From Natrarchaeobius halalkaliphilus (GTDB lineage Archaea; Halobacteriota; Halobacteria; Halobacteriales; Natrialbaceae): 64,000 nucleotides of DNA. Location of the stretch: NCBI RefSeq assembly GCF_003841485.1, contig NZ_REFY01000003.1, positions 434,001-498,000 on the forward strand, written 5' to 3'. Below the pieces are notes generated by a model. That model did not search any database. It was given only the letters and a program-made list of their open reading frames with translations, and had not been told where the DNA came from. A program made the position numbers and the translations under genes. This document shows, piece after piece, positions 1-64,000 of this stretch. Positions within the stretch are counted from its first letter, which is position 1, and every line of letters starts with the position of its first letter.

Positions 1-1514
1 ACGAGGTGTATCCGGCCGCGGACGGACGAGAATTCTCTTTCGACGACGGTGACGACCTGCCGGCGACCGTCGACGAGACGGAGAGACGAGAGGCGGAGCT
101 GTCGGCCGACGGCGGCGTCGTCGGAGAGGACGGACGGGAGACCGGACCTGACTGGAACTGGCGACTCGTCACGGAGGGACGGGACGTAATCGCCGCGAGC
201 AACGAACCGCATTCCGACGCCGAAACGGCCGAGGAGGCGATCGATCGGGTTCGAGAACAGGCGAGCGAGGCCGAACTCATCGAGTTCGAAAACGCGGCGT
301 TTCAGGTCTACGAGGCGGACTCCGGCGAGTGGCGCTGGCGGCTCATCGACGAAGACGGGAACGTCCTCGCAGACAGCGGCGCAGAACACACCTCCCGAAA
401 CGAAGCTGCCGAAGCGATGATGACGCTGAAAGAACAGGCCCCCGAGGCCGAACTGCTCGAGATCGAAACCGCCGCATTCGAGCTGTTCGTCGACGAGGAC
501 GACGAGTGGGGCTGGCGGCTCATCGACGAGGGCGGCAAGCTCGTCGCCGAAGATCCAGCGACTCATCCGACCCGAGAAGCTGCCAAAGCGGCGATGGATC
601 GCGTGCTCGAGCACCTCGAGTCGGACGTTCGAACGATGCACGAGGCTATCTTCCAGCCGTACGCGGCCGAAGACTGGCACTGGCGGTTCGTTCTGCCAAG
701 CGGCGAAATCGTCGCCGTCGACGGTCAGGAACACCCGACGCGAGACGATCTCGTCGAACGGCTCGAAGCCGTTCGTGATGCGGCCGCGTCGGGACACCGA
801 TACACGATCGGTGACGTGACCGTCCAGCTCTACGGGACCGATGACTGGCAGTTCCGGTTGTTGAATCGAGATCGAGAGACGATCGCGGACTCGACCGTGT
901 CCTATACCAGCCAGAGTGAGGGACGCGCAGTCGTCGAGACGATAACCGACCACGCGACCGACGCTCCGATATTCGCGATCGAGGACGCTGTCGTCCGTCT
1001 CGAGAGCGACGGTGGATGGCAGTGGAGTCTGATCGACTACGAACGAGACGTGATCGGTTCGTCGGTCGACCCGGCGGCTGACAAATCGGCGCTGAAATCG
1101 GAAGTCGAAACCGTCCGTCGGCTCGCACCGCTGGCCGGTCGGGTCGACTTCGACGTCGCGTCGTTCGAACTCGTCACCGACGAGGACGACCGCTGGCGGT
1201 GGCGACTCCTCGACGAGGACGGCCGCACCGTCGCGATCAGCTCCGAGACGTTCGACTCGATCGAGGTCGGCCGGGAAGCACTCGAGGGGGTCCGTGAACT
1301 GATCGACGCGGCGAGTATCCTCGAGATCGACAGCGTCTCCTTCGAGTTACACGCGGCCGAAGACGACGATGGCTGGGTGTGGCAACTGGTCGATGAGTAC
1401 GGAACCACGATGGCCGAGAGCACGCGGGTGTACGACACACGAACGGCCGCTCGCGAGGCCATGAACAACGTGAAGGCTCAGGCACCTGGGGGATGGATCA
1501 CATTCACTGACTGA
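1..1514 (+). CDS. DUF1508-type repeat protein, 5' end outside the window
   Basis: The reading frame is open to the left edge, and the residues before the first possible start (GTG at 6) continue a repeat unit, so the true start lies upstream. About 500 residues are visible. They hold eight units of 50-60 residues, each opening with an aromatic pair (WNWRLV, WRWRLID, WGWRLID, WHWRFV, WQFRLL, WQWSLI, WRWRLLD, WVWQLVD), followed by a D/E-G turn, an alpha-helix rich in Ala/Glu and an F-x-[LVI] strand. This is the pattern of the small YegP/DUF1508 fold, normally present in one or two copies. The protein is very acidic, with no signal peptide or membrane segment in the visible part. Function is unknown; a binding or scaffold role is only a guess. 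The gene ends 137 bases before the chosen start of the next one. Confidence 0.8.
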   Translation, partial: EVYPAADGREFSFDDGDDLPATVDETERREAELSADGGVVGEDGRETGPDWNWRLVTEGRDVIAASNEPHSDAETAEEAIDRVREQASEAELIEFENAAFQVYEADSGEWRWRLIDEDGNVLADSGAEHTSRNEAAEAMMTLKEQAPEAELLEIETAAFELFVDEDDEWGWRLIDEGGKLVAEDPATHPTREAAKAAMDRVLEHLESDVRTMHEAIFQPYAAEDWHWRFVLPSGEIVAVDGQEHPTRDDLVERLEAVRDAAASGHRYTIGDVTVQLYGTDDWQFRLLNRDRETIADSTVSYTSQSEGRAVVETITDHATDAPIFAIEDAVVRLESDGGWQWSLIDYERDVIGSSVDPAADKSALKSEVETVRRLAPLAGRVDFDVASFELVTDEDDRWRWRLLDEDGRTVAISSETFDSIEVGREALEGVRELIDAASILEIDSVSFELHAAEDDDGWVWQLVDEYGTTMAESTRVYDTRTAAREAMNNVKAQAPGGWITFTD

Positions 1515-1622
1515 CACCCTCGTGAGGTGTAATGCGATCTACGAGTGGAAAAATAACTGTAGCCAGGAGCGTCGATCGAATCGGGACTCGAGCGAACGGC
1601 GTTACCGATCGAATCGGTCGCC

Positions 1623-1630
1623 TTTTTATT
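1623..1630 (+). promoter_or_regulatory. TATA box of the phosphopantothenate synthetase gene
   Basis: TTTTTATT centred about 25 bases before the GTG at 1652. This is the spacing expected for a leaderless haloarchaeal transcript and favours that start over the longer frame from 1532. Confidence 0.55.
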
Positions 1631-1651
1631 ACCGACGCCTACCCATCGACA

Positions 1652-2428
1652 GTGAGCGACTACGACACCGTCTCTGCCGACGTCGAACACGAAGACGAGA
1701 TTCCGGAGGATCACCCGCGTTATCAGGATCTCCTCACCCGCCACCGAATCGAGAAGGGCGTCGACAAGGGAATCACGCATCTCCAGGGAATGCACGCCGA
1801 GGGCCGTGGTAGCGCCTTCGATTATCTGCTCGGTGAAGAGACGATTCCCAGCGCGAACGACGCAGAGCGGGCGGCCGCCGCGGAACTCCTGCTCGCGGAG
1901 CGACCGGTGCTTTCGATCAACGGTAACGTCGCGGCGCTCGTCCCCGGCGAGATGGTCGACCTCGCGGACGCCGTCGGCGCCGACCTCGAGGTCAACCTGT
2001 TCAATCGAACTCCCGAACGCATCGCGGCCATCGCGTCCCACTTGCGCGAACACGGAGCCGAGGAGGTAAAAGGACTGGAGGGCGACGCACGCATTCCGAA
2101 CCTCGACCATCAGCGTGCGAAAGTCGATGCCGACGGCATCTACGCGGCGGACGTCGTGCTCGTGCCGCTCGAGGACGGTGATCGGGCCGAGGCGCTCGAC
2201 GAAATGGGAAAAACCGAGATCGTCATCGATCTGAATCCGCTCTCGCGCTCCCCGCAGGTCGCAGAGGTTCCGATCGTGGACAACATCGTTCGAGCGGTGC
2301 CGAATATGACCGAACACGCGCGCGAACTCGCGGGGTCAAACGAGGATGCTCTCCGCACCATCGTCGACGAGTTCGACCGGACGAAAGCCCTCGAAGCGGC
2401 TGAATCCCGTATTCGAAACGGCCTCTGA
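1652..2428 (+). CDS. 4-phosphopantoate--beta-alanine ligase (archaeal phosphopantothenate synthetase)
   Basis: Joins 4-phosphopantoate and beta-alanine using ATP to give 4'-phosphopantothenate, the archaeal replacement for bacterial PanC/PanK in CoA synthesis; cytosolic. The 258-residue protein matches the archaea-only COG1701 (DUF137) family throughout: HPRYQDLLTRHRIEKGVDKG near the N-terminus, then LQGMHAEGRG, LSINGNVAALVPGEM, LEVNLFNRTPER, DVVLVPLEDGDR and IDLNPLSRSPQ. The frame is open from 1532, but the extra 40 residues are unlike the family. I chose the GTG at 1652 because a TATA box lies about 25 bases before it and the resulting length is normal. The gene stands alone between a repeat protein and a palindromic element. 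Confidence 0.9.
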   Translation: MSDYDTVSADVEHEDEIPEDHPRYQDLLTRHRIEKGVDKGITHLQGMHAEGRGSAFDYLLGEETIPSANDAERAAAAELLLAERPVLSINGNVAALVPGEMVDLADAVGADLEVNLFNRTPERIAAIASHLREHGAEEVKGLEGDARIPNLDHQRAKVDADGIYAADVVLVPLEDGDRAEALDEMGKTEIVIDLNPLSRSPQVAEVPIVDNIVRAVPNMTEHARELAGSNEDALRTIVDEFDRTKALEAAESRIRNGL

Positions 2429-2449
2429 TCGACGTCCACCCCTGTCCTG

Positions 2450-2535
2450 TGATACGGGTTACTGTAACGATTTACCGGCGCACCCGCCGCCCGGGTCGCG
2501 GGTGCGCCGGCAATGATTTACAGTAAACCGTATGA
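2450..2535. repeat. 86-bp palindromic element (MITE- or REP-like)
   Basis: Two 38-base arms (2450-2487 and 2498-2535) are inverted copies of each other with a 10-base loop. The inner 13 bases (2475-2487 against 2498-2510) pair perfectly and are very GC-rich. The outer parts share TTACTGTAA and ATACGG with a few mismatches. It has no coding potential. The outer end TGATACGGGTTACTGT (2450-2465) recurs with one change at 49228-49243. The shape suggests a non-autonomous mobile palindrome; no transposase is nearby. It could also terminate the upstream gene. Confidence 0.6.
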
Positions 2536-2572
2536 AAGGTTTATCATCTCGATCGGTGTGAGTCCACTGAAC

Positions 2573-2767
2573 ATGTCTCGAGTAGTCCTCCGAACGGTCG
2601 ACTCGGCAATCAGCGCGGAACGCACCGACGCGTTCGTCACGAACCAGCCCAGCCGGACTCTCGGTCGGGTCCGATCGAAGGAGTCGTCCCCGGGACGGGC
2701 GTCGCTCCGTTCGGTTGACTTGGAACCGGGTTGGGGGTCGATCGTGACTGTGGAGGGGATAAACTGA
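2573..2767 (+). CDS. possible small leader ORF (64 codons) before the Ntn hydrolase
   Basis: An ATG at 2573 lies about 31 bases after a TATA-like GGTTTATC (2538-2545), as for a leaderless transcript. The frame runs 64 codons and its TGA overlaps the ATG of the next gene by one base (TGATG). No family is recognised. Composition is not strikingly acidic, so it may simply be a 5' leader. It is listed because the coupling geometry is suggestive. Confidence 0.25.
   Translation: MSRVVLRTVDSAISAERTDAFVTNQPSRTLGRVRSKESSPGRASLRSVDLEPGWGSIVTVEGIN
2752..2758 (+). promoter_or_regulatory. Shine-Dalgarno site of the Ntn hydrolase gene
   Basis: GGAGGGG eight bases before the ATG at 2767. It fixes that ATG as the start, which puts a cysteine directly after the initiator methionine, rather than the in-frame GTG at 2731. 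Confidence 0.6.
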
Positions 2768-3756
2768 TGTGTACTCGTCTGGTCTATCTCGGTCCCGAAA
2801 ACCGCGTTCTCACGGCTCGATCGATGGACTGGAAGGAAGATATCGGGACGAACATCTGGGTGCTTCCTCGCGGTGTCGAACGCGACGGCGAGGTCGACTC
2901 GAACTCGATGACCTGGACGTCCGAGTACGGAAGCGTGATCGCGACCGCTTACGACATCGCCACCACCGACGGCATGAACGAAGCCGGTCTGGCGGCCAAC
3001 CTGTTGTGGCTGTCCGAGTCGGAGTATCCCGAACGGGGCGGCGAAACGCCGGCAATGTCGATCTCGCTGTGGACTCAGTATATGCTCGACAGGTTCGCCA
3101 CGGTTGCCGAGGTCGTCGCACACATCCGTCGAGAGGACGTTACGGTCGTAACCGAGCAGGTGCCGGGTGACGATCGTCTGGCGACGGTCCACCTCTCCCT
3201 GTCGGATGCCACGGGCGACAGCGCGATCCTGGAGTATATCGACGGCGAACTCGTCGTTCACCACGATCGTGACTTTCAGGTGATGACAAACTCTCCCACG
3301 TTCGACAAGCAACTTGCACTGGCCGAGTACTGGGAGGAGATCGGCGGCACGGTTATGTTACCGGGGACGAACCGGCCGGCCGACCGGTTTGCGAGGGCGA
3401 GTTTTTACGTCGACGCGATACCACAGGTCGAGGATCGTCGAACAGCGACCGCCGGCGTATTCGGCGTGATTCGGAACGTCTCCGTTCCACACGGCATCAC
3501 CACGCCCGACGCACCGCACATCTCTTCGACGCGTTGGCGATCCGTCGCAGACCACAAAGACCGCATCTACTACTTCGAGTCGGCGCTCGCCCCGAACGCA
3601 TTCTGGGTGGAACTCGACGAGCTCGACTTTTCGGTCGGTTCCGAGACTCGAGCGCTCGATCTCGGACCCGATCAGTCCACCGTCTACGCCGGGGACGTTT
3701 CCGACCAGCTACAGATCACGGATCCGTTCTCGTTTCTCGGAGCAGCCACCGGATAG
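2767..3756 (+). CDS. linear amide C-N hydrolase, choloylglycine hydrolase / penicillin V acylase family (Ntn hydrolase)
   Basis: Predicted to cleave linear amides, in the family of bile-salt hydrolases, penicillin V acylases and N-acyl-homoserine-lactone acylases. With the start at 2767 the protein begins MCTR, so removal of Met exposes Cys as the N-terminal nucleophile. Other family marks are the R-x-MDW segment (TARSMDWKED), DGMNEAGLAANLLWL, a GD-SAILEYIDG strand, and MTNSPTF carrying the conserved Asn. At 329 residues it is a normal length. There is no signal peptide and bacterial secretion features are absent, so it is probably cytosolic. The substrate cannot be told; quorum-signal or N-acyl amino acid cleavage is speculation. 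A good Shine-Dalgarno site precedes it. It is flanked by a palindromic element and by an extracellular beta-helix gene. Confidence 0.85.
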   Translation: MCTRLVYLGPENRVLTARSMDWKEDIGTNIWVLPRGVERDGEVDSNSMTWTSEYGSVIATAYDIATTDGMNEAGLAANLLWLSESEYPERGGETPAMSISLWTQYMLDRFATVAEVVAHIRREDVTVVTEQVPGDDRLATVHLSLSDATGDSAILEYIDGELVVHHDRDFQVMTNSPTFDKQLALAEYWEEIGGTVMLPGTNRPADRFARASFYVDAIPQVEDRRTATAGVFGVIRNVSVPHGITTPDAPHISSTRWRSVADHKDRIYYFESALAPNAFWVELDELDFSVGSETRALDLGPDQSTVYAGDVSDQLQITDPFSFLGAATG

Positions 3757-4099
3757 GATGACCGTCGACGGACGACATTGAGAAACCGTAGCCACCGAGC
3801 GATCGTTCCAACCGTGGTGATGCAGACGTCTCTCGTACGATCCTCGATTTCCCCATGCTGGCATCGAACCGTGCCTCCGTCGTCCGAGTAGTGTGGAGTG
3901 ACGTACAGTGGCTACTATCGAGGCCCCGATGGGAATACACGGGACACCATCGAAGACGGCGACAGCGGCCAGCGTTCGGCCGACATCTATTTACCCGGAT
4001 ACTGATACTACTACAACGACCGAGAGAATCGTGTTTCGGGCGACGAAAACGGTCTCAGTCGGGGAACCAGCACTGCATCAGCGGCTGCGATGAACGGTC
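3757..4099. other. 343-bp intergenic stretch
   Basis: No convincing gene. A 61-codon frame from GTG 3908 to 4093 and frames in other phases look like chance. A TATA-like CTATTTACC near 3985 could be the promoter of the 4100 gene, giving a leader of about 80-90 bases. I see no repeat or RNA gene. Confidence 0.4.
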
Positions 4100-6217
4100 A
4101 TGTCAGGAACGACAGCAACGCATCTCGTGTTCTTCATCATCCTCCTGGTCGCCTCGTCAGCGTTTGCGCTGACGCTCGTCGGCCACACTCACGTGGTCAG
4201 CGACGCAATCGACGGATACGGATCGACGACGGTGGACGAAATCGAGACCGAGATCGCCGTGATCAGCGATCCCGAGAGTCACGCAACAATCTACGATCCG
4301 CGGGACGAAGACGATCAGGTGAGCGTTCTCGTTTCGAATATCGGTGATAGTTCGATCCCGCTCGGCGGAAACGATGTCGGAATCGTGATCGACGGCGAGT
4401 ACGTTTCCGATCCACACGTCGAAATCCTCGAGGATCCGTCGGCGTCGGTCTGGCAACCGGAGTCGACCGCACGGATCAGCTTCGATCGGGAGCTGGATCC
4501 GGGAGCCCACCGGCTGGTCGTCAGCGTCGCTTCGAACGAGGACGTCCTCGAGTTCGAGGTTCCGGAAATCGGTGATCCTGCGGCGGTGTCCTACGAGGCC
4601 GAGCCGGACAACGAGACGGTCGACGACGGCGAGACGATCGCGTACGAGGTGACGATCGAGGACGGGTTCGGTGATCCCGTCGGAGAAGACGTCGAGGTGG
4701 AAGCCGACGCGACGGACGGGTTCGACGTCGAGATCAACGGAGACGGGGACGTGACGACCGAACTGACCGATGCCGACGGAAAGGTGACGCTCGACGTGAG
4801 CTCCGATACGACGCAGGACGACGTCGACGTCGTATTCACCGAACTGGTGAACGGGAATTCGGCCACCGGGAACGCCACCTGGGAGGGCGAACAGGAGGAC
4901 GGCTCGCTCTCGGGAATCGTCTCGACGGAGACGGAAGACGGTGATGACGAGGATCTCGAAGGCGAAACCGTGACCATCGAGAACAGTCCGGAGCAGACGG
5001 CCACGGTCGACGCCGACGGCAGCTACGAGTTCGACGACGTCGACGGCGGAGAGTATACCCTCTGGATCGACGCCGACGGCCACCGGTACTACGAGACGAC
5101 GGTCATCGTCGACGGCTCGACGACGCACGACGTTCCGCTTCTCGGGAACGTCGAGAACGTCGACGCGGAGACGAGTTATCGGTCACTCGACGCGGCTGCT
5201 GACGACGTGGCCGACGAGGAGACACTCGAGCTCGCTGAAACGACGTACGATGCCTCCGAGGGCGGGTCCTCGGCGGTCGACGTCACCGCCTCGAACGTCA
5301 CGGTTCGGTCGCTCGGAACTCGCGAGGAAACCGTCCTCGACGCTGGCGGCGCGGACGTCGGCCTCTCGGTGAGGGGAGAAGGAGGTACGGTCGACGGGCT
5401 CACACTTACGAACGTGGATCCGTCCGGCACCGGGATCGAACTCGCGTCCGCGCCCGGTGCGACGCTCGAGAACGTCGACGTCAGTGAGACGGGGGTCGGA
5501 ATAGCCGTCGACGGATCCGACGCCGTCCAACTGACGAAGCTCGAGGCAACCGGAAACGACGATGTCGGCGTCCGCGTATCGGACAGCGACGAGATCGAAC
5601 TCGAGGACGTATACCTCACCGGAAACGGTGACGGGATTCGGATCTCCGAGAACACGATATTCACGCTCCGGCACAGCACCGTCTCGAACAACGTGGGAGA
5701 TGGTGTATCAGTTACTGACAGTACGGATCTCACCCTCAGTGATACCGTCGTTTCCGACAACGGCGGAGACGGATTGCGGATATTCGACGGCACCTCGATT
5801 TCCGTCGACTACACCCGCTTTGCGGATAACGGCGTGGACGGAATCCACCTGAGAGACACGAATAACGTCGATATCGTCTACGTCGAGTTACTCGAGAACG
5901 AACGCAACGGAGCGCTCGTTCAGGCGGACGAAGCGGTCATCGATCCGAGCGAGAACTATTTCCGCATCTGGTACAGTAACGTCGTCGACAACGGCGAGCA
6001 CGGGATGTGGGCCGAGGACAGCGAGAAACCCGACGGCGGAAACGGCGATCTCGGTGATGGTGAACTCCGGGTCGACGACGAGAAAATAACCGGCGAAGAA
6101 AACTGGTGGGGTGACGAAGACGGTCCCGAAGCGGCCGGGGCAAACGGCGTGAGTGATGAAACCATCCGGTTCGAGCCCGTCTCCGAAGGCGAACACGGAC
6201 AGGCCGGACCCCGGTAA
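4100..6217 (+). CDS. ArlG/FlaG-like N-terminus fused to Ig-like, carboxypeptidase-regulatory-like and right-handed beta-helix domains
   Basis: A 705-residue surface protein. Residues 1-35 form one hydrophobic membrane segment (HLVFFIILLVASSAFALTL), followed by DEIETEIAVISDP and a beta-sandwich with SNIGDSSIPLGGNDVGIVID up to about 155. This resembles haloarchaeal ArlG/ArlF (FlaG/FlaF), the stator proteins of the archaellum. Next come an Ig-like domain (about 160-270), a carboxypeptidase-regulatory-like fold (DGSYEFDDVDGGEYTLW, about 275-350), and from about 360 to 640 a right-handed parallel beta-helix with repeated N-x-V-S-D-[NS]-G-x-D-G turns. The C-terminal tail has ENWWGDEDGP, often seen at the end of such helices. 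It is strongly acidic. It probably sits in the membrane with the body in the S-layer space and binds or processes glycan. No archaellum genes are nearby. Confidence 0.7.
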   Translation: MSGTTATHLVFFIILLVASSAFALTLVGHTHVVSDAIDGYGSTTVDEIETEIAVISDPESHATIYDPRDEDDQVSVLVSNIGDSSIPLGGNDVGIVIDGEYVSDPHVEILEDPSASVWQPESTARISFDRELDPGAHRLVVSVASNEDVLEFEVPEIGDPAAVSYEAEPDNETVDDGETIAYEVTIEDGFGDPVGEDVEVEADATDGFDVEINGDGDVTTELTDADGKVTLDVSSDTTQDDVDVVFTELVNGNSATGNATWEGEQEDGSLSGIVSTETEDGDDEDLEGETVTIENSPEQTATVDADGSYEFDDVDGGEYTLWIDADGHRYYETTVIVDGSTTHDVPLLGNVENVDAETSYRSLDAAADDVADEETLELAETTYDASEGGSSAVDVTASNVTVRSLGTREETVLDAGGADVGLSVRGEGGTVDGLTLTNVDPSGTGIELASAPGATLENVDVSETGVGIAVDGSDAVQLTKLEATGNDDVGVRVSDSDEIELEDVYLTGNGDGIRISENTIFTLRHSTVSNNVGDGVSVTDSTDLTLSDTVVSDNGGDGLRIFDGTSISVDYTRFADNGVDGIHLRDTNNVDIVYVELLENERNGALVQADEAVIDPSENYFRIWYSNVVDNGEHGMWAEDSEKPDGGNGDLGDGELRVDDEKITGEENWWGDEDGPEAAGANGVSDETIRFEPVSEGEHGQAGPR

Positions 6218-6283
6218 CGAGATCACGATTCGATGCGCTCGAAACCAGACAGGAGGTGGACACGCTATCATCGTTCACAAAGT

Positions 6284-6291
6284 CATAAATC
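6284..6291 (+). promoter_or_regulatory. TATA box of tyrS
   Basis: CATAAATC centred about 30 bases before the ATG at 6318, which favours that start over the upstream ATG at 6153 (a 55-residue extension unlike the family and overlapping the beta-helix gene). Confidence 0.5.
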
Positions 6292-6317
6292 CGTCCGCTG
6301 ATTTCGCTCAGACAGAG

Positions 6318-7304
6318 ATGGATACCTACGACCTGATCATGCGAAACGCCGAGGAGGTCGTTACCGACGAGGAGGTGCGCGAGCTCGCGGACGATCCGGC
6401 GGGCAAACGCGCCTACGTCGGTTACGAGCCCTCCGGCGTTCTCCACATCGGCCACCTGTTGACGGCGAACAAACTGATCGACCTCCAGGAAGCTGGTCTG
6501 GACGTCGTCGTTCTCCTCGCGGACGTCCACGCCTACCTCAACGGAAAAGGGACCTTCGAGGAGATCCGCGACACGGCGGAGCGGATGAAAGCCCAGTTCA
6601 TCGCCTACGGTCTCGAGGAGGACAAAACCGAGTTCGTCTACGGCTCGTCGTTCCAGCTCGAGGAAGACTATACGCTCGACCTGCACGAACTCGAGCTTTC
6701 GACGACGATGAACCGCGCCCAGCGAGCGATGGCCGAGCTGCAATCGGGCGAGACCGCAAAAGTGAGTCACCTCGTTTATCCGCTGATGCAGGTCCTGGAT
6801 ATCGAGTACCTCGATCTGGATCTCGCGGTCGGTGGACTCGATCAGCGCAAAGTCCACATGCTCGCTCGCGAGGAGCTTCCGGAACTCGAGTACGACGCTC
6901 GACCGTGTCTGCACACGCCAATCGTGGCCGACCTGACGAGCGGGGAGGGCAAGATGTCCTCGAGCGAGGGCGCGACGATCTCGATGGAGGACTCGACCGA
7001 GGAACTCGAGGAGAAAGTCAACTCGGCGTTTTGCCCGCCGACGCGCGATCCCGAGGGCGATCTCGAGAACCCGGTGCTCGAACTGTTCGAGTACCACGTC
7101 TTCCCCCGATTCGAAACCGTGGTCGTCGAGCGACCGGAGGAGTACGGCGGTCCCCTCTCGTACGAGGCGTACGACTCCCTCGCGGACGACCTCGAGTCCG
7201 GCGAGCTCCATCCGGCCGACGCCAAGGGGACCCTCGCGAGTTACCTGGACGAACTTATCGAACCGGGTCGACGGACGTTACGAGAGCTGCGAGCCGAATC
7301 GTAG
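6318..7304 (+). CDS. tyrS: tyrosyl-tRNA synthetase
   Basis: Charges tRNA-Tyr with tyrosine; cytosolic class I synthetase of the short archaeal/eukaryotic type, 328 residues. The Rossmann core shows YEPSGVLHIGHLL (the HIGH motif), the tyrosine-pocket region LADVHAYLNGKG, GGLDQRKVHMLARE, and GKMSSSEGATI, the KMSKS loop. It has no C-terminal S4 domain, as usual in archaea. The start is the ATG at 6318, after a TATA box, beginning MDTYDLIMRNAEEV as in other haloarchaeal copies. It precedes the rpl18a-pfdA-ftsY group with a 133-base gap, so it is probably a separate transcript. Confidence 0.96.
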   Translation: MDTYDLIMRNAEEVVTDEEVRELADDPAGKRAYVGYEPSGVLHIGHLLTANKLIDLQEAGLDVVVLLADVHAYLNGKGTFEEIRDTAERMKAQFIAYGLEEDKTEFVYGSSFQLEEDYTLDLHELELSTTMNRAQRAMAELQSGETAKVSHLVYPLMQVLDIEYLDLDLAVGGLDQRKVHMLAREELPELEYDARPCLHTPIVADLTSGEGKMSSSEGATISMEDSTEELEEKVNSAFCPPTRDPEGDLENPVLELFEYHVFPRFETVVVERPEEYGGPLSYEAYDSLADDLESGELHPADAKGTLASYLDELIEPGRRTLRELRAES

Positions 7305-7437
7305 CCGCCGAGTGGAACACGCGATCGTCAGTGACCGAAACGAATCGCCGGGCCGGTCGTAACTACTCGAGTGAGTCAGGTCCTCGTGGCTCCGATGGAA
7401 GGGAAGATTCTTCCGACTGCCTGCCGGAGTGTGAGCC

Positions 7438-7614
7438 ATGAGTCAATTTACGGTCACCGGTCGGTTCAAAAGCCGCGACGGACTCGCGGAGTTCGAAACG
7501 ACGATCGACGCCGAAAACGAGAACGTGGCTCGCGAGCACGTACTCTCCCAACTCGGCAGCCAGCACGGACTCAACCGCACCCAGATCGACCTCGAGGAGG
7601 TCGCCCAGCGATGA
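7438..7614 (+). CDS. 50S ribosomal protein L18a (LX / L20a family)
   Basis: A 58-residue protein, MSQFTVTGRFKSRDGLAEF at the start and LNRTQIDLEEVAQR at the end, matching the archaeal LX (COG2157) ribosomal protein of the large subunit. Its TGA overlaps the ATG of prefoldin alpha (ATGA at 7611-7614), indicating translational coupling. The order LX, prefoldin alpha, ftsY is a typical archaeal gene string, which supports the call strongly despite the small size. Confidence 0.92.
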   Translation: MSQFTVTGRFKSRDGLAEFETTIDAENENVAREHVLSQLGSQHGLNRTQIDLEEVAQR

Positions 7615-8060
7615 GCCAGCAACAACTCCAGCAGCTCTCCCAGGAGATTCAAGAGATCCAACAGCAGATCGAGGCGATGCAGGCGAACGTCGAGTCGGTC
7701 CAGCAAGAAAAGACCGAAGCCGACGAAGCGATCGACGCACTCGAGACCCTCGAAACCGGATCGACCGTTCAGGTTCCCCTCGGCGGCGGTGCCTACCTTC
7801 GTGCGTCCATCGAGGACATCGACGAGGCGATCGTCGAACTCGGTGCCGAGTACGCCGCTGAGTTCGAGCAGGACGGTGCTATTTCCGTACTCGAGAACAA
7901 AAAGGAGAACCTCGACGACCGCATCGACGAGATCAACGAGGAGATCGCTGAACTCGAAAGCGAGAGCACCGAGCTCGAACAGCAGGCCCAGCAGATCCAA
8001 CAGCAGGCGATGCAACAGCAGATGCAGGGGATGGGTCAGGGGCCCAGCCCTGACGAGTAA
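7611..8060 (+). CDS. pfdA: prefoldin subunit alpha
   Basis: Alpha subunit of the hexameric chaperone prefoldin (GimC), which holds unfolded proteins for the thermosome. The 149 residues form the standard layout: an N-terminal coiled coil rich in Gln (QQQLQQLSQEIQEIQQQIEA), the central beta hairpins with ETLETGSTVQVPLGGGAYLR and the I-V-E-L-G strand, then a second long coiled coil (LDDRIDEINEEIAELESEST) and a Gln/Met-rich tail. The frame is open further upstream, but the start at 7611 follows from the ATGA overlap with the LX gene. It lies 14 bases before ftsY. Confidence 0.94.
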   Translation: MSQQQLQQLSQEIQEIQQQIEAMQANVESVQQEKTEADEAIDALETLETGSTVQVPLGGGAYLRASIEDIDEAIVELGAEYAAEFEQDGAISVLENKKENLDDRIDEINEEIAELESESTELEQQAQQIQQQAMQQQMQGMGQGPSPDE

Positions 8061-8074
8061 CGCAGGAGCCCCCC

Positions 8075-9340
8075 ATGTTCGACAACCTGAAGAAGAAGCT
8101 CGGGAGCTTCCGCGAAGACGCCGAGGAAGCTGCCGAAGAGAACGTCGAAGACGTCGAGGAAGGCGATCTCGAGGAAGATGATCTCGAGACCGGTGACGAA
8201 GACCCATCGACAAACGAGACGACGACCAGCGTGGACGCGGCGGCCGATCCACCGTCCTCCCGGAACGAAGGGGCCGAGGGCGCTCCGAAAACCGCTGTCA
8301 GCTCCGATCGTCAGGATGGGAGCTCCGATGGGGATCTCGAGACGGACCGCGACGAACGGACCGATCCGGGAGCAGGCCGCGCCGGAGTCGTCTCCGACGA
8401 CGGTCCCGCGGACGACGCGACCGGAGACGAACCGGATGAAGATAGCGGATCGACCGGCTTCGGACGGAAAGCCAAATCGCTCGTCAAAGGGAAGTTCGTA
8501 ATCGAAGCGGAGGACCTCGAGGGGCCCCTTCACGAACTCGAGATGGCGCTGCTCTCGAGCGACGTCGAGATGGGCGTCGCAGAGGAAATCCTCGACAACA
8601 TCCGCGACGAACTGATCGGTGAGACGCGAACGTTTACGACCTCGACGGGCGACGTCGTCGAAAACGCGCTTCGGGATGCCATCTACGACGTGATCAGCGT
8701 CGGGCAGTTCGACTTCGACGAGCGTATCGCCCTCGAGGACAAGCCCGTCACCATCGTCTTTACCGGCGTCAACGGCGTCGGAAAGACCACCTCGATCGCG
8801 AAGCTCAGTCGCTACTTCGAAGACCGAGGCTACTCGACCGTGGTGGCAAACGGCGACACCTACCGCGCCGGGGCAAACGAACAGATCCAGGAGCACGCAG
8901 ACAGGCTCGAGACGAAGCTCATCGCCCACGAGCAGGGCGGTGATCCCGCAGCAGTGTTGTACGACGCCGTCGAGTACGCCGATGCCAACGACGTCGACAT
9001 CGTCCTCGGTGACACTGCAGGGCGCCTCCACACCGACGAGGGACTGATGGATCAACTCGAGAAGATCGATCGCGTCGTCGGTCCCGACATGACGCTGTTC
9101 GTCGACGAGGCAGTCGCCGGTCAGGACGCGGTCAACCGTGCACGAGAGTTCGACGCCGCTGCCGAGATCGACGGTACGATTCTGACGAAAGCCGACGCCG
9201 ACTCGAACGGTGGGGCCGCGATTTCGGTCGCCCACGTCTCCGGAAAACCGATCCTGTTTCTCGGCGTCGGACAGGGCTACGACGACCTCGAACGGTTCGA
9301 TCCCGACGAGATGGTCGATCGGCTGCTTGCCGAGGAGTAA
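8075..9340 (+). CDS. ftsY: signal recognition particle receptor FtsY
   Basis: GTPase that docks SRP-ribosome complexes at the membrane. The 421 residues divide into a long, highly acidic N-terminal A region (about 1-130), which haloarchaea use for membrane contact, and the NG domain (about 130-421). G motifs are clear: GVNGVGKTTSIAKL (P loop), DTYRAGANEQ (insertion box), DTAGRLHTDEGLMDQL, TKADADSNGGAAIS, and the closing GVGQGYDDLERFDP. The start at 8075 follows prefoldin alpha by 14 bases, so they share a transcript. srp54 is not in the window. Confidence 0.97.
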   Translation: MFDNLKKKLGSFREDAEEAAEENVEDVEEGDLEEDDLETGDEDPSTNETTTSVDAAADPPSSRNEGAEGAPKTAVSSDRQDGSSDGDLETDRDERTDPGAGRAGVVSDDGPADDATGDEPDEDSGSTGFGRKAKSLVKGKFVIEAEDLEGPLHELEMALLSSDVEMGVAEEILDNIRDELIGETRTFTTSTGDVVENALRDAIYDVISVGQFDFDERIALEDKPVTIVFTGVNGVGKTTSIAKLSRYFEDRGYSTVVANGDTYRAGANEQIQEHADRLETKLIAHEQGGDPAAVLYDAVEYADANDVDIVLGDTAGRLHTDEGLMDQLEKIDRVVGPDMTLFVDEAVAGQDAVNRAREFDAAAEIDGTILTKADADSNGGAAISVAHVSGKPILFLGVGQGYDDLERFDPDEMVDRLLAEE

Positions 9341-9372
9341 CGAACTCGAGGCACTCGGTAGCCGCCTTTTCC

Positions 9373-9585
9373 TCAGCCACCCTTGATCAGCCGCAAGACG
9401 GTAACGTGGTCGGCGTCGACGGGCTGATCCTCCGGTACCGGTCGGCCGTCGACGAGGACGCTCACCTCGTGAGGGCTGAGATCGACCTCGTGAAGGAGAT
9501 CGGTGTACGTCGGGCTCGAGTCGCCGTCGGTAGCCAGATCGATCTCGTAGGTTCCTTCCCCCTTGACGTCGACGGTGACGCACAT
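9373..9585 (-). CDS. samp2: ubiquitin-like small archaeal modifier protein SAMP2
   Basis: A 70-residue beta-grasp protein ending LRLIKGG. The diglycine tail is the site that UbaA adenylates. It can then be attached to lysines of target proteins (sampylation) or carry sulfur for tRNA thiolation, as known for SAMP2 of Haloferax volcanii. The segment DLLHEVDLSPHEVSVLVDGR followed by PVPEDQ is nearly the same as in that protein. The start ATG is at 9585; longer upstream frames are antisense shadows of the bactofilin-like gene. It converges on ftsY with a 32-base gap. UbaA is not in the window. Confidence 0.9.
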   Translation of the reverse strand: MCVTVDVKGEGTYEIDLATDGDSSPTYTDLLHEVDLSPHEVSVLVDGRPVPEDQPVDADHVTVLRLIKGG

Positions 9586-9674
9586 ACGAACCGTTGGGAC
9601 AGTGCAGACTTGAGGGCGTCGCTCGTGGATCGTTTTTGAATCTCGAGCGAGCGATCGGGGCGGGTGACCGGTCG

Positions 9675-10760
9675 TCAGTCCGTCGGGGTTTCTTCGGGTC
9701 TCACGCCCGGCTCTCGATCGCGATCCCGAAGCGCCCGGCGATGGCCGTAAACGCCGCGTGCGAGCGCGCCGAGACCGAGCAGGAGGACGATCAGGTTGAT
9801 CGGGGTCCCGAGATAGGGAATCTGAACGACGGCGGCTCCGGCGACCAATCCCACAACGAGCGCGATCCATCGGTTTCCCACGCCGACGGCCGAGAGGAGC
9901 CACGCCGCGACGGCGAATCGGCCGTAGATGATCGCGATCCAGATCGCCAGTGCGAACGCGAACCCGCCGACGAACGAGAGCGGAATCCCGACGACAGTGA
10001 TCGCGAGCGCGATCAACAGGATCGGCACGCCGACGAGCACGCCGAGTCCGACGAGCCCCGTTCGGACCGGATCGGTCGCGACGCTCGCGGAAACGCCAGC
10101 GGAGAATCGCGGAAACAGTGCGAGCAACGCGGCACCGATCAGCAGGTTCAACGCGAGGACGTACAGCGAGAACACCCACGATACGATCGGATCGAGCGTC
10201 GGGGCGAACTCGCCGCCGAGCGAGGAATCGTGACGAATGTCGCCCGCGACGGCACCCGTGTTCCCGACGAGATCGCCGCCGTAGCGCAGATCGCCGGCGA
10301 TTGCGGCCTCGTCTCCGAGTCTGATCGTGTCCGCCCCGATGGCCACGTCGCCGTCGACGACGCCGTCGACGGTCGCGCTTCCGGCACCGGCCGAGAGGTC
10401 CCCACCGACGGTCGCACCGTCCGTGATCTCGAGGCTACCGGAGGCGGCCTGAACGTCGCCGTCGACGGTGCCGGCGATCGTGACGCTTCCGCCGGCTGCC
10501 TCGACGTCCCCGCCCACGTCGCCGTGGATGCGAATATCGCCCGCAGCGGCGCTGACGTCGCCGGTAACCGTTCCCTCGACGACGACCGTTCCCGCGAACG
10601 CCTCGAGGCTGTCGACCGTTTCTCCCTCGGAAACGGTGACGGTACCGCCGACCTGCGAACTCGACTGGGCGGCGGCCGTCGCCGGCACCGTCGCACAGAG
10701 AACGACGGCGAGGGCGACGAGGACGACGACTCGTCTCCGGAGTGTGGACCGTTCGGGCAT
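9675..10760 (-). CDS. exported bactofilin-like (polymer-forming) membrane protein
   Basis: 361 residues. A signal peptide (basic RRR, then [21 protein letters not shown]) is followed by a beta-solenoid of about 140 residues built from 17-20-residue turns of the form G-D-V-x-A-x-x-G-x-[IV]-x-[IV], as in bactofilins/DUF583. After it come about five membrane helices from residue 180 on ([20 protein letters not shown], then [20 protein letters not shown] and others) and a charged tail. The solenoid is thus outside the cell, unlike cytoplasmic bactofilins. The ATG at 10760 is preferred over 10787 because a TAGCTTTTT element lies 26-36 bases upstream. Function unknown; a surface scaffold is plausible. 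Confidence 0.75.
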
Positions 10761-10860
10761 GCGGACTCGTACCACACGGAGTCGCAAAAAGCTATCAGTG
10801 ATGTCTCAGTATCGTCGACTGGCCCGCCGGATCGAGATCGGCCACACCGCGCTTCGGTCG

Positions 10861-10868
10861 ATTTATTT
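10861..10868 (+). promoter_or_regulatory. TATA box of rfcS
   Basis: ATTTATTT centred 26 bases before the ATG at 10891; it decides the start against much longer open frame from 10468. Confidence 0.55.
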
Positions 10869-10890
10869 CCCGTCCCACCGTTGGGCCGGT

Positions 10891-11880
10891 ATGAGCGAGG
10901 CCGACGCCGAGACAGTCGAGGGAACTCCCGGCAGGACCGAAGTCTGGATCGAGAAGTATCGGCCCCAGCGGCTCGCGGATATCAAGGGTCACGAGGACAT
11001 CGTCCCACGACTCCAGCGCTACGTCGAGCGGAACGATCTCCCTCATCTCATGTTTGCCGGTCCTGCCGGAACCGGGAAGACAGCGAGCGCTCAGGCGATC
11101 GCCCGGGAAGTCTACGGCGACGACTGGCGCGAGAACTTCCTGGAGTTGAACGCCTCCGACCAGCGCGGGATCGACGTCGTCCGGGATCGAATCAAGGACT
11201 TCGCACGCTCGTCGTTCGGGGGCTACGATCACCGGATCATCTTTCTAGACGAGGCGGACGCACTAACCTCCGACGCCCAGTCCGCCCTCCGCCGGACGAT
11301 GGAGCAGTTCTCGAACAACACCCGGTTCATCCTCTCGTGTAACTACTCGAGTCAGATCATCGACCCGATCCAGTCCCGATGTGCCGTCTTTCGCTTTACC
11401 GAACTGGCCGACGGCGCAGTCGAGACGCAGATACGCGAAATAGCGGACGTCGAAGGGATAACGGTGACCGACGACGGAATCGCCGCGCTCGTGTACGCGG
11501 CAAACGGCGACATGCGAAAGGCGATCAACGCCCTCCAGGCCGCCGCAGTGATGGGCGAGACCGTCGACGAGGAAACGGTGTTTACGATCACGGCCACCGC
11601 CCGTCCGGAGGAAGTCGAGGCGATGGTCGACCACGCCATCGGCGGCGATTTCACCGCCGCCCGCGCCGCCCTCGAGGATCTGTTAACTGACCGCGGACTC
11701 GCCGGCGGCGACGTCATCGACCAACTGCATCGCTCGGCCTGGGAGTTCGAGATCTCCGAGCAGGCAACCGTGCGATTGCTCGAGCGACTCGGGGAAGTCG
11801 ACTATCGCATCACGGAGGGGGCGAACGAGCGCCTGCAACTCGAGGCGATGTTGGCGTCGCTGGCGCTCGAAAAAGAGTAG
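10891..11880 (+). CDS. rfcS: replication factor C small subunit
   Basis: Small subunit of the clamp loader that opens PCNA and places it on primed DNA. The 329 residues show the RFC boxes: [17 protein letters not shown], the Walker [32 protein letters not shown], Walker [21 protein letters not shown], the SRC arginine finger ([12 protein letters not shown]), and sensor 2 [12 protein letters not shown], followed by the C-terminal collar helices. The start at 10891 follows a TATA box and gives the usual haloarchaeal N-terminus. The large subunit is in the same window at 20.3 kb but not in the same operon. Confidence 0.96.
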
Positions 11881-11943
11881 GAGCGGACGACTCGGCCGGA
11901 CACGTTCGTAGCCAGTCCGTTCGACCGATTCTACCGAACGACG

Positions 11944-13644
11944 TCACCCATTTGGTTGCTCTAATCGATCGCGATCCGGTGACTCGGAGCGATCGCGATC
12001 CAGTCGTACCGATCGGCTACGATCCCTGCTTGCGATCTGGGCCAGTCCGTCGACGAGTTCCAGGAGTCGATCCTGTGCAGCTTCGACCTCCGAAAAGTGT
12101 TCTCGGTCGCCGGTCTCCTCTGCGAGTTCGAGAAATCCACGAGCGACGTTCAGCGGTCGTCGAACCTCCTCCTCGACCAGCGTGTCGATGGTTTCTATGC
12201 GCTCGTGGGCGTCGGCCAGTTCAGACTCGGTGCGCCGGCGCGCCGTGAGATCCCTGTAGACGATCAGCCCCTCGAGGACGGAATCGGCCCGCCGTTCGCA
12301 GGCCGTCTCTGCCTCGATGGCGACCACGGTGAGGCGGAACTCGCGAACGCCGTCGGCGGTTTCGATCTCGGCTGTGAACTGTCGACGTTCGGCTCGTTCG
12401 ATCGCCTCGAGAACGGCGGATCGGCGGGAGTCTGGAGCCACGGAGGCGATGCTCTCGTCGAGAGGGGTGTCGATCACCGTCTCGCGATCGCCTCCGAAGA
12501 CGTCGGTGTAGCGATCCGTAACGTTCCGGACGACCGGTCGGTCGTCTTCGATCTCGTATCGAACCATGGGCTCCGGCAGGCGTTCGAACAGTGCCCGGTC
12601 GCGGTTTTGGCGGGCCCGAAGCCGGTCTCGCTCCGTTCGAAGTGCGTTGCGATCGTTCACCAGCTGATCTCGCCTCGTCTGGAGTCGATTTCGCTGTCTA
12701 CGTAGCCGATCGCACTCGCTCGTAAGCTGCGATTCGGTTTCGGTCCATTCGAGAAGCGTGGCGATCACCCGGCTATAGGAAACGAGCAGCTCGCAGTCGC
12801 GGTCGTCGAACGCCGCTCGCTCTTTTTCACCAACACACAGGAAGCCGACGTCAGAAACGGGGACACAACACACCGATCGGTTCGCCCCGTCGATCGACAG
12901 CTCGAGGCGATCGTCGGCCGCCCGATCGTCGATCCTGATCGGATCGCCGGTCTCGAGCGCATCGTCGAGGACGCTGTTTCGCGACAGCCCGTCGAGGTCC
13001 TCGGGAACGCCCGTCGTCGCCGCGCGCAGGGTCAATTCACCGAAGTGGACCGTCGAAAGCCAGCAGTCGTCGGTTCCGAGGGCGTCAGCGACGTCGTCGA
13101 CCAGCAGTTCGAACAGCGGTTCGCGCTCGCGCTGGGTCGCGGCCGCGGCAAGCGACTCGAGGAGCGCCTCGGCTGGTTGGCCGTCCGCGGTCGATTGCTC
13201 CCCGGGCATCGCGATCGCGTTCGACGAGGGAGTCGACGACGGTTCGTCCGTGGCGCTACAGATCCATTCGATCTCGTCGGCGAGGTGGGAAAGAGCGTCG
13301 TCGGTGTTGCGCCTGACGTAGCCGTCCACCCCGTCAGTCGAGCGTGCCGCGGCCGGCGCGTACACCGCATCGGTAAAGAGCACGACCGGCGTCGAGCCAC
13401 AGGCCTCGACGATCTCGAGCAAGGTCGCTCCGGCCTCCGTCGTCGGCGTCTCAGCGAAGACGACGCAGTCCGCATCGGCTGCCCAGCTGTCCACCCGCTC
13501 GAGATCGGTCGTCGACAGCGAGGCGACCGTTCGATCCGGCCCCGAGGAAACGGCCTCGAGGTCGGTCGCGCTCTGTTGGGCGTCCGCGTCGCTGGCCGCG
13601 AGATAGAGAACTGTCCGCGGTTGCGATTGCGATAAATCGATCAT
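11944..13644 (-). CDS. sensor-like signalling protein: pseudo-receiver, GAF, PAS and His-less dimerisation domain
   Basis: 566 residues from the chosen ATG at 13644; an ATG at 13683 adds 13. Domains in order: a receiver-like fold (about 1-120) in which the phospho-acceptor Asp region reads VVFAETPTTEAG, so Asp is replaced; a GAF domain (about 165-305); a coiled coil; a PAS domain (about 350-470) starting ERLPEPMVRYEI; and a HisKA-like helical hairpin near the C-terminus reading VEEEVRRPLNVARGFLELAE. The usual S-H-D-L-R-N-P-L box has lost its His. The protein then ends about 50 residues later, with no HATPase domain. It therefore cannot act as a normal kinase and may be a scaffold or an inhibitor of one. 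It is divergent from thiE. Confidence 0.75.
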   Translation of the reverse strand: MIDLSQSQPRTVLYLAASDADAQQSATDLEAVSSGPDRTVASLSTTDLERVDSWAADADCVVFAETPTTEAGATLLEIVEACGSTPVVLFTDAVYAPAAARSTDGVDGYVRRNTDDALSHLADEIEWICSATDEPSSTPSSNAIAMPGEQSTADGQPAEALLESLAAAATQREREPLFELLVDDVADALGTDDCWLSTVHFGELTLRAATTGVPEDLDGLSRNSVLDDALETGDPIRIDDRAADDRLELSIDGANRSVCCVPVSDVGFLCVGEKERAAFDDRDCELLVSYSRVIATLLEWTETESQLTSECDRLRRQRNRLQTRRDQLVNDRNALRTERDRLRARQNRDRALFERLPEPMVRYEIEDDRPVVRNVTDRYTDVFGGDRETVIDTPLDESIASVAPDSRRSAVLEAIERAERRQFTAEIETADGVREFRLTVVAIEAETACERRADSVLEGLIVYRDLTARRRTESELADAHERIETIDTLVEEEVRRPLNVARGFLELAEETGDREHFSEVEAAQDRLLELVDGLAQIASRDRSRSVRLDRDRSESPDRDRLEQPNG

Positions 13645-13829
13645 TACACTGGCCGACGTCGTTGTACGAGAGTACGTTTCCATCAGGATAAAGCTACGCT
13701 GAAGCGATTGACCGCTGACGTGTCTCCACGGCGAATCCCATCAGTGGAGTGGTTAGGCGGGCGAGAGCGCGGGACGACGACGCACGATCGATCGAAGCCG
13801 CTTAGTGTGATCACCGTCGAATATTCATC

Positions 13830-14495
13830 ATGAATTTTCCGAACTGGCGAACCTACCTCGTCACTCAGGCATCCGTCTCGGCGGGGAGGCCGACCGACGA
13901 GATCGTCTCCGAGGCTATCGACGGCGGAATCGATGCCGTACAACTCCGCGAGAAGGGAACCGAGGCGGTCTCGCGATACGAACTCGGCCTCGAGGTGCGC
14001 GAACGCACCGCCGAGGCCGGCGTGGATCTGATCGTCAACGACCGGATCGACATCGCAGCGGCGATCGATGCCGACGGCGTCCACGTCGGCCAGTCCGATC
14101 TTCCGGTCGCGGTCGCTCGAGAGCTACTCGGCCCGGACGCGATCGTGGGTTGCTCAGCGGCGACCGTCGAGGAGGCCGGGCAGGCCGAAGCCGACGGTGC
14201 GGATTATCTCGGTATCGGAACGATTTACGGAACGGCCTCGAAGGAGGTCGAAGAGTACAAAGACGGCGTCGGACCCGATCGCGTCGCCGCAATCGCGGAC
14301 GCGGTATCGATCCCGGTCGTCGGGATCGGTGGCGTGACGGCCGAAAACGCCGCCCCAATCGTGGAAGCCGGGGCGGTCGGCGTGGCCGTCATCTCCGAGA
14401 TCACGGCGGCCGACGAGCCACGAGCCGCGACGGAGGCGCTTGCACGCGCCGTCGAAACCGCGAAGGATCCCGAGGGCGACGGTGACAGTCGATGA
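13830..14495 (+). CDS. thiE: thiamine-phosphate synthase
   Basis: Couples HMP-pyrophosphate with thiazole phosphate to give thiamine phosphate. The 221-residue TIM barrel shows RTYLVTQ, DAVQLREKGT, VDLIVNDRIDIA, DADGVHVGQSDLPVAVAREL, a C-S-A-A-T loop, YLGIGTIYGTASKE and VVGIGGVTAENAAPI, all canonical. It overlaps thiM by four bases (ATGA), so the two form one unit. The Thi4 thiazole synthase is in the same window at 60-61 kb. No TPP riboswitch is visible in the 146-base upstream gap; only a weak TATA-like CTTAGTGT near 13800. Confidence 0.95.
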   Translation: MNFPNWRTYLVTQASVSAGRPTDEIVSEAIDGGIDAVQLREKGTEAVSRYELGLEVRERTAEAGVDLIVNDRIDIAAAIDADGVHVGQSDLPVAVARELLGPDAIVGCSAATVEEAGQAEADGADYLGIGTIYGTASKEVEEYKDGVGPDRVAAIADAVSIPVVGIGGVTAENAAPIVEAGAVGVAVISEITAADEPRAATEALARAVETAKDPEGDGDSR

Positions 14496-15325
14496 GCGAA
14501 TCCATCGACGTTACCGGCGACGAACTCGCGGCGTCGTTGCGGGCGGTCGACGCGACGGAGCCGCTGGTGCAGTCGTTGACCAACGAGGTGACGATGAACG
14601 ACGTGGCGAACCTGATCCTCCACTGGAATGCGCTTCCGGTGATGGCCGACTCACCCGGCGACGCCGGGGAGATGGCCGATCTCTCGAGTGCGGTTCAGAT
14701 CAACACCGGGCAGCTCCCGGACGCGAAGATCGAGGCGATGGCAGAAGCGGGCCGACGGGCGAACGAACGCGGCGTCCCGGTCGTGCTGGATCCCGTCGGC
14801 GTCGGCTCGACGCCGTCGCGTGAGGCCGTAGCCGAGCGACTCCTCTCGGAGATCGAGTTTTCGATCATCAAAGGCAACTACGGCGAAATCAGCGCACTCG
14901 CCGGCGTCGAAGCCGACGTCAAAGGCGTCGAATCCGTCGGCGACTACGAAGAGATCGAACGAACGGCTGGCTCGCTTGCCGACTCGACCGGCGCGACCGT
15001 CGTCGCCTCCGGCGTCGACGACATCGTCGCGGATCCGGACAGCGTCTACCGACTCACTGCGGGCCACGAAATGCTCGCCGCGGTCGTCGGGACCGGCTGC
15101 ATGCTCGGGGCAACCCTGGCCGTCTTCTCCGGCGCGCTCGGGGACGAACACGCGGCGGCCGTCCACGGCACGCTGGCATTCGGGATCGCCGGCGAACGTG
15201 CGGCCGGCCGTCCGTACGACGGCCCGGCGAGCTACCGGACGAACTTTCACGACGCAGTCTACGGCTTTTCTCCGGACGTCGCGGCCGATCTCGACCTCGA
15301 GAACCGGATCGAGCGCGTCGTCTGA
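14492..15325 (+). CDS. thiM: hydroxyethylthiazole kinase
   Basis: Phosphorylates the thiazole alcohol for salvage, feeding ThiE. The 277-residue ribokinase-like enzyme has PLVQSLTNEVTMNDVAN, ALPVMADSPGDAGEMADL, PVVLDPVGVGSTPSR, IIKGNYGEISALAG and the catalytic anion-hole segment VVGTGCMLGATLAVF. The family Cys is present in GTGCMLG. The start overlaps thiE by ATGA. A run of six T bases (15327-15332) just after the stop probably ends the transcript. Confidence 0.95.
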   Translation: MSESIDVTGDELAASLRAVDATEPLVQSLTNEVTMNDVANLILHWNALPVMADSPGDAGEMADLSSAVQINTGQLPDAKIEAMAEAGRRANERGVPVVLDPVGVGSTPSREAVAERLLSEIEFSIIKGNYGEISALAGVEADVKGVESVGDYEEIERTAGSLADSTGATVVASGVDDIVADPDSVYRLTAGHEMLAAVVGTGCMLGATLAVFSGALGDEHAAAVHGTLAFGIAGERAAGRPYDGPASYRTNFHDAVYGFSPDVAADLDLENRIERVV

Positions 15326-15326
15326 G

Positions 15327-15332
15327 TTTTTT
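15327..15332 (+). terminator. T-tract terminator of thiE-thiM
   Basis: Six T bases starting right behind the thiM stop codon; haloarchaeal termination commonly uses such U-tracts without a required hairpin. Confidence 0.4.
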
Positions 15333-15396
15333 GAGACGATCTCGTGATCGCCACTCCGCAGGAACCGTTTTGTCGGCCCGGATCGAACCCTCGCGT

Positions 15397-15669
15397 ATGA
15401 CGCGCGAACACCTCGCGGAGGCGGCAACCTCGATCCAGAGCGCTTCGGACGCGGCCGATGACGACGAGACGATCGAACGACTCCGGAACCAGTCGGAACA
15501 GTTCTCGACGCTCGCGGACGCCGACCGCGGCCCCGACCACGGGAAGCTCGCCCGTCACGAACACGTTCTCACCGAAATCGCAGACGGCGAGAGTAGCGAC
15601 GTCGCCAGTCACGTCGAGCGCGCACTCGAGTCGATCCACGCCTACCGGGAGACGCTCGAGGGCGTCTGA
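15397..15669 (+). CDS. small conserved haloarchaeal helical protein (possibly DUF7553)
   Basis: A 90-residue acidic, mostly helical protein, starting MTREHLAEAATSIQSASDA and containing the segment LADADRGPDHGKLARHEHVL. I recognise this D-R-G-P-D-H-G pattern from small haloarchaeal proteins annotated DUF7553, but I am unsure of the number. The function is unknown. There is no signal peptide and no cysteine. The start at 15397 is the ATG that fits that N-terminus; the open frame reaches back to 15331. Confidence 0.7.
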   Translation: MTREHLAEAATSIQSASDAADDDETIERLRNQSEQFSTLADADRGPDHGKLARHEHVLTEIADGESSDVASHVERALESIHAYRETLEGV

Positions 15670-15691
15670 CGCCCAATCGGGGACGACAGCT

Positions 15692-16327
15692 TCAACAGAC
15701 CGGCTTCGGGTTCGCGCCCATCGCTTCCAGGTTCTCGACGTACTCGCCGTAGGCGGCTTCGATCGCACCCGTTGCGGCTTCTAGGGCGCGCTCGCGGTCG
15801 TCGTCGCTCTCACAGACTGCCGAGAGGAGATCCGTCGCGCGCTCGAGTTGGTCGTCGAGGTCCGAACCGAACCCGCGGAAAACGCTCGCTGTCTGTGGGT
15901 CCGCATCACCGACGAAGTAGCCGACGACCTGTTCTTTCGAGCGCTTGCTCGCGAGGATCCGTCCGACGAACGCGCCGACCCGTTCGGGCGTGGACCCGAG
16001 GCTCCGCAAGTAGTCGTGGAGTGCCGGTACCGCCTGGGGCTCGTAGTCGTCATCACCGAGGTGGTCGACGACCGCTTCGAAGTGCTCGCGTTCCTCTTCG
16101 GCGGTGGTTTCGAACGCGTCTCGAGCGGCCTCGTACTCTTCGCTGTCGGCCCACGAGAGGAAGGTCTGCCAGGCGGCGTGTTCGGCGTCTGCCGTCGCCT
16201 CGAGCACCGGTTCGGTATCGATGTCGCCGCCGGTGTCGGCGTAGAGTGACTTCGAAGAGCCGAGGCGCGAAAGCGGCGTCTGATTTTCCTCTCGAACGGT
16301 CTCGAGAAACGCGTCGGAACTGGTCAT
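15692..16327 (-). CDS. rubrerythrin/ferritin-like family protein
   Basis: 211 residues, predicted as a four-helix bundle. Two carboxylate/His signatures, ADAEHAAWQTFLSW and ETTAEEEREHFEAVVDHL, fit the E-x-x-H di-iron helices of ferritin-like proteins. A longer helical C-terminal half and the ending ANPKPVC follow. There is no rubredoxin-like four-cysteine domain, so electron transfer would need a partner. Haloarchaeal homologues are usually annotated rubrerythrin family. It converges on the 15.4-kb gene, and the UspA gene starts 90 bases from its own start in the other direction, so both may respond to stress. Confidence 0.65.
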   Translation of the reverse strand: MTSSDAFLETVREENQTPLSRLGSSKSLYADTGGDIDTEPVLEATADAEHAAWQTFLSWADSEEYEAARDAFETTAEEEREHFEAVVDHLGDDDYEPQAVPALHDYLRSLGSTPERVGAFVGRILASKRSKEQVVGYFVGDADPQTASVFRGFGSDLDDQLERATDLLSAVCESDDDRERALEAATGAIEAAYGEYVENLEAMGANPKPVC

Positions 16328-16417
16328 GGACGAGAGTTGGGCGGGACTCGAGTTAGGCCTGTCGTCGCGCGCCGTCGACCAGGTGTCTCTTTACGTCGGG
16401 GGATCAAGTGATGACGT

Positions 16418-16834
16418 ATGGCAATCCTCGTGGCGTACGACGGATCGGAGCCTGCACAGGAGGCCGTCGAACACGCCGTTCGAAACTATCCCGGCGAGGA
16501 GATCGTCCTGTTACGAGTCGTCGAGGCGGCGGGAGGATCGACCGGTGCGGGAATGAATCTCGCACGGGAGTTTCTGAAGGAACGACGGACGGAGATCTCG
16601 GAGTCGATCGACGAAGACGTCGCGGAGATCGCAGCCGATGACGACGTCGAGTTCAGAACCGAGACGGCCGTCGGAGATCCCGCCCGGGCGATCGTCTCGT
16701 TCGCGGAGGACCACGACATCGACCACATCGTCGTCGGAAACCACGGTCGATCTGGCGTCTCTCGCGTTCTCCTCGGCAGCGTCGCAGAAGGGATCGTCCG
16801 TCGCGCTCCGGCCCCGGTAACGGTCGTCCGGTGA
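16418..16834 (+). CDS. universal stress protein, UspA family
   Basis: 138-residue UspA fold starting MAILVAYDGSEPAQEAVEHA. The ATP-binding G-x2-G-x9-G-S signature is complete: VVGNHGRSGVSRVLLGSVAE, ending with a P-V-T-V-V strand. It is therefore the nucleotide-binding subtype. Role in stress regulation is family knowledge; no partner is apparent. It is divergently oriented from the ferritin-like gene. Confidence 0.9.
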   Translation: MAILVAYDGSEPAQEAVEHAVRNYPGEEIVLLRVVEAAGGSTGAGMNLAREFLKERRTEISESIDEDVAEIAADDDVEFRTETAVGDPARAIVSFAEDHDIDHIVVGNHGRSGVSRVLLGSVAEGIVRRAPAPVTVVR

Positions 16835-16881
16835 GCGTCCCACCCCGCTGACGACTTCTCGACCGTCGATCCGCCAGCGGA

Positions 16882-17400
16882 TCAGCCGTCGACGACGTCG
16901 ATCGAACCGTACTGGATCGCAGGCTGGTGTTCACAGATGTATCTCACCATCTCCGAGCGCGCGACGAACTCGAGGGTGGTCGTGGCACCGATCTCCTCGG
17001 TCACGCCGGTCGCGTACTCCCCGACGACGGTCTCCTCGACGTCGTGGAGCGCCAGATTGTGTTTGACGCCGTCCCTGTTCATCCAGGTGATCTCGTACTC
17101 GCTTCCGTCGAAAAGCACCAGCGTCGGGTTCTCGATCCGATCGATGTGGGGAGGTTCGACGCCGACCCATCCACCCACATAGCCGTCGAGACGGATCGAT
17201 TCGACGTCCGTCCACGCGTCGGGATCGGCGTCACCCTCGAGAGCCGTCGCCTCCGCCTCCTCGACGATCGGCTCGTCGGCGTCGTCGGTTCGGGGTTCGG
17301 TATTACGATCCAGACAGCCGGCCGACGCCGAAAGCGATCCCGCAAGCGTCGCGCCGACGTGCCGGAGGATCGTTCGTCTATCCGTCTCGCTCGGGGTCAT
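16882..17400 (-). CDS. cupredoxin-like lipoprotein (paralogue of the gene at 23.3 kb)
   Basis: 172 residues from the ATG at 17400. The N-terminus has a twin-arginine signal with lipobox (DRRTILRHVGATLAG, then SASAGC), so it is exported folded and lipid-anchored. After an acidic linker comes a cupredoxin-like beta-sandwich: LVLFDGSEYEITWMNRDGVK, HNLALHD with one likely copper His, and RYICEHQPAIQYGSIDV with Cys, His and Gln but no Met ligand. The gene at 23319-23888 has the same layout. Copper binding is therefore possible but unusual; an electron-transfer role is inference. Confidence 0.7.
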   Translation of the reverse strand: MTPSETDRRTILRHVGATLAGSLSASAGCLDRNTEPRTDDADEPIVEEAEATALEGDADPDAWTDVESIRLDGYVGGWVGVEPPHIDRIENPTLVLFDGSEYEITWMNRDGVKHNLALHDVEETVVGEYATGVTEEIGATTTLEFVARSEMVRYICEHQPAIQYGSIDVVDG

Positions 17401-17509
17401 CGTTCTCGGTGACGGTACGCACTCGAGCGGGATAAGGATGCGACTCGACGGGAGCACGAACCGAACGGTGGTACGCTCGAGGACTCGATCCGTTGGTTCG
17501 ATCGGACCG

Positions 17510-18205
17510 TTATTCGTCCGTGACCAGCCGCTCGATCATCCCCGAGACGAACGCCAGTTCGTCCTCGTTGACGCCGTGGCCCATGCCCTCGTAGATTCGT
17601 TCGGTGACGTCGGCCGAAAGCGCCTCGAGAACGCGCGTCGTCTCGTGAACGCGCTCTTTGGGAATGTGCGGGTCGACGTCGCTGCAGCCGAGGAACGCGG
17701 GCATCCCCTCGAAAGTGGCGTCGTTTTCGGTTCCGTGCGCGTACTCCTCAACGTCGACCGACTCACCGATGAGGCCGCCGCTCAGGGCGACGATCCCGCC
17801 GTAGCGGCGGGGATTTCGGGCGACGAACTCGCTCGCGAGGCAGGCACCCTGCGAAAAACCGAGCACGACGACGCGGTCGGTCGGAACCCCGGCCGTCACG
17901 GCCTCGTCGATCGCGTCCGCGATCGCGCGTAATCCCGAGGTTCGGCCCGGCTCGTTGGACTCGACGGGAGCGAGAAACGAGTTCGGATACCACTCGTTGC
18001 GTGCCGCCTGTGGCGCGAGGAGGGCGACGCCGTCTTCGTGGATCTCCTCTCCCATCCCGAGGATGCTTCGGGCGGTCGCTCCGCGACCGTGAACGAGCAC
18101 GACGGCCGCTTCGCTCTCCTCGAGTGGCGTGCCTGCCGCGACGAGCGGCTGATCCTGGTGTGGCCCTTCCACGTCGTCCGGACCGGCGGCCGATCCGGCG
18201 GTCAT
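17510..18205 (-). CDS. alpha/beta-hydrolase, carboxylesterase/phospholipase family (MhqD/YpfH-like)
   Basis: 231 residues of the COG0400 esterase family. It shows AAVVLVHGRGATARSIL (oxyanion loop), VVLGFSQGACLASEFVAR with the nucleophile Ser, GCSDVDPHIPKERV with the acidic residue, and EGMGHGVNEDEL with the catalytic His. It is the last gene of a three-gene minus-strand operon: flavoprotein, VOC protein, esterase. Its ATG overlaps the VOC stop by four bases. The VOC-plus-esterase pair is the same as MhqO-MhqD in Bacillus, which protect from quinones and electrophiles; the transfer of that role is inference. Confidence 0.85.
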   Translation of the reverse strand: MTAGSAAGPDDVEGPHQDQPLVAAGTPLEESEAAVVLVHGRGATARSILGMGEEIHEDGVALLAPQAARNEWYPNSFLAPVESNEPGRTSGLRAIADAIDEAVTAGVPTDRVVVLGFSQGACLASEFVARNPRRYGGIVALSGGLIGESVDVEEYAHGTENDATFEGMPAFLGCSDVDPHIPKERVHETTRVLEALSADVTERIYEGMGHGVNEDELAFVSGMIERLVTDE

Positions 18206-18825
18206 TCGACGCCGCCCACCCCCGCGCTCGCGTCGGGGAGGTCGTGTTTGACGACCTCGAGTCCGAGTTCCTCGATCGCTCCACTGAGATGTTCGTCTTT
18301 CGCGTAGTCCGAACCGTCCTCTTCACGAAGACGCTGGGCCGTCGCCAGCACTTCGGCGCGGCGGTCGTTCGGGATCTCGTACTTGTCCGTACTGATCTCG
18401 ATGACGAGACCGTTATTGTCGTTGGTGTAGATTGAGTGGAAGATTCCGCGGTCGAAGACGTTGTAGCGGTGACCCGCGTCCTCGAGTGCGTTCATCACGT
18501 CCTCGTACTCATCGGGATCGACGCTGAAGCAGAGGTGATGGACCGCTCCGACGCCCCCGCGCTGGCCGCGTCGGTTCGACGGACGGTCGTCGCTGACGAA
18601 GAACGTCAGGATGCGACCGTCCCCGGTGTCGAAAAAGAGGTGCGTCTGGGAAGGATCGTCGAGGTTCGGCTGTCGAAGGACGAGGGGCATTCCGAGCAGG
18701 TCGCGATAGAACGCGACGGTATCCTCCTCGTTGCTCCCCCAGATCGTGATGTGATCGGTCCCCGTCGTGTGGAACGGACTCTCTGGCAGTTCGGCCGTGA
18801 TCGGATTGTTGGTTTTTTCTGACAT
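18202..18825 (-). CDS. VOC-family protein, ring-cleaving dioxygenase/glyoxalase-like (MhqO/MhqA-like)
   Basis: 207 residues. One vicinal-oxygen-chelate module is clear: TTGTDHITIWGSNEEDTVAF with the first metal His, FYRDLLGMPLVLRQPN, LFFDTGDGRILTFFV, VGAVHHLCFSVDPDEYEDVM with the second metal His, and NGLVIEISTDKYEI with the Glu ligand. The rest is a charged helical tail. Bacterial MhqO/MhqA proteins have two modules and about 310 residues, so this is a shorter version. It overlaps the esterase gene (ATGA) and starts five bases after the flavoprotein stop. Predicted to open or detoxify quinone-type rings with Fe or Mn; substrate unknown. Confidence 0.8.
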   Translation of the reverse strand: MSEKTNNPITAELPESPFHTTGTDHITIWGSNEEDTVAFYRDLLGMPLVLRQPNLDDPSQTHLFFDTGDGRILTFFVSDDRPSNRRGQRGGVGAVHHLCFSVDPDEYEDVMNALEDAGHRYNVFDRGIFHSIYTNDNNGLVIEISTDKYEIPNDRRAEVLATAQRLREEDGSDYAKDEHLSGAIEELGLEVVKHDLPDASAGVGGVE

Positions 18826-18830
18826 TTAAT

Positions 18831-19451
18831 TCACTCCGCGAGTACTTCACCGAAGACGCGTCCGGCGTCGTCGGGAACATCGAAGTCGTGGAACCGAGCG
18901 CCGCGAACCGTCGAAAGAATGTTCAGTGCCGCGGCGGCACCGTCACCGACGGCGATCGCTGCCTGCCACTCCTCCGGACGGATCATCGCACCGGTGGCGT
19001 ACACGCCGTCGACGCTCGTTTCCATGTTCACGCCGACGTCTACGACGTCCGTCGACGTAAATTCACAGCCAAGATCCTCCGCCAGCTTGCGGTCGGCACC
19101 GGTAGCCAACACGACGTAGTCGGATTCGTCGATCCCGTCCGCGGTTTCGACTGCGAACCCGCCGTCGACGATCTCGATGGTAGTCACCGGCTCGCCCTGT
19201 CGTCGATCGACGCCGAAGTCGTCGACCTGCTGGCGCGCAGTGGCCATGAACTCGCTTCCACCGACCGATCCGACGCCCAGATAGTTGAACAGGTGGGCCT
19301 TGTGCATCCACGTCTCGTCCGTGTCGAACACCGTCGTCTCCAGGCCGTTTTTCGCCGTAAAGAGCGCGGCGCTCAAACCGGCGGGTCCACCACCGACGAC
19401 GATCACCGACGCTTTTCGTTCTCCGTCGCTCGCTGTCGTCTCGTTGCTCAC
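18831..19451 (-). CDS. single-domain FAD-dependent oxidoreductase (thioredoxin-reductase-like without CxxC)
   Basis: 206 residues, GTG start. FAD-binding marks are complete: SVIVVGGGPAGLSAALFTAK, the strand YVVLATGADRKLAED and the C-terminal DGVYATGAMIRPEEWQAAIA with the second FAD-binding Gly-Ala/Asp-like loop. The NAD(P)H domain of thioredoxin reductase is absent and so is the redox CxxC, so it may take electrons from a bound substrate or reduce one directly. It is the first gene of the flavoprotein-VOC-esterase operon. A 14-bp palindrome lies 62-75 bases upstream of its start and could be the control site. Confidence 0.8.
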   Translation of the reverse strand: MSNETTASDGERKASVIVVGGGPAGLSAALFTAKNGLETTVFDTDETWMHKAHLFNYLGVGSVGGSEFMATARQQVDDFGVDRRQGEPVTTIEIVDGGFAVETADGIDESDYVVLATGADRKLAEDLGCEFTSTDVVDVGVNMETSVDGVYATGAMIRPEEWQAAIAVGDGAAAALNILSTVRGARFHDFDVPDDAGRVFGEVLAE

Positions 19452-19512
19452 GTGTGGTTACACAATGTTACTGCACGGCTATGAACCTAGTAGAGACTCC
19501 GGAACAACTACG

Positions 19513-19526
19513 TAACACTCGTGTTA
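19513..19526. promoter_or_regulatory. 14-bp palindrome upstream of the flavoprotein-VOC-esterase operon
   Basis: TAACACTCGTGTTA, arms of six bases with a two-base centre, 62-75 bases before the GTG of the flavoprotein gene (reading leftward). A TTCATAG element near 19483-19489 could be the TATA box, putting the palindrome just upstream of it, where an activator or repressor could bind. Candidate operator only. Confidence 0.35.
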
Positions 19527-19676
19527 GTGGCTCGACGCGCTTCGTCTCGTTGAATCGAACGGAGATCTGTCGTCGGCCGCTCGTGAATGCAGAGACAAAC
19601 TCCGACAAGTGGACGTGAAATGGGAATCCACATATATCGGGGAATGCTTTTACTTTCGCCCACCGTACACCGAGGT

Positions 19677-19907
19677 ATGTCAGACGTAGCGCTTGACGAC
19701 CGTGGTCGTCTCACGCTCCCGAAGGAGGTCCGAGAGCGATACGGGGACCGATATCACGTCGTTCAGCTTCCCGACGGTGTCAAACTGGTTCCCGTCGCCG
19801 ACGACCCGCTCGAGGCCCTCAGGGACGAATTCGCGGACGTCGAAAAATCGGTCGACGAGCTCCGTGAAGAAGCGCGCAATGCAGCGCTCGACGAGGCCGG
19901 ACGATAG
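19677..19907 (+). CDS. vapB: antitoxin VapB, AbrB/SpoVT family
   Basis: 76 residues. The N-terminus is a swapped-hairpin AbrB DNA-binding domain (SDVALDDRGRLTLPKEVRER, then YHVVQLPDGVKLVPV), followed by a helical C-terminus (EFADVEKSVDELREEARNAA) that should wrap the toxin. It abuts the PIN gene with no intervening base. The ATG at 19677 is favoured by a TATA-like CTTTTACT at about 19647-19654 and by domain fit; the frame is open from 19587. It should neutralise VapC and repress its own promoter. Confidence 0.85.
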   Translation: MSDVALDDRGRLTLPKEVRERYGDRYHVVQLPDGVKLVPVADDPLEALRDEFADVEKSVDELREEARNAALDEAGR

Positions 19908-20282
19908 ATGTATGCGGAAACCGACTTCCTTCTCGCACTGATTAAGGACGATGACTGGCTCGGCGAGGCCGCCGAGTCGGCGTACCGGGAACACCGTGAC
20001 GAGTTGTGGACGTCACAGTTCACGCTCGTCGAACTCCTGATGGTCGCCTATCGCGAGGACCGGGACACCGAACGTGTCGTCACGAACGCCGCCACCCTCG
20101 TCGAGGTACGTGGTGATGTAGAGACCGTCGTCTCCGCAGCAACCTACGTCGAAGACCACGGGTTCACACCGTTCGATGCGCTCCACCTCGTCGAATCAGA
20201 CGGTGATACCATCGTTTCTAGCGACGGCACGTATGACGACGTTACACCGCGTCTCGATCTGAAAACGGTCACCGAGGAGTGA
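19908..20282 (+). CDS. vapC: toxin VapC, PIN-domain ribonuclease
   Basis: 124-residue PIN domain. The acidic metal-binding residues are in place: Asp in MYAETDFLLALI, Glu in FTLVELLMVAYRE, Asp in FTPFDALHLVESDG and Asp in IVSSDGTYDDV. It is expected to be an RNase held inactive by VapB; the target RNA cannot be told from sequence. The start codon follows directly on the vapB stop. The pair sits just before rfcL, which starts 43 bases later on the same strand. Confidence 0.88.
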   Translation: MYAETDFLLALIKDDDWLGEAAESAYREHRDELWTSQFTLVELLMVAYREDRDTERVVTNAATLVEVRGDVETVVSAATYVEDHGFTPFDALHLVESDGDTIVSSDGTYDDVTPRLDLKTVTEE

Positions 20283-20325
20283 CGCTCCGCAACCACTAAA
20301 CGCGACTCACACCAACCATCTCTCA

Positions 20326-21876
20326 ATGAGCGACTGGACCGAGAAGTACCGTCCGACCACGCTGTCGGAGGTACGTGGGAACAACAAAGCTCGTGATACG
20401 CTCGAGGAATGGGCCAGAGGCTGGGACGACCACCGGAAGGCGGTGATCGTCCACGGGAGCCCGGGTGTGGGGAAAACCTCGGCTGCACACGCGCTCGCCA
20501 ACGATCTGGGATGGCCGGTGATGGAGCTCAACGCCAGCGACAACCGCCAGGCCGACGTGATCGAGCGTGTTGCAGGCGAGGCCTCGAAAAGCGGTACGCT
20601 CACTGCCGGCGAATCGGGACGGCGACTCGTTATTCTGGACGAGGCCGATAACTTTCACGGCAACGCCGACTACGGTGGCTCTCGAGAAGTCACGCGGCTC
20701 GTCAAGGACGCGAGCCAGCCGGTCGTACTGGTCGCCAACGAGTTCTACGATATGAGTCAGTCGTTGCGAAACGCCTGCGAAACGATCGAGTTTCGCGACG
20801 TCTCGGCGCGGTCGATCGTACCGGTTCTCCGGGACATCTGCAGACGAGAAGGCGTCGAGTTCGACGAGGCGGCGCTCGAGAAGATCGCTGAGTCGACGAG
20901 TGGCGACCTGCGCTCTGCGGTCAACGATCTCCAGGCGGTCGCTGAAGAAACCGACCAGCTGACCGTCGAAGACGTGGTTACGGGAGAACGCGATCGGACG
21001 GAGGGGATTTTCGACTTTCTCGACGCGCTCATCAAAGAAGAAAACGCCGAGGGGGCGCTTCGTGCGTCATACGACGTCGACGAGACGCCGGACGAACTCC
21101 TCAACTGGATCGAGGACAACGTGCCGAAAGATTATCACGGAGCGGAGCTCGCTGATGCCTACGAGTTCCTCTCCAACGCCGACCGCTGGCTCGGCCGTGT
21201 TCGGGCCACGCAGGAGTACTCGTTCTGGCGGTACGCGACGGACAACATGACCGCGGGCGTCGCCGCGTCCCGACGCGAGGACAAAGGCGGGTGGACTCGC
21301 TATGGTCCGCCGAGTTACTGGTCGAAACTCGGACGAACCAAGGGAACGCGAAACACCCGCGATGCGATCGCTGAGCGTATCGCAGAGCGGCAAGGAACGA
21401 GCGTTGCGACGGCACGACGGGAGATATTGCCGTTCCTCTCGTCGATGACCCACCACTGTCGAAACCGTGATCTAACGGTTCGTATGGCGGCGACATACGA
21501 GCTGGACGAGAGCGAGGTCTCGTTCGTCACCGAAAGTGGAAAGGACACCAACAAGGTCCAGTCGATCGTCGAAGACGCAGAAGCACTCCGCACGCGAGAG
21601 ACGGTCGAGCACTCGGGATCGGCGTTCTTCGGGGGCGATGCCGCGAACGGTGATGGAGAAAGCCAGGCGGGAGAGACGGAACGCACAGCAGGTGCCATGG
21701 AGGACGACGACGGTGGGAGTCAGGAGACGCTTACGACTGCGAGCGACGCGAACGAACCCGATGGACGAGGGAACGTGTCTGACTCGGGGTCGCAAGGGAA
21801 CGACGTGGATCACGAACAGACCGCCGACTCGCGTTCACAGGACGACGATCAGTCCGGACTGAGCGATTTCTTCTAA
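20326..21876 (+). CDS. rfcL: replication factor C large subunit
   Basis: Large subunit of the clamp loader; partner of RfcS. The 516 residues begin MSDWTEKYRPTTLSEVRGNN and have Walker A VHGSPGVGKTSAAHALA, VMELNASDNRQADVIE, Walker B RLVILDEADNFHGNADYGG, and sensor 2 TSGDLRSAVNDLQAV. The collar domain is followed by a long acidic, low-complexity tail (about 430-505). The last residues QSGLSDFF are a PCNA-interacting PIP box, which fits a clamp loader. It starts 43 bases after vapC, so some read-through is possible. Confidence 0.96.
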   Translation: MSDWTEKYRPTTLSEVRGNNKARDTLEEWARGWDDHRKAVIVHGSPGVGKTSAAHALANDLGWPVMELNASDNRQADVIERVAGEASKSGTLTAGESGRRLVILDEADNFHGNADYGGSREVTRLVKDASQPVVLVANEFYDMSQSLRNACETIEFRDVSARSIVPVLRDICRREGVEFDEAALEKIAESTSGDLRSAVNDLQAVAEETDQLTVEDVVTGERDRTEGIFDFLDALIKEENAEGALRASYDVDETPDELLNWIEDNVPKDYHGAELADAYEFLSNADRWLGRVRATQEYSFWRYATDNMTAGVAASRREDKGGWTRYGPPSYWSKLGRTKGTRNTRDAIAERIAERQGTSVATARREILPFLSSMTHHCRNRDLTVRMAATYELDESEVSFVTESGKDTNKVQSIVEDAEALRTRETVEHSGSAFFGGDAANGDGESQAGETERTAGAMEDDDGGSQETLTTASDANEPDGRGNVSDSGSQGNDVDHEQTADSRSQDDDQSGLSDFF

Positions 21877-21893
21877 CGGCTCTCCGCTCGACC

Positions 21894-23135
21894 TCACAGC
21901 AGTCCAACGTCTTCACCGACGGTCCGGAAGGCCTCGAGACAGGTGACGATGTCCGCTTCATCGTGAGACGCCATCGGCGCGATGCGGACCCGCGTTTCGT
22001 CGCCGGACGTGACGGAGTGACCGAGCAGCGACGCGACGACGCCCCGATCACGAAGCCCCTGAACGAGCAACCGGGCGTCGGAACGGTCCTCGACGGCGAG
22101 CGGAAGGATCTGAGAATCGCCGGGGGCGTCGAACCCCATCGTCTTCAAGCCGTCGCGCAGATGGGCGACGTTGTTCCAGAGGCGTTCTCTGAGGTCGGTG
22201 TGTCGGGCGAGGTGTAACGCCTCACTTGCCGCAGCGGCCGATGGTGGTGCCAGTCCAGCAGAGGAAAGGAAGGGGCGCGCCTCGGAGATCAGACACTCGA
22301 TCAACGCGTCGCTACCGGCGACGTAACCGCCCTGGCTAGCCAGCGCCTTCGAAAACGTTCCAACCTGGACGTGGACACGCTCTTCGAGTCCGTCGGCCTG
22401 AACGATGCCACCGCCGTCCGCGTAGAGGCCCGTCGCGTCGCTTTCGTCGACCAAAAGCCATGCCCCGAACTCCCCGGCCACATCAGCGAGCTCCGAAAGC
22501 GGAGCGACGGAGCCGTCCGCCTCGAAGACGGAATCGGTGGCGATCAGCCACGATTCGTGCGCGCCCGCGTCGGTCCTCGGGCCGCCGTCGGTGCTCACTT
22601 CGACGTGTTCCGCCCTCGTTTCCATCTCCGATCGGAGACTGGACGGATCACGATGGTCGTACGCTACGGTCTCACAGTCGGTAAGTCGACAGCCGTCGAT
22701 CAGGCTCGCGCGAGTTCGCTCGTCTACGAAGACGACATCGGGTTCGAGTGCCGTGATCGCCCCGATACTCGCCGCGTATCCCGACGAAAACGTCAGTGAG
22801 CGGTCGGTCGATTTCGTCTCCGCCAGCAGCCGCTCGAGGTCGTGATGAACCATCGTATCGCCGGTAACGGGACGGCTCGAACCCGCCCCCGTCCCCACCG
22901 TCGCCGCAGCCTGTCTGGCCGCGTCCTGAACCCGCTGGTCGTCGGTCAGCCCGAGGTAGTTGTCCGAAGCGAACACCAGCGCCTCTTCGGACTCGAGAAC
23001 CGGGAGTCCGCCGCCGGACGGTTCCGCGAAGTATCCGCGCTCTGCGACGCGATCGACGGGCGACAGCGTCCGTCTTTGCTCGTGCTTCTCGAGGGTCGCC
23101 AACCGGTCCTCGAGATCGAACCCGCGATGTTCCAT
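21894..23135 (-). CDS. alpha-oxoamine synthase family protein (BioF/KBL-like) with altered active site
   Basis: 413 residues of fold-type I PLP enzyme, most like 8-amino-7-oxononanoate synthase or glycine C-acetyltransferase. Seen: FASDNYLGLTDDQRVQDAAR, GTGAGSSRPVTGDTMVHHDL, FSSGYAASIGAI, and the PLP lysine in VGTFSKALASQGGYVAGS. However, two active-site His of the family are replaced: the L-S-H-A-S segment reads ERTRASLIDG, and the D-[DE]-A-H-G-T-G segment reads VDESDATGLYADGGG. The pyridine-binding Asp remains. It stands alone, without bioA, bioB or bioD, and converges on rfcL. It may use another substrate or be inactive. The ATG at 23135 is preferred to one eight codons upstream. Confidence 0.75.
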   Translation of the reverse strand: MEHRGFDLEDRLATLEKHEQRRTLSPVDRVAERGYFAEPSGGGLPVLESEEALVFASDNYLGLTDDQRVQDAARQAAATVGTGAGSSRPVTGDTMVHHDLERLLAETKSTDRSLTFSSGYAASIGAITALEPDVVFVDERTRASLIDGCRLTDCETVAYDHRDPSSLRSEMETRAEHVEVSTDGGPRTDAGAHESWLIATDSVFEADGSVAPLSELADVAGEFGAWLLVDESDATGLYADGGGIVQADGLEERVHVQVGTFSKALASQGGYVAGSDALIECLISEARPFLSSAGLAPPSAAAASEALHLARHTDLRERLWNNVAHLRDGLKTMGFDAPGDSQILPLAVEDRSDARLLVQGLRDRGVVASLLGHSVTSGDETRVRIAPMASHDEADIVTCLEAFRTVGEDVGLL

Positions 23136-23318
23136 TCGGGTGGATGAAATCAGTCCCACGCTTTCACTTTCACGGTTCCGTTCCGTCAGTCGGGTCCCTC
23201 CTCGCGCGACCGGACGCCGTGACCGATCGACCGTGGATATCCGTCGGTAGTTCGAGACCGATCAACGCCAGCCGGTAACCGGTAGATGGAAAACCACAGC
23301 TGACTGGTGTCGCGAGTT

Positions 23319-23888
23319 CTACTCGGTTTCGACTTCGATATCACCGGCTTGCGCTGCCTCGTGGTAGGAGCAGATGTAGACTGCCATCTCTTCGGATGCG
23401 ACGACGCCCTCGAGCGTCGTCTCTTCGCCTTCTTCACCGACGTCGTCGCTCACGTAGTCGTCGACGACCTCGTCGTTCTCGTCCCGGATCTCGAGGTTGT
23501 GCACAACGTCATCGGCGTTCACCCACCTGAAGTCGTACTCCTGCCCCTCGATGAGGGTGATCGTCGGATTGTCTTCGTCGGCGATCATCTCCGGCTCGAG
23601 GCCGGACCAGGCTTCGATGCGTCCCTCGAAGTAGAACTCCCCGACGTCGGCCCATTCGCCGTTACCGGTTTCCTCGTCCGGTTCGCCATTCTCTTCGGAC
23701 TCGTCAGTGTCTTCTTCCGTTTCGGACTCGTCAGTGTCTTCTTCCGGTTCAGCCTCACCGAGATCATCTGCTGAGGGTTCGTCGTCGGCTTCCCCTTCCT
23801 CACCCGGTCCCCCACATCCCGCGAGGGCAGTCACGCCGGCAGTTCCGGCGAGCAACAATGCGGTTCGTCGGGTAACTCGGTCGGTCAT
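23319..23888 (-). CDS. cupredoxin-like lipoprotein (paralogue of the gene at 16.9 kb)
   Basis: 189 residues from ATG 23888, preceded by a TATA-like CCTTTACTAT about 30 bases upstream. The signal is twin-arginine with lipobox (RVTRRTALLLAGTAG, then ALAGC). Next is an acidic Glu/Asp/Ser linker (about 30-75) containing an internal tandem repeat of nine residues. The C-terminal domain repeats the layout of the 16.9-kb protein: ITLIEGQEYDFRWVNADDVV, HNLEIRD, and VYICSYHEAAQAGDIEVE with Cys-x2-His but no Met. Likely an anchored extracellular copper or redox protein; its partner is unknown. Confidence 0.7.
   Translation of the reverse strand: MTDRVTRRTALLLAGTAGVTALAGCGGPGEEGEADDEPSADDLGEAEPEEDTDESETEEDTDESEENGEPDEETGNGEWADVGEFYFEGRIEAWSGLEPEMIADEDNPTITLIEGQEYDFRWVNADDVVHNLEIRDENDEVVDDYVSDDVGEEGEETTLEGVVASEEMAVYICSYHEAAQAGDIEVETE
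23694..23746. repeat. 27-bp tandem repeat in the acidic linker of the cupredoxin-like gene
   Basis: A 26-base sequence at 23694-23719 is repeated exactly at 23721-23746 (period 27 bases, nine codons). It encodes T-D-E-S-E-x-E-E-D-type units. Such exact tandem copies can change number by slippage. Confidence 0.7.
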
Positions 23889-23972
23889 CACTCGATTTGT
23901 CACCGAGAACGATAGTAAAGGCCTATTGACGAGCAACGGAAAGTCAAAAAATTTCAAAACCGACCGCGGTCG

Positions 23973-25130
23973 TCAGTCGTTTTCCTCGACGAACGTCTCT
24001 ATTCTCGCCAGCGCTTCCCGAAGTTCCTCGAGTCCGGTTGCATAGGACACGCGAAGGTGACCTGTACCGCCCTCACCGAACACGTCGCCGGGAACGACCG
24101 CGACGCCCTGTTCGTGTAGAACCTCTTCAGCGAACTCGGTTGCACTGACGCCCGCTGGCACCTCGGGGAAACAGTAGAACGCGCCCTTGGCCTCGAAGAC
24201 GTCCATCCCGATCTCACGGAACCGTGAGAGGACGAACCGACGCCTGCGGTCGTACTGATCGACCATCTCCCGAACGTCATCGTGACAGGATTCGAGGGCC
24301 TCGAGTGCGGCGTACTGGGCAGTAGTCGGCGCCGAAAGCATGGTGTACTGGTGGATCCTGTTCATCGCACCGATGACGTCGGTCGGACCGAGCGCGTAGC
24401 CCAGACGGAGACCGGTCATCGCGTGGGCCTTCGAGAAGCCGTTGAAGACGACGGTTCGCTCGCGCATGCCCGGTAACGTCGCGATCGATACGTGCTCACC
24501 GTCGTAGGTCAACTCGGCGTAGATCTCGTCCGAGAGGACTGTCAAACCATGCTCACGGGCGAACGCCGCGATCGGCTCGAGGTCGTCCTCGCGCATGATC
24601 GCACCCGTCGGATTGTTGGGATAACAGAGAACGAGCAGATCCGCGTCCGCAGCGCCTGCTTCCTCGAGGGCTCCGACAGTGAGTCGAAAGTCGTCGCCTT
24701 TGCTCGTCGGAACGGAGAGGACCTCGCCGCCGGCGAAGATCACACCCGGTTCGTAGGAAATGTAGGCCGGTTGGGCGATCGCGACCGTCTCACCCGGGTC
24801 GACGAGCGCCCGGAACGCGAGATCGACCGCTTCGCTCGCTCCGGCGGTCACGATGATCTGTTCGTCGGGATCGTACTCGAGGTCGAACCGATCGGAGACG
24901 TACGTCGAGATGGCGTCGCGGAGCTCGCGTTTCCCACGGTTTGCGGTATAGGACGTTTTCCCTTGCTCGAGGGAGGCGATCGCGGCGTCGCGTGCCGCCC
25001 ACGGCGTCGAGAAGTCCGGCTCGCCCACGCCGAGGGAGATGACGTCGTCGCGTTCCTCGGCTATCTCGAAGAACCGTCGGATTCCCGACGGCGGGACCGT
25101 CTTGACGCGCTCTGAAAGTTCGATCGTCAT
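23973..25130 (-). CDS. pyridoxal-phosphate aminotransferase, class I/II (aspartate/alanine type)
   Basis: 385 residues, class I fold. Seen: ISLGVGEPDFSTPWAARDA, YTANRGKRELRDAISTYV, TAGASEAVDLAFRAL, LCYPNNPTGAIM, VLSDEIYAELTYDG, the PLP lysine in VFNGFSKAHAMTGLRLGYA and the carboxylate-binding Arg in GHLRVSYATG. The amino acid specificity is not set by sequence; the subgroup is often called aspartate, aromatic or alanine transaminase. It starts two bases after the stop of an Lrp-family regulator on the same strand, so the pair is probably an operon in which the regulator senses an amino acid related to the reaction. Confidence 0.9.
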   Translation of the reverse strand: MTIELSERVKTVPPSGIRRFFEIAEERDDVISLGVGEPDFSTPWAARDAAIASLEQGKTSYTANRGKRELRDAISTYVSDRFDLEYDPDEQIIVTAGASEAVDLAFRALVDPGETVAIAQPAYISYEPGVIFAGGEVLSVPTSKGDDFRLTVGALEEAGAADADLLVLCYPNNPTGAIMREDDLEPIAAFAREHGLTVLSDEIYAELTYDGEHVSIATLPGMRERTVVFNGFSKAHAMTGLRLGYALGPTDVIGAMNRIHQYTMLSAPTTAQYAALEALESCHDDVREMVDQYDRRRRFVLSRFREIGMDVFEAKGAFYCFPEVPAGVSATEFAEEVLHEQGVAVVPGDVFGEGGTGHLRVSYATGLEELREALARIETFVEEND

Positions 25131-25132
25131 GG

Positions 25133-25618
25133 TCAGGGCGAGAACGAGAGTCTGTCGTCCTCATCGCCGTTCCCGAGTTCGATCCCGTTTTCCTTGTAGG
25201 AGGTCATCACGTAGTGAGTGACCGTCTGGGTTATCTCGGGAACGGGAGCGACCTTTTCGCTGACGAACTGGGAGACTTCGCGAATGGAGTCGCCTTCGAC
25301 CTCCATGTCGAAGTCGTAGTCGCCGCTGACCAGCCGCAGTGCTGTGACCTGTGGGAATCGTGCGAGGCGCTCAGCGATGTCACCGTATCCCGTCTCTCGG
25401 TCGAGTCTGACGTTCAACTCGACCTCGGCGCGGACGCGTTCGTCTTCCAGTTTGTCCCAGTCGACGACCGGCTGATATCCACAGATCACGCCTGCATCCT
25501 CGAGCTCTTCGATCACCGCGTCGACCTCCGACTCGTCGAGGTCGGTCATTCGCGCGATATCAGCCGTCGAATACCGCGCGTTCTCACGAAGGGACTCGAG
25601 CACCTCGCGTTCGCTCAT
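25133..25618 (-). CDS. Lrp/AsnC-family transcription regulator
   Basis: 161 residues. N-terminal winged helix (EREVLESLRENARYSTADIA, then LDESEVDAVIEELEDAGVI) and a C-terminal RAM-type ligand domain (VTALRLVSGDYDFDMEVEGD). The G-D-Y-D segment is the usual effector-binding turn. It lies two bases upstream of the aminotransferase and may control it and itself. The effector is unknown. Confidence 0.9.
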   Translation of the reverse strand: MSEREVLESLRENARYSTADIARMTDLDESEVDAVIEELEDAGVICGYQPVVDWDKLEDERVRAEVELNVRLDRETGYGDIAERLARFPQVTALRLVSGDYDFDMEVEGDSIREVSQFVSEKVAPVPEITQTVTHYVMTSYKENGIELGNGDEDDRLSFSP

Positions 25619-25689
25619 ACAATCCCGAAGCGCGAGCGCGAGTAAAAACGTTGTTGAATTCGGTCACGAACCGCCGGCGGACGCCTGGA

Positions 25690-26433
25690 TCACAGATCCA
25701 TTCCGCCGTTGACGTCGATCACTTCGCCGGTAACGTACGACGAATCCTCGCTCGCGAGGAAGCGGACGACGGCCGCGACGTCTTCGACGTCGGCCAGTCG
25801 GGCGAGCGGAATGCCGGCGATGATCCGATCGAGAACCGTTTCCGGGACGCCCTCGAGCATATCCGTCCGGGTGAATCCGGGGGCGACGCAGTTCGCGGTC
25901 GAACCGCCCTGGGCGAGTTCTAGCGCGATCGTGCGCGTAAACCCGAACATACCGCTTTTCGCAGCGGCGTAGTTCGCCTGTCCGAAATTTCCCTGCTTAC
26001 CCACGACGCTCGAGATGTTGATCAACCGCCCCTCGTCGGCGTTCCAGATGTCGTCGTAGAACGTCTGCGTGCAGTTGAACATCCCGCCGAGGTTGACGTC
26101 CATGACGCGGTCCCACTCCTCGCGAGTCATGTCGGTAAACTGCGTGTCGGCCGTGATGCCCGCGTTGTTCACCAGCACGTCGATCGGACCGAACGCATCG
26201 TGACACACAGACCGCATCGCCTCGACGTCGTCACGGTCTGCGACGTCGGCCCGTGCGGTCACCGCGCTCCCACCAGCCGTTTCGATCGCGTCGACCGCCT
26301 CGAGTGCCGCCTCTTCGGAGGATCGGTAGTTAATCACGACGTTCGCGCCGCGCTCTCCGAGGTGCTGAGCGATGCCGCGACCGATACCGCGGGCCGACCC
26401 GGTGACGACACAGGTCCGTCCGTCCATAGCCAT
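25690..26433 (-). CDS. 3-oxoacyl-ACP/acetoacetyl-CoA reductase, SDR family (FabG/PhaB-like)
   Basis: 247-residue short-chain dehydrogenase. Seen: CVVTGSARGIGRGIAQHLGE (NADP loop), VLVNNAGITADTQFTDMT, NISSVVGKQGNFGQANYAAAK with the catalytic Ser, Tyr and Lys, and YVTGEVIDVNGGMDL at the end. The Q-A-N-Y-A-A-A-K and N-N-A-G-I-T spacing is that of FabG and of haloarchaeal PhaB acetoacetyl-CoA reductases. No PHA synthase gene lies nearby, so fatty-acid-like or PHA roles cannot be separated. A TATA box at 26461-26468 fixes the ATG at 26433. Confidence 0.88.
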   Translation of the reverse strand: MAMDGRTCVVTGSARGIGRGIAQHLGERGANVVINYRSSEEAALEAVDAIETAGGSAVTARADVADRDDVEAMRSVCHDAFGPIDVLVNNAGITADTQFTDMTREEWDRVMDVNLGGMFNCTQTFYDDIWNADEGRLINISSVVGKQGNFGQANYAAAKSGMFGFTRTIALELAQGGSTANCVAPGFTRTDMLEGVPETVLDRIIAGIPLARLADVEDVAAVVRFLASEDSSYVTGEVIDVNGGMDL

Positions 26434-26460
26434 GAGTGGGTGACTGTTCTACCTCCGACA

Positions 26461-26468
26461 GTAAATAG
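26461..26468 (-). promoter_or_regulatory. TATA box of the fabG-like gene
   Basis: CTATTTAC on the minus strand, centred about 31 bases before the ATG at 26433; fits a leaderless transcript. Confidence 0.5.
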
Positions 26469-26698
26469 CCACCCGGCAGTTCGGGCACTCGACCGACGGG
26501 CCGTAGTTCGTGGAAACCGTCCTCGATGAGGGCGGTTGGAATCTCTTCGTCTACGTTGTGGCGTACGTATCAGTGGCCATTATTTTCAGGTATTCATTCA
26601 TCTGCAAACATGTATTGGTGGGCGGGTTTTGTAGGATCGTAACAACAGATGATTTCGCGTCGTTACCGATCGAGTCTCGAATCGAACGGAGTGGTTCG

Positions 26699-29600
26699 AT
26701 GAGGACGGCCGAACGGATCGCAACGCTGGTCACCGCTCACTCTCGCGTCGTTCTCGTCGTTCTCGTCCTTTCGACTGTACTGATCGGCGCTGGAATGTCG
26801 ATGGTCGACGACGACTCCTCACTGGAACAGTTCGAAAGCGAATCGCCCGAAGCCCAGGCGATAGAGAAGATCGACGAGGAGTTCGGCGTCGACGACGAGA
26901 ATGCGACGACGAGCGTCCAGATCATCACGCGCGCAAGCGCGAACGAAACCGAGACTGTCTCCGACGGCAACGTTCTCGCCCGCGACTCCCTGATCGAATC
27001 GCTCGAGTTCCAGGCCGAAGTCGTGGAGAACGAGTCGATCGACGAAACGCTCGCCGACGACGATCCGATCACTGGCGTCGAAAACCTCGTCGCGATCACG
27101 GCGGAGACGACACAGCAATTGGAGGAGATCGAAGAGCGCGGCGCTGCACTCGAGGAGCGCGAGGCCGAACTGAACGAGACGAGCGAGCGACTCGAGGACG
27201 GGATCGACCGGTCGATCGCCATCCAGCGCGAGTACGAGGAACTCGCCGCCACGTACGACGAGAGCGATCCCGAGTATCAACAGGGTGCCGGCGACCTCGA
27301 AGCCGAGTTCGATTCCGTCATCGAGGAGGCGACCGTTGGCCTCGACGACGATCAGAGGACGGAGTACGAGGAACTGGCACAGCAGGCGCGAGAAATCGAA
27401 TCCGATCGGGTTGAAATCGAACGGACGACCGACGATCCGGAGGACGTCCCCGAGTACGCTGAACTGACCGACGCCCTCGAGGACGTCTACGCAGGCGCGA
27501 CGATGGGCGTTCTGGAGGCCGATTACGAGCGACTCGAGGACGATGCCGACGAACTCGAGGAGCGACAGACCGACCTCGAAGACGACGAGCGCGCATCGAT
27601 CGACGATCAGATCGATACGCTCGAGGGACTCGACGAGGACGAGTTCGAGGACGCACTCGACGCGACGCTGTCGGACGCCGAGGAGAACCAGAGTCCCGCG
27701 CTCGCGTTCATGCCCTCCGACTACGATCCGGGTTCGACGACGGCGGACGCGAGGATGACCGTCGTCACACAGGAGATCGGTGACGCCGACGTGGAGACGG
27801 GTGCGGTCGACGATGCGGTCCTCGAGACGCAACTGGATCTCCGCGACCTCGCGGCCGGACACGACCACGACCAGATCGTCTTCGGCGTCGGCGTTATCAG
27901 CGACGAAATCGATCGATCGATGGGAGACAGCCTGGCGATCGTCGGTCCGATCGCGCTCGCGTTCGTGGTCGCTGCGTTGCTGATCGCCTACCGTGACCCC
28001 CTCGATATCGTCCTCGGCGTCGCCGGCATCGGAACGGTGTTGGTCTGGACGTTTGGCTTCATGGGCTGGACGGGGATCGCGTTCAATCAGATGATGATCG
28101 CGATCCCGGTGTTGTTGATCGGACTCTCGATCGACTACGCGATCCACGTCTTCATGCGCTACCGCGAACGGCGCGAACGAGACGGCGTCCAGAGTTCGGT
28201 CCGAAAACCGATGGGGATCGCACTCGCCGGCGTCGGTATCGCGCTCGTCTGGGTCACGGCGACGACCGCGATCGGATTTCTCGCGAACCTCGTCAGTCCG
28301 ATCGACCCGATCCGCGAGTTCGGCGTCGTCAGCGCGTTCGGCATCCTCGCCGCGCTGATCGTCTTCGGCGGGCTCGTTCCAGCGGCGAAAGTCGAGATCG
28401 ACTCGATCCTCGAGTCACGCGGGTTCGATCGACACAAACGCGCGTTCGGGACCGGCGGTGGTCGTTTCAGCGCCGTCCTCGCGTCCGGTGCCGTCGCTGC
28501 CAGGCGAGCACCGATGGCTTTGCTCCTCGCCGTATTGCTCCTCACGGCCGGCGGCGTCTACGGCGCGAGTCAGGTCGACACCAGCTTCGACGAGGAGGAC
28601 TTTCTCGCGGAGAGTCCGCCCGAGTGGACGGAGTCGCTTCCGGGGCCGATGAGTCCGGGCGAGTACCAGGCGGCTGACGATCTGGATTTCGTCAACGAGA
28701 ACTTCCAGCGCGACGATCTCCAGGCCCAGATTCTGATCGAAGGCGACGTGGCCGACGGTGACGTCCTCGAACGACTCGCGAGCGCACAGGACGACGCGGG
28801 GGAGAGTCACGTCGTCTACACGCTCGCAAACGATGAGGCCGACGTCGAGGGACCACTGTCGGTGATGGAAGAGGTGGCGACACAGAACGAATCGTTCAAC
28901 GAGACGTTCACCGCAGCCGATACGACCGGCGATGACGTTCCCGACGAGAACGTCAACGACGTCTACGATCATCTCTTCGAGATCGATGAAGACGCTGCGA
29001 GTCAGGTCCTCCACCGAAACGCGAACGGGGAGTACGAGTCGGCTCGCTTGCTCGTCGCTATCGAAGGCGACGCGCAGTTCGACGAGACGACGAGCGAACT
29101 CCGGGCTATCGCGTCGACCATCGACAGCGCAGGTGTCGGTGACGAGCGAGGACTCGAGGCGGATGCCGACGCGGCCGGCGCAGATGCCGACGCTATCGAG
29201 GACTCCGAGAACGCCACCACCACGAACGTCGATGACGACGGAGTCGTCAGCGCCATCGCCACCGGTGATCCCGTCGTCAGCTATATCGTCGAGCAGGATC
29301 TGTTCGAGACCGTCTTCCAGAGCCTCCTGATCACGCTCGTCGCCGTCTTCGGATTTCTAACGGTGGCCTATCGCGTGACCGGAAACGGTGCGACGCTCGG
29401 TGTGGTGACCTTGCTCCCGGTCGCGTTCGCCGTCAGCTGGATCCTCGGAACGATGTCACTCATCGGGATGCCGTTTAACGTGTTGACGGGGATGATCACC
29501 AGCCTGACGATCGGCCTCGGAGTCGCCTACAGCATCCACGTCAGCGCCCGGTACACGCTCGAGCTCGAGCGCCAGGGGAACGTCTGGTCGGCGCTTCAGA

Positions 29601-29944
29601 CGACGGTCACCGGCACCGGCGGCGCATTGCTCGGCAGCGCCGCGACGACGGTCGGCGGGTTCGGCACGCTCGCGTTCGCCATCCTTCCGGTGCTTCGGCA
29701 GTTCGGCATCATCACGGCGCTGACGATCACGTACGCCTTCCTCGCGAGCGTGATCGTACTGCCGACGTTGCTAATCCTCTGGACGCGGTACCTCGGCCCC
29801 GACGTCTCTTTCGATACCCGACCCGTGAGACAGACCACTCCGGCGATGGGCGACGGCGGAACGACAACGGACGGCGAGCGCTCTCGAGAACCCGGTGACG
29901 ATCGACCGACCTCTCCGGGCACTACCGGTGGTGACGACGAGTGA
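26699..29944 (+). CDS. RND superfamily exporter (MMPL/SSD type)
   Basis: 1081 residues with the duplicated RND plan. Each half has one membrane helix, a large extracellular domain, and then five helices. The first half starts VVLVVLVLSTVLIGAGMSMV. Its outer domain (about 40-415) contains a long coiled coil, unusual in length (LEEIEERGAALEEREAELNE and following). The RND helices carry the family motif GLSIDYAIHVFMRYRERR in half one and GLGVAYSIHVSARY in half two. Transport is expected to be driven by the ion gradient; substrates in this class are lipids, sterol-like compounds or drugs. The ATG at 26699 fits the membrane start; 63 codons upstream are unlike the family. Its stop overlaps a TrmB regulator gene (GTGA). 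Confidence 0.88.
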   Translation: MRTAERIATLVTAHSRVVLVVLVLSTVLIGAGMSMVDDDSSLEQFESESPEAQAIEKIDEEFGVDDENATTSVQIITRASANETETVSDGNVLARDSLIESLEFQAEVVENESIDETLADDDPITGVENLVAITAETTQQLEEIEERGAALEEREAELNETSERLEDGIDRSIAIQREYEELAATYDESDPEYQQGAGDLEAEFDSVIEEATVGLDDDQRTEYEELAQQAREIESDRVEIERTTDDPEDVPEYAELTDALEDVYAGATMGVLEADYERLEDDADELEERQTDLEDDERASIDDQIDTLEGLDEDEFEDALDATLSDAEENQSPALAFMPSDYDPGSTTADARMTVVTQEIGDADVETGAVDDAVLETQLDLRDLAAGHDHDQIVFGVGVISDEIDRSMGDSLAIVGPIALAFVVAALLIAYRDPLDIVLGVAGIGTVLVWTFGFMGWTGIAFNQMMIAIPVLLIGLSIDYAIHVFMRYRERRERDGVQSSVRKPMGIALAGVGIALVWVTATTAIGFLANLVSPIDPIREFGVVSAFGILAALIVFGGLVPAAKVEIDSILESRGFDRHKRAFGTGGGRFSAVLASGAVAARRAPMALLLAVLLLTAGGVYGASQVDTSFDEEDFLAESPPEWTESLPGPMSPGEYQAADDLDFVNENFQRDDLQAQILIEGDVADGDVLERLASAQDDAGESHVVYTLANDEADVEGPLSVMEEVATQNESFNETFTAADTTGDDVPDENVNDVYDHLFEIDEDAASQVLHRNANGEYESARLLVAIEGDAQFDETTSELRAIASTIDSAGVGDERGLEADADAAGADADAIEDSENATTTNVDDDGVVSAIATGDPVVSYIVEQDLFETVFQSLLITLVAVFGFLTVAYRVTGNGATLGVVTLLPVAFAVSWILGTMSLIGMPFNVLTGMITSLTIGLGVAYSIHVSARYTLELERQGNVWSALQTTVTGTGGALLGSAATTVGGFGTLAFAILPVLRQFGIITALTITYAFLASVIVLPTLLILWTRYLGPDVSFDTRPVRQTTPAMGDGGTTTDGERSREPGDDRPTSPGTTGGDDE

Positions 29945-30693
29945 GCGTCGACGAGAACGACGCTATCGAGGCTTTCGAGCGCCTCGGGCTCACCAGCTAC
30001 GAAGCAAAGGTGTTCATCGCGCTCCAGCGTCTCGGCTCCGGAACCGCACGCGACGTCGCCCGCATCGCGGACGTTCCTCGATCGCAGGTCTACAGCGTCG
30101 CCGAGCGTCTCGAGAACCGTGGTTTGCTCGACGTCCAGCAGGCGAGTCCGATCCGGTACCGACCGGTCAGTCTCGAGAAAGCCCAGAGAACGCTCGAGGA
30201 TCGGTTCGATCGCGAGTGCGAGCGGGCGCTAACGTACGTCGAACAGGTTCGAAACGAGTCGACCGGCGAGGAGACCCAGGAGGATATCTGGACGGTTCGA
30301 GGCCGCGAGCGCGTCGACGATCGGGTTGTCAACCTGCTCTCGAGCGCCGACGAACGGATCGTCTTCGGCACGCGGCTCTCGGAACTCGTCGTCGATCCGA
30401 TCGAACGGTGCCTCGAAGAGCAGGCGAACGAGGGAACGGCGGTCGTCGTGATGAGTCAGAACGACTCGGTCCGAAATCGGTTGGGATCGATCGAAGGCGT
30501 CTGCACTGACGCGCCGCCGAGTCACCACGAGGGTGACCGACGCTCCGGACGGATCGTCATCGTCGACGACGACGGCGTCTTGTTGAGCGTGATCGACGAC
30601 GACGGCGGCGAGACCGCGATCTGGAGTTCCGGATCGCGCTTTGCCTCCGTCCTGATCCAGTTGATCGAAGTCAGTACGCAGACGCCGGAATAG
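29941..30693 (+). CDS. TrmB-family transcription regulator
   Basis: 250 residues, GTG start overlapping the stop of the RND gene by four bases. The N-terminal winged helix is LGLTSYEAKVFIALQRLGSG, ARIADVPRSQVYSVAERLEN, GLLDVQQASPIRYRPV, typical TrmB. A short coiled coil is followed by a C-terminal PLD-like effector domain (ERIVFGTRLSELVVDPIERC and RIVIVDDDGVLLSVIDDDGG). Because it is co-translated with the exporter, it probably senses an exported compound and controls the operon. It lacks the sugar-binding extension of TrmB itself. Confidence 0.88.
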   Translation: MSVDENDAIEAFERLGLTSYEAKVFIALQRLGSGTARDVARIADVPRSQVYSVAERLENRGLLDVQQASPIRYRPVSLEKAQRTLEDRFDRECERALTYVEQVRNESTGEETQEDIWTVRGRERVDDRVVNLLSSADERIVFGTRLSELVVDPIERCLEEQANEGTAVVVMSQNDSVRNRLGSIEGVCTDAPPSHHEGDRRSGRIVIVDDDGVLLSVIDDDGGETAIWSSGSRFASVLIQLIEVSTQTPE

Positions 30694-30806
30694 GGGTTTC
30701 CGGCCGTCATCGTCTCGCTTTTGCGTACCGGACGGTCGGCTCCAGAGAATCACTGCCGATTGACGGCTGACGCCCATCTTACCGCTCGAGTACCCATCGT
30801 CCCGTC

Positions 30807-31946
30807 TCAACGCTCGAGTATCCGTCGCCAATCGTCGCGTGCAGCCGCGTACGAATACTCCTCGCGAACCGTCGGAGCCGCCGTCGAGAGTCGTTCGTGA
30901 AGGTCGTCCTCGGTGCAAAGCGTCGCGAGCGCGTCGGCGTACGCCGCCGGCGTTCGCTGATCGACGACGAGCGCCGTCTCGCGGTGGCGGGCGACGTCCG
31001 GAACCGAGCCGACTCGAGGGACGATGGCGGGCGTTCCGGTCGCCATCGCCTCGAGCAGGGTTAGCGGGAGCGCATCACGCGACGACGTCAGAACGAAGAT
31101 ATGGGCGGCAGTGTAGTGCTCGCGAGGATCGTCGACCCATCCCGGAAGTTCGACGGCGTCCTCGAGGCCGTAATGGTCGATCGCTCGCACGACGTCCCGG
31201 TGTTTCCCTCCCGAACCGACCATCGCGGCACTGAACTCGAGGCCGGCTTCCGAGAGCATCGCAAGCGCGTCCACGAACAGAAGCGGATCTTTCTCCTCGC
31301 TGAACCGCCCGACCCAGAGGAAGTCATAGCGCGGTTCGACCGGCTCGTCCGGCGGGGCGTACCGGTCGGTATCGATCGCGTTCGACAGGATATCGATCCG
31401 GTCGTCGTCGATCCCCATCTCGCGAAGTCGTCGGCTGTGAACCGATCCGGGAACCGACAGGGAATCGAATCGTCTCAGTGCGACACGCGTCAGCGGTGCG
31501 TACGGCCCCCTCGCGTGAACGTCCAGATCGGCACCGATGATTCCGAGGTGGGTCCGGGCACCGACGAGCGGGCGTAGTGCCAGCGCGTAACAGCCGTAGG
31601 GAATCAAAGAGATGGAGACGATCGTGTCGTACTCGTTGCGAACGCCCTCTACGAGCGCGGCGAAAAACAACAGGACGATCCCGAGCGGCCGCCATCCGAA
31701 CGTCGGGACGGTTCGGTACGTGATCGACTCGACCGACTCGTCCGGGGTGAGACAGACCATCGTGGTCTCGCCTGCGACCGCCGCGAGCGGACCGTAGTGG
31801 CGTTCGATTTTCGACGCGTTCGGATGATCAGCGACGATCAGAATCGATTCGGTTTCGGCCGTTCCGGACCGGTCGCACTCGGACGATTCCTCTCCGACCG
31901 ATGTCGACGCCTTTTCCTTATTATTCGCCCCTTCCACGCGGTTCAT
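30807..31946 (-). CDS. glycosyltransferase, family 4 type
   Basis: 379 residues with a GT-B fold. The N-terminal half has a strand-loop SILIVADHPNASKIERHYGP. The C-terminal half is standard GT4: YDFLWVGRFSEEKDPLLFVD, AAMVGSGGKHRDVVRA, LPGWVDDPREHYTAAHIFVL, and SSRDALPLTLLEAMATGTPA, the E-x7-E donor-binding motif region. One hydrophobic segment near residue 95 (LGIVLLFFAALVEGV) may touch the membrane. Cytosolic transfer of a nucleotide sugar onto a lipid-linked glycan is expected. It is divergent from the sugar dehydrogenase gene, and marks the left end of the surface-glycan region. Confidence 0.88.
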   Translation of the reverse strand: MNRVEGANNKEKASTSVGEESSECDRSGTAETESILIVADHPNASKIERHYGPLAAVAGETTMVCLTPDESVESITYRTVPTFGWRPLGIVLLFFAALVEGVRNEYDTIVSISLIPYGCYALALRPLVGARTHLGIIGADLDVHARGPYAPLTRVALRRFDSLSVPGSVHSRRLREMGIDDDRIDILSNAIDTDRYAPPDEPVEPRYDFLWVGRFSEEKDPLLFVDALAMLSEAGLEFSAAMVGSGGKHRDVVRAIDHYGLEDAVELPGWVDDPREHYTAAHIFVLTSSRDALPLTLLEAMATGTPAIVPRVGSVPDVARHRETALVVDQRTPAAYADALATLCTEDDLHERLSTAAPTVREEYSYAAARDDWRRILER

Positions 31947-32109
31947 CGTTCGTCCGTTCGTCGCGACCGACCCGTTTTGTTAATCCCCGTTGCCGGAGCG
32001 TTGCGCGTCCGTAAGGGGATCACTACCGTCGACGCGAGCGATCGACCCGATCGGTAACGGAAAGTAACAGGTCCAAAACTAATACTGTCAGCAATCACGG
32101 TGAAGCCAC

Positions 32110-33216
32110 ATGGTCGTTCAAACTGCAGTGGTCGGTGCGGGAACGGTTTCTCGCACTCACCTTTCCGGTATCCAAAAGAATCCACGAGCGGAACTGATCG
32201 GACTCTGTGACACCAACGGATCGGCTGCGAACGCCAGAGCGCGGGAGTACGGAACCGTCGCGGTAACCGATCTCGATCGGCTCTTCGAGATGGAACCCGA
32301 CGCACTCCACGTCTGTACCCCTGTCCAGACGCACTTCGATATCGCGAGTCAGGCGATCGAGAACGGCATCGCAACCATCCTCGAAAAGCCGGCGACGGTC
32401 ACCGTCGACGAACTCGAAGAGTTAGACGAGCTGGCCGACTCGAACGACGTCCCGCTGACGGTCGTTCACAACCACCTCTTCTATCCGTCGGTCCGACGGG
32501 CTCGAGAGCTGATCGACGCGGGCGAGCTCGGTGACCTTCGAGGGGTCGATACGATCTACGCGGGAATCACCCGGCCCGACAGCGTCAAGCGCGGTTCGTG
32601 GGTGTTCGATCTCCCCGGCGGCGAGTTCGAGGAGGCGCTACCGCACCCGATCTACTCGACGCTCGGTATCGGCGGGTTCCCAGAACGCGCTGACGATATC
32701 TCCGCACAGACCGCGTGCTCTCGGGAGTACGACGGCGGATTTAGCTACGATCAGGCACAGATCCAGTTTACGTCGGCCGACGGGACGCTGTGTACCACGA
32801 AGATGCTTTCGGAGACGAAACCCCAGCGGATGCACGTCATCAACGGATCGGAGGGGTCGCTCATCGTCGACGAGATCAACCAGTCCGTCTATCGGATCGA
32901 GGACGATTACACGACCTCGCCTATCGCCCGCTCGAAGAAGGGACTCGATCTGTCGCTCTCCCAGCTCTCGAGTACGGTCGAAAACGCGACGATGATGGCC
33001 TCCTCCCGGATCGACGGCGGCTGGGAGCGCGAGGCAAAGTTGAACTCTCACTACGCGATTTTCGATCAGTTCTCGCGAGCGGTCGAGACCGGAAGCGAGG
33101 TTCCGGTTCCGGTCGAACAATCGAAGTGGACCATTCAGGCGATGGAAGCGATTAGAAACGCTGCAGAGGGAGACGATATCCCGGAACAGGAACAGTCGGT
33201 TGCGGTCGGACACTGA
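32110..33216 (+). CDS. Gfo/Idh/MocA-family sugar oxidoreductase
   Basis: 368 residues. The NAD(P)-binding Rossmann domain opens TAVVGAGTVSRTHLSGIQKN and has LIGLCDTN, then the hallmark E-K-P in ATILEKPATVTVDELEEL. The C-terminal alpha/beta domain contains NHLFYPSVRRARELIDAGEL and DLPGGEFEEALPHPIYSTLG with the catalytic His region. In glycan loci such enzymes oxidise UDP- or TDP-amino sugars at C3. It starts 163 bases from the divergent glycosyltransferase and is 42 bases upstream of the flippase, so it is probably cotranscribed with it. Confidence 0.88.
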   Translation: MVVQTAVVGAGTVSRTHLSGIQKNPRAELIGLCDTNGSAANARAREYGTVAVTDLDRLFEMEPDALHVCTPVQTHFDIASQAIENGIATILEKPATVTVDELEELDELADSNDVPLTVVHNHLFYPSVRRARELIDAGELGDLRGVDTIYAGITRPDSVKRGSWVFDLPGGEFEEALPHPIYSTLGIGGFPERADDISAQTACSREYDGGFSYDQAQIQFTSADGTLCTTKMLSETKPQRMHVINGSEGSLIVDEINQSVYRIEDDYTTSPIARSKKGLDLSLSQLSSTVENATMMASSRIDGGWEREAKLNSHYAIFDQFSRAVETGSEVPVPVEQSKWTIQAMEAIRNAAEGDDIPEQEQSVAVGH

Positions 33217-33258
33217 TCGACGTCTTTCGGTCTCGAAGCGCACGCTACACCTCCTCTC

Positions 33259-34722
33259 ATGTCGATAGCAAACCGAATCGGTCGCGGAGTCAAAGCCACG
33301 CTCGGGGCCGATGTCGCACGGCTGGCCGCGAAAGGCGGGATCACGCTGTTGCTCACGCGCGTTTTTCTCGAGCCCGACGAGTACGGACTGGTGTTTCTCG
33401 CGATCGCCGTCTTCTCGATCGCGACGGTCGTCGGCTCGCTTGGCATTCCGAAGTCGACCGCGAAGTTCCTCGCGGAGTACCGGGAGAAAGACGACGCGCA
33501 GGTGCATCACGTGGTTCGAATCTCCGCAACCGCGCTCGCCGCCGTCGTCGTCCTCGTCAGTCTGTCGTTTTATTTTCTCAGCGACTGGATCGCAGGCGTC
33601 TACGACGAGCCCGCGCTTGCGCCGCTGCTCGCAATCGGAGCCGCGTACATCGTCGTGAAAGTCGCGTACGTCTACGTCCGTATCTCGTTTCAGGGGTTCG
33701 GACGGGTTCCGCTTTCCGCGGCGACGACGGCGGTCTCGAGCGTCGGACAGCTCGGGTGTGTCGTCCTCTTTCTCTCACTCGGCTTCGGGACGATCGGCGC
33801 GATCGGCGGCTACGTCGCGGGGTACGCACTCGGCGTCGCGTTCGGCGCCGTCTTTCTCGGCCGACTGCTGCGGGAGTATCCACGCTCTGGTCCCCCCGAG
33901 TCCGGGCTGGCGCGAAGGATACTCGAGTACAGCGTTCCGTTGACCGCCTCACAGGGTGGAAACCTGCTGTACAAACGGGTCGATACGCTCCTGGTGGGAT
34001 TCTTCCTGACGCCGCTCGCGGTCGGGTTCTACGAACTGGCAAAACAGGTCTCCGAGTTCGTCATCGCGCCGGCAAACTCGCTCGGATTCACCGTCGCGCC
34101 GACGTTTGGCGAGCACAAATCGGGTGCCAAACTCGAGCGTGCCGCACGCGTCTACGAGCAATCGTTCGAGGTGATTCTCCTCTTGTACCTGCCGGCAGTC
34201 GCCGGGATCGTCCTGCTCGCGGAACCCGGCATCCAGTTCGTCTTCGGTCCGGCCTACGCCGGAGCAGCGCCCGTCCTCCAGATCTTTTCGGCGTTCGTCC
34301 TGTTCCAGGCCCTCGATAAGATAACGAACGACAGCCTGGATTACCTCGGCAGGGCAACGGAACGAGCGATCGGCAAAGGCATAACGGGAACGCTCAACGT
34401 CGGCCTCAATATCGCGTTGATCCCGACGATCGGTGTCGTCGGTGCCGCGATCTCGACGGCCGTCTGTTTCGCGATTATGGTGACGTACAACGTTTACCTG
34501 ATCGACTGCGAATTGCCACTCGATCGCCACCGAATGGCGAAGTCGATCGCCGCCGTGTCGGTCGTCACCGGCGGAATGACCGCCGTTGTCTACGCGGCCC
34601 AGCCGTACGTCGACGGACTGTTCACTCTGTTCGGAGCCGTCGCAGTCGGCGTATTCGTCTGGGCGGTTCTCTCGGTCGCCGGTGGCCTCCTCGATCTCGA
34701 GGAGGTCCGGTCTCAGATCTGA
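33259..34722 (+). CDS. polysaccharide biosynthesis flippase (Wzx/MATE-like)
   Basis: 487 residues with about 13-14 membrane helices, of the oligosaccharide flippase family (MOP superfamily). The start is characteristic (RGVKATLGADVARLAAKGGI, then FLEPDEYGLVFLAIAVFSIA). A second marker is the segment PLTASQGGNLLYKRVDTLLV at the start of the second bundle, followed by FYELAKQVSEFVIAPANSLG. It should move lipid-linked glycan from the cytosolic to the outer leaflet. It follows the sugar dehydrogenase by 42 bases and converges on the beta-helix gene with an eight-base gap. Confidence 0.92.
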   Translation: MSIANRIGRGVKATLGADVARLAAKGGITLLLTRVFLEPDEYGLVFLAIAVFSIATVVGSLGIPKSTAKFLAEYREKDDAQVHHVVRISATALAAVVVLVSLSFYFLSDWIAGVYDEPALAPLLAIGAAYIVVKVAYVYVRISFQGFGRVPLSAATTAVSSVGQLGCVVLFLSLGFGTIGAIGGYVAGYALGVAFGAVFLGRLLREYPRSGPPESGLARRILEYSVPLTASQGGNLLYKRVDTLLVGFFLTPLAVGFYELAKQVSEFVIAPANSLGFTVAPTFGEHKSGAKLERAARVYEQSFEVILLLYLPAVAGIVLLAEPGIQFVFGPAYAGAAPVLQIFSAFVLFQALDKITNDSLDYLGRATERAIGKGITGTLNVGLNIALIPTIGVVGAAISTAVCFAIMVTYNVYLIDCELPLDRHRMAKSIAAVSVVTGGMTAVVYAAQPYVDGLFTLFGAVAVGVFVWAVLSVAGGLLDLEEVRSQI

Positions 34723-34729
34723 GAGCGGC

Positions 34730-36958
34730 TCAGAGCGAGAGCTGAGACGGATCGACGGTGACACCGTTGACCGCGACGCTCGCGTTGTCGTCGACCTCGA
34801 GTTCGGTTAGCTCTCCGGAGAACCGGAAGCCGTCCTTCCCGCCACGGACCCAGCCCTCGATGGTCTGGTCGTCGACGAACTCGCCCCCGGTCCCGTACTC
34901 GGAGTGGTACTCGCTCCGTTCGATCTCGCCGCCGACGGCGACGCGGTACTCCGAAACGTCCTGCCCGCCCTCGCCGTCGAAGACGACCGAGTTCAACAAG
35001 GGTTCGTCGTCGTCCTCGTTTTCGTCTTCGTCGCCATCCCCGACGACGGCGTCCGGATCGACGGCTTCCCCGTCTACGTAAACGGTCGCATCGCCGTCGA
35101 CGTCGAGTTCGGTCAGTTCGCCCTCGAGGTGAAAGCCGTCCTTCCCGCCGCGGACCCAGCCTTCGATGGTCTGATCCTCGACGAACTCGCCCCCGGTTCC
35201 GTACTCCGAGAGTTCCTCGCTGCGCTGGATCTCGCCGGTTGCACCGAATCGATACTCCGTGATTTCCTGACCGCCCTCGCCGTCGAACGCGAGCGTCGAC
35301 GGCGAGTCGTCATTTCCCTCTTCGCCCTCGTCATCGTCGTCGAACTCCGCGGGATCGACCTCGATACCGTTGACGCGAACGGCCGCGTCGCCGTCGACTT
35401 CGAGTTCGATCAGCTCACCCTCGAAGCGGAAGCCGTCGACGCCGCCGCGGACCCAGCCCTCGATGGTCTGGTCGTCGACGAACTCGCCCCCGGTTCCGTA
35501 CTCGGAGTGGTACTCGCTGTGGTCGATGTCGCCGTCGACGACGAAGTGGTACTCCGAAACGTCCTGTCCGCCCTCGCCGTCGAAGACGATCGTGTTCGGC
35601 AGTTCGTTCTCGTCTTCGTCGTCATCGCCTGATTGTCCGTCGTCACCCGACCCGTCGAACGACGGGTTCGGATAGTCGTACGCGTCATCCCAGTCGAACT
35701 CGAGATCGTCGCGGTCGGCCGACGCCGGGCCACTCGAGAGCCCCGGACTGACGGAGATGTTCTCGACCGATCCGTAGTTCCCCGCGCTTCCGCCGAGGGC
35801 GGACGCGCCGGAGTCGTTCTCGGTGTCGAAGATACAGTCGGAGACGTCGACCGACGTACTGCGCTGGATTCCGATACCAGGGACGTCGGACTGGTCGAGC
35901 ATGAACTGACAGTTTTCGACCGACAGATAGCGGTTGTCGAACATTCGAACTGCACCGGTCGCGTTCGTGACGTCTCGGTAGACGAACGAACAGTCCTCGA
36001 CGAGACCGCCGTCGGAGGCGCGTTCGCGTCGATCGGCCATGATGGCCGATGCGTTCGTCGAACCGCGACCGGGATAGCTCGAGGTCGAGCCGTCGAGGTC
36101 GTGGTCGCCGTAGAACGTACAGTTCCTGACGACCTCGTTGTCCCCGCCGAGGCGGATGCTCGAGGGGCTGTTGTTCGCGAAGACGCAGTTCTCGACGAGC
36201 ATCTCGCCGGGCATTCGGGTGTAGATCGCGTTGTTCGGAAAGCCGGCGAGAACCGAGTTTCGAACCGTGAGTCGACCGGATCGTGAACACCAGATCCCGA
36301 CGCGGCTGTGACCGCCGTTGTACTGTGCGATGTTGCCGTTGTTGTGGATCGTGATCCCGTCCAGTTCCATGTGGCCGCCCGAGGACTCGGCACCGACGGC
36401 GAACGCACGCGTGTGTGCGACGTCCCACGTTCGCGGACCGTCGTTGGCGATGTGGACGTTTCGGATCGACGCGACGTTGTCGACGATACACCGCATGCCG
36501 ACGCCCGGACGCCCGTCGGAGTCGAACGTGAGATTGTCGATCAGGACGTTGTCGCCGGTGACGTTCATGAAGAACTCCTGGCGACCGTTCGTTCCCCAGT
36601 TCTCGGGGAGCATGATAGTCACGTCGCCGTCACCACGGATCCCCCAGTTACGCCGCGAGAGGGCAATTCGGGAGTTCCACTCGTAGGTTCCTTCGGGGAG
36701 AACCAGGAGTTCGCCGTTGCTCGAGTTCGAGACGTGCGAGGAGATGTCATCGCCGTCCGAGACGTCGAGTACGCGTTCGGACATCGCGTCTGGGTCGGCC
36801 GCCTCGGGTTCAGACCGGGCGCTCTGTGCTGTGGCGGCCCCACTCGTTGCGAGCACCGCACCGACTGCGGTGCCGGTCCATTTCAGGAGTGATCGTCGAT
36901 CGAGAAACGCGTCATTACTGCTCTCATCGCTGTCCAGTACCGATTGATCGCGTGCCAT
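34730..36958 (-). CDS. secreted right-handed beta-helix protein with three C-terminal repeat domains
   Basis: 742 residues from the ATG at 36958. A twin-arginine signal (FLDRRSLLKWTGTAVGAVLA) sends it out folded. Residues about 60-420 form a right-handed parallel beta-helix of the pectate-lyase/glycan-processing type, starting with the typical ISSHVSNSSNGELLVLPEGTYEW and continuing with N-[CS]-x-F turns (VENCVFANNSPSSIRLGG). A linker of D/E residues leads to three copies of a domain of about 88 residues, each with F-D-G-E-G-G-Q, Y-G-T-G-G-E-F-V-[DE]-D-Q-T-I-E-G-W-V-R-G-G. That domain is frequent in haloarchaeal secreted proteins and may bind surface glycan. A TATA box 29 bases before 36958 rejects the ATG at 36979. 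Catalytic residues cannot be assigned. Confidence 0.82.
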   Translation of the reverse strand: MARDQSVLDSDESSNDAFLDRRSLLKWTGTAVGAVLATSGAATAQSARSEPEAADPDAMSERVLDVSDGDDISSHVSNSSNGELLVLPEGTYEWNSRIALSRRNWGIRGDGDVTIMLPENWGTNGRQEFFMNVTGDNVLIDNLTFDSDGRPGVGMRCIVDNVASIRNVHIANDGPRTWDVAHTRAFAVGAESSGGHMELDGITIHNNGNIAQYNGGHSRVGIWCSRSGRLTVRNSVLAGFPNNAIYTRMPGEMLVENCVFANNSPSSIRLGGDNEVVRNCTFYGDHDLDGSTSSYPGRGSTNASAIMADRRERASDGGLVEDCSFVYRDVTNATGAVRMFDNRYLSVENCQFMLDQSDVPGIGIQRSTSVDVSDCIFDTENDSGASALGGSAGNYGSVENISVSPGLSSGPASADRDDLEFDWDDAYDYPNPSFDGSGDDGQSGDDDEDENELPNTIVFDGEGGQDVSEYHFVVDGDIDHSEYHSEYGTGGEFVDDQTIEGWVRGGVDGFRFEGELIELEVDGDAAVRVNGIEVDPAEFDDDDEGEEGNDDSPSTLAFDGEGGQEITEYRFGATGEIQRSEELSEYGTGGEFVEDQTIEGWVRGGKDGFHLEGELTELDVDGDATVYVDGEAVDPDAVVGDGDEDENEDDDEPLLNSVVFDGEGGQDVSEYRVAVGGEIERSEYHSEYGTGGEFVDDQTIEGWVRGGKDGFRFSGELTELEVDDNASVAVNGVTVDPSQLSL
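34733..35620. repeat. three DNA-level repeats inside the beta-helix gene
   Basis: The three C-terminal domains lie at about 34733-35000, 35040-35310 and 35340-35620. The stretches at 34855-34916 and 35457-35518 differ at about one base in 62, much closer than the flanking parts, which suggests a recent duplication or gene conversion. Confidence 0.7.
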
Positions 36959-36982
36959 GCCTTCGAGTAATTCAAGCATAAC

Positions 36983-36990
36983 GGTATAAA
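36983..36990 (-). promoter_or_regulatory. TATA box of the beta-helix gene
   Basis: TTTATACC on the minus strand, 29 bases before the ATG at 36958 and only eight before the ATG at 36979; it therefore selects the inner start. Confidence 0.6.
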
Positions 36991-37349
36991 CTTTCTGTTA
37001 AAATATTCCTAATTTAGACAGAATGTAATGTGTACGTGAGTAATAGTCACATAATCATTTATATTTAGGTAGGAAATATAGACATTCATGAAAATATTTG
37101 TGAGAGTCATCGGGCGACCGTCGTGCGGTTTTTCCACCACACTTCGATCGTTCGGTTCGATGATATCGAACTCCTGTCTCTCCCGTCCGTTGATCGATCA
37201 AAGAACCGAACCCACGAGATCGATTACAGTGATTCCGTTAACCGTCAGCATCTCCGGACTCTACGGTTTCGTGGACGCTCAGGGAGAGGATTACAAACCG
37301 TCGTTCGACCGTCGGAAACGAACGAGGCTGCGACGGGTTCGCACTACCG
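36991..37349. other. AT-rich intergenic stretch between divergent genes
   Basis: About 360 bases. The part 36991-37110 is far more AT-rich than the surroundings and contains ATTTATATTTAGG near 37058, a possible promoter for the rightward Asp-box gene. A 76-codon frame (37123-37353) ends in an ATGA overlap with that gene but resembles nothing I know. No RNA gene or mobile element is visible. Confidence 0.4.
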
Positions 37350-38474
37350 ATGAAACTACAGACGATTCACGACGGACGAATTCTGGCGACGCAGGGACGT
37401 TCGATCCACCTCGAGCCCGACGGAACCGGGGATATTGGAGGGAGAGAACCGAAACGCGGTCGACTGCCCGCCCCGTCGTCGGCCGGGATCGGGTATCGGC
37501 TCAAAACGACGCGTCCCGCTCGATCGGCGGTCACGGCGATCACGGGACGATTCCCGGCGGTCAACGTCTGGTCGATCGACGACGCGACGCTGCTCGCGAG
37601 TGCCGATCGATGGTTGTTTCGGTCGGCTGACGGCGGACGGCACTGGAGCGTCGTCGAAACGCTGCCCGCATCCTCGGCACCGATGGGCGTGCTTCCGAGC
37701 GCCGTCTGTACGGCTGATGGAACCACGTACGTGGGGGAGTATCCACTCGACGGCCGAACGACACCCCGGATCCTCGCATCCGAGGACGGGGACACGTGGT
37801 CGACGGCCGCCGAACTCGAGGACGTTCGCCACGTTCACGGAGTTCAGGCGGATCCCTACGCGGACGAGCTGTGGGTAACGACCGGCGACGCGGATTCCGA
37901 ATGCACGATCGGTCGCCTCCGAGACGGAGGGGTCGAACCGGTCGGCGGCGGCGACCAGTCCTGGCGGGCGGTCGAACTGGCGTTCACGTCCGATGCGGTG
38001 CTCTGGGGAGTCGACAGCGTCTACGCAGAACACAAGGCTATCCGGAAACTTCCGCGAGAGCACGTCGACGATCCAGATCCGACTCCGGAGACCGTCCACA
38101 GGGTCTCGAGTTCCGTCTACTACGCCGAAACGATCACCGTGGACGGCGAGCAGTGGGTCTGCTTTTCGACCGCAAAGGAAGCGGGGGCGGACAGCACCGG
38201 CCCCGAAACACAGACGGTTCACTCGGACCGGACGTCGGTAGTCGCCGCCTCGTCCGCGTCCGGATTTACCGACTGGCACGAACTCGTCTCCTACGACAGA
38301 CGGACCGCGCTGGCGGACCGGCTGAACCCGCGACAGCTCGTTCCGAGGGCCAACGCCTACGTCTTTCTCGCGGGCGATCCGGATCGAGGGTTGTTCGTCA
38401 ACCCCTACAACACGGACCGAGACGACGGCCGGATTCGACTGATTCCGATGCGCGCGTTTGCCGAGTTATCCTGA
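37350..38474 (+). CDS. Asp-box (BNR repeat) beta-propeller protein, sialidase-like fold
   Basis: 374 residues. Two clear Asp boxes (S-x-D-x-G-x-x-W) are present: LFRSADGGRHWSVVE and ILASEDGDTWSTAAE. Further W-rich strands (GDADSECTIGRL, DQSWRAVELAFTSDAVLWGV) fit a six-bladed propeller like that of sialidases and photosystem-assembly factors. There is no signal peptide, so cytosolic location or export by another path must be assumed. Glycosidase residues cannot be identified, and many proteins of this fold only bind. It lies inside the glycan region. Confidence 0.65.
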   Translation: MKLQTIHDGRILATQGRSIHLEPDGTGDIGGREPKRGRLPAPSSAGIGYRLKTTRPARSAVTAITGRFPAVNVWSIDDATLLASADRWLFRSADGGRHWSVVETLPASSAPMGVLPSAVCTADGTTYVGEYPLDGRTTPRILASEDGDTWSTAAELEDVRHVHGVQADPYADELWVTTGDADSECTIGRLRDGGVEPVGGGDQSWRAVELAFTSDAVLWGVDSVYAEHKAIRKLPREHVDDPDPTPETVHRVSSSVYYAETITVDGEQWVCFSTAKEAGADSTGPETQTVHSDRTSVVAASSASGFTDWHELVSYDRRTALADRLNPRQLVPRANAYVFLAGDPDRGLFVNPYNTDRDDGRIRLIPMRAFAELS

Positions 38475-38541
38475 CGACGAACGGAGGTCCAGAGCGGGCT
38501 GACTTCGAGGCGAAAAACGGATCGCACCAATCAGAGAGCGG

Positions 38542-40350
38542 TCACGTCCGAACGCGGTAGGTGGTGACCTCGCCGTTGGACTGGACGCGATCGATGTTCG
38601 GATCGGCGTCGAGCGAGGCGAAATCCGACTCGGAGTAGTGTAAGCCCTGGTAGGCGACGGTCTCTCGCTGATGATCGATCTCGGATATCACGAGGTAGCG
38701 GTCAGTTCCGTAGTACTCAGCGGGTCCGGACTCGAACGTGTCGGTTGTGACGGTGGCGTGCGCGCCGGTTCGCGTTTCTGCCGCGTAAATCGCATCGGCG
38801 TACCGGTTCGGCGCGCCGCCGAATCCGGCGAACTCGACGTCGGGATCGGCCGCGTCGAAGGCGCTCTCGTAACCTCCCATCTGCGCGCTCGAGACGTGGT
38901 GAGATTGGCTGTAGACGTACGGAGAGGCGAAGACGGACGCGAGCGACAACACGAGGAGAACCGCGAACAGACCCACGGCGATCGTTCGGACGGAACGAGT
39001 CGAGAGCCGCTCGGACAGCGAGAGGATTCCCGCGTGGAGCGCGATCGACCCGAGGATGACGGTAAACACCGCTATCAGCCCGAACACCCTGAAGTACATC
39101 TCGTTCGTTACGCTGACGAAGTAGACGACGAACAATAGCCCCAGACCACAGAGGCCGGCAGCCAGGTAGATCGTGACGGCCGAAACGTCCCGATACCGTC
39201 TCGGACGTCCGGTCAGGACGACGGCGAGAACGAGGAGACCCGTAAGCGCCGCGAAGACGAGATGCGGGAAAAAGAGCTTGACGAAGATCTCGGTCAGGCT
39301 CACGCCGATGGCCGCGAGCGACCCACCCTGGGCGCTGATCGACGCTCCGGCTTCGCCCGATCCCGTGAGAATGTACTCGATCGCGGACGTCAGTGCACGA
39401 TCGACGAAGCCCGAGAAGAAGCCGTGGTTCGCAGACCAGAGCAAGAACACCGCGACCAGAAGTAGCGTGTGACCGTAGAGACGACGGTGGCCCGCGATTC
39501 GTCGAACGGGCCTCGTACGTGAGACGAACGGAATCCGTGGAACCACCAGCTGTAATCCACAGATCGCCAGACAGACGACGAGGACGTGTGCAACGTACTG
39601 CGGGTGGAAGACGACCGCCGCCGCCGCGACGATGGCGAAGACGAACGCCAGTCCGCCCGAAGCGCCGTCGCTTACCAGGTACTTGAGGAGGACGTAGACG
39701 AACAGCGCGAACAGTAAGATCGTCTGCGTCATCGCGTGGGGCTGCATGAACGTCGAGATCGTCGTCACCGGCAAGAGCAAGAACGCGCCGAAAGCGGCGA
39801 TGGTGACGGCGAGCTGATCTGGGACGACCGTCCCGACGCTGAGGGGAACGAAAATGACGAACGCGACCGTCGAGAGCAACACGACGAGCAACATCGAACT
39901 CGAGAGCGGGATACCGGTGACCGAGTTGATGAGCACGGAGAGCGTGTGAATGCCGGGATAGAGGAGATCGAACGGGGAGATGGTGCCGTCTGCGATCCCC
40001 TGTGCCCAGCCGAGGTGTGTCAACGCGTCGTGGTGGCCGAAGAAGTGGTAGCCACGGATGATCGGTAATCCCGCGAAAGCGGTGATCGCGAGTCCGCCGA
40101 GAACGAGCGCGAACGATCGACTCTCCCAGCCATCCGCTCCGGACGGTGCGAACGAGACGGCAAGCGAGACGAGCAATGCCGTCCCGAGACCTGCCCAGAT
40201 CCACGGCGACGTCATCGTGTAGATCGACAGTTCGTATCCGGTCGCAGGAGTCCGGTGCGCGACGAGTACACCGCCGGCGAGTGCGACGAAGCCGAACGAG
40301 AGCAACAGTTTACGAAACGGCTCGTCGGCGGAGACTGACTGTGATGACAT
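38542..40350 (-). CDS. large multi-spanning membrane protein, GT-C glycosyltransferase-like
   Basis: 602 residues with about 13 hydrophobic helices. The first outer loop after helix two or three contains HFFGHHDALTHLGWAQGIAD with acidic and His residues, at the place where GT-C enzymes carry their metal-binding motif, followed by LLYPGIHTLSVLINSVTGIP. A soluble C-terminal domain of about 120 residues follows (FAGFGGAPNRYADAIYAAET), a layout known for oligosaccharyl- or arabinosyltransferase-like proteins. It probably transfers sugars from a polyprenyl donor outside the cell. It lies 82 bases downstream of a DUF1616 gene on the same strand. Exact activity unknown. Confidence 0.65.
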   Translation of the reverse strand: MSSQSVSADEPFRKLLLSFGFVALAGGVLVAHRTPATGYELSIYTMTSPWIWAGLGTALLVSLAVSFAPSGADGWESRSFALVLGGLAITAFAGLPIIRGYHFFGHHDALTHLGWAQGIADGTISPFDLLYPGIHTLSVLINSVTGIPLSSSMLLVVLLSTVAFVIFVPLSVGTVVPDQLAVTIAAFGAFLLLPVTTISTFMQPHAMTQTILLFALFVYVLLKYLVSDGASGGLAFVFAIVAAAAVVFHPQYVAHVLVVCLAICGLQLVVPRIPFVSRTRPVRRIAGHRRLYGHTLLLVAVFLLWSANHGFFSGFVDRALTSAIEYILTGSGEAGASISAQGGSLAAIGVSLTEIFVKLFFPHLVFAALTGLLVLAVVLTGRPRRYRDVSAVTIYLAAGLCGLGLLFVVYFVSVTNEMYFRVFGLIAVFTVILGSIALHAGILSLSERLSTRSVRTIAVGLFAVLLVLSLASVFASPYVYSQSHHVSSAQMGGYESAFDAADPDVEFAGFGGAPNRYADAIYAAETRTGAHATVTTDTFESGPAEYYGTDRYLVISEIDHQRETVAYQGLHYSESDFASLDADPNIDRVQSNGEVTTYRVRT

Positions 40351-40432
40351 TCGAAGCTGCTGCGATCGTTTGCCGATCTCGGTCCTTGTTATGCACCAGT
40401 TGCTGACTGTAAGTTATCGGATACTGTCATCG

Positions 40433-41473
40433 TTATTCATCCGACGAGGCGTCGATCTCGTCGACGATTTCGGTCCAGAAATAGCCGTAACGGTACGCGT
40501 TCTCGGTCGTCGGCGTCTCGGGTACGTCGTCTCCCTCGTAGAGCAACACCGCGATTCGGACGTCACCACCCTCCGCAACGGGCGTAACGTCGCGGTCGCC
40601 GTGGGCAGTGTCGCCGTCGGACACCGCAAAGTCGATCCGCTGTAACTCGTTTCGTTCGATGACGGTATCGTCACTGATCCACTGCTCCTGGACGACCACG
40701 GTGTACTCCGCGTCCTGTCCCTCCCGGTTCTCGACGCCGATCGTCAGCTCGAACGGCTCGCTCGCTACGACTTCGTCCGGATGTTCGGTGACCAGTTCGC
40801 CAGCGTCGTTCTCGGTGAGGATCTCGAGGCCGGTGTACTGTTCGCCCTGCTGTGGCGCGACCAGAGCGTAGCCGACGGTCGTCAGTGCGACGATCAGACT
40901 GGCGACCAGGACGACGTTGACGGCCGCGTGAAACGACGACCGCGTGTCGAAAATCCGGGCGCGTGCCGTCTCGACGGTCGGAACGAGACTGAACCGGTAG
41001 CGCTCGCTCGTCGGGACGCGGAGCCGTCTGATGGCACCGATCCAGGCAACGACGGTCGCGTACCCCGCGACGGTTGCGACGACGACGCCAGCCGAAAACC
41101 CCCACGCGACGGCGATCACCAGGCCGAGCAGCGGGAGGATTGCGACGCTGAGACCGAAAGCCAGTGCGACCCGTTCGAGAGGGCTCACACCGCATCGATC
41201 GATCGAGACCGGAGAGCCGGATTCGTGGTCGGGACCGCCACGCGGAAACAACGCGGCGACGGTCACGTATCCCGGCACGAAAAACAGGAGCGGAAAACCG
41301 ATCGCGGCTCTGGCGAGGATCGATCCGACGTCGATTACGGCGAGCAGGACAACCGCGAGGGCGACGAATCCGACGACGCCAGCCAGATCGGTCGGAAGCC
41401 GGGCTGCGAGGTGTTTACTTCCCTGTCGGACGGTCGTGAACGGCTGGAACGTTCGTGTCGATCGGTCTTTCAT
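40433..41473 (-). CDS. DUF1616 family membrane protein
   Basis: 346 residues. N-terminal half: four to five helices, including GFPLLFFVPGYVTVAALFPR, the P-G-Y-x-x-x-A-L-F-P signature of DUF1616, and ERVALAFGLSVAILPLLGLV. After a further helix (about 190-215) comes an extracellular beta-sandwich (EFELTIGVENREGQDAEYTV-type strand, then VVVQEQWISDDTVIERNEL) of about 120 residues. DUF1616 proteins often accompany surface-glycan genes; their reaction is unknown. It is upstream of the GT-C-like gene and divergent from the FemAB-like gene. Confidence 0.85.
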   Translation of the reverse strand: MKDRSTRTFQPFTTVRQGSKHLAARLPTDLAGVVGFVALAVVLLAVIDVGSILARAAIGFPLLFFVPGYVTVAALFPRGGPDHESGSPVSIDRCGVSPLERVALAFGLSVAILPLLGLVIAVAWGFSAGVVVATVAGYATVVAWIGAIRRLRVPTSERYRFSLVPTVETARARIFDTRSSFHAAVNVVLVASLIVALTTVGYALVAPQQGEQYTGLEILTENDAGELVTEHPDEVVASEPFELTIGVENREGQDAEYTVVVQEQWISDDTVIERNELQRIDFAVSDGDTAHGDRDVTPVAEGGDVRIAVLLYEGDDVPETPTTENAYRYGYFWTEIVDEIDASSDE

Positions 41474-41713
41474 CTATTCGGTAGCTATCGACTGATCGAA
41501 GGGTCCGGGCATAGTTACCCGTCGCATAACTCGCTTGGCGCGAGACTCGGTGTAGACGCCGTGTTCGAAACGGTGACGTCCGAGAGTCGACGATCGTTCC
41601 GCACGAAATCGCCCAAACCTCGCAGAAGAAACAGGATCGTTACAAAGTGAGTCCGAGGCGATCAAACCGGCATGGTACGCCGAGCGACCGAGCACCCAGA
41701 CGAATCGGATACT

Positions 41714-41718
41714 GGAGG
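41714..41718 (+). promoter_or_regulatory. Shine-Dalgarno site of the FemAB-like gene
   Basis: GGAGG nine bases before the GTG at 41728, which decides that start over the open frame from 41647. Confidence 0.5.
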
Positions 41719-41727
41719 CGTCCGTCC

Positions 41728-42738
41728 GTGAGCATCGACGTCCGCCTCGCGACCGACGACGACCGCGAGCGCTGGAACGAGTACGTCAGGCGATCCCCGC
41801 AGGGGACGCTGTGTCACGAACTCGAGGCCCTTCGCGTGCAAGCGGAGTACGCGGACGCGACGCTTCACCCGTTGATCGGCTTCAAAGGACAGGAGGTCGT
41901 CGGGCTCTTTCCCCTCTTCGAGGTCAAAAAACGGTTCGTCACGACCGTGTTTTCGCCGCCGCCACATCTCCGCGTGCCGTATCTCGGTCCCGCGTTTCTG
42001 AACCTCGAGAAACTGAAACAGCGAAAGCGCGAGCGACGACGCCAGCGATTCATGGACGGCTGTTTCGAGTGGATCAGCTCGGAACTGAACCCGAAGTACG
42101 GGCACGTCCGAACGTCGACCGGCTTCGAGGACGCTCGGCCGTTCATCTGGGACGGGTACGACGCGACGCCGGAGTACACCTACGCCGTCGATCTGTCGAT
42201 TTCGGAAGACGAACTTCTGATGACGTTCAGCAGCGACGCGCGTAGCAACATTCGAAACACGGACGAGGATCGCTACGAGATCGGCGTCGGCGGTCCAGAG
42301 GAAATTCGACTGATCCACGAACAGGTCAGAAATCGATACGAGTCACAGGGGATCGGCTTCGACGTTCCCCTCGAGTTCGTCCTCGATCTGGCCGATCGAT
42401 CGGAAAACGGCCACGTTCGGCCCTACACGCTCCGCGTCGACGGCGAGTTCGTCGGCGGCATCCTGGCGCTCGAGTACCGCGGGACGACGAGCCGATGGAT
42501 GGGCGGCGTTCGAACCGACGCCGACGTCGACGTTCCCACGAACGATCTCCTCGACTGGGCGATCATGGAAGACGGCCTCGAGTCGGGCCTCGAGACCTAC
42601 GACCTCGTCGGTGCCGATACGCGTCGGATCAACCGGTACAAGGCGAAGTTCGATCCTGCGTTGCGAACGTACTACAGCCTCGAGTACGGCTCGTTGGGGA
42701 TGCGAACGATCGCGTCGCTGTACGACAGCGTAAAATGA
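41728..42738 (+). CDS. FemAB-like / GNAT-fold aminoacyl- or acyltransferase
   Basis: 336 residues with GTG start. It carries two GNAT-type halves as in FemX/FemA (COG2348): N-terminal RLATDDDRERWNEYVRRSPQ and FKGQEVVGLFPLFEVKKRF, a P-P-H-L-R-V-P-Y-L-G-P loop, then the C-terminal half with FSSDARSNIRNTDED, YTLRVDGEFVGGILALEYRG, and YDLVGADTRRINRYKAKFDP, the K-x-x-F-[GD]-P ending typical of the family. In bacteria these enzymes move amino acids from tRNA onto murein; archaea lack murein. In this glycan region it may add an amino acid or acyl group to a surface sugar (inference). The phosphodiesterase gene follows on the same strand after 162 bases. Confidence 0.8.
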   Translation: MSIDVRLATDDDRERWNEYVRRSPQGTLCHELEALRVQAEYADATLHPLIGFKGQEVVGLFPLFEVKKRFVTTVFSPPPHLRVPYLGPAFLNLEKLKQRKRERRRQRFMDGCFEWISSELNPKYGHVRTSTGFEDARPFIWDGYDATPEYTYAVDLSISEDELLMTFSSDARSNIRNTDEDRYEIGVGGPEEIRLIHEQVRNRYESQGIGFDVPLEFVLDLADRSENGHVRPYTLRVDGEFVGGILALEYRGTTSRWMGGVRTDADVDVPTNDLLDWAIMEDGLESGLETYDLVGADTRRINRYKAKFDPALRTYYSLEYGSLGMRTIASLYDSVK

Positions 42739-42900
42739 AGACGACGATCCGATCCGACTCGCTCCCCACGTCGTGGCCGACCCGTTTCTTTCGATAGCAG
42801 ATTGACCTCCTCTCACGTGAAGACGCTGGAATCAGGCGGCTTTCGACGCGAAGGCGATGAATTCCGGGATTAACTCCGCCCATAACCAAGGGTCGGCCCG

Positions 42901-44529
42901 ATGGACTCGTCACCGATGAACGACGGATCCGCCCTCCGGACCCTGCTCGTCGGAATCGACGCCGCCTGCGACCGGGTGCTGGCACCGCTTTTCGAGGACG
43001 ACGAGATTCCAACGCTCGAGTCGATCTACCGAAACGGAACGAGCACGGCGCTCGAGTCACAGATTCCTCCCTGGACGGCCTCGGCGTGGCCCTCGCTGTA
43101 TACGGGTATGAATCCCGGCAAACACGGCGTCTTCGGCTTCCTCTCGTTCGCCGGCTACGACTGGGACGTCGTGAACGCGACCGACGTCTGCGAGCGGACG
43201 CTGTGGGAGCTACTGGACCGCCACGGGATCACGAGCGTCGTCGTCAACGTTCCGGTCACCCACCCACCGCGATCGTTCGACGGCGCGTTGATTCCGGGCT
43301 ACACCGCACCGGAAAACCCGGACTGCCATCCCGCGGGGCTGCTAGAGGACGTTCGGGAGTCGATCGGCGGATACCGCGTCTATCCCGACGAGAACGCGGC
43401 CGATCTCGAGACGGCGTACGGCGAGTGTGTCAGGATGCGCGGCGAGGCGTTTTGCTACCTCGTCGACCGGTTCGATCCCGAGTTCGGATTTCTCGAGTTT
43501 CAGGCGACCGATTCGATCTTTCACAAAGAGCCCGACAACGACGCAGCGATTCGATCGATCTATCGCGAACTCGACGCGCAACTCGCGGAGATCATCGAGA
43601 CGTACGATCCGGACAACGTCATCGTCGTCAGCGATCACGGGATGGGGCCGTACGACGGAACGGAGTTTCGCGCGAACGAGTTCCTCCGGAACGAGGGGTT
43701 CGTCTCGACCCGTCGCGGCGGGTCCGGGATGCCGACGTGGGCGACGATTCGAGACGACGATCTGAAACGCGGGGCGGATTCGAGCGGGCGCGACCTCGGG
43801 TTCGGTGAACGGGCGATGGCGGCCGCGGCGAGCGCCGGACTCACGAGCCAGCGAATCGGGGCCGCACTCGAGCGCCTCGGCATCGACGACTTCGTCGCCA
43901 GACGCACGCCTGCAGCCCTCGTCAACGCGGGGGCGACTCAGGTGGACTTTCCGGCCTCGGCTGCGTACGTGCGCTCGCGGATCGAACTCGGCGTCCGGAT
44001 CAACCTCGAGGGCCGCGAACCGGACGGCGTCGTCCCGGCCGAGGAGTACGAGGTCGTGCGAACGCAACTCATCGACGCGTTGCGATCGGTGAGGACGCCG
44101 GACGGTGAGCCCGTTTTCGAGGCGGTTCGTCCGCGAGAGGAGTACTTCCACGGTCCCGAGAGCGAGAACGCCGTCGACGTCGTCACCGTTCCCGCCGAGT
44201 TCGATCACTTCCTCTCGGCGACGCTCCGAGGCGAACGCTTTGGTCCACCCTCGGAGCCGTGGAATCACAAGCTCGAGGGAACGTTCGCGGCCTCCGGCTC
44301 CGATATCGACCACACGACCGGAGCTGGAGCCGCACATCTCTTCGACGTCGCGCCGACGGTCCTTGCGACGTTCGGTCTCCCGATCGACGAGCGAATGGAC
44401 GGCCGCCCGCTCGCGTGCGTCGAGTCGAGCGGCGTTCGGTCCTATCCCCGGTTCGACGGTGCCTCGTCCGTCGAAACGGACGACGACGCCGTCGAACAGC
44501 GTCTGGCCGATCTCGGGTACCTCGAGTGA
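42901..44529 (+). CDS. alkaline-phosphatase-superfamily phosphodiesterase (type I nucleotide pyrophosphatase-like)
   Basis: 542 residues. Superfamily marks: TLLVGIDAACDRVLAPL with the first metal Asp, PPWTASAWPSLYTGMNPGKH with the Thr nucleophile, FLEFQATDSIFHKE, NVIVVSDHGMGPYDGTEFRA with Asp-His ligands, and WNHKLEGTFAASGSD with the late His. The tail RLADLGYLE is also seen in related haloarchaeal enzymes. No signal peptide, so it is cytosolic or membrane-associated. It may hydrolyse nucleotide sugars or transfer phospho-groups onto glycans. A GATTAACT element at 42869-42876 supports the first ATG. Confidence 0.85.
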   Translation: MDSSPMNDGSALRTLLVGIDAACDRVLAPLFEDDEIPTLESIYRNGTSTALESQIPPWTASAWPSLYTGMNPGKHGVFGFLSFAGYDWDVVNATDVCERTLWELLDRHGITSVVVNVPVTHPPRSFDGALIPGYTAPENPDCHPAGLLEDVRESIGGYRVYPDENAADLETAYGECVRMRGEAFCYLVDRFDPEFGFLEFQATDSIFHKEPDNDAAIRSIYRELDAQLAEIIETYDPDNVIVVSDHGMGPYDGTEFRANEFLRNEGFVSTRRGGSGMPTWATIRDDDLKRGADSSGRDLGFGERAMAAAASAGLTSQRIGAALERLGIDDFVARRTPAALVNAGATQVDFPASAAYVRSRIELGVRINLEGREPDGVVPAEEYEVVRTQLIDALRSVRTPDGEPVFEAVRPREEYFHGPESENAVDVVTVPAEFDHFLSATLRGERFGPPSEPWNHKLEGTFAASGSDIDHTTGAGAAHLFDVAPTVLATFGLPIDERMDGRPLACVESSGVRSYPRFDGASSVETDDDAVEQRLADLGYLE

Positions 44530-44614
44530 AATCGCGTTCGGATCGGCCGAGCACAGCGACCGCACGGATCGAGAGCACGTAGTTTAACGGTCACTGAATC
44601 CGTCACGTCAGCTA

Positions 44615-45022
44615 ATGAGTTCCACAGAGCGTCGATCGCTGCTGTACGTCCTCCTCGCCGCCGCGGTGCTTCTCACGATCGGGGTTCACGTCTCGCTCGT
44701 CCCACGATACTTCCCCGACGATCCGTTCATGGCCGCGCTGTCGCTCGGGGTCGGTTGGCTCTCGTATACGATCGTCTTCTATGCGGTCGGACGCGTTCGT
44801 TCCCACCCTGGCATTCTCCCGAGCATGCGGACCGCGGACATCGGGGCCGCGCTCTTTCTCGTCTCGTTGTTGCTCGCGCTGGCACTCGATTCGCTCGGGT
44901 TTCCGCCCACGCTCGTGATCGAAGCCTACGCGCTCCCCGCCGTTGGCATCTACGTCGGACTGGCTCTCATCGGCTGGTCGGTGGGCCGGCGAACGAACGC
45001 GATCAACGCTGTCGTCGAGTGA
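44615..45022 (+). CDS. small membrane protein of unknown function, four helices
   Basis: 135 residues with four hydrophobic helices (LLYVLLAAAVLLTIGVHVSL, LGVGWLSYTIVFYAVGRV, IGAALFLVSLLLALALDSLG, ALPAVGIYVGLALIGWSVG). No recognised family. A TTTAAC element about 30 bases before the ATG fits a leaderless transcript. It converges on the UspA gene and lies between glycan enzymes, but nothing ties it to them. Confidence 0.7.
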   Translation: MSSTERRSLLYVLLAAAVLLTIGVHVSLVPRYFPDDPFMAALSLGVGWLSYTIVFYAVGRVRSHPGILPSMRTADIGAALFLVSLLLALALDSLGFPPTLVIEAYALPAVGIYVGLALIGWSVGRRTNAINAVVE

Positions 45023-45064
45023 GGCTTCCGGAAAGCGGTGAACAACGCGGGTGTTCGTCGCGGA

Positions 45065-45490
45065 TCACTCCGGAATGAACACCGGGACGTCACCGAGGCG
45101 AACGACGTGGTCAGTAACGCTTCCCAGCGCCGCTCGCGTCACGCCACCGCGTCCTCGAGTCCCCATCACGATGAGATCGGCATCGACCTCCGTTGCGTAC
45201 TCGAGAATCTCGCTTTCGGCCGGCCCCGTTCTGACGGTCCCCGTCATCTCGAGACCGGTCTCCTCGCCGCGGGAGACGATCGTTTCGACGGCCCGTTCTG
45301 CGCGCGCTCGAAACGCTCCTTCCGGGCTCGCCGCATCTCCCGGTAGTCGGATGCTCTCGAGCGGGCCGGTGTCAGCGACGGAGAGGACGTGGACCGCCGC
45401 ATCGTGTGTCTTCGCGAGTTCGAGTGCCATCTCCGCGGCCGACTCTGCGTACTCGCTGCCGTCCGTCGGGACGAGAATCGTCTCGAACAT
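45065..45490 (-). CDS. universal stress protein, UspA family
   Basis: 141 residues starting MFETILVPTDGSEYAESAAE. The nucleotide-binding signature is complete: IVMGTRGRGGVTRAALGSVT, then DVPVFIPE. It differs from the UspA at 16.4 kb in its longer middle section. The ATG at 45490 fits the family start; 20 more codons are open upstream. It is divergent from the recombinase-like gene. Confidence 0.9.
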   Translation of the reverse strand: MFETILVPTDGSEYAESAAEMALELAKTHDAAVHVLSVADTGPLESIRLPGDAASPEGAFRARAERAVETIVSRGEETGLEMTGTVRTGPAESEILEYATEVDADLIVMGTRGRGGVTRAALGSVTDHVVRLGDVPVFIPE

Positions 45491-45651
45491 ATACCTCGTT
45501 TCTCGAGCGCCTCGAACGTGAATCTGTCTCCCGTTCCACCCCGCCGACACCGGCCGAGATCCGAAACACGGATTTAGCGCCGCGAACCAGTACCGGACGA
45601 ACGGATGGTACCGCGTGTCGATTCGTATTCGGCCGACGAGGTGACCGATCC

Positions 45652-46779
45652 GTGACTGGTGTCGCGATCGCTGACGCGGTCGATGCCTTCCTCGAGCGAA
45701 AGGCCGTCGGAGATCCCGACGGGCCGGGTGCCGGAAGCTACGCGTCGAACGCCGAGTCGATCCTCCGTCGGTTCGTCACGTGGGCCGAAGCCGAACACGG
45801 TATCGTTACCCTGTTCTCGCTCGAGCCAGAGCACATGCGGGCGTACGCCGTCGAACTGGGCGACCGAACCGAACGCGGGGAGTACACCGCGTCGACGGCC
45901 GGAACCTACTTCGCGGTCGTCCGCGCGTTTCTCTCGTGGTGCGTTCGTGGGGGTATTATCCCGGAAAACCCGGCGGCGACCGAGACGGCCGAGTCCGCTC
46001 TACCCAGCGGTGACGACCGGTCGACCGACGACGGCTGGACGGCGAGCCAGCGGCGTCGACTCGAGCGCCACGTCAGAGTGCGAGCACTCGACTCGAGTGC
46101 CGACTCGGTCGGCGTCGACGACCGTCGATCCCGGCTGCGCGAGTACGCACTCGTCGCGGTACTCACACACTCGGGCGCTCGCGGCTCGGAACTGTTTCGC
46201 GTTCCCGAAGACGATCGACGGACCGGGGCGACCTGGGACGACGTCGACTTCTACACCGGCACGATTCGCGTCCTCGGAACGGGCCAGCGCGACGAAGAGG
46301 TCTCGTTACTCGCACCCGCGCGGACGCCGTTGCGTCGCTACCGTATCGTTCTCGATCCGCCGACGAACGACTGGCCGTTGTTTCCGACCCGACACGCACC
46401 TTCGATCGCCCGCCACGTCAGAGAGCGGCTTCGGGGACGTGGATACGGCGACGACGAGATCGAGGCGATGCTTTCGGACCGGACGGCGATCGAACTCGCC
46501 CGCGAGCGAGCGATCGCTCCACCGGCGATCACGACCGAAGGCGCCCGATCCGTTCTCGAGCGACTCTGTTCGGAGGCCGACCTCGACGTCGATGGCGTCT
46601 ACCTGACGCCGCGTGACGGACGAACCGACGAGGCCGATCACGTTCGGCGTGAGGCAACCGGCTCGAAGCCGGTGCTTCGAAGCCCGGGCGAACGGTCGAT
46701 CGCGGTTCCGATCGACCGAACGGTACGGGCTGACACCGCCGATTCCGACGAACCCGACGGAGATCCGGAGCGGAACTGA
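45652..46779 (+). CDS. degenerate tyrosine recombinase-like protein (XerC/D type, catalytic residues lost)
   Basis: 375 residues, GTG start. The N-terminal core-binding domain is normal (FLERKAVGDPDGPGAGSYAS, then SAESTLR-like helix and FLSWCVRGGIIPENPA). The catalytic domain keeps the first Arg (THSGARGSELFRVPEDD) and the strand pair WDDVDFYTGTIRVLGTGQRD. In the second part, aligned with haloarchaeal Xer proteins, the H-x-x-R box reads LTPRDGRTDEAD (His replaced, Arg kept), the L-R-H box reads VLRSPGER (His replaced), and no Tyr follows at the nucleophile position. It therefore should not cut DNA, but may still bind it. The alternative is a frameshift in the last 150 bases. Confidence 0.7.
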   Translation: MTGVAIADAVDAFLERKAVGDPDGPGAGSYASNAESILRRFVTWAEAEHGIVTLFSLEPEHMRAYAVELGDRTERGEYTASTAGTYFAVVRAFLSWCVRGGIIPENPAATETAESALPSGDDRSTDDGWTASQRRRLERHVRVRALDSSADSVGVDDRRSRLREYALVAVLTHSGARGSELFRVPEDDRRTGATWDDVDFYTGTIRVLGTGQRDEEVSLLAPARTPLRRYRIVLDPPTNDWPLFPTRHAPSIARHVRERLRGRGYGDDEIEAMLSDRTAIELARERAIAPPAITTEGARSVLERLCSEADLDVDGVYLTPRDGRTDEADHVRREATGSKPVLRSPGERSIAVPIDRTVRADTADSDEPDGDPERN

Positions 46780-46808
46780 CCCATGACCAGGTGCGTGTTG
46801 ATGACGGG

Positions 46809-46814
46809 TTTTTT
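46809..46814 (+). terminator. T-tract terminator after the recombinase-like gene
   Basis: Six T bases 30 bases downstream of the stop at 46779, in a stretch without genes; likely transcription end. Confidence 0.4.
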
Positions 46815-47008
46815 CGGCGTGCTGTCGGCACGTCGTAGCCGAAACCAGGACCGTGATAGCCGAACTCAGCGACGTGTTTCGACGCGTGTTCGACTGTCCG
46901 GCCCCCACTGAACTTGGACGGATCGACACCATCGACTTTCGACTGCGGGTAGTCGGCTACTGCGGGTAGTCGGGCGGTAACAAAGTCAGTCTTCACGAAG
47001 ATACTGGT

Positions 47009-48391
47009 ATGTCGAACAGTCCGGACGTGCTGTTTCTGGTGCTCGATTCACTCCGCATGGACCGCGTCTCGACGTACGATCACGACCGAGAGACGACACC
47101 CGCGCTCTCGACGCTGTCGACGTACGCGACGACCTACGAGAACGCGTTCGCGCCGGCCCCGTGGACGCTCCCCTCACACGCCTCGATGTTTACGGGGACG
47201 TTTCCGTCCGAACACGGGGTGACTAACGGATTTTCGGACGATATGTGTCGACTCTCGCCCTCACGATCGACGCTCGCCGACGTCCTCTCCGAAGACGGGT
47301 ATCGAACCGCCGGCTTCTCGAATAACCCGTGGGTCGGTCAACTCTCGGGTCTGGACCGCGGGTTCGACGAGTTCGTCGAGTGGGATCTCGAGATCTCGAG
47401 CGAGGGTGACGATAGCGTTCACACCTCTCGCGAGGAGCTGTACTCGCGGTGTCACTCGCTGCTTGGAAAGGGAGCTCGTCAGCCGGTGTTCGCGCTGAAA
47501 CGACGGTTCTTCACCGACAGCCTCGTCGATCGGACGAAACGGTGGATCGAACGCGGGATCGACTCTGCGGAACCGACGTTTACGTTCGTCAATCTAATGG
47601 AGGCACACAGCCCCTACTTCCCGCCGAAGCAGGCCTTCGAAGAACTCGGACTCGAGGTCCCCGGGCCGCTCGAGCCGCGGGTTCTCAACACAAAGCTCCT
47701 CGCCTACGTGATGGGGAAAACCGATCTCGACCCGGACACGAGACGGCGAATCATGGAGTACTACGACGCGAGTACCCGATACCAGGATCGGAAAGTCGAG
47801 GAAATACTGAGCCTGTTACAACGCGAAGGCGTCTTCGACGACACGCTCGTCGTCGTCGCCAGCGATCACGGGAAGACACTCGGTGACTACCCGCGCGACG
47901 AGCATCCGCCCCATTACCTCCGGGACATCAACCTCAACGTTCCCCTCTGGATCAAGCGACCGGGACAGCGCGAGGGGGAAACGCTCGAGGACATGTTCGA
48001 ACTCGCGTCGCTGTTCGACGTCGTCCGCGACGGCAACCCGCCCTCGGGACGCTACACACGAGACGTCGCCATCGCTGAGGATTTCGTTCCGCACGCGGGT
48101 CGGACGACGCCCGACGAAGTCGTCCGCTGGCGTGTCGCTGCTGATGAGGGGAACAAGTACGTCCGAAACGATACCGGCGCGGAGTTCCTCTTCGATCGCT
48201 CGAGCGACACGCTCCTTCGCTCACCCGATCCGGAGCGGTGTGACGTGGCCGCCGAGACGTTGTCCGAACGCGTTCGACAGTTCGGAAGGGACGACGGCGC
48301 CGAGCACGGAGGTGACGACGAATCGAACGCACCCGGCCGCGAGATCGATTCGGGTGTCGAGGCACAGCTCAAAGACCTCGGATACATGTGA
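47009..48391 (+). CDS. sulfatase-like hydrolase, alkaline phosphatase superfamily
   Basis: 460 residues. The fold is that of sulfatases: VLFLVLDSLRMDRVSTYDHD with metal Asp residues, APWTLPSHASMFTGTFPSEH, SDHGKTLGDYPRDEHPPHYL with Asp-His ligands, and VPLWIKRPGQ. The formylglycine position of true sulfatases (C/S-x-P-x-R) reads T-L-P-S-H, so Thr is the likely nucleophile and the Arg is a His. That suggests a phosphatase or phosphotransferase, as for many haloarchaeal copies. No signal peptide. The tail LKDLGYM resembles that of the enzyme at 42.9-44.5 kb. A GTAACAAAG element about 28 bases upstream supports the start. Confidence 0.85.
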   Translation: MSNSPDVLFLVLDSLRMDRVSTYDHDRETTPALSTLSTYATTYENAFAPAPWTLPSHASMFTGTFPSEHGVTNGFSDDMCRLSPSRSTLADVLSEDGYRTAGFSNNPWVGQLSGLDRGFDEFVEWDLEISSEGDDSVHTSREELYSRCHSLLGKGARQPVFALKRRFFTDSLVDRTKRWIERGIDSAEPTFTFVNLMEAHSPYFPPKQAFEELGLEVPGPLEPRVLNTKLLAYVMGKTDLDPDTRRRIMEYYDASTRYQDRKVEEILSLLQREGVFDDTLVVVASDHGKTLGDYPRDEHPPHYLRDINLNVPLWIKRPGQREGETLEDMFELASLFDVVRDGNPPSGRYTRDVAIAEDFVPHAGRTTPDEVVRWRVAADEGNKYVRNDTGAEFLFDRSSDTLLRSPDPERCDVAAETLSERVRQFGRDDGAEHGGDDESNAPGREIDSGVEAQLKDLGYM

Positions 48392-48421
48392 CGGACGCCT
48401 GCAACGGTCTGGCGACGACCG

Positions 48422-48559
48422 TTACAGCGACGCGAAGACGAGCCAGGGAACGACGAACAGGACGACCGTCAACAGCGCGAGGATCAACAGATAGCCGACG
48501 CCCGTCCCGGCGGCCGCAATCCACGACGGATGATCGAACGTTCGAGTGTCGTTAGCCAT
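48422..48559 (-). CDS. small single-span membrane protein, 45 residues
   Basis: The frame starts MANDTRTFDHPSWIAAAGTG and continues with one hydrophobic helix, YLLILALLTVVLFVVPWLVF, ending in ASL. It has a proper start and stop and a typical helix with a short polar N-terminus, and I think I recognise similar tiny haloarchaeal proteins, but no function is known. It lies between a sulfatase-like gene and guaAA, and converges on the former. Confidence 0.65.
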   Translation of the reverse strand: MANDTRTFDHPSWIAAAGTGVGYLLILALLTVVLFVVPWLVFASL

Positions 48560-48662
48560 ACGAGTCGGTTCCGTTTCGGCGCAATAAGCGTACCGCCTCG
48601 TCGAAGACCGTCGGCATCGACTTCCGGACCGTTTTTACCGGGTGGACGGCTAGGAGTCGCCA

Positions 48663-49217
48663 ATGACGAAGATCGTCGTGGTGGACAACCACGGACAGTT
48701 TACACACCTGGAGCGTCGGGCGCTTCGTGACCTCGGCGTCGAGACGGAGTTGATCGAAAACGACACGCCGCCTGCGGACGTCGACGCCGACGGAGTCGTT
48801 CTCTCTGGCGGTCCGGAGATGGACCGCATCGGCAACTCGCCCGCGTATCTCGAGGAAGACGTTCCCGTACTCGGGATCTGTCTGGGAATGCAACTGATCG
48901 CGGAGGAACTCGGCGGACGCGTCGAGAGCGGCGAGTACGGCGGGTACGCCGACGTTACGGTCGACATCGTCGACGGAGACGATCCGCTCACGGGATCGCT
49001 CCACCCGCAAACGCGTGTGTGGGCGAGTCACGCCGACGAGGTGACGGCGGTTCCCGACGGCTTCGAACTGACCGCGAGAAGCGACGTTTGCGACGTCGAG
49101 GCGATGAGCGACACCGACCGCGACATTTACGGCGTGCAGTGGCACCCCGAGGTGGCCCACACCGAGGAAGGCGACGAGATCTTCGAGAACTTCATCGGCA
49201 TCTGCGAATCGCGCTAA
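48663..49217 (+). CDS. guaAA: GMP synthase subunit A (glutamine amidotransferase)
   Basis: Splits glutamine to supply ammonia to the separate ATP-pyrophosphatase subunit, which turns XMP to GMP. 184 residues, class I amidotransferase: KIVVVDNHGQFTHLERRAL, GVVLSGGPEMDRIGNSPAYL, VLGICLGMQLIAEELGG with the nucleophile Cys, and IYGVQWHPEVAHTEEGDEIF with the His-Glu pair. In archaea the two subunits are separate genes; the synthetase half is not in the window. Confidence 0.95.
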   Translation: MTKIVVVDNHGQFTHLERRALRDLGVETELIENDTPPADVDADGVVLSGGPEMDRIGNSPAYLEEDVPVLGICLGMQLIAEELGGRVESGEYGGYADVTVDIVDGDDPLTGSLHPQTRVWASHADEVTAVPDGFELTARSDVCDVEAMSDTDRDIYGVQWHPEVAHTEEGDEIFENFIGICESR

Positions 49218-49227
49218 CGCGAGGGAC

Positions 49228-49243
49228 TGATACGGATTACTGT
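49228..49243. repeat. solo end similar to the palindromic element at 2.45 kb
   Basis: TGATACGGATTACTGT differs at one base of 16 from 2450-2465. The rest of the 86-bp element is not present here. It may be a remnant or a shared binding motif. Confidence 0.4.
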
Positions 49244-49307
49244 GTGACTCGTCGCGTCGGATTCCGTGTTCGAACCGTCAACGAACGACGACGTTGCCGG
49301 TCTATCG

Positions 49308-49370
49308 ACCGGTTGTCGAGTGCGACGGCGATCACGAACCCCACTCAAACCGGCGAACTCGACAACCGGT
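49308..49370. repeat. 14-bp perfect inverted repeat with 35-base loop
   Basis: ACCGGTTGTCGAGT (49308-49321) and its inverse (49357-49370) frame a 35-base loop. They lie in the 318-base gap between guaAA and the NmrA-like gene. It may be a terminator hairpin, a regulatory structure or part of a decayed mobile element. Confidence 0.5.
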
Positions 49371-49410
49371 TACACCGATGTTAGGTAGTGTCGGATGTGT
49401 CGCCAAGCGA

Positions 49411-49416
49411 TTTATA
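49411..49416 (+). promoter_or_regulatory. TATA box upstream of the leader ORF and NmrA-like gene
   Basis: TTTATA 26-31 bases before the ATG at 49442 and about 122 before the GTG at 49536. It points to a transcript beginning near 49440. Confidence 0.45.
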
Positions 49417-49441
49417 GTTCGTAATGAAAGCAGGTGACGTA

Positions 49442-49534
49442 ATGAAACCACCCGAGCAACGTCCTTCAGTCGACGACAGTCCTGACCGAAAGCCGCTATC
49501 AACGACCGACGCAACCACTGCGGAGGTGTGCTAA
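49442..49534 (+). CDS. possible 30-codon leader ORF before the NmrA-like gene
   Basis: The ATG lies at leaderless distance from a TATA box. The 30-codon frame ends TAA one base before the GTG of the next gene, with that gene's GGAGGTG site inside it. It has no family match. It could be a leader peptide that couples translation, or simply the 5' leader. An in-frame ATG also exists at 49424. Confidence 0.3.
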   Translation: MKPPEQRPSVDDSPDRKPLSTTDATTAEVC

Positions 49535-49535
49535 C

Positions 49536-50438
49536 GTGACGACGAGCGTTCTCGTCACCGGTGCGACCGGTAATCAGGGCGGAAGCGTCGTCGATCACCT
49601 GCTCGAGGCGGAGACCGAGTTCGACGTCTCCGGGTTGACGCGCGACGCATCGAGCGAGGCGGCACGCGAACTGGCCGACCGCGGCGTGTCGATGGTCGAG
49701 GGAGATCTGAACGATCCCGACTCGTTCTCGGAACACGTCTCGGACGTCGATGCCGTCTTCGTGGTGACGAACTTCTGGACGGAAGGATACGAACAGCAAG
49801 TCGAGCAGGGGACGAACGTTGCCGATGTCGCGAGTGAGGTAGGCATTGATCACTTCGTCCTCAGCGGCGTCGGTAGCCACGAGCGCGACACCGGGGTTCC
49901 GCACTTCGACTCCGCATGGGAGATCGAACGATACGCCACGGATCTCGACCTGCCGATGACCGTCCTCCAGCCCGTGTTCTTCTTCCAGAACCTCGAGGCG
50001 TTCGCGGAGGACATCGTCGAGGACGGCCGGCTCGAACTGCCCCTCGAGGAGGACGTCTCGCTGCAGATGATAGACACCGACGATGTGGGTCGCGTCGCAG
50101 CCACCGTCTTCGAACGACGGGATGCGTTCGTCGGGGAACGACTCGAACTCGCTGGGGACGAGCGAACGCTAACCGAAACCGCCGAGGTCCTCTCGACGGT
50201 GACCGGCGTCGACGTCGAACCCGTTCACGTTCCGATCGAAGACGCCTACGACACCTTCGGTGAGGAGTTTACCGAGATGTGCGAGTGGTTCAACGAAGTC
50301 GGTTACAGCGCCGACATCGACGCACTCGAGGACAGATTCGGATTCGAGTATACCGACCTCGAAACGTATCTCCGCGAGCACGGCTGGGAGGACAAAGACG
50401 GGATGGCGTCCGTTCCCGGCTGGGTCAAGGCGATGTGA
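49536..50438 (+). CDS. NmrA-family NAD(P)-binding protein
   Basis: 300 residues, GTG start with GGAGGTG at 49521-49527. It is an atypical short-chain dehydrogenase: TSVLVTGATGNQGGSVVDHL (NADP loop), GLTRDASSEAARELADRGV, VEGDLNDPDSF, AVFVVTNFWT, and DHFVLSGVGSHERDTGVPHF. It lacks the Y-x3-K pair in normal form, as in NmrA/HSCARG redox-sensing proteins. Role: NADPH-ratio sensor or a reductase; not decidable here. It converges on the next gene. Confidence 0.85.
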   Translation: MTTSVLVTGATGNQGGSVVDHLLEAETEFDVSGLTRDASSEAARELADRGVSMVEGDLNDPDSFSEHVSDVDAVFVVTNFWTEGYEQQVEQGTNVADVASEVGIDHFVLSGVGSHERDTGVPHFDSAWEIERYATDLDLPMTVLQPVFFFQNLEAFAEDIVEDGRLELPLEEDVSLQMIDTDDVGRVAATVFERRDAFVGERLELAGDERTLTETAEVLSTVTGVDVEPVHVPIEDAYDTFGEEFTEMCEWFNEVGYSADIDALEDRFGFEYTDLETYLREHGWEDKDGMASVPGWVKAM

Positions 50439-50452
50439 TCGGTGACTGCACG

Positions 50453-50989
50453 TCAGGTCCGGTTCGCGAGCAGATCCGTGTGAACGACGGCGCGGTACTG
50501 GCGGTCGGTCGCCTCCTCGAGACGTTTGAGCAGTCCCGCCGCATCGGAGAACGTCTCGGGCAGTTCGAACGGATCGTCCTCGTCCTCATCACGGCGTGTA
50601 CATCGTTTGACGAACGTGAGAAGCACCGGATACGTTCCCGGACGAGCGTACACCACGCCGAGATCGCCGGAGAGCTGCTCTCGCCAGTGTTCGATCACCG
50701 GCTCGGCCTCGAGTCGGGGTTTTCGCCCCCGTTCGGCCAGTTCGGTCGCGTCGATGTCGTGGTCTTCGAGGACGGAATCGAGTGCGTCCTGTAGCTCGTC
50801 GGTGTTCTCTTCGAGCGACGGCACCGCCTCCTCGTCCTCGAGCAACCGGACGAACGCCTCGAGTTCGTCTCGCCGGACGGCGACGGGGTAGACGAAATCG
50901 TGCGTCGCCTTCGAGAGCGTGTACGACTTCCCGTCGACGCCCTGCTCGCCGGGTCCCGACGTTCCCAGCATCAGGTCGAGTATTCCCAT
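50453..50989 (-). CDS. conserved haloarchaeal protein of unknown function
   Basis: 178 residues starting MGILDLMLGTSGPGEQGVDG. It is acidic and mixed alpha/beta with KSYTLSKATHDFVYPVAVRR, VIEHWREQLSGDLGVVYARP and a C-terminal AVVHTDLLANRT. No signal peptide, cysteine cluster or catalytic motif. The ATG at 50989 is chosen because the 45 codons upstream are Arg-rich shadow sequence. It starts 131 bases from the stop of the SprT-like gene on the same strand. Confidence 0.7.
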   Translation of the reverse strand: MGILDLMLGTSGPGEQGVDGKSYTLSKATHDFVYPVAVRRDELEAFVRLLEDEEAVPSLEENTDELQDALDSVLEDHDIDATELAERGRKPRLEAEPVIEHWREQLSGDLGVVYARPGTYPVLLTFVKRCTRRDEDEDDPFELPETFSDAAGLLKRLEEATDRQYRAVVHTDLLANRT

Positions 50990-51120
50990 AGGTAACACAG
51001 GTCGACTACGCCGAATAAGTGTTCCGTGGAACGGCCGCCGAAACCGGCGAACCGGACACCCCGGTCCGGCTCGAGCGAGCGTGACAAGTCGGACCTCTGT
51101 CCGCAGTTCGCGACGACTCC

Positions 51121-51693
51121 TCACCAGTCGTCACCGAGCGCAGCCTTCGATCCGCCGTAACCGCTCGCCGTCGTCCACGTCCGTCCGCTTTCCGCGTGTT
51201 CGACTTCGTAGGATCCGCCACAGGATCCACAGCGGTACCGATCCGGGGATTTGACAGGCTTCGAAGCGCGGTGGCGCGTCGCCTCCCAGTCGCAGTCGGT
51301 CTCGCGACACCGGAGTACGTACCGCGGCTCGGAGAACGACTGGCAGTGACGCGGTGCATCGAGCGCCGCGGCGCGTTCGCGAAAACGTGCCCCGTGACCG
51401 GACTCGCCAAAGCGCTGGTACTCCCAGGCGTGGACGAGTTCGTGTCTGACGACGCCCGCGAACGTCGGCCAGTCGTAGCGCTCGTAAGCCCGGCGCGCGA
51501 GGATGATCGTCGCTATTTCGCGGTTCGGGTCCCACCGACACGCCCCCGCCCGACGGCGAGCCCGCAGTGACGTCTCCCACTCGAGGGCGTCTCTATCGAC
51601 CGACAGATCGTACTCGTCGAGAACCGTTCGAGCGTGAATTCGCGCCCGTGCGACGATTTCGTCGTCGATCGTCAGCTGTTCGCCGTCCGTCAC
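51121..51693 (-). CDS. SprT-like zinc metalloprotease
   Basis: 190 residues. The catalytic segment AGVVRHELVHAWEYQRFGES has the HExxH zincin motif, with a third His nearby (SGHGARFRERAA). The C-terminal part is a zinc ribbon with two Cys pairs (YVLRCRETDCDWEATRH, then YRCGSCGGSYEVEHA). This is the SprT/Spartan core plan. The eukaryotic relative cuts DNA-protein crosslinks; the archaeal role is not established. Cytosolic. Confidence 0.88.
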   Translation of the reverse strand: MTDGEQLTIDDEIVARARIHARTVLDEYDLSVDRDALEWETSLRARRRAGACRWDPNREIATIILARRAYERYDWPTFAGVVRHELVHAWEYQRFGESGHGARFRERAAALDAPRHCQSFSEPRYVLRCRETDCDWEATRHRASKPVKSPDRYRCGSCGGSYEVEHAESGRTWTTASGYGGSKAALGDDW

Positions 51694-51886
51694 CGGCTCG
51701 ACCGAGGGAGGGAGCGTCGGAAGTTCTTTCGGTCCGTCCGATCAGTCCGAACGTATGAGCGGTGAGAACTCGCCATCGAGAACGCTGCCCGTGTCGGTGC
51801 CGGGTCGTTGAGGAGCTCGTTCGTGACGATCCGATCGATATCGGGTCCTGAGCGGAACGTGCGTTCGGTGTCGGTCTCCGAGACGG

Positions 51887-52684
51887 TCAGGCTTCGAGAG
51901 TCAGTCCGGCCGCCTCGAGCGCTTCGTCGGTCTCGAGGTCGGCGTGGACGACGCCGGAGACGGCTCGAGCGATCGCCTCGGGGTTCTCGTGCTGGAAGAT
52001 CGACCGCCCCATCGAGACGCCAGCACCGCCGGCGTCCATCACGCCGCGGACCATCTCGACCGTTTCGCGGTCGGTCCCCTTCGAGCCGCCGGCGATGACG
52101 ACCGGAAGCCGGGTCGACTCGACGACGTGCTGGAAGCTGTCCGCGTCGCCGCTGTAGCCGGTTTTGACGATATCCGCGCCGATCTCTTCAGCGAGACGAA
52201 CCGCGTGGCCGAGCGCTACGGGATCCTCGGAGTCGACGCCGGAACCGCGAGCGTACGCCATCGCGAGAACGGGTATCCCGAACCGGTCGGCCGTCTCCGT
52301 AATCTCTGCGAGCTGGGTGAGCTGGTTCGGCTCGTGGTCGGAGCCGACGTTGATATGAAAGGAAACGGCGTCGGCACCCGCCCGGATGGCTTCCTCGACG
52401 GTCCCGGTAAGACGTTTGTCGTTTTCGTCGGGACCGATTGTCGTCGAGGCGTTGAGGTGGACGATGTACCCCTTGTCGTTTTTGTTCTCGTGAACGCGCG
52501 GGGCGATCCCTTTCTGCGTGAGGACGGCGTCGGCACCGCCGCGCGTGACGCCGTCGATGGTCGATTCGATCTCTTTTAATCCCTGGACGGCACCCATCGT
52601 GATGCCGTGATCCATCGGGACGATCACGTACGATCCCTCTGTGCCGATTCGATCGAGTCGTGCGGTGGTTCCTGTCGTCGTCAT
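51887..52684 (-). CDS. 2-amino-3,7-dideoxy-D-threo-hept-6-ulosonate synthase (ADH synthase, class I aldolase type)
   Basis: First step of the archaeal shikimate route: joins L-aspartate semialdehyde with 6-deoxy-5-ketofructose phosphate. 265 residues from ATG 52684, a TIM barrel starting TTTGTTARLDRIG. Seen: YVIVPMDHGITMGAVQGLKE, AVSFHINVGSDHEPNQLTQL, AMAYARG, the Schiff-base Lys in GADIVKTGYSGDADSFQHVV, and VVIAGGSKGTDRE. The F-H-I-N-V-G-S-D segment favours ADH synthase over fructose-bisphosphate aldolase, and so does its place directly behind trpA (25 bases), where aromatic genes belong together. Confidence 0.88.
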   Translation of the reverse strand: MTTTGTTARLDRIGTEGSYVIVPMDHGITMGAVQGLKEIESTIDGVTRGGADAVLTQKGIAPRVHENKNDKGYIVHLNASTTIGPDENDKRLTGTVEEAIRAGADAVSFHINVGSDHEPNQLTQLAEITETADRFGIPVLAMAYARGSGVDSEDPVALGHAVRLAEEIGADIVKTGYSGDADSFQHVVESTRLPVVIAGGSKGTDRETVEMVRGVMDAGGAGVSMGRSIFQHENPEAIARAVSGVVHADLETDEALEAAGLTLEA

Positions 52685-52709
52685 TTGCGGGAGAGTAACA
52701 AGCTTGCCG

Positions 52710-53615
52710 TTATGGGTGTTCTGGTTCCGGTGTCCGTTCTTGCTCGCCGTCCGTGGCGTCGGCGTCCGCTGCGGCGCGTTCGGCACCCGCCTTGAGCTCT
52801 CGGGCTTTCTCCTCGAGGTCAGCCGCGGCGGGTGCGTCACCGTCCGATCCGTGCGCGGCGACGATGTCGACGAGGGCGCTGCCGACGATGACGCCGTCGG
52901 CTCCCGCCTCGACTATCTCGGCGGCGTGGTCGCCCTTGCTGACGCCGAAGCCCACCGCCTTCGGAACGTCGCTATGGCCCTCGAGACGCTCGAGGCTGTC
53001 GTGGGTCGCACTCGAGACGTCCGCCCGCGCTCCGGTCGTCCCCAAGCGGGCCTGAACGTACACGAAGCCCGAGGCCCGGGACATGATCGTCTCGAGGCGG
53101 TCGCCCTCGGTCGTTGGCGCGACGATGAAGACGACGTCGAGTCCGAACTCGTCACAGGCCGCACAGAGCGGCTCTGCCTCCTCTGCCGGCAGGTCGGGAA
53201 CGATGACGCCGGAGATCCCCGCGTCTGCGGCGCGTTCGACGAACGGCCTAACGTCGGCCTCGGCTCCGAACTGTAACAGCATATTGTAATACGTCATCAC
53301 CAGCAGCGGCGCGTCCGTCTCGAGGCCGTCGACGAGATCGAAAAACCCGGCCGGCGTCGTTCCGGCGGCCAGTGCGCGGTTGATCGCGCCCTGGATCGTC
53401 GGGCCCTCCGCGATCGGCTCCGAGAACGGCAATCCGAGTTCGATCAGATCCGCCCCGCCGCGGTCGAGCGCCTCCACGTACGCCTTCGTGTCCTCGAGCG
53501 ACGGGTCTCCGGCGGTGATGTACGCGATCAGCGCGGGGTGGTTCTCGTAAATCGCGGCTTCGATCTCGCTGTCGACCGCCGGCCGGTCGCTGGAATCGTC
53601 TCGGTCGTCGCTCAC
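52710..53615 (-). CDS. trpA: tryptophan synthase alpha chain
   Basis: Cleaves indole-3-glycerol phosphate and passes indole to TrpB. 301 residues, GTG start overlapping the trpB stop (GTGA). TIM-barrel marks: [85 protein letters not shown] and [14 protein letters not shown]. The catalytic Glu in L-I-E-L-G is kept, but the catalytic Asp of the A-D-G-P loop is Glu (A-E-G-P), and the S-D-P Asp is also Glu. The C-terminus adds about 35 acidic residues. Confidence 0.95.
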
Positions 53616-54940
53616 GAGTCGAACACCTCCACGTCCGGCGCGGCCGCGAGATCGCGCGCTTCGGTCTCCTCGAGGACGGTCTCGAGGTCCTTGTCGCCCC
53701 GTCCGGAGACGTTGACGACGACGAGATCACCGAGGCCCTCCTCAGCCGCCTCCTGTGCGTGCTGTTCGTTCGACGTCTTCGCCGCGGGTCCTGCCGCGCG
53801 CTCGAGATATCCCAGCGCGTGGCTCGACTCGAGTGCCGGGATGATCCCCTCGAGAGTCGAGAGCCGGTGGAAGGCCTCGAGTGCGGTTTCGTCGTCGACG
53901 TTTACAGGTCTGACGCGCCCGGTCTCGACGAGATGCGAGAGTTCGGGACCGACGCCCGCGTAGTCGAGGCCAGCGCTGACGCTGTGTGATTCCATGATCT
54001 GTCCGTCGTCGCTCTGGAGGAGCTTGGTCATCGCGCCGTGAAGGACGCCGTCGGATCCCGTCGAGAGCGTCGCGGAGTTGGGCGCGATCCCGTCGCCTTC
54101 GTCGATCTCGAGACTCGAGCCGCCGGCCTCGACCGCGACGAGGTCGACGTCTGCGTCCGGGATAAACGCGTCGAACGCGCCCATCGTGTTCGAGCCGCCG
54201 CCCGCGCAAGCGATGACGGTGTCGGGAAGCCGACCGGCGCTCTCGAGTAGCTGTTCGCGCGCTTCGTCGCTGATGACTGCCTGAAAGTCTCTGACCATCG
54301 CGGGGAACGGATGGGGGCCGACGACCGAACCGATCACGTAGTGAGAGGTTTCGACGGTAGTCGACCAGTCGCGCATGGTCTCGTTGATCGCCTCTTTCAA
54401 CGTCCCGCTTCCGGCATCGACCGGATTCACCTGTGCCCCGTTCATTCGCATCCGGTAGACGTTCGGTCGCTGTCGGTTGACGTCGGTCCGCCCCATGTAA
54501 ATCTCACAGGGCACGTCCAGGTGGGCGGCTGCCATGGCGGTCGCGGTGCCGTGCTGGCCGGCACCAGTTTCTGCGACGATCCGTTCTTTTCCCATGTACT
54601 TCGCGAGGAGAACCTGGCCGAGCGCGTTGTTCAGTTTGTGCGCGCCGCCGTGGACCAGGTCTTCGCGCTTGAGATATATCTCGCGTCCGTACCGCTCGCT
54701 CAGTCGATCCGCGCGCTGAAGCGGCGTCGGCCGGCCGCCGAAATCGCGCAGTCGCTCCCGAAACTCGTCCATGAAGCCGTCCTCGTTCTCCAGAACGTAG
54801 CGCTCGTAAGCGTCCTCGAGTTCCTGCAGCGCCGGCATCACGGCTTCGGGGACGTACTGACCGCCGTACTCTCCGAACGACCCGTGGCTGGTACGCTCGC
54901 GCTGGTCTCCTCGCTCGTGGTCTCGTTCGCTCGTGCTCAT
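53612..54940 (-). CDS. trpB: tryptophan synthase beta chain
   Basis: PLP enzyme joining indole with serine. 442 residues; the start overlaps trpC by ATGA. Seen: [40 protein letters not shown], the PLP Lys in [15 protein letters not shown] (the usual H-T-G-A-H-K has Gly for Thr), the catalytic Glu in [15 protein letters not shown], and the phosphate loop in [12 protein letters not shown]. The end [20 protein letters not shown] is normal, with a short extra acidic tail. It is the TrpB1 type that pairs with TrpA. Confidence 0.96.
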
Positions 54941-55806
54941 GTATTGGATCCGCTCGTATCGCTCCCGACGTCGTCGGCTCGAGTCAGCCGCCGCGTGTTC
55001 TCGCTGACGTCGGTTTCTCCTTCGGCGTGGTCCATGATAGCGCTGCCGACCAGCAGCGCATCGGCTCCCGCCTCGCGCATTCGGGTGACGTCCGCCGGAC
55101 CCGAAATCCCGCTCTCAGCGATCAGCGTGATCCCCTCGGGAACGGCGCCCACGCCGGCTTCGCCGTCGGTCGCGGTTCCGGACCCTGTCAGCTCCGACAC
55201 CGCCGGTGCCACCGATTCGAACGTCCCGAGATCGACATCGAGACGTGCCAGATCGCGGTTGTTCACGCCGATTATCTTCGCACCCGCCTCGAGTGCGGTC
55301 TCGAGTTCCGCGCGATCGTGAACCTCGACGAGGGGCTGGAATCCGCGCTCGCGAGCGGCGTCAACGAGGGACTCAAGGTCGTCGACGAACCTGACGATCA
55401 ACAACAGGAGATCGGCTTCGACGAGATCCATGCCCTCCACGTCGAGGACGAAGTCCTTGCGAAGGACGGGAACGTCGACCGCCTCTCGAACGCGCGTCAG
55501 TGCGTCCGCGGAGCCGCCGAAGTGAGTCGGCTCGGTGAGGACCGAGATCGCCGTTGCACCGCCTGCAACCATCTTTTGAGCCAACTCGACCGGATCGTCG
55601 CTTCGCGTTCCATCGGCCGTCGGACTCGTCGGTTTCACCTCAGCGATCACCGGAACGCGGCCGTCCGCGTTCGCTCGTTCGATCGCGTCGGGAAGCGAGC
55701 GCGCGTCGACGGAGACGGGAGCTCCGTCAGCGCTCTCCACCGAGCGCTCCCGCGCTGTCGACAGTATCGATTCCACCGCGGAATCGAGTTCCGTTTCGGA
55801 GTTCAT
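54937..55806 (-). CDS. trpC: indole-3-glycerol-phosphate synthase
   Basis: Closes the indole ring. 289 residues, TIM barrel: [20 protein letters not shown] with the catalytic Lys, [77 protein letters not shown] and [16 protein letters not shown]. It is the first gene of the operon trpC-trpB-trpA, each overlapping the next. Directly upstream is a promoter with a symmetrical GTAC-box site. trpD, E, F and G are not in the window. Confidence 0.96.
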
Positions 55807-55808
55807 TA

Positions 55809-55836
55809 TTGTACATCGACGTACTCATATGTACAA
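55809..55836. promoter_or_regulatory. candidate trp operator with three phased GTAC boxes
   Basis: Eight-base arms TTGTACAT (55809-55816) and ATGTACAA (55829-55836) face each other across 12 bases that contain a third GTAC. The GTAC cores start at 55811, 55821 and 55831, exactly 10 bases apart and so on one face of the helix. The site spans from the expected TATA position to three bases before the trpC start, where a bound regulator would block transcription. Confidence 0.55.
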
Positions 55837-55921
55837 AAGCCTTGCGCCATTCGACCGCACACTCATCCCGGTAAGCGACCAACCGGCGAATATTCAAGTT
55901 CCGTCCGCCTAGGGACTATAC

Positions 55922-56392
55922 ATGGAGGACGTGACGGAGGCCGGAATCTACGGACGGAAATCGTCGTACCTCGACCGATACGTACAGCTGGGTGCAGCGA
56001 GCGGCCGAGTCATCAGCGTTTCGTTCCCCGACGTTCCCGAGGACGAACTCGACGACGACCACCCGGTTCTCGAGTTACTGTTCGAGTATCTCGACGGCCT
56101 CGAGCCGGTCGTCTTCGACGACGTCACCGTCGCACTCACGATGCCGACCGATCAGCGAGCCGTCCTCGAACAGGTCGGAGAGATCCCCTACGGGGATCAA
56201 GTCGACGTGGAAACGCTCGCCAGGACGGTTCCCGACCTCGACCCCGACGACGACGACGATATCATCCTGATCCGAACGGCTCTCGACGAGAACCCTGCCC
56301 CAATCCTGATCCCCGATCACCGAGTTCGTGACGGACCGAGCGCCGCCCCGCCGGCCGTCGAACAGAAGCTACGCTCGCTCGAGGAGTTGTGA
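55922..56392 (+). CDS. MGMT/alkyltransferase-like protein without the active-site Cys
   Basis: 156 residues. The C-terminal part matches the DNA alkyltransferase domain: ALTMPTDQRAVLEQVGEIPY-G-D-Q, then NPAPILIPDHRVRDGPSA and EQKLRSLEEL. The P-C-H-R-V box, whose Cys accepts the alkyl group, reads P-D-H-R-V. His and Arg remain. It should therefore not repair by alkyl transfer. It could bind alkylated DNA and flag it, as bacterial and fission-yeast ATL proteins do, though those usually have Trp or Ala there. It is divergent from trpC. Confidence 0.75.
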   Translation: MEDVTEAGIYGRKSSYLDRYVQLGAASGRVISVSFPDVPEDELDDDHPVLELLFEYLDGLEPVVFDDVTVALTMPTDQRAVLEQVGEIPYGDQVDVETLARTVPDLDPDDDDDIILIRTALDENPAPILIPDHRVRDGPSAAPPAVEQKLRSLEEL

Positions 56393-56467
56393 ACGGTCGG
56401 CATCGCTCGTGGCGTCGGATCTCGACTTCTATCCGGTTGTCGTAGAACGTATCGGTCCCCGGTAGCA

Positions 56468-57298
56468 CTATCGGACACTCGACAGCCGTCCGTCGATCCA
56501 CTCCCCAACTGACCAGCGTCCGACGAGGTGGGCCGCGAGTGCAACGCTGACGTACGCGAGGACGATTCCTGCGAGAACGTCGATCACCCAGTGAATTCCG
56601 AGGTACATCGTCGAGATCGCCACGGAGACGCCGAGTATCGTGGCGACGAGAAACCACCGCGGGTAGACGTCTCGAGTCCGGTACGCCAGAAACGTCACCG
56701 TCGCCGCGAGCGAGGTGTGAAGCGACGGGAAGACGTTCGTATTGCGATTGACCTGTCGCGTCAGATGCTGATAGCGCGGATACGTATCGTACAGTAACGC
56801 ATCGACCAGCTCGGGCATCATGTTTCGCGGACCGTACGCGATAACGAAGACGTACAGAATCAACCCGACCGTGTAGTTGAGCGTGTACGCCGTCAGAAGC
56901 TCCCGCAACGGTCGGGTGTTCGAGAGCGCGAAGTACGCGATGACCGGAAAGACGAGCATGAAGACGTAGGCGTAGATGTAAATGAACGAGAAGTACGCGG
57001 TCACGGCGGGCGTCGCTTGCTCTTGCAACCAGAGGATGAACTGGCCCTCGAGGTCGTAGATCGCCCAGGTTACGTTCCAGCCGATCATCCACGAGAGCTC
57101 CGGGACGACCTGCCTCGCCACGCTGTTGAACAGGAGAACGATCGCGAGAAGTGCCGTAACCGGCACAGCGGCTCGAACGCGAGTTCGCCACTCGAGGCGC
57201 GTGTCTCGAAGCCGATACCGGCCGACGAAGACCGCGATCGAGACGAGCGTCAACAGCGTGACGACGACGACCAGCTGGACCAGGACGCGAACCAGCAT
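56468..57298 (-). CDS. PAP2-family phosphatase / lipid phosphotransferase-like membrane protein
   Basis: 276 residues with six or more helices, start ATG 57298. The PAP2 signatures are NTNVFPSLHTSLAATVTFLA (second motif with His) and TMYLGIHWVIDVLAGIVLAY (third motif with His and Asp); an Arg-containing segment RNMMPELVDALLYDTYPRY precedes. Aureobasidin-type inositol phosphorylceramide synthases have this F-P-S-L-H-x-S form. It should act on phospholipid or polyprenyl phosphates on the outer face. Its ATG overlaps the stop of the binding-protein gene by one base (TGATG), so the two are translationally coupled. Confidence 0.83.
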   Translation of the reverse strand: MLVRVLVQLVVVVTLLTLVSIAVFVGRYRLRDTRLEWRTRVRAAVPVTALLAIVLLFNSVARQVVPELSWMIGWNVTWAIYDLEGQFILWLQEQATPAVTAYFSFIYIYAYVFMLVFPVIAYFALSNTRPLRELLTAYTLNYTVGLILYVFVIAYGPRNMMPELVDALLYDTYPRYQHLTRQVNRNTNVFPSLHTSLAATVTFLAYRTRDVYPRWFLVATILGVSVAISTMYLGIHWVIDVLAGIVLAYVSVALAAHLVGRWSVGEWIDGRLSSVR

Positions 57299-59082
57299 CA
57301 GCGCCTCACCCGGAGACGCTCGCCGTCGTGTCGAAAGCCGGCTTCTTCGACGGCGGCCCTGACCGCCGCGAGGTCGATCTCGCCGTTCGACCCGAGAAAC
57401 GGCGTTACGGGATCGTTTCCGTCCCACTCGAGCGATTCGGGAGTCCATCCCGGCGTCACCGGCGTCGCGATGGGCCGTGCGTGGCCGTCGAAGACGTTCT
57501 CGATCAGCCACTCCTTATCGACGAGTCCCGCAACGAGACGGCGGAAACGGGGATTGGAGAACGGCCCGCTCCTGGTGTTGAACCCCAGGTGGTAGAACGA
57601 CCACGACGGCGACTCGAGCACCCGAACGTCGTCGGGCGTCGACTCGAGAACGTCGTCGACGACGTAGCTTTCGAGCGGGAGCGACGTGACGTCGGCGTCG
57701 GCTCCGTTGACCAGTTCGATCGCCGACGTACTCCGTGGATCGATGGCGATTCGAACGCGATCGACGGTCGGTTCCGGTCGGTCGACGTCGTCCCGAAGCG
57801 AGAAATGATCCGCGAAGCGCTCGAGTTCGACGTAGTCGCGCTCGGCCCACTCGCTGAACGCGAACGGGCCGCTGCCGATCGGTGGAACGTTGTCGGTGAC
57901 GAGCGCTTCAGTCGTTCCGCGCGCGACTCGAACTCCCCTGACGGTCGGGGAGCTCGCTCGCTCCGACCAGACGTGTTCGGGAAGAATCGGTACCGTCAAC
58001 GCCTGTTCGGCCGCCGGCCGTCCCGTGGCAAACGACAGCTCGAGTTCGTACTCTCCAGTTACCTCGATCGTCTCGACGGATTCGATTCGACCTCTGTATC
58101 GTGGTGTGGGTGCCGACACGTCGTCACCGAGCGTGGTATCGGAGAGAAACCGATAACTGAACGCGACGTCGTCCGCGGTTAGCGTCTCTCCGTCGTGGAA
58201 CAGACAGCGTTCCCGGAGATCGATCGTCATCGTTTCTTCGTCCCAGTCCCAGCCGACGGCGAGCCAGGGGACGAGTTCGTCCTCGGCGTCGACTGATCCA
58301 AGCGAATCGTACAGCAGGTCGAGCATCGTCCCCTGATCGCGGTACTCGACCGAAATCGGATTGAGATTCTCGGAGAGTCGGGCGTCGGTGTGGACGACCC
58401 GAAGCGTTTCGGCTCCGGTGTCGGTTCCGGTTTCGCCTTCGCTCTCGATCGGCTCGAGACCGAGATATCCGTCTCGTCTGGCGAGATGGGCGTCTTCCCA
58501 CCCGTCGAATCGGTCCGTTCTGGCGAGCCGGTACTCGTCGGGGAAACAGATCGGCACGAACGGCTGTTCGGTCGCAACCGCCTCGAGCGTCTCCGTGACG
58601 GCCGTCTCGCGGTCGTCCTCGGCGGCAGCCCGTTGGCGCTCGAGGAGGTCGTCGACGACCAGGTTCGCGAATCCAAACGGATTCTGCCAGCCCGCCTCGT
58701 CGACGTATCGCGAGTGAAGCGTTTCGTAGAGGTAGTCCGGATCGGTTCCGCCGGGGTGTTGGCCGACGTAGACGTCGAAATCGTGGTTGATCAGAATCGA
58801 CCGAAGGAACTCCTCATGAGATCGCATCTCGATCGAGACGTCCATACCGGCGTCCTCGAGTACGTTTCGGAGCGCTCGAGCGATCTGGATGCTCTCTCTG
58901 TCGCCGTCGGCCGGAACGGTCGTGATCGTCAGCTCGAGCTGATCGATTCCGTCGCGGTTGACGACGCTCCGGAGCTCCCGGACGCAGCCGCTGATCGAGA
59001 CGGTCGCTCCTGTCGTCGCCGCTAACATCGCTCGTCGACCGAAACGGCGTTCGCTGTCACCGTCCGGAACGGATCCGATCAT
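57298..59082 (-). CDS. family-5 solute-binding lipoprotein (peptide/nickel type), circularly permuted
   Basis: 594 residues. Tat signal and lipobox: ERRFGRRAMLAATTGATVSI ending S-G-C at residue 33. The order of SBP_bac_5 parts is swapped. Residues about 47-195 (TITTVPADGDRESIQIARAL, FDVYVGQHPGGTDPDYLYET, ATEQPFVPICFPDEYRLA) are what normally forms the C-terminal third. After a 30-residue acidic linker, residues about 225-594 start like a normal N-terminus (LRVVHTDARLSENLNPISVE, RCLFHDGETLTADDVAFSYR) and run to NPRFRRLVAGLVDKEWLIEN and AVEEAGFRHDGERLRVRR, where the missing third would begin. No ABC permease or ATPase gene is near; a PAP2 gene is coupled downstream. Confidence 0.85.
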   Translation of the reverse strand: MIGSVPDGDSERRFGRRAMLAATTGATVSISGCVRELRSVVNRDGIDQLELTITTVPADGDRESIQIARALRNVLEDAGMDVSIEMRSHEEFLRSILINHDFDVYVGQHPGGTDPDYLYETLHSRYVDEAGWQNPFGFANLVVDDLLERQRAAAEDDRETAVTETLEAVATEQPFVPICFPDEYRLARTDRFDGWEDAHLARRDGYLGLEPIESEGETGTDTGAETLRVVHTDARLSENLNPISVEYRDQGTMLDLLYDSLGSVDAEDELVPWLAVGWDWDEETMTIDLRERCLFHDGETLTADDVAFSYRFLSDTTLGDDVSAPTPRYRGRIESVETIEVTGEYELELSFATGRPAAEQALTVPILPEHVWSERASSPTVRGVRVARGTTEALVTDNVPPIGSGPFAFSEWAERDYVELERFADHFSLRDDVDRPEPTVDRVRIAIDPRSTSAIELVNGADADVTSLPLESYVVDDVLESTPDDVRVLESPSWSFYHLGFNTRSGPFSNPRFRRLVAGLVDKEWLIENVFDGHARPIATPVTPGWTPESLEWDGNDPVTPFLGSNGEIDLAAVRAAVEEAGFRHDGERLRVRR

Positions 59083-59179
59083 CTGGGTTCGTCCGACGGT
59101 TCACTACGTTCGGATAACAGTATTGCGTTACCGAATTTAGGGATCGGACCGTCGGCTTTGCCGGCGCCACGCCGACCGG

Positions 59180-59950
59180 TCATTCGTCGGTCCCGTAGAG
59201 TCGGGCGTGTTCCGAGCAGAACGCCGGACGACGCAACTGAGCCTCGATCAGATCTTCGTGGTAGTGTGCGTTGAAGAGCCGACACCCCTCTCGCTCACAG
59301 AAACCGCTCCCTTCCTCTATGAAGTGGTAGGCCTGCAAGACGTATCCCGCGAGTGCGTCGGTCGAGCGTGGATCGTTCTCGATCAGGAACTCCCCGTCGA
59401 CCTGATTCTCGAGGACCTCCCGTGGAGGTGTGTCCCCGGAGATGAGCGAGTGTCGTTGTTTTTCCTTGTAGTACGCCTCGGGCTTTGCGGGGGCTTCGTA
59501 CAGCCCCGGAACCGAGACGAGCGCCGGCTGTCCGAGGACGTTCACCCGCTTGTGCCAGCGTCCGTCGTGGCCGCCCCAGGTTCCGATCGCGCGATCTATG
59601 ATCGGCACGTGAAGCGTCTCGAGTTCGCGTTCGCTTGCCGGAAGTACGCTGTTGAGCGTCCGCTGGACCGAGACGCCGTCGTAGAGGACGCCGCCCTCAC
59701 GGTCGGGGTTTTCTAGTGCGCGCTCTTCGTAGCGGATCGTCCCGAGCATCGTGTTCCCGGTAGCGCGTTCGTACGGCGACGTCACGCGAGCCTCTGCGAA
59801 CCGTTCGGGGAGCTCGTCGCTTCGATGAACCTCGAGAAACCGATCGCGAACGGCCACGTCGACGTCGGTTCGTCGCTCCAACCACGTGGCGAGTTCGTCG
59901 ACGTCGACGACGCTCGACGGTGCCCGATAAAGGATCACTCGATCGACCAT
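59180..59950 (-). CDS. conserved haloarchaeal protein with C-terminal Cys/His cluster
   Basis: 256 residues, MVDRVILYRAPSSVVDVDEL at the start. Middle: GTWGGHDGRWHKRVNVLGQP and PEAYYKEKQRHSLISGDTPP. The end has GFCEREGCRLFNAHYHEDLI and PAFCSEHARLY, that is C-x4-C-x21-C-x2-H, a plausible zinc site. The spacing recalls the structural zinc region of archaemetzincins, but no HExxH is present. I recall haloarchaeal relatives annotated as a putative metallopeptidase family (DUF6775), without certainty. Function unknown. Confidence 0.7.
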   Translation of the reverse strand: MVDRVILYRAPSSVVDVDELATWLERRTDVDVAVRDRFLEVHRSDELPERFAEARVTSPYERATGNTMLGTIRYEERALENPDREGGVLYDGVSVQRTLNSVLPASERELETLHVPIIDRAIGTWGGHDGRWHKRVNVLGQPALVSVPGLYEAPAKPEAYYKEKQRHSLISGDTPPREVLENQVDGEFLIENDPRSTDALAGYVLQAYHFIEEGSGFCEREGCRLFNAHYHEDLIEAQLRRPAFCSEHARLYGTDE

Positions 59951-60116
59951 ACACCACCTAGTCGTACCACCCGATGAAACGCTTGCGATCGATCACGTCA
60001 CTATCGATAGCGAGGAAGTATCGACTATCGGTCGAGACGCCGCCAGATAGCCCGATCATCCGTCACACCCGCGATCTGCGTACGGGTGTGGTGACACGTC
60101 GGTACGGCGGATCGTA

Positions 60117-61046
60117 TCAGTCGTCAGCCGGCGCCGCGCGCGAGGTCAGCTCGACGGGATCGGCGTCGACCTCGAGTTCGTCGAGTGCGACCTGGGCGGC
60201 GCGTTTGCCCGAGACGAGCATGGCACCGAAGGTCGGCCCCATCCGCGGGAGACCGTACGTCGTCGCGGTCGCCATCCCGGTGGCGATGAGCCCGTCGTGG
60301 ACGAGTCCGGTGTGCTCGACGACGGCGTCTTCTGACTTGCCGACCCACATCGAGTCGTGTCCGGGCGAGTCGTGACCGGGCGCGCCGTAGGTGTCGCCGT
60401 CGGTCTGATCCATGACCTGACCGCGCTCTCGAGCGTCCTGGACGCCCGGCGCGTCGAGGACGCCGCGTTCGTCGAGTTTGGTGATGGCCATCGCGTCGTG
60501 ACCGGTGGCGTCGATGACGAGATTCGCCTCGACCGCGATCGGATCGACGCAGGTAATCTCGCGCGGGAGCGCGTGCACCGGCGTCCAGTTCATGACGATG
60601 CCCGACACCTTGTGGTCCTCGCGAATGACGATGTCGGTGAACTCCGTCATGTTCTGCATCTTCGCGCCCGCGTCGCAGGCGGCCTTGATGAGTCCGGAAC
60701 AGGCCTCCGGTCCGTTGGCGACGAACAGTCCCTCGCTGTCCTGGGACCGCTTGTAGGAAACGTCGAGTTCGTCGAGGACCTGCTGGGCGGGGTCGCGAAC
60801 GGTGACCTTGTTCATCAGGAAACCGCCGAGCCAGAAGCCGCCGCCGAGGTAATTGTTCTTTTCGACGACCATCACCTTCACGTCGCGCTCTGCGAGTTCC
60901 TTCGCGGCCGTCAGCCCCGACGGACCGCCGCCGACGATGATGACGTCCGAGTCCGAGAAATCCATGAACTCCTCGGTCCACTCCTGTCCGATCGCACGCG
61001 TTACGTCGGCTTCACCGACATCGCTGAACTTGTCGAAGTCGCTCAT
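60117..61046 (-). CDS. thiazole synthase Thi4 (cysteine-type)
   Basis: Makes ADP-thiazole for thiamine from NAD and glycine. 309 residues, start ATG 61046. FAD/NAD-binding loop: [40 protein letters not shown]. The segment [20 protein letters not shown] places Cys where yeast Thi4 has its sulfur-donor Cys, so it is probably a single-turnover enzyme that gives up its own sulfur; methanogen homologues have His there. Further TGHDAMAI and the C-terminal [20 protein letters not shown]. It complements thiE-thiM at 13.8-15.3 kb. A TATA box lies about 29 bases upstream of the start. Confidence 0.94.
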
Positions 61047-61071
61047 ACAACTAGGTGGTAACATCCAGTAG

Positions 61072-61079
61072 TGAAAAGT
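61072..61079 (-). promoter_or_regulatory. TATA box of thi4
   Basis: CTTTTCAC on the minus strand about 29 bases before the ATG at 61046; supports that start over an ATG six codons upstream. Confidence 0.45.
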
Positions 61080-61294
61080 CTGTCGCGATGCGACGGATAG
61101 ACGAAATAGCCGTTAAAACGTCTGATGATCCACACGATGGTACTTTCCCGGTCACGGAGAGCGGTCTCGAATGGAGCGGTGGCCCGCCGATCCATCTCGA
61201 GTAAAGAAGTGGCTCATCGGCAGGTGTGAGTGACGCACAGCGGCTACGCTACCCCGCTCAGTGTTCCGGTTTCGGCGTCGATTCCGCCCGTTCT

Positions 61295-61732
61295 TTACTC
61301 GGTCACGATGACCGTTCCGTCCATTCCGCCTTTGATATGGGGTTCACAGAAGTAGCCGTACTCTCCCGGGAGTTCGAAGGTGTGTTCGTACGTTTCTCGA
61401 GTTCCAAGGCGACCGCCACGGCTCCGATGCCAGGCTTCGACCGCAGTGGCCTGATCCTCGTAGCCGCCGGTCGCGAAGTACTCCGCGCCGTCGGGAAGCG
61501 TTCGCTCGAAGGCCGTTACCGTGTGGTCGGCTCCGCTCGTATTCTTCCAGACGACGGTGTCACCGACGCTGACTTCGTATACGTCGGGAACGAACTCGTT
61601 TCGAGTCATCCCGATATCGCAGCCGTCGCCGCTACAGGGCTCGCCGTCGAGCACGCTGAGGAGGGATGTACAGCCCGCAATGCCGCTCGAGGCCGCGGTT
61701 CCGACGGCCGCGAGGTAGACGCGCCGGTGCAT
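61295..61732 (-). CDS. halocyanin / plastocyanin-like copper lipoprotein
   Basis: 145 residues from ATG 61732. Signal with lipobox: MHRRVYLAAVGTAASSGIAG-C. The cupredoxin domain has all four type-1 copper ligands: His in TSGADHTVTAFE, and Cys, His, Met in YFCEPHIKGGMDGTVIV. A pair of cysteines (GEPCSGDGCDIG) precedes the fold. It is a mobile or anchored electron carrier at the outer membrane face. It differs from the two cupredoxin-like lipoproteins at 16.9 and 23.3 kb by having the Met ligand. Confidence 0.88.
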   Translation of the reverse strand: MHRRVYLAAVGTAASSGIAGCTSLLSVLDGEPCSGDGCDIGMTRNEFVPDVYEVSVGDTVVWKNTSGADHTVTAFERTLPDGAEYFATGGYEDQATAVEAWHRSRGGRLGTRETYEHTFELPGEYGYFCEPHIKGGMDGTVIVTE

Positions 61733-61754
61733 ACCCGTCGGTTGGCAAGATCCG

Positions 61755-61762
61755 AATATAAC
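61755..61762 (-). promoter_or_regulatory. TATA box of the halocyanin gene
   Basis: TTATATTC on the minus strand, centred 26 bases before the ATG at 61732; shows that the long upstream frame is not translated. Confidence 0.55.
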
Positions 61763-61865
61763 CCCCGCGGTTCGTTCTCGGCCGGTCGGAAAGCGGATGC
61801 GATTTCGCGCGGAGGTCGTGGGGAAACGAAAACACGTAAGGTACCCGCCCGCCGAATCCGCGAAC

Positions 61866-62591
61866 ATGCTTCCGCGGTTCGTCGGGCGACTCGGCGTCGC
61901 CGACGCGGTGACGATCGCGAACGCCGCGCTGGGATTCGTCGCCGTCGTCGTCGCGTTCGTCGACATCGACCTCGCCGCCAGATTGATCCTGCTCGCCGCC
62001 GTCGCTGACGGACTGGACGGCATCCTTGCTCGCCGCTACGGCGGTACCGAGGCCGGCCCCTATCTCGACTCGCTCGCTGACGTCGCCTCCTTTGCGGTCG
62101 CGCCGGCCGTCCTCGCGTTCGTCGTCGTCACCGCCGGTCTCAACATCGGTTTCGAGACGGTGACGGCCGGGTTGCTCCTCGTGACGGCCGTCTGTGCGCT
62201 GTTCGTCGCGACGGCCGTCACCCGACTCGGCATGTACACGGCCTACGACGTCACCGGCAGCTACACCGAGGGCGTCCAGACCACGCTCGCGGCGACAATT
62301 CTCGGCGCGGCGATCCTCGCGGACGTCGCCGGACCGTGGCTCGTGCTCGCGATCACGGGTGCGTTCTGTTACCTGATGGTCTCGAGGATCGAGTATCCGG
62401 ACCTGCTCGTTCGAGACGCGGCGATCATGGGCGTCGTCCACGTGCTCGCGGTTCTCGTCCCCGAGTTCGCGGCTCGCTCGTTTCCGTTCGCGCTGTTGAT
62501 CCTCGGGATGGCGTACATGACGCTCAGTCCGTGGTTCTACTGGCGCGAGGGACCGGAGACGGGACGGGCGGGCGTGCATGGAAACGCTTAG
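61866..62591 (+). CDS. pssA: archaetidylserine synthase, CDP-alcohol phosphatidyltransferase family (PssA)
   Basis: Exchanges CMP of CDP-archaeol for serine, an early step of archaetidylethanolamine synthesis; in Haloferax volcanii PssA is also needed for archaeosortase-dependent lipid anchoring. 241 residues with about eight helices. The catalytic motif D-G-x2-A-R-x8-G-x3-D-x3-D is seen as DGLDGILARRYGGTEAGPYL followed by DSLADVASFAVAP. The ATG at 61866 fits the family start; 23 codons are open upstream. The partner decarboxylase PssD is not nearby. Confidence 0.88.
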   Translation: MLPRFVGRLGVADAVTIANAALGFVAVVVAFVDIDLAARLILLAAVADGLDGILARRYGGTEAGPYLDSLADVASFAVAPAVLAFVVVTAGLNIGFETVTAGLLLVTAVCALFVATAVTRLGMYTAYDVTGSYTEGVQTTLAATILGAAILADVAGPWLVLAITGAFCYLMVSRIEYPDLLVRDAAIMGVVHVLAVLVPEFAARSFPFALLILGMAYMTLSPWFYWREGPETGRAGVHGNA

Positions 62592-62663
62592 GGCGATCCT
62601 GACACGACCGTTTCGTATGGACACTGTCACGCGTCGGCATCGTTTCGTACGGAGGGAACAGAG

Positions 62664-64000
62664 ATGAGCGACGACGAGGCGAACGGTGACGGGTCAGCCG
62701 GCGACGAGCCCGCGGATTCGGAACAGCGAGACGTCGATCTCGAGGGGATTCGCGACCGACTCGAGGGGTTCCAGTCCGACCTGGAGGGACTGACTGCGGA
62801 CCTCGAGGCGGCAGAAACCGAAGCCGACCTCGACGTCGTCGAGGCGGATATCGACGAGTTCCGTGCGGAAATCGAGGACGTCGAGGTTCCGGAGCCGCCG
62901 GAGACGGACGAGGACGAAGACGACGAGGACGACGAACAGACCCCCGAAGAAGCACTCGAAGAGACCTACGACGGGATCGAAAGCGACGTCTCGGACCTCG
63001 AGGACGACCTCGAGGATCAGCGCGGTCCCTACGCCGAAGACGTCGTCGACGAAATCGACGGCACGACGAGCACGATCACGGACACTCGCTGGACGACCGA
63101 GGGTGACGAGGAGCTGATCGAGGGCGTCGAAAGCTTCCTCGCGGACGTAACTGAGTTGCTCGACGAGTCCGTCTCGGTCGACGAGGGCGACGACGTTCCC
63201 GAGCGGCTGGCGGCGACGCTCGAGGAGTGTGCGGACGCGGTCGAAGCGGTCGACCTCGACGCGGACGAGGACGCGGCGACGATCGCCGGATTGCTCGAGG
63301 CGACTGACGATCTCGAGTCGGACGTCGACGAGGCGACCGCCTGGACCGACCTCGAGGTGCGCGAACAGCTCCGCCGGGAAGGGTTCTACGACGTCCTCGA
63401 TCACGTCAAGGATTTCCCGCCGGAGTGGCACGCGCTCAAGGTCCACGAAAAGCGAGGAAACGTCGACATGATCCTGCTCGCCTACGAGAGTCTCGGGTCG
63501 GACTTCATGGAAGAACACTGTCTCGAGGCCTTAGAGCGAATGGGACCCGAGGAGGCGATGGAACCGATGCTCCAGAAGGCGAATCGTCGGGACACGACGG
63601 CGATGAGCATTCTGGGGAAGATCGGCGTCACGGACGAGGAGGTCGTCGAGACGCTTCTCGATTACGTCGATTCCAACCCCGACCTGCAGAAACCGGCGTT
63701 CAGAGCGCTGGGCGAGGTCGGTGCCGAGGACGCGGTCCAGCCGATCGCGAACCAACTCGAGGCGGACAATCCGGACGTTCGAAGCTGGGCGGCCCGCGCG
63801 CTCGGCCTGATCGGTGACACCCGCGCGATCGAACCGCTCTCTGACCGTCTCGAGACCGACGAGGAAGACCGGGTGCGAGCCAGTGCCGCCTGGGCGCTCA
63901 ACCAGCTCGGAACGCAAACCGCCCTCGAGATCGTTGCCGAGTACGCAGACGATCGGGCGTATCTGGTTCAAGCCGAAGCCGAGCGAGCGGATCTCGAGCC
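62664..64000 (+). CDS. HEAT-repeat protein, 3' end outside the window
   Basis: The frame starts at ATG 62664, with GGAGGG at 62651-62656, and stays open for 445 codons to the right edge. Residues 1-95 are a highly acidic helical region (LDVVEADIDEFRAEIEDVEV) with coiled-coil character. A long helical section follows (about 100-255). From about 260 on come HEAT/PBS-lyase repeats: GNVDMILLAYESLGSDFMEE, LQKPAFRALGEVGAEDAVQP, VRSWAARALGLIGDTRAIEP, VRASAAWALNQLGTQTALEI. Such repeats bind proteins. It has no signal peptide. The partner is unknown. Confidence 0.85.
   Translation, partial: MSDDEANGDGSAGDEPADSEQRDVDLEGIRDRLEGFQSDLEGLTADLEAAETEADLDVVEADIDEFRAEIEDVEVPEPPETDEDEDDEDDEQTPEEALEETYDGIESDVSDLEDDLEDQRGPYAEDVVDEIDGTTSTITDTRWTTEGDEELIEGVESFLADVTELLDESVSVDEGDDVPERLAATLEECADAVEAVDLDADEDAATIAGLLEATDDLESDVDEATAWTDLEVREQLRREGFYDVLDHVKDFPPEWHALKVHEKRGNVDMILLAYESLGSDFMEEHCLEALERMGPEEAMEPMLQKANRRDTTAMSILGKIGVTDEEVVETLLDYVDSNPDLQKPAFRALGEVGAEDAVQPIANQLEADNPDVRSWAARALGLIGDTRAIEPLSDRLETDEEDRVRASAAWALNQLGTQTALEIVAEYADDRAYLVQAEAERADLE

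Follow-up and report, generated by a model that had tools for sequence, protein, structure and literature searches.

A gene of Natrarchaeobius halalkaliphilus was found to encode a paralog of the archaellum stator protein ArlG (FlaG) that carries a long C-terminal chain with a right-handed β-helix. ArlG is viewed as a dedicated motor part, and the presence of other surface domains on spare ArlG copies in related archaea suggests that it has found a second use, keeping surface proteins in place in the cell envelope. The reading favoured here, to which we give an even chance, is that ligand-binding domains, exchangeable between proteins, are displayed in the envelope on an ArlG-derived membrane anchor, which probably acts together with archaella. 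Among the papers listed by literature searches, none describes extended ArlG paralogs, as judged by titles and the openings of abstracts.

Domain organization and ArlG identity of the fusion protein

The window, the whole stretch of DNA analysed here, comprises 64,000 nucleotides (contig C3, 434001-498000) of a 3.51 Mb genome. The ArlG/β-helix fusion that an earlier note had reported in it is real, and its open reading frame, with an ATG start, is organized as follows.

4100..6217, + strand: whole gene, stop included, an ArlG-paralog/β-helix fusion of 705 aa, 62 and 64% identical to its orthologs L041 and L060
4109..4216, + strand: N-terminal membrane helix, residues 4-39 (model helix 4-39; hydropathy)
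4235..4564, + strand: ArlG-type β-sandwich, residues 46-155 (NF052591 over residues 1-152; pLDDT; VIA-align Z 10.0-11.0 to solved FlaF/FlaG)
4565..4885, + strand: second β-sandwich, Big_1/invasin-like, residues 156-262 (model strands 160-248; Big_1 in orthologs only)
4886..5149, + strand: CarboxypepD_reg-like domain, residues 263-350 (PF13620, residues 280-345)
5150..6019, + strand: right-handed β-helix, residues 351-640 (PF13229; VIA-align)
6020..6214, + strand: C-terminal acidic tail with a conserved NWWG-EDGP motif, residues 641-705 (ortholog alignment; pLDDT; hydropathy)

The strongest 19-residue hydropathy window begins at residue 9 (value 2.74), and hydropathy gave no second membrane segment (maximum past residue 60, 0.71). 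The full-length model (mean pLDDT 77.5, pTM 0.51) consists, in order, of the helix, the ArlG sandwich, a second sandwich, a third β domain and the right-handed β-helix, with the last 60 residues unreliable (pLDDT < 50 for 646-705). In Pfam searches, the C-terminal part matched PF13229 Beta_helix (98.8 bits) and NosD (69.3 bits), and PF13620 CarboxypepD_reg scored 31.8 bits (E 1.8e-7), slightly below its cut-off of 32.3. The Ig-like domain (156-262) had no Pfam match at E ≤ 1 in the window protein; Big_1 was matched at the equivalent domain of both orthologs (E 7e-5 and 6e-5, under cut-off). The long C-terminal chain described in the earlier note is borne out as a β-sandwich, a CarboxypepD_reg-like domain and a β-helix following the ArlG domain.

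The N-terminal 160 residues matched the NCBIfam ArlG model NF052591 with 116.7 bits (E 8.5e-34) over its entire length (model 1-148 of 148, protein residues 1-152), and the whole protein scored 111.3 bits, against cut-offs of 110 bits each for ArlG and ArlF. ArlF (FlaF, PDB 4P94) shares the fold (Z 11.0), but its model gave only 44.3 bits at the N-terminus of the window protein, below that cut-off. The stretch IETEIAVISDPES lined up with the I-D-T-D-I-x-I-I-S-D-P of ordinary ArlGs. A model of residues 1-155 reached a mean pLDDT of 82.7, with block means of 88-95 once past residue 70, and its first-ranked Foldseek match was 5tuh_B, the Sulfolobus ArlG (E 3.7e-4). VIA-align placed FlaF/FlaG at ranks 1-5 (Z 10.0-11.0) ahead of the next row at 9.7, a clear order with a small margin. 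Against PDB sequences, phmmer with the N-terminal domain returned no match at E ≤ 10, and profile searches recovered archaellins and, weakly, FlaG (E 0.0095 and 0.039). A first scan of genome contigs with this domain gave no confirmed relative. The NF052591 score over cut-off across the whole model, the FlaF/FlaG top fold matches and the aligned IETEIAVISDPES stretch assign the N-terminus to the ArlG family, as the earlier note had proposed; it is not a generic secreted domain, as the refuting case named in that note would have had it. A chance resemblance to such a domain was ruled out by the NF052591 score and the structural ranking. The window protein is like ArlG (NF052591, PDB 5TUH) in its full-length model match, N-terminal membrane helix and β-sandwich.

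The N-terminal part also matched PF01917 Arch_flagellin (44.6 bits, cut-off 29.5). This archaellin superfamily match, together with the large adhesin-type domains added, could indicate an exported pilin-like tip adhesin on an archaellum or pilus. Such a role is highly improbable: an NCBIfam search of the window protein at E ≤ 1 reported no archaellin/pilin N-terminal signal domain (TIGR02537), unlike that of the genome's archaellin (41.3 bits), and the window domain is nearer to ArlG than to archaellins. The pilus-like protein suggested in the earlier note has weak support.

Genomic setting and phylogeny

The genome's ordinary ArlG (162 aa, 154.7 bits) belongs to an arl cluster that lies apart from the fusion, on contig C7, the kind of cluster that the earlier note had proposed to look for. 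ArlI, ArlH and ArlJ over their cut-offs, an ArlF-like protein (102.4 bits, below 110) and archaellins are also encoded there. The genome holds two ArlCE-type matches, and its four PF01917 matches at E ≤ 0.001 are two archaellins, ArlG and the fusion. The fusion gene has housekeeping surroundings, with neighbours encoding a 4-phosphopantoate--beta-alanine ligase, a choloylglycine-hydrolase-like protein and a tyrosine--tRNA ligase. The second of these (window 2731-3756) is a choloylglycine-hydrolase/penicillin-amidase-like protein in a haloarchaeon, scoring under the family cut-offs. A long acidic protein with repeated W-R/W-x-L units, DUF1508-like by eye, begins before the window (window 6-1514) and is kept beside the fusion locus in congeners. 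The membrane protein encoded on the minus strand at window 9675-10787 contains repeated V-x-G-D/I-x-G-x-V units and resembles, by eye, a bactofilin-type polymer-forming domain.

A phylogenetic tree was built from 118 ArlG domains (matches of at least 100 bits from the fetched loci, after removal of duplicates, of ArlF-like rows and of the broken copy in G117); the loci had been picked for second copies, and proportions in this set are not rates. The 76 ordinary ArlGs, which extend 2-10 residues past the domain, lay on one side of a branch with support 98/85, and the window protein, longer by about 550 residues and encoded outside the arl cluster, lay outside it. Because a 162-aa ArlG is present in the separate arl cluster, and given this tree position, the fusion is not the genome's archaellum stator ArlG; it is a paralog, not an ortholog. 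A recent copy of the genome's own ArlG was likewise rejected (37% identity, separate clade). Its exclusion from the 76-ArlG clade, its distance from the arl genes and the retention of a true ArlG leave tentative the earlier suggestion that the protein could sit at the archaellum stator and dock to the S-layer.

Four lineages (A-D) were located outside the ordinary clade. Lineage A (3 rows, support 100/99) represents the window genus. Lineage B comprises 28 rows of the host family, recurrently near NOG1 and DUF389 genes. In 22 of them the domain is followed by 83-1135 residues, and in the other 6 by just 3; scanned tails contained Laminin_G_3 (L033, L034, L043), CARDB (L034), a PQQ_2 propeller (L035) and, below cut-off, Big_1/Big_2 (L048). 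Lineage C (3 rows of f12) carries FG-GAP-like propellers, and in all three genomes an archaellin gene follows the fusion gene directly on the same strand, and the ordinary ArlG is ~6-7 kb away from the fusion. Lineage D has 8 rows of f12, of which 2 are extended. The branch joining A and C to the ordinary ArlGs is weak (90/53), so the relations among the lineages are tentative.

The architecture that the earlier note had asked after in other genomes recurs in two congeners, the orthologs listed above, so that three of the four genomes of the genus carry the β-helix fusion. The dN/dS between congeners was ~0.3 (NG86), a sign of purifying selection that speaks for a protein in use. In G039 a break in the frame falls inside the membrane helix (L060:8112-8189), through either gene decay or an assembly error, and in G040 the flanking genes are in place and the fusion is absent; together these two genomes indicate that the gene is dispensable.

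In published models, ArlG forms a filament across the pseudoperiplasm, held to the S-layer by an ArlF/ArlG tetramer, and ArlF takes an S-layer-side position (PMC8978795). According to PMC8667602, ArlG subunits touch one another through Saci Y68 of the first and V84/F86 of the second. When the window protein was aligned by profile to the FlaG chain, with an inferred numbering offset of 16 that is consistent with Y56, Y68 and V84, these positions fell at L77, V93 and I95, all hydrophobic. The three lineage A proteins have L, V and I/V there, types also present in ordinary ArlGs, and the equivalent of residue 77 itself varies among the 76 ordinary haloarchaeal ArlGs (L 42, H 20, Y 14). By residue type, then, the contact surface is not obviously lost. 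This, the ArlG-type sandwich and the S-layer anchoring by ArlF plus ArlG (PMC8978795) would be compatible with an alternative stator part that enters the ArlG filament or cap and grips the S-layer through its long C-terminus, in place of ArlF or in addition to it. We regard this as quite unlikely: the window genome retains ArlG and an ArlF-like gene, S-layer binding is the role of ArlF whereas the domain scores as ArlG, and the differing domains of the other lineages are unlike one S-layer ligand.

Association with archaellum genes

ArlG was matched in 87 of 125 family genomes at E ≤ 1e-4 and in 84 of 125 over cut-off, and 32 of 125 contained a second or orphan ArlG-like gene, a count that leaves out G036 with its two ordinary-looking matches. 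Among these second copies, 28/32 exceed the NF052591 cut-off; although they pass an NCBIfam 'equivalog' threshold they are not arl-cluster ArlGs, which is a warning for annotation. With PF04659 (ArlCE, present in 83/125 family genomes) as the archaellum marker, second or orphan copies occurred in 29/83 genomes with the marker and 3/42 without it (Fisher p 0.0004, a test in which related genomes of one genus count as independent). When stratified by genus (g8, g15, g24 and g28), the exact test gave p 0.004, and p 0.0016 with the broken G117 copy scored as absent; these four genera were judged informative, with three tested first, g28 added and the genus membership of G115 and G116 inferred. Genus g15 alone gave p 0.08. 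Of the three copies in arl-less genomes, the one in G114 is intact, that in G052 has an 83-residue tail that reads as a lost stop, and that in G117 is interrupted by a frameshift and an in-frame stop. The G117 orphan (L156, G117:C1:249120-249559) looks as if it were decaying after archaellum loss. The co-occurrence, with decay in two of the three arl-less copies, favours a function tied to archaella.

It is possible, at well under even confidence, that the ArlG domain now serves only to anchor a general surface adhesin or polysaccharide-active protein in the membrane and to space it out, free of any archaellum link. The orphan location of the fusion gene, its exclusion from the ordinary ArlG clade, the intact G114 copy in a genome without an arl marker and the position of lineage B amid conserved NOG1 and DUF389 genes all agree with this. 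So does the biology of the host genus, which grows on insoluble chitin; a table with merged columns in PMC12343721 appears to list N. chitinivorans and N. halalkaliphilus as motile rods when grown on sugars and as non-motile cocci when grown on chitin. However, the association with archaellum genes, which holds within genera too, the decay of two of three copies in arl-less genomes and the adjacency of lineage C to archaellin genes point the other way.

The β-helix and a proposed display of exchangeable domains

Structurally, the β-helix was nearest to alginate epimerases (VIA-align AlgE6 Z 33.5, AlgE4 Z 33.2), NosD (Z 30.9), polysaccharide lyases, phage tailspikes and the adhesin PfbA (Z 28.0). 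No match was obtained by phmmer against PDB sequences at E ≤ 0.01, and NosD_copper_fam (TIGR04247) gave 31.6 bits, far below its cut-off of 300. DPH is the catalytic motif type of the AlgE/AlgG alginate epimerases. The fold is shared with AlgE-type mannuronan epimerases, but the β-helix part has no DPH motif, the sole DPH of the protein being at residue 104 inside the ArlG domain, and epimerase activity was rejected. Glycan binding, one of the functions raised in the earlier note, would fit the modelled fold. PfbA of Streptococcus pneumoniae (PDB 4MR0) is likewise a surface-displayed β-helix protein; it has no ArlG-type module, and its anchoring differs from that of the window protein.

In the favoured reading of archaellum-linked display, the N-terminal helix, for which NCBIfam gave no archaellin-type signal domain, would anchor the protein in the membrane, with the ArlG β-sandwich as a base in the pseudoperiplasm and the two middle β domains as a stalk. 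The β-helix head would be presented at the S-layer or close to it, its most likely ligand there being a polysaccharide or a glycan of the envelope. The ArlG module probably keeps ArlG-type contacts, in which case the displayed domain would sit near archaella. Spare ArlG copies in several haloarchaeal lineages would similarly have become display bases with β-helix, LamG, β-propeller or Ig-like domains, and no other argument for display is as strong as this exchange of heads from lineage to lineage. The reading is favoured by the ArlG score and fold, the C-terminal domains of the four lineages, which differ or are missing, the position of lineage C beside archaellin, the co-occurrence, the interface residue types, the dN/dS of ~0.3 and the likeness of the β-helix to polysaccharide epimerases and lyases, to tailspikes and to PfbA. 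It is weakened by the distance of the fusion from arl, the intact G114 copy without an arl marker, the dispensability of the gene and the orphan copies without extension (6/8 in lineage D, 6/28 in lineage B).

A bolder version, which we consider doubtful, is that haloarchaea repeatedly made the stator protein into a modular docking system: ArlG-type subunits would join the periplasmic scaffold of the motor and carry interchangeable lectin, propeller, Ig or β-helix domains through the S-layer, turning the motor base into a site for sensing or gripping a substrate, here a polysaccharide such as chitin. If an ArlG-derived family with swapped surface domains is confirmed, stator subunits would have left the motor and been reused. 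Such reuse would add to an earlier event argued for in PMC8667602, in which archaellins were duplicated to give ArlF and ArlG.

Extended forms were seen only in Halobacteriales among the sampled genomes, since 294 sampled genomes from elsewhere in the phylum gave no ArlG match at E < 1e-20 in an open frame > 230 aa. Within the order, at least 17 of 392 genomes outside the family had two ArlG matches at E ≤ 1e-16; those among the matches listed comprised 11 of f12 and 6 of f4. The six f4 genomes (genus g55) contain two adjacent ArlG genes, both over cut-off, beside an ArlF-like match (L107:6708-7754, L108:6379-7375, L115:6771-7827), and this tandem pair might form a stator of two ArlG types.

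Follow-up and report, generated by a model that had tools for sequence, protein, structure and literature searches.

A haloarchaeal family-5 solute-binding lipoprotein with circularly permuted chain order, paired with a PAP2-family gene and belonging to a widespread class of probably repeated origin

Solute-binding proteins (SBPs) of family 5, among the largest binding-protein classes, are exported proteins with a two-lobe fold, and AppA (1xoc), NikZ (4oet), DppA (1dpe) and OppA (1ola) are canonical cluster C representatives. Natural permutation of chain order is already known in another SBP class: TpMglB-2 (Tp0684) of Treponema pallidum is a circularly permuted glucose-binding lipoprotein, for which its authors proposed a tie between permutation and membrane tethering (PMC4990184). 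It was the only natural permutant found in the open-access literature among solute-, substrate- or periplasmic-binding proteins. The haloarchaeal protein analyzed here resembles TpMglB-2 in being a natural permutant of an ABC-type solute-binding lipoprotein, predicted to be tethered, with an arrangement common to many relatives. However, TpMglB-2 is a type I/cluster B sugar binder (type Ic/cluster Bc, with a permuted N lobe) opened at another breakpoint, and no homology is claimed; the haloarchaeal protein is homologous over its whole length to the cluster C proteins and so lies outside the TpMglB-2 class, representing the same kind of event in another family. Like the canonical proteins, it is predicted to be exported and to adopt the two-lobe fold, but it differs from AppA, NikZ, DppA and OppA in carrying the canonical C-terminal third first, in having its termini in lobe II according to structural modeling, and in being encoded outside any permease operon. 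A natural permutation of a family-5 SBP was not found described in the open-access literature, an absence that is weak evidence as subscription papers lay outside the search, and no description of a haloarchaeal PAP2 protein paired with a binding protein was found there either.

The gene lies in the window, a 64-kb stretch of the Natrarchaeobius halalkaliphilus genome, and is organized as follows, with the support for each assignment in parentheses.

57298..59082, minus strand: gene for the circularly permuted SBP_bac_5 lipoprotein, 594 aa, ATG start (Pfam, Pfam on the rearranged sequence, profile–profile comparison)
58984..59082, minus strand: putative signal region, residues 1–33, with an RR pair (Tat-like) and a lipobox (ISGC) whose last residue is Cys33 (sequence; invariance in the focal clade)
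58483..58944, minus strand: residues 47–200, corresponding to the canonical SBP_bac_5 C-terminal third (hhalign, PF00496)
58420..58482, minus strand: residues 201–221, linker between the canonical C- and N-termini (linker lengths in permuted proteins)
57301..58419, minus strand: residues 222–594, corresponding to the canonical SBP_bac_5 N-terminal two-thirds (hhalign, PF00496, VIA-align to NikZ and AppA)

PF00496 recognizes the protein well above its threshold (164.3 bits, cut-off 32.4) in two stretches of swapped order, residues 269–587 aligning with profile positions 1–282 and residues 47–122 with positions 287–360. The canonical N-to-C order of the profile is thus absent, both in Pfam and in the swapped tiles of hhalign. 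When the sequence is put back into canonical order, these stretches merge into one (46–450, profile 1–360) and the bit score increases from 164.3 to 176.8. Profile–profile comparison by hhalign, in which a profile of the focal clade was set against one built from 54 canonical proteins, gives the same picture with greater reach: residues 47–199 correspond to canonical columns 340–490 (prob 99.4, E 2e-21) and residues 217–594 to columns 10–345 (prob 100, E 3e-58), and this comparison returned no scoring match beyond the two swapped halves. An earlier note, made from the sequence alone, had read the protein as circularly permuted, with the C-terminal third at residues about 47–195 and the canonical N-terminus starting near 225. 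Since the two halves tile the canonical protein, that reading is confirmed; the limits proposed were accurate to within a few residues, residues 40–200 do match SBP_bac_5 rather than another family, and a simple truncation or fusion would not produce this order. Matches of the first third to DUF6921 and OpuAC fell below cut-off and were disregarded. That an unrelated domain fused to the N-terminus, or a local rearrangement or assembly error, merely mimics permutation is now hardly conceivable, for although the first third alone scores weakly in single-sequence Pfam (22.7 bits, below cut-off), profile comparison matches it to the missing canonical third at prob 99.4 and to nothing else, which rules out the fusion, and the permuted order recurs in independent genomes, which rules out the artefact. 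Judged from its sequence, the protein is a circular permutant related to SBP_bac_5 and not a canonical member of the family; that it is a natural permutant of a family-5 SBP is held to be almost certain.

Residues R16, R17, G32 and C33 are invariant across the focal clade, and the RR motif and lipobox Cys33 predict Tat-type export and lipid anchoring. The linker has a median length of 20 aa among 176 permuted proteins and would join the old N- and C-termini, both of which belong to domain I (lobe I). By eye only, the aspartate that binds the alpha-amino group in OppA and DppA is seemingly missing.

AlphaFold2 predicts the protein in its permuted order with high confidence (pLDDT 90.0, pTM 0.87, alignment of 60 sequences), as it does for a Halomonas relative (pLDDT 88.1, pTM 0.83); residues 1–43 of the haloarchaeal protein have a pLDDT <50. 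The model aligns with NikZ at Z 23.4 (3.5 Å, 321 aa). In sequential structure alignment (VIA-align), residues 222/223–594 match the canonical N-terminal two-thirds with Z 20–23 (NikZ 3–328, AppA 17–357), so that model residue ~223 corresponds to canonical residue ~3 and residue 594 to canonical ~328–361, namely ~328 of NikZ, 357 of AppA and 361 of OppA. Such aligners keep sequence order and reveal the swap only through the points where the alignment begins and stops; as expected, the rest of the canonical protein, its last third, is left unpaired. A profile of bacterial permuted proteins matched 113 PDB sequences, and the 60 listed all have the canonical order. Residues 271–486 of OppA make up domain III, which means that the chain was opened inside the second lobe and that the lipid anchor shifts there. 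The break would fall in lobe II (OppA domain III), in a surface loop that follows the EAG(F/Y) helix, and place the anchor on this lobe. The suggestion in the earlier note that both termini contribute to one lobe holds in this respect for the old ends, now linker-joined, but not for the new ends, which are placed in the other lobe (OppA ~361, domain III).

The permuted order is not peculiar to this gene. Every close homologue checked is permuted. Within the same genome, five of the roughly nine SBP_bac_5 genes have this order (the focal gene at C3:491301, and C3:18857, C3:324085, C5:48069 and C1:230155), and three other SBP_bac_5 proteins tested have the canonical order. Proteins of the focal type, defined by E up to 1e-50, occur in 169 of 293 sampled Halobacteriales genomes and in 61 of 87 genera. 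Chain order was further assigned to each protein individually, by means of two profiles, in loci drawn from haloarchaea, methanogens and bacteria, which gave a redundant set of open frames, 176 of them permuted and 95 canonical. The class extends beyond the haloarchaea. Permuted proteins L070, L076 and L078 come from the same phylum outside haloarchaea, where their hosts are probably methanogens, and at least six bacterial phyla are represented, with hosts including Halomonas, Aliihoeflea, Martelella, Stappia, Natronospirillum, Oceanobacillus, Halanaerobiales, Desulfobacteraceae, Spirochaetaceae, Trueperaceae and Enemella (some bacterial records being metagenome bins). In nine such non-haloarchaeal genomes, the permuted order is a minority form, with 1–2 full-length permuted proteins among 11 to 28 matches. 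A sample of 299 Bacillota genomes contained several additional permuted proteins, and one of 299 Pseudomonadota genomes contained none besides that of the starting genome; as four candidates were scored per genome, these counts are no rates. Permuted SBP_bac_5 proteins are a widespread class in both archaea and bacteria. One permuted SBP from this phylum outside haloarchaea (L256, 5730–7472; the gene is also that of L070) has extra C-terminal sequence that includes a hydrophobic segment and a basic end, which suggests a C-terminal membrane or surface anchor replacing the lipobox.

How often the permutation arose was addressed with a tree of concatenated parts put back in canonical order. In it, one branch separates off most of the permuted proteins, from archaea and bacteria alike, and four small permuted sets (Bacillota, methanogen, L034 and L172) are nested among canonical proteins. 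Forcing every permuted protein into a single clade is rejected by the concatenated parts (dlnL 139, AU p 2e-5). Joining individual sets to the main permuted lineage is rejected for the Bacillota set (AU p 0.0012); separate origins are modestly supported for the methanogen set (p 0.039) and L034 (p 0.029), and the AU test gave no support for one in the case of L172 (p 0.45). The Bacillota lineage (L227, L228, L229, L233, L240, L243 and L247) groups with L215, a canonical Pseudomonadota protein, in both the full tree and the C-part tree, and provides the closest permuted/canonical pair, whose N parts are 48% identical across 315 aa. Visual inspection shows that the motif WTPSADSRINLHD at the C-terminus of L215 has a counterpart, WQPSMDSRINLHD, in the Bacillota permuted proteins, where it leads straight into the canonical mature N-terminus. 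These sequence relationships point to a separate permutation in the Bacillota lineage, the clearest case.

Recurrence has to be weighed against a single ancient event, in which case recombination or tree error would account for the scatter of permuted lineages. In its favor, all permuted forms are opened at the same loop, the tree contains long branches, and the C part alone, which lacks power, is compatible with one permuted clade (AU p 0.13). Against this, the concatenated data reject a single clade and the Bacillota lineage keeps its canonical neighbor in both trees, which makes a single event unlikely. The permutation has very probably arisen more than once in the family; at least two origins, every one in the same loop, are likely. 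Circular permutation usually proceeds through a tandem duplication whose outer pieces are then lost, and the events in family 5 may have taken this route.

Downstream of the SBP gene lies a second gene on the same strand.

56468..57298, minus strand: gene for a PAP2-family membrane phosphatase, 276 aa (PF14378, PF01569, junction with the SBP gene, catalytic-type residues)

Its product is above cut-off for PF14378 (8.4e-19, 68.6 bits versus a cut-off of 27), the PAP2_3 family of membrane phosphatases/phosphotransferases, and also matches PF01569 (4.2e-12). The catalytic-type residues are kept: R158, H194, H236 and D240 (in GPR158, PSLH194 and H236...D240) are >97% conserved among 97 such partners. 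The PAP2 ATG and the SBP stop codon overlap by one base (TGATG), which marks the two genes as probably coupled in translation. RefSeq names the products ABC transporter substrate-binding protein and phosphatase PAP2 family protein, with chain order unmentioned. To our knowledge, pairing with a solute-binding lipoprotein is no known feature of the PAP2_3 family. The pair was nevertheless found in 80 loci, some of which are repeats of one place, with the PAP2 start usually at the SBP stop. The pair and its overlapping ends persist across haloarchaeal families in which SBP identity is as low as ~35%, and in some genomes, such as that of Natronorubrum bangense, it is present as a tandem duplicate. 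Haloferax gibbonsii LR2-5 also has the pair (HfgLR_RS18595 and RS18600).

Gene context divides the permuted class. Counting only loci of at least 9 kb, 44 permuted genes have a PAP2 neighbor without a permease, 33 have a BPD-type permease without PAP2, and a single locus has both; in the PAP2-paired clade, a permease is absent for 44 of 45 genes. Permuted SBPs outside the focal clade stand in ordinary Dpp/Opp operons, and the permeases of example loci were confirmed by Pfam. No permease occurs within the 64-kb window around the focal gene, which together with the context counts rules out an ordinary transporter operon here. Other neighbors are a minus-strand gene upstream of the SBP gene (59180–59950) matching DUF7001 and DUF6775, a probable metallopeptidase family, and a small protein (55922–56392) with a sub-threshold match to the 6-O-methylguanine methyltransferase DNA-binding domain (24.5 bits, cut-off 27). 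On two plasmids (L259, Haloferax gibbonsii pHGLR2, 1–11872, and L261), the pair lies near glycan genes encoding phosphoglucosamine mutase, DegT/DnrJ and Gfo/Idh proteins, a possible hint at a role in the cell envelope.

Functionally, the ancestral permuted forms would have been binding proteins of Dpp/Opp-type ABC importers, and one haloarchaeal lineage would then have left the transporter. The lipoprotein of this lineage, Tat-exported and anchored through lobe II, would close on its ligand as its relatives do, bind it at the outer face of the membrane and hand it to the coupled PAP2 enzyme, which might remove phosphate from the ligand before uptake or recycling. The general outline, an exported, lipid-anchored, two-lobe permutant from a haloarchaeal lineage that left the transporter and is now paired with PAP2, is considered probable. 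More tentative is the specific proposal that the protein serves the coupled PAP2 phosphatase instead of ABC import, in which ligand, contact and direction of transfer are all conjectural; gene coupling alone is no proof of such service. The full scenario of several independent permutations at one loop, each moving the anchor to the other lobe, with one haloarchaeal lineage now acting as the ligand-presenting subunit of PAP2, is advanced with the same reserve.

The main rival is that the protein is an orphan part of an importer, feeding a Dpp/Opp-type permease whose gene lies at another site in the genome, with PAP2 merely co-transcribed. Orphan SBPs that work with permeases in trans are known, and this genome has DppBC-type permeases beside another permuted SBP (L249), so this explanation is a serious possibility, if not a favored one. 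What it leaves unexplained is that the PAP2 pairing with overlapping ends is maintained at ~35% SBP identity and even in tandem duplicates, at loci devoid of permeases. Less plausible still is a sensor or receptor, the anchored protein offering its ligand not to an enzyme or importer but to a transducer for chemotaxis or regulation. Haloarchaea are known to have lipid-anchored SBPs that supply chemotaxis transducers, but the focal gene has no coupled gene for a transducer or regulator, and what constantly accompanies it is a PAP2 protein whose catalytic-type motifs are intact. The role at PAP2 is the preferred, if tentative, reading.

Solved family-5 structures among the matches listed share one topology, and the permuted class is annotated just as ABC transporter substrate-binding protein. 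This class forms a natural experiment in which the effects of chain order, anchor position and lobe closure on permease docking could be examined. If repeated permutation at one loop is true, this loop would be a preferred site for topological change in the family; and if the PAP2 role is true, a haloarchaeal binding protein would have been recruited from transport to an enzyme.
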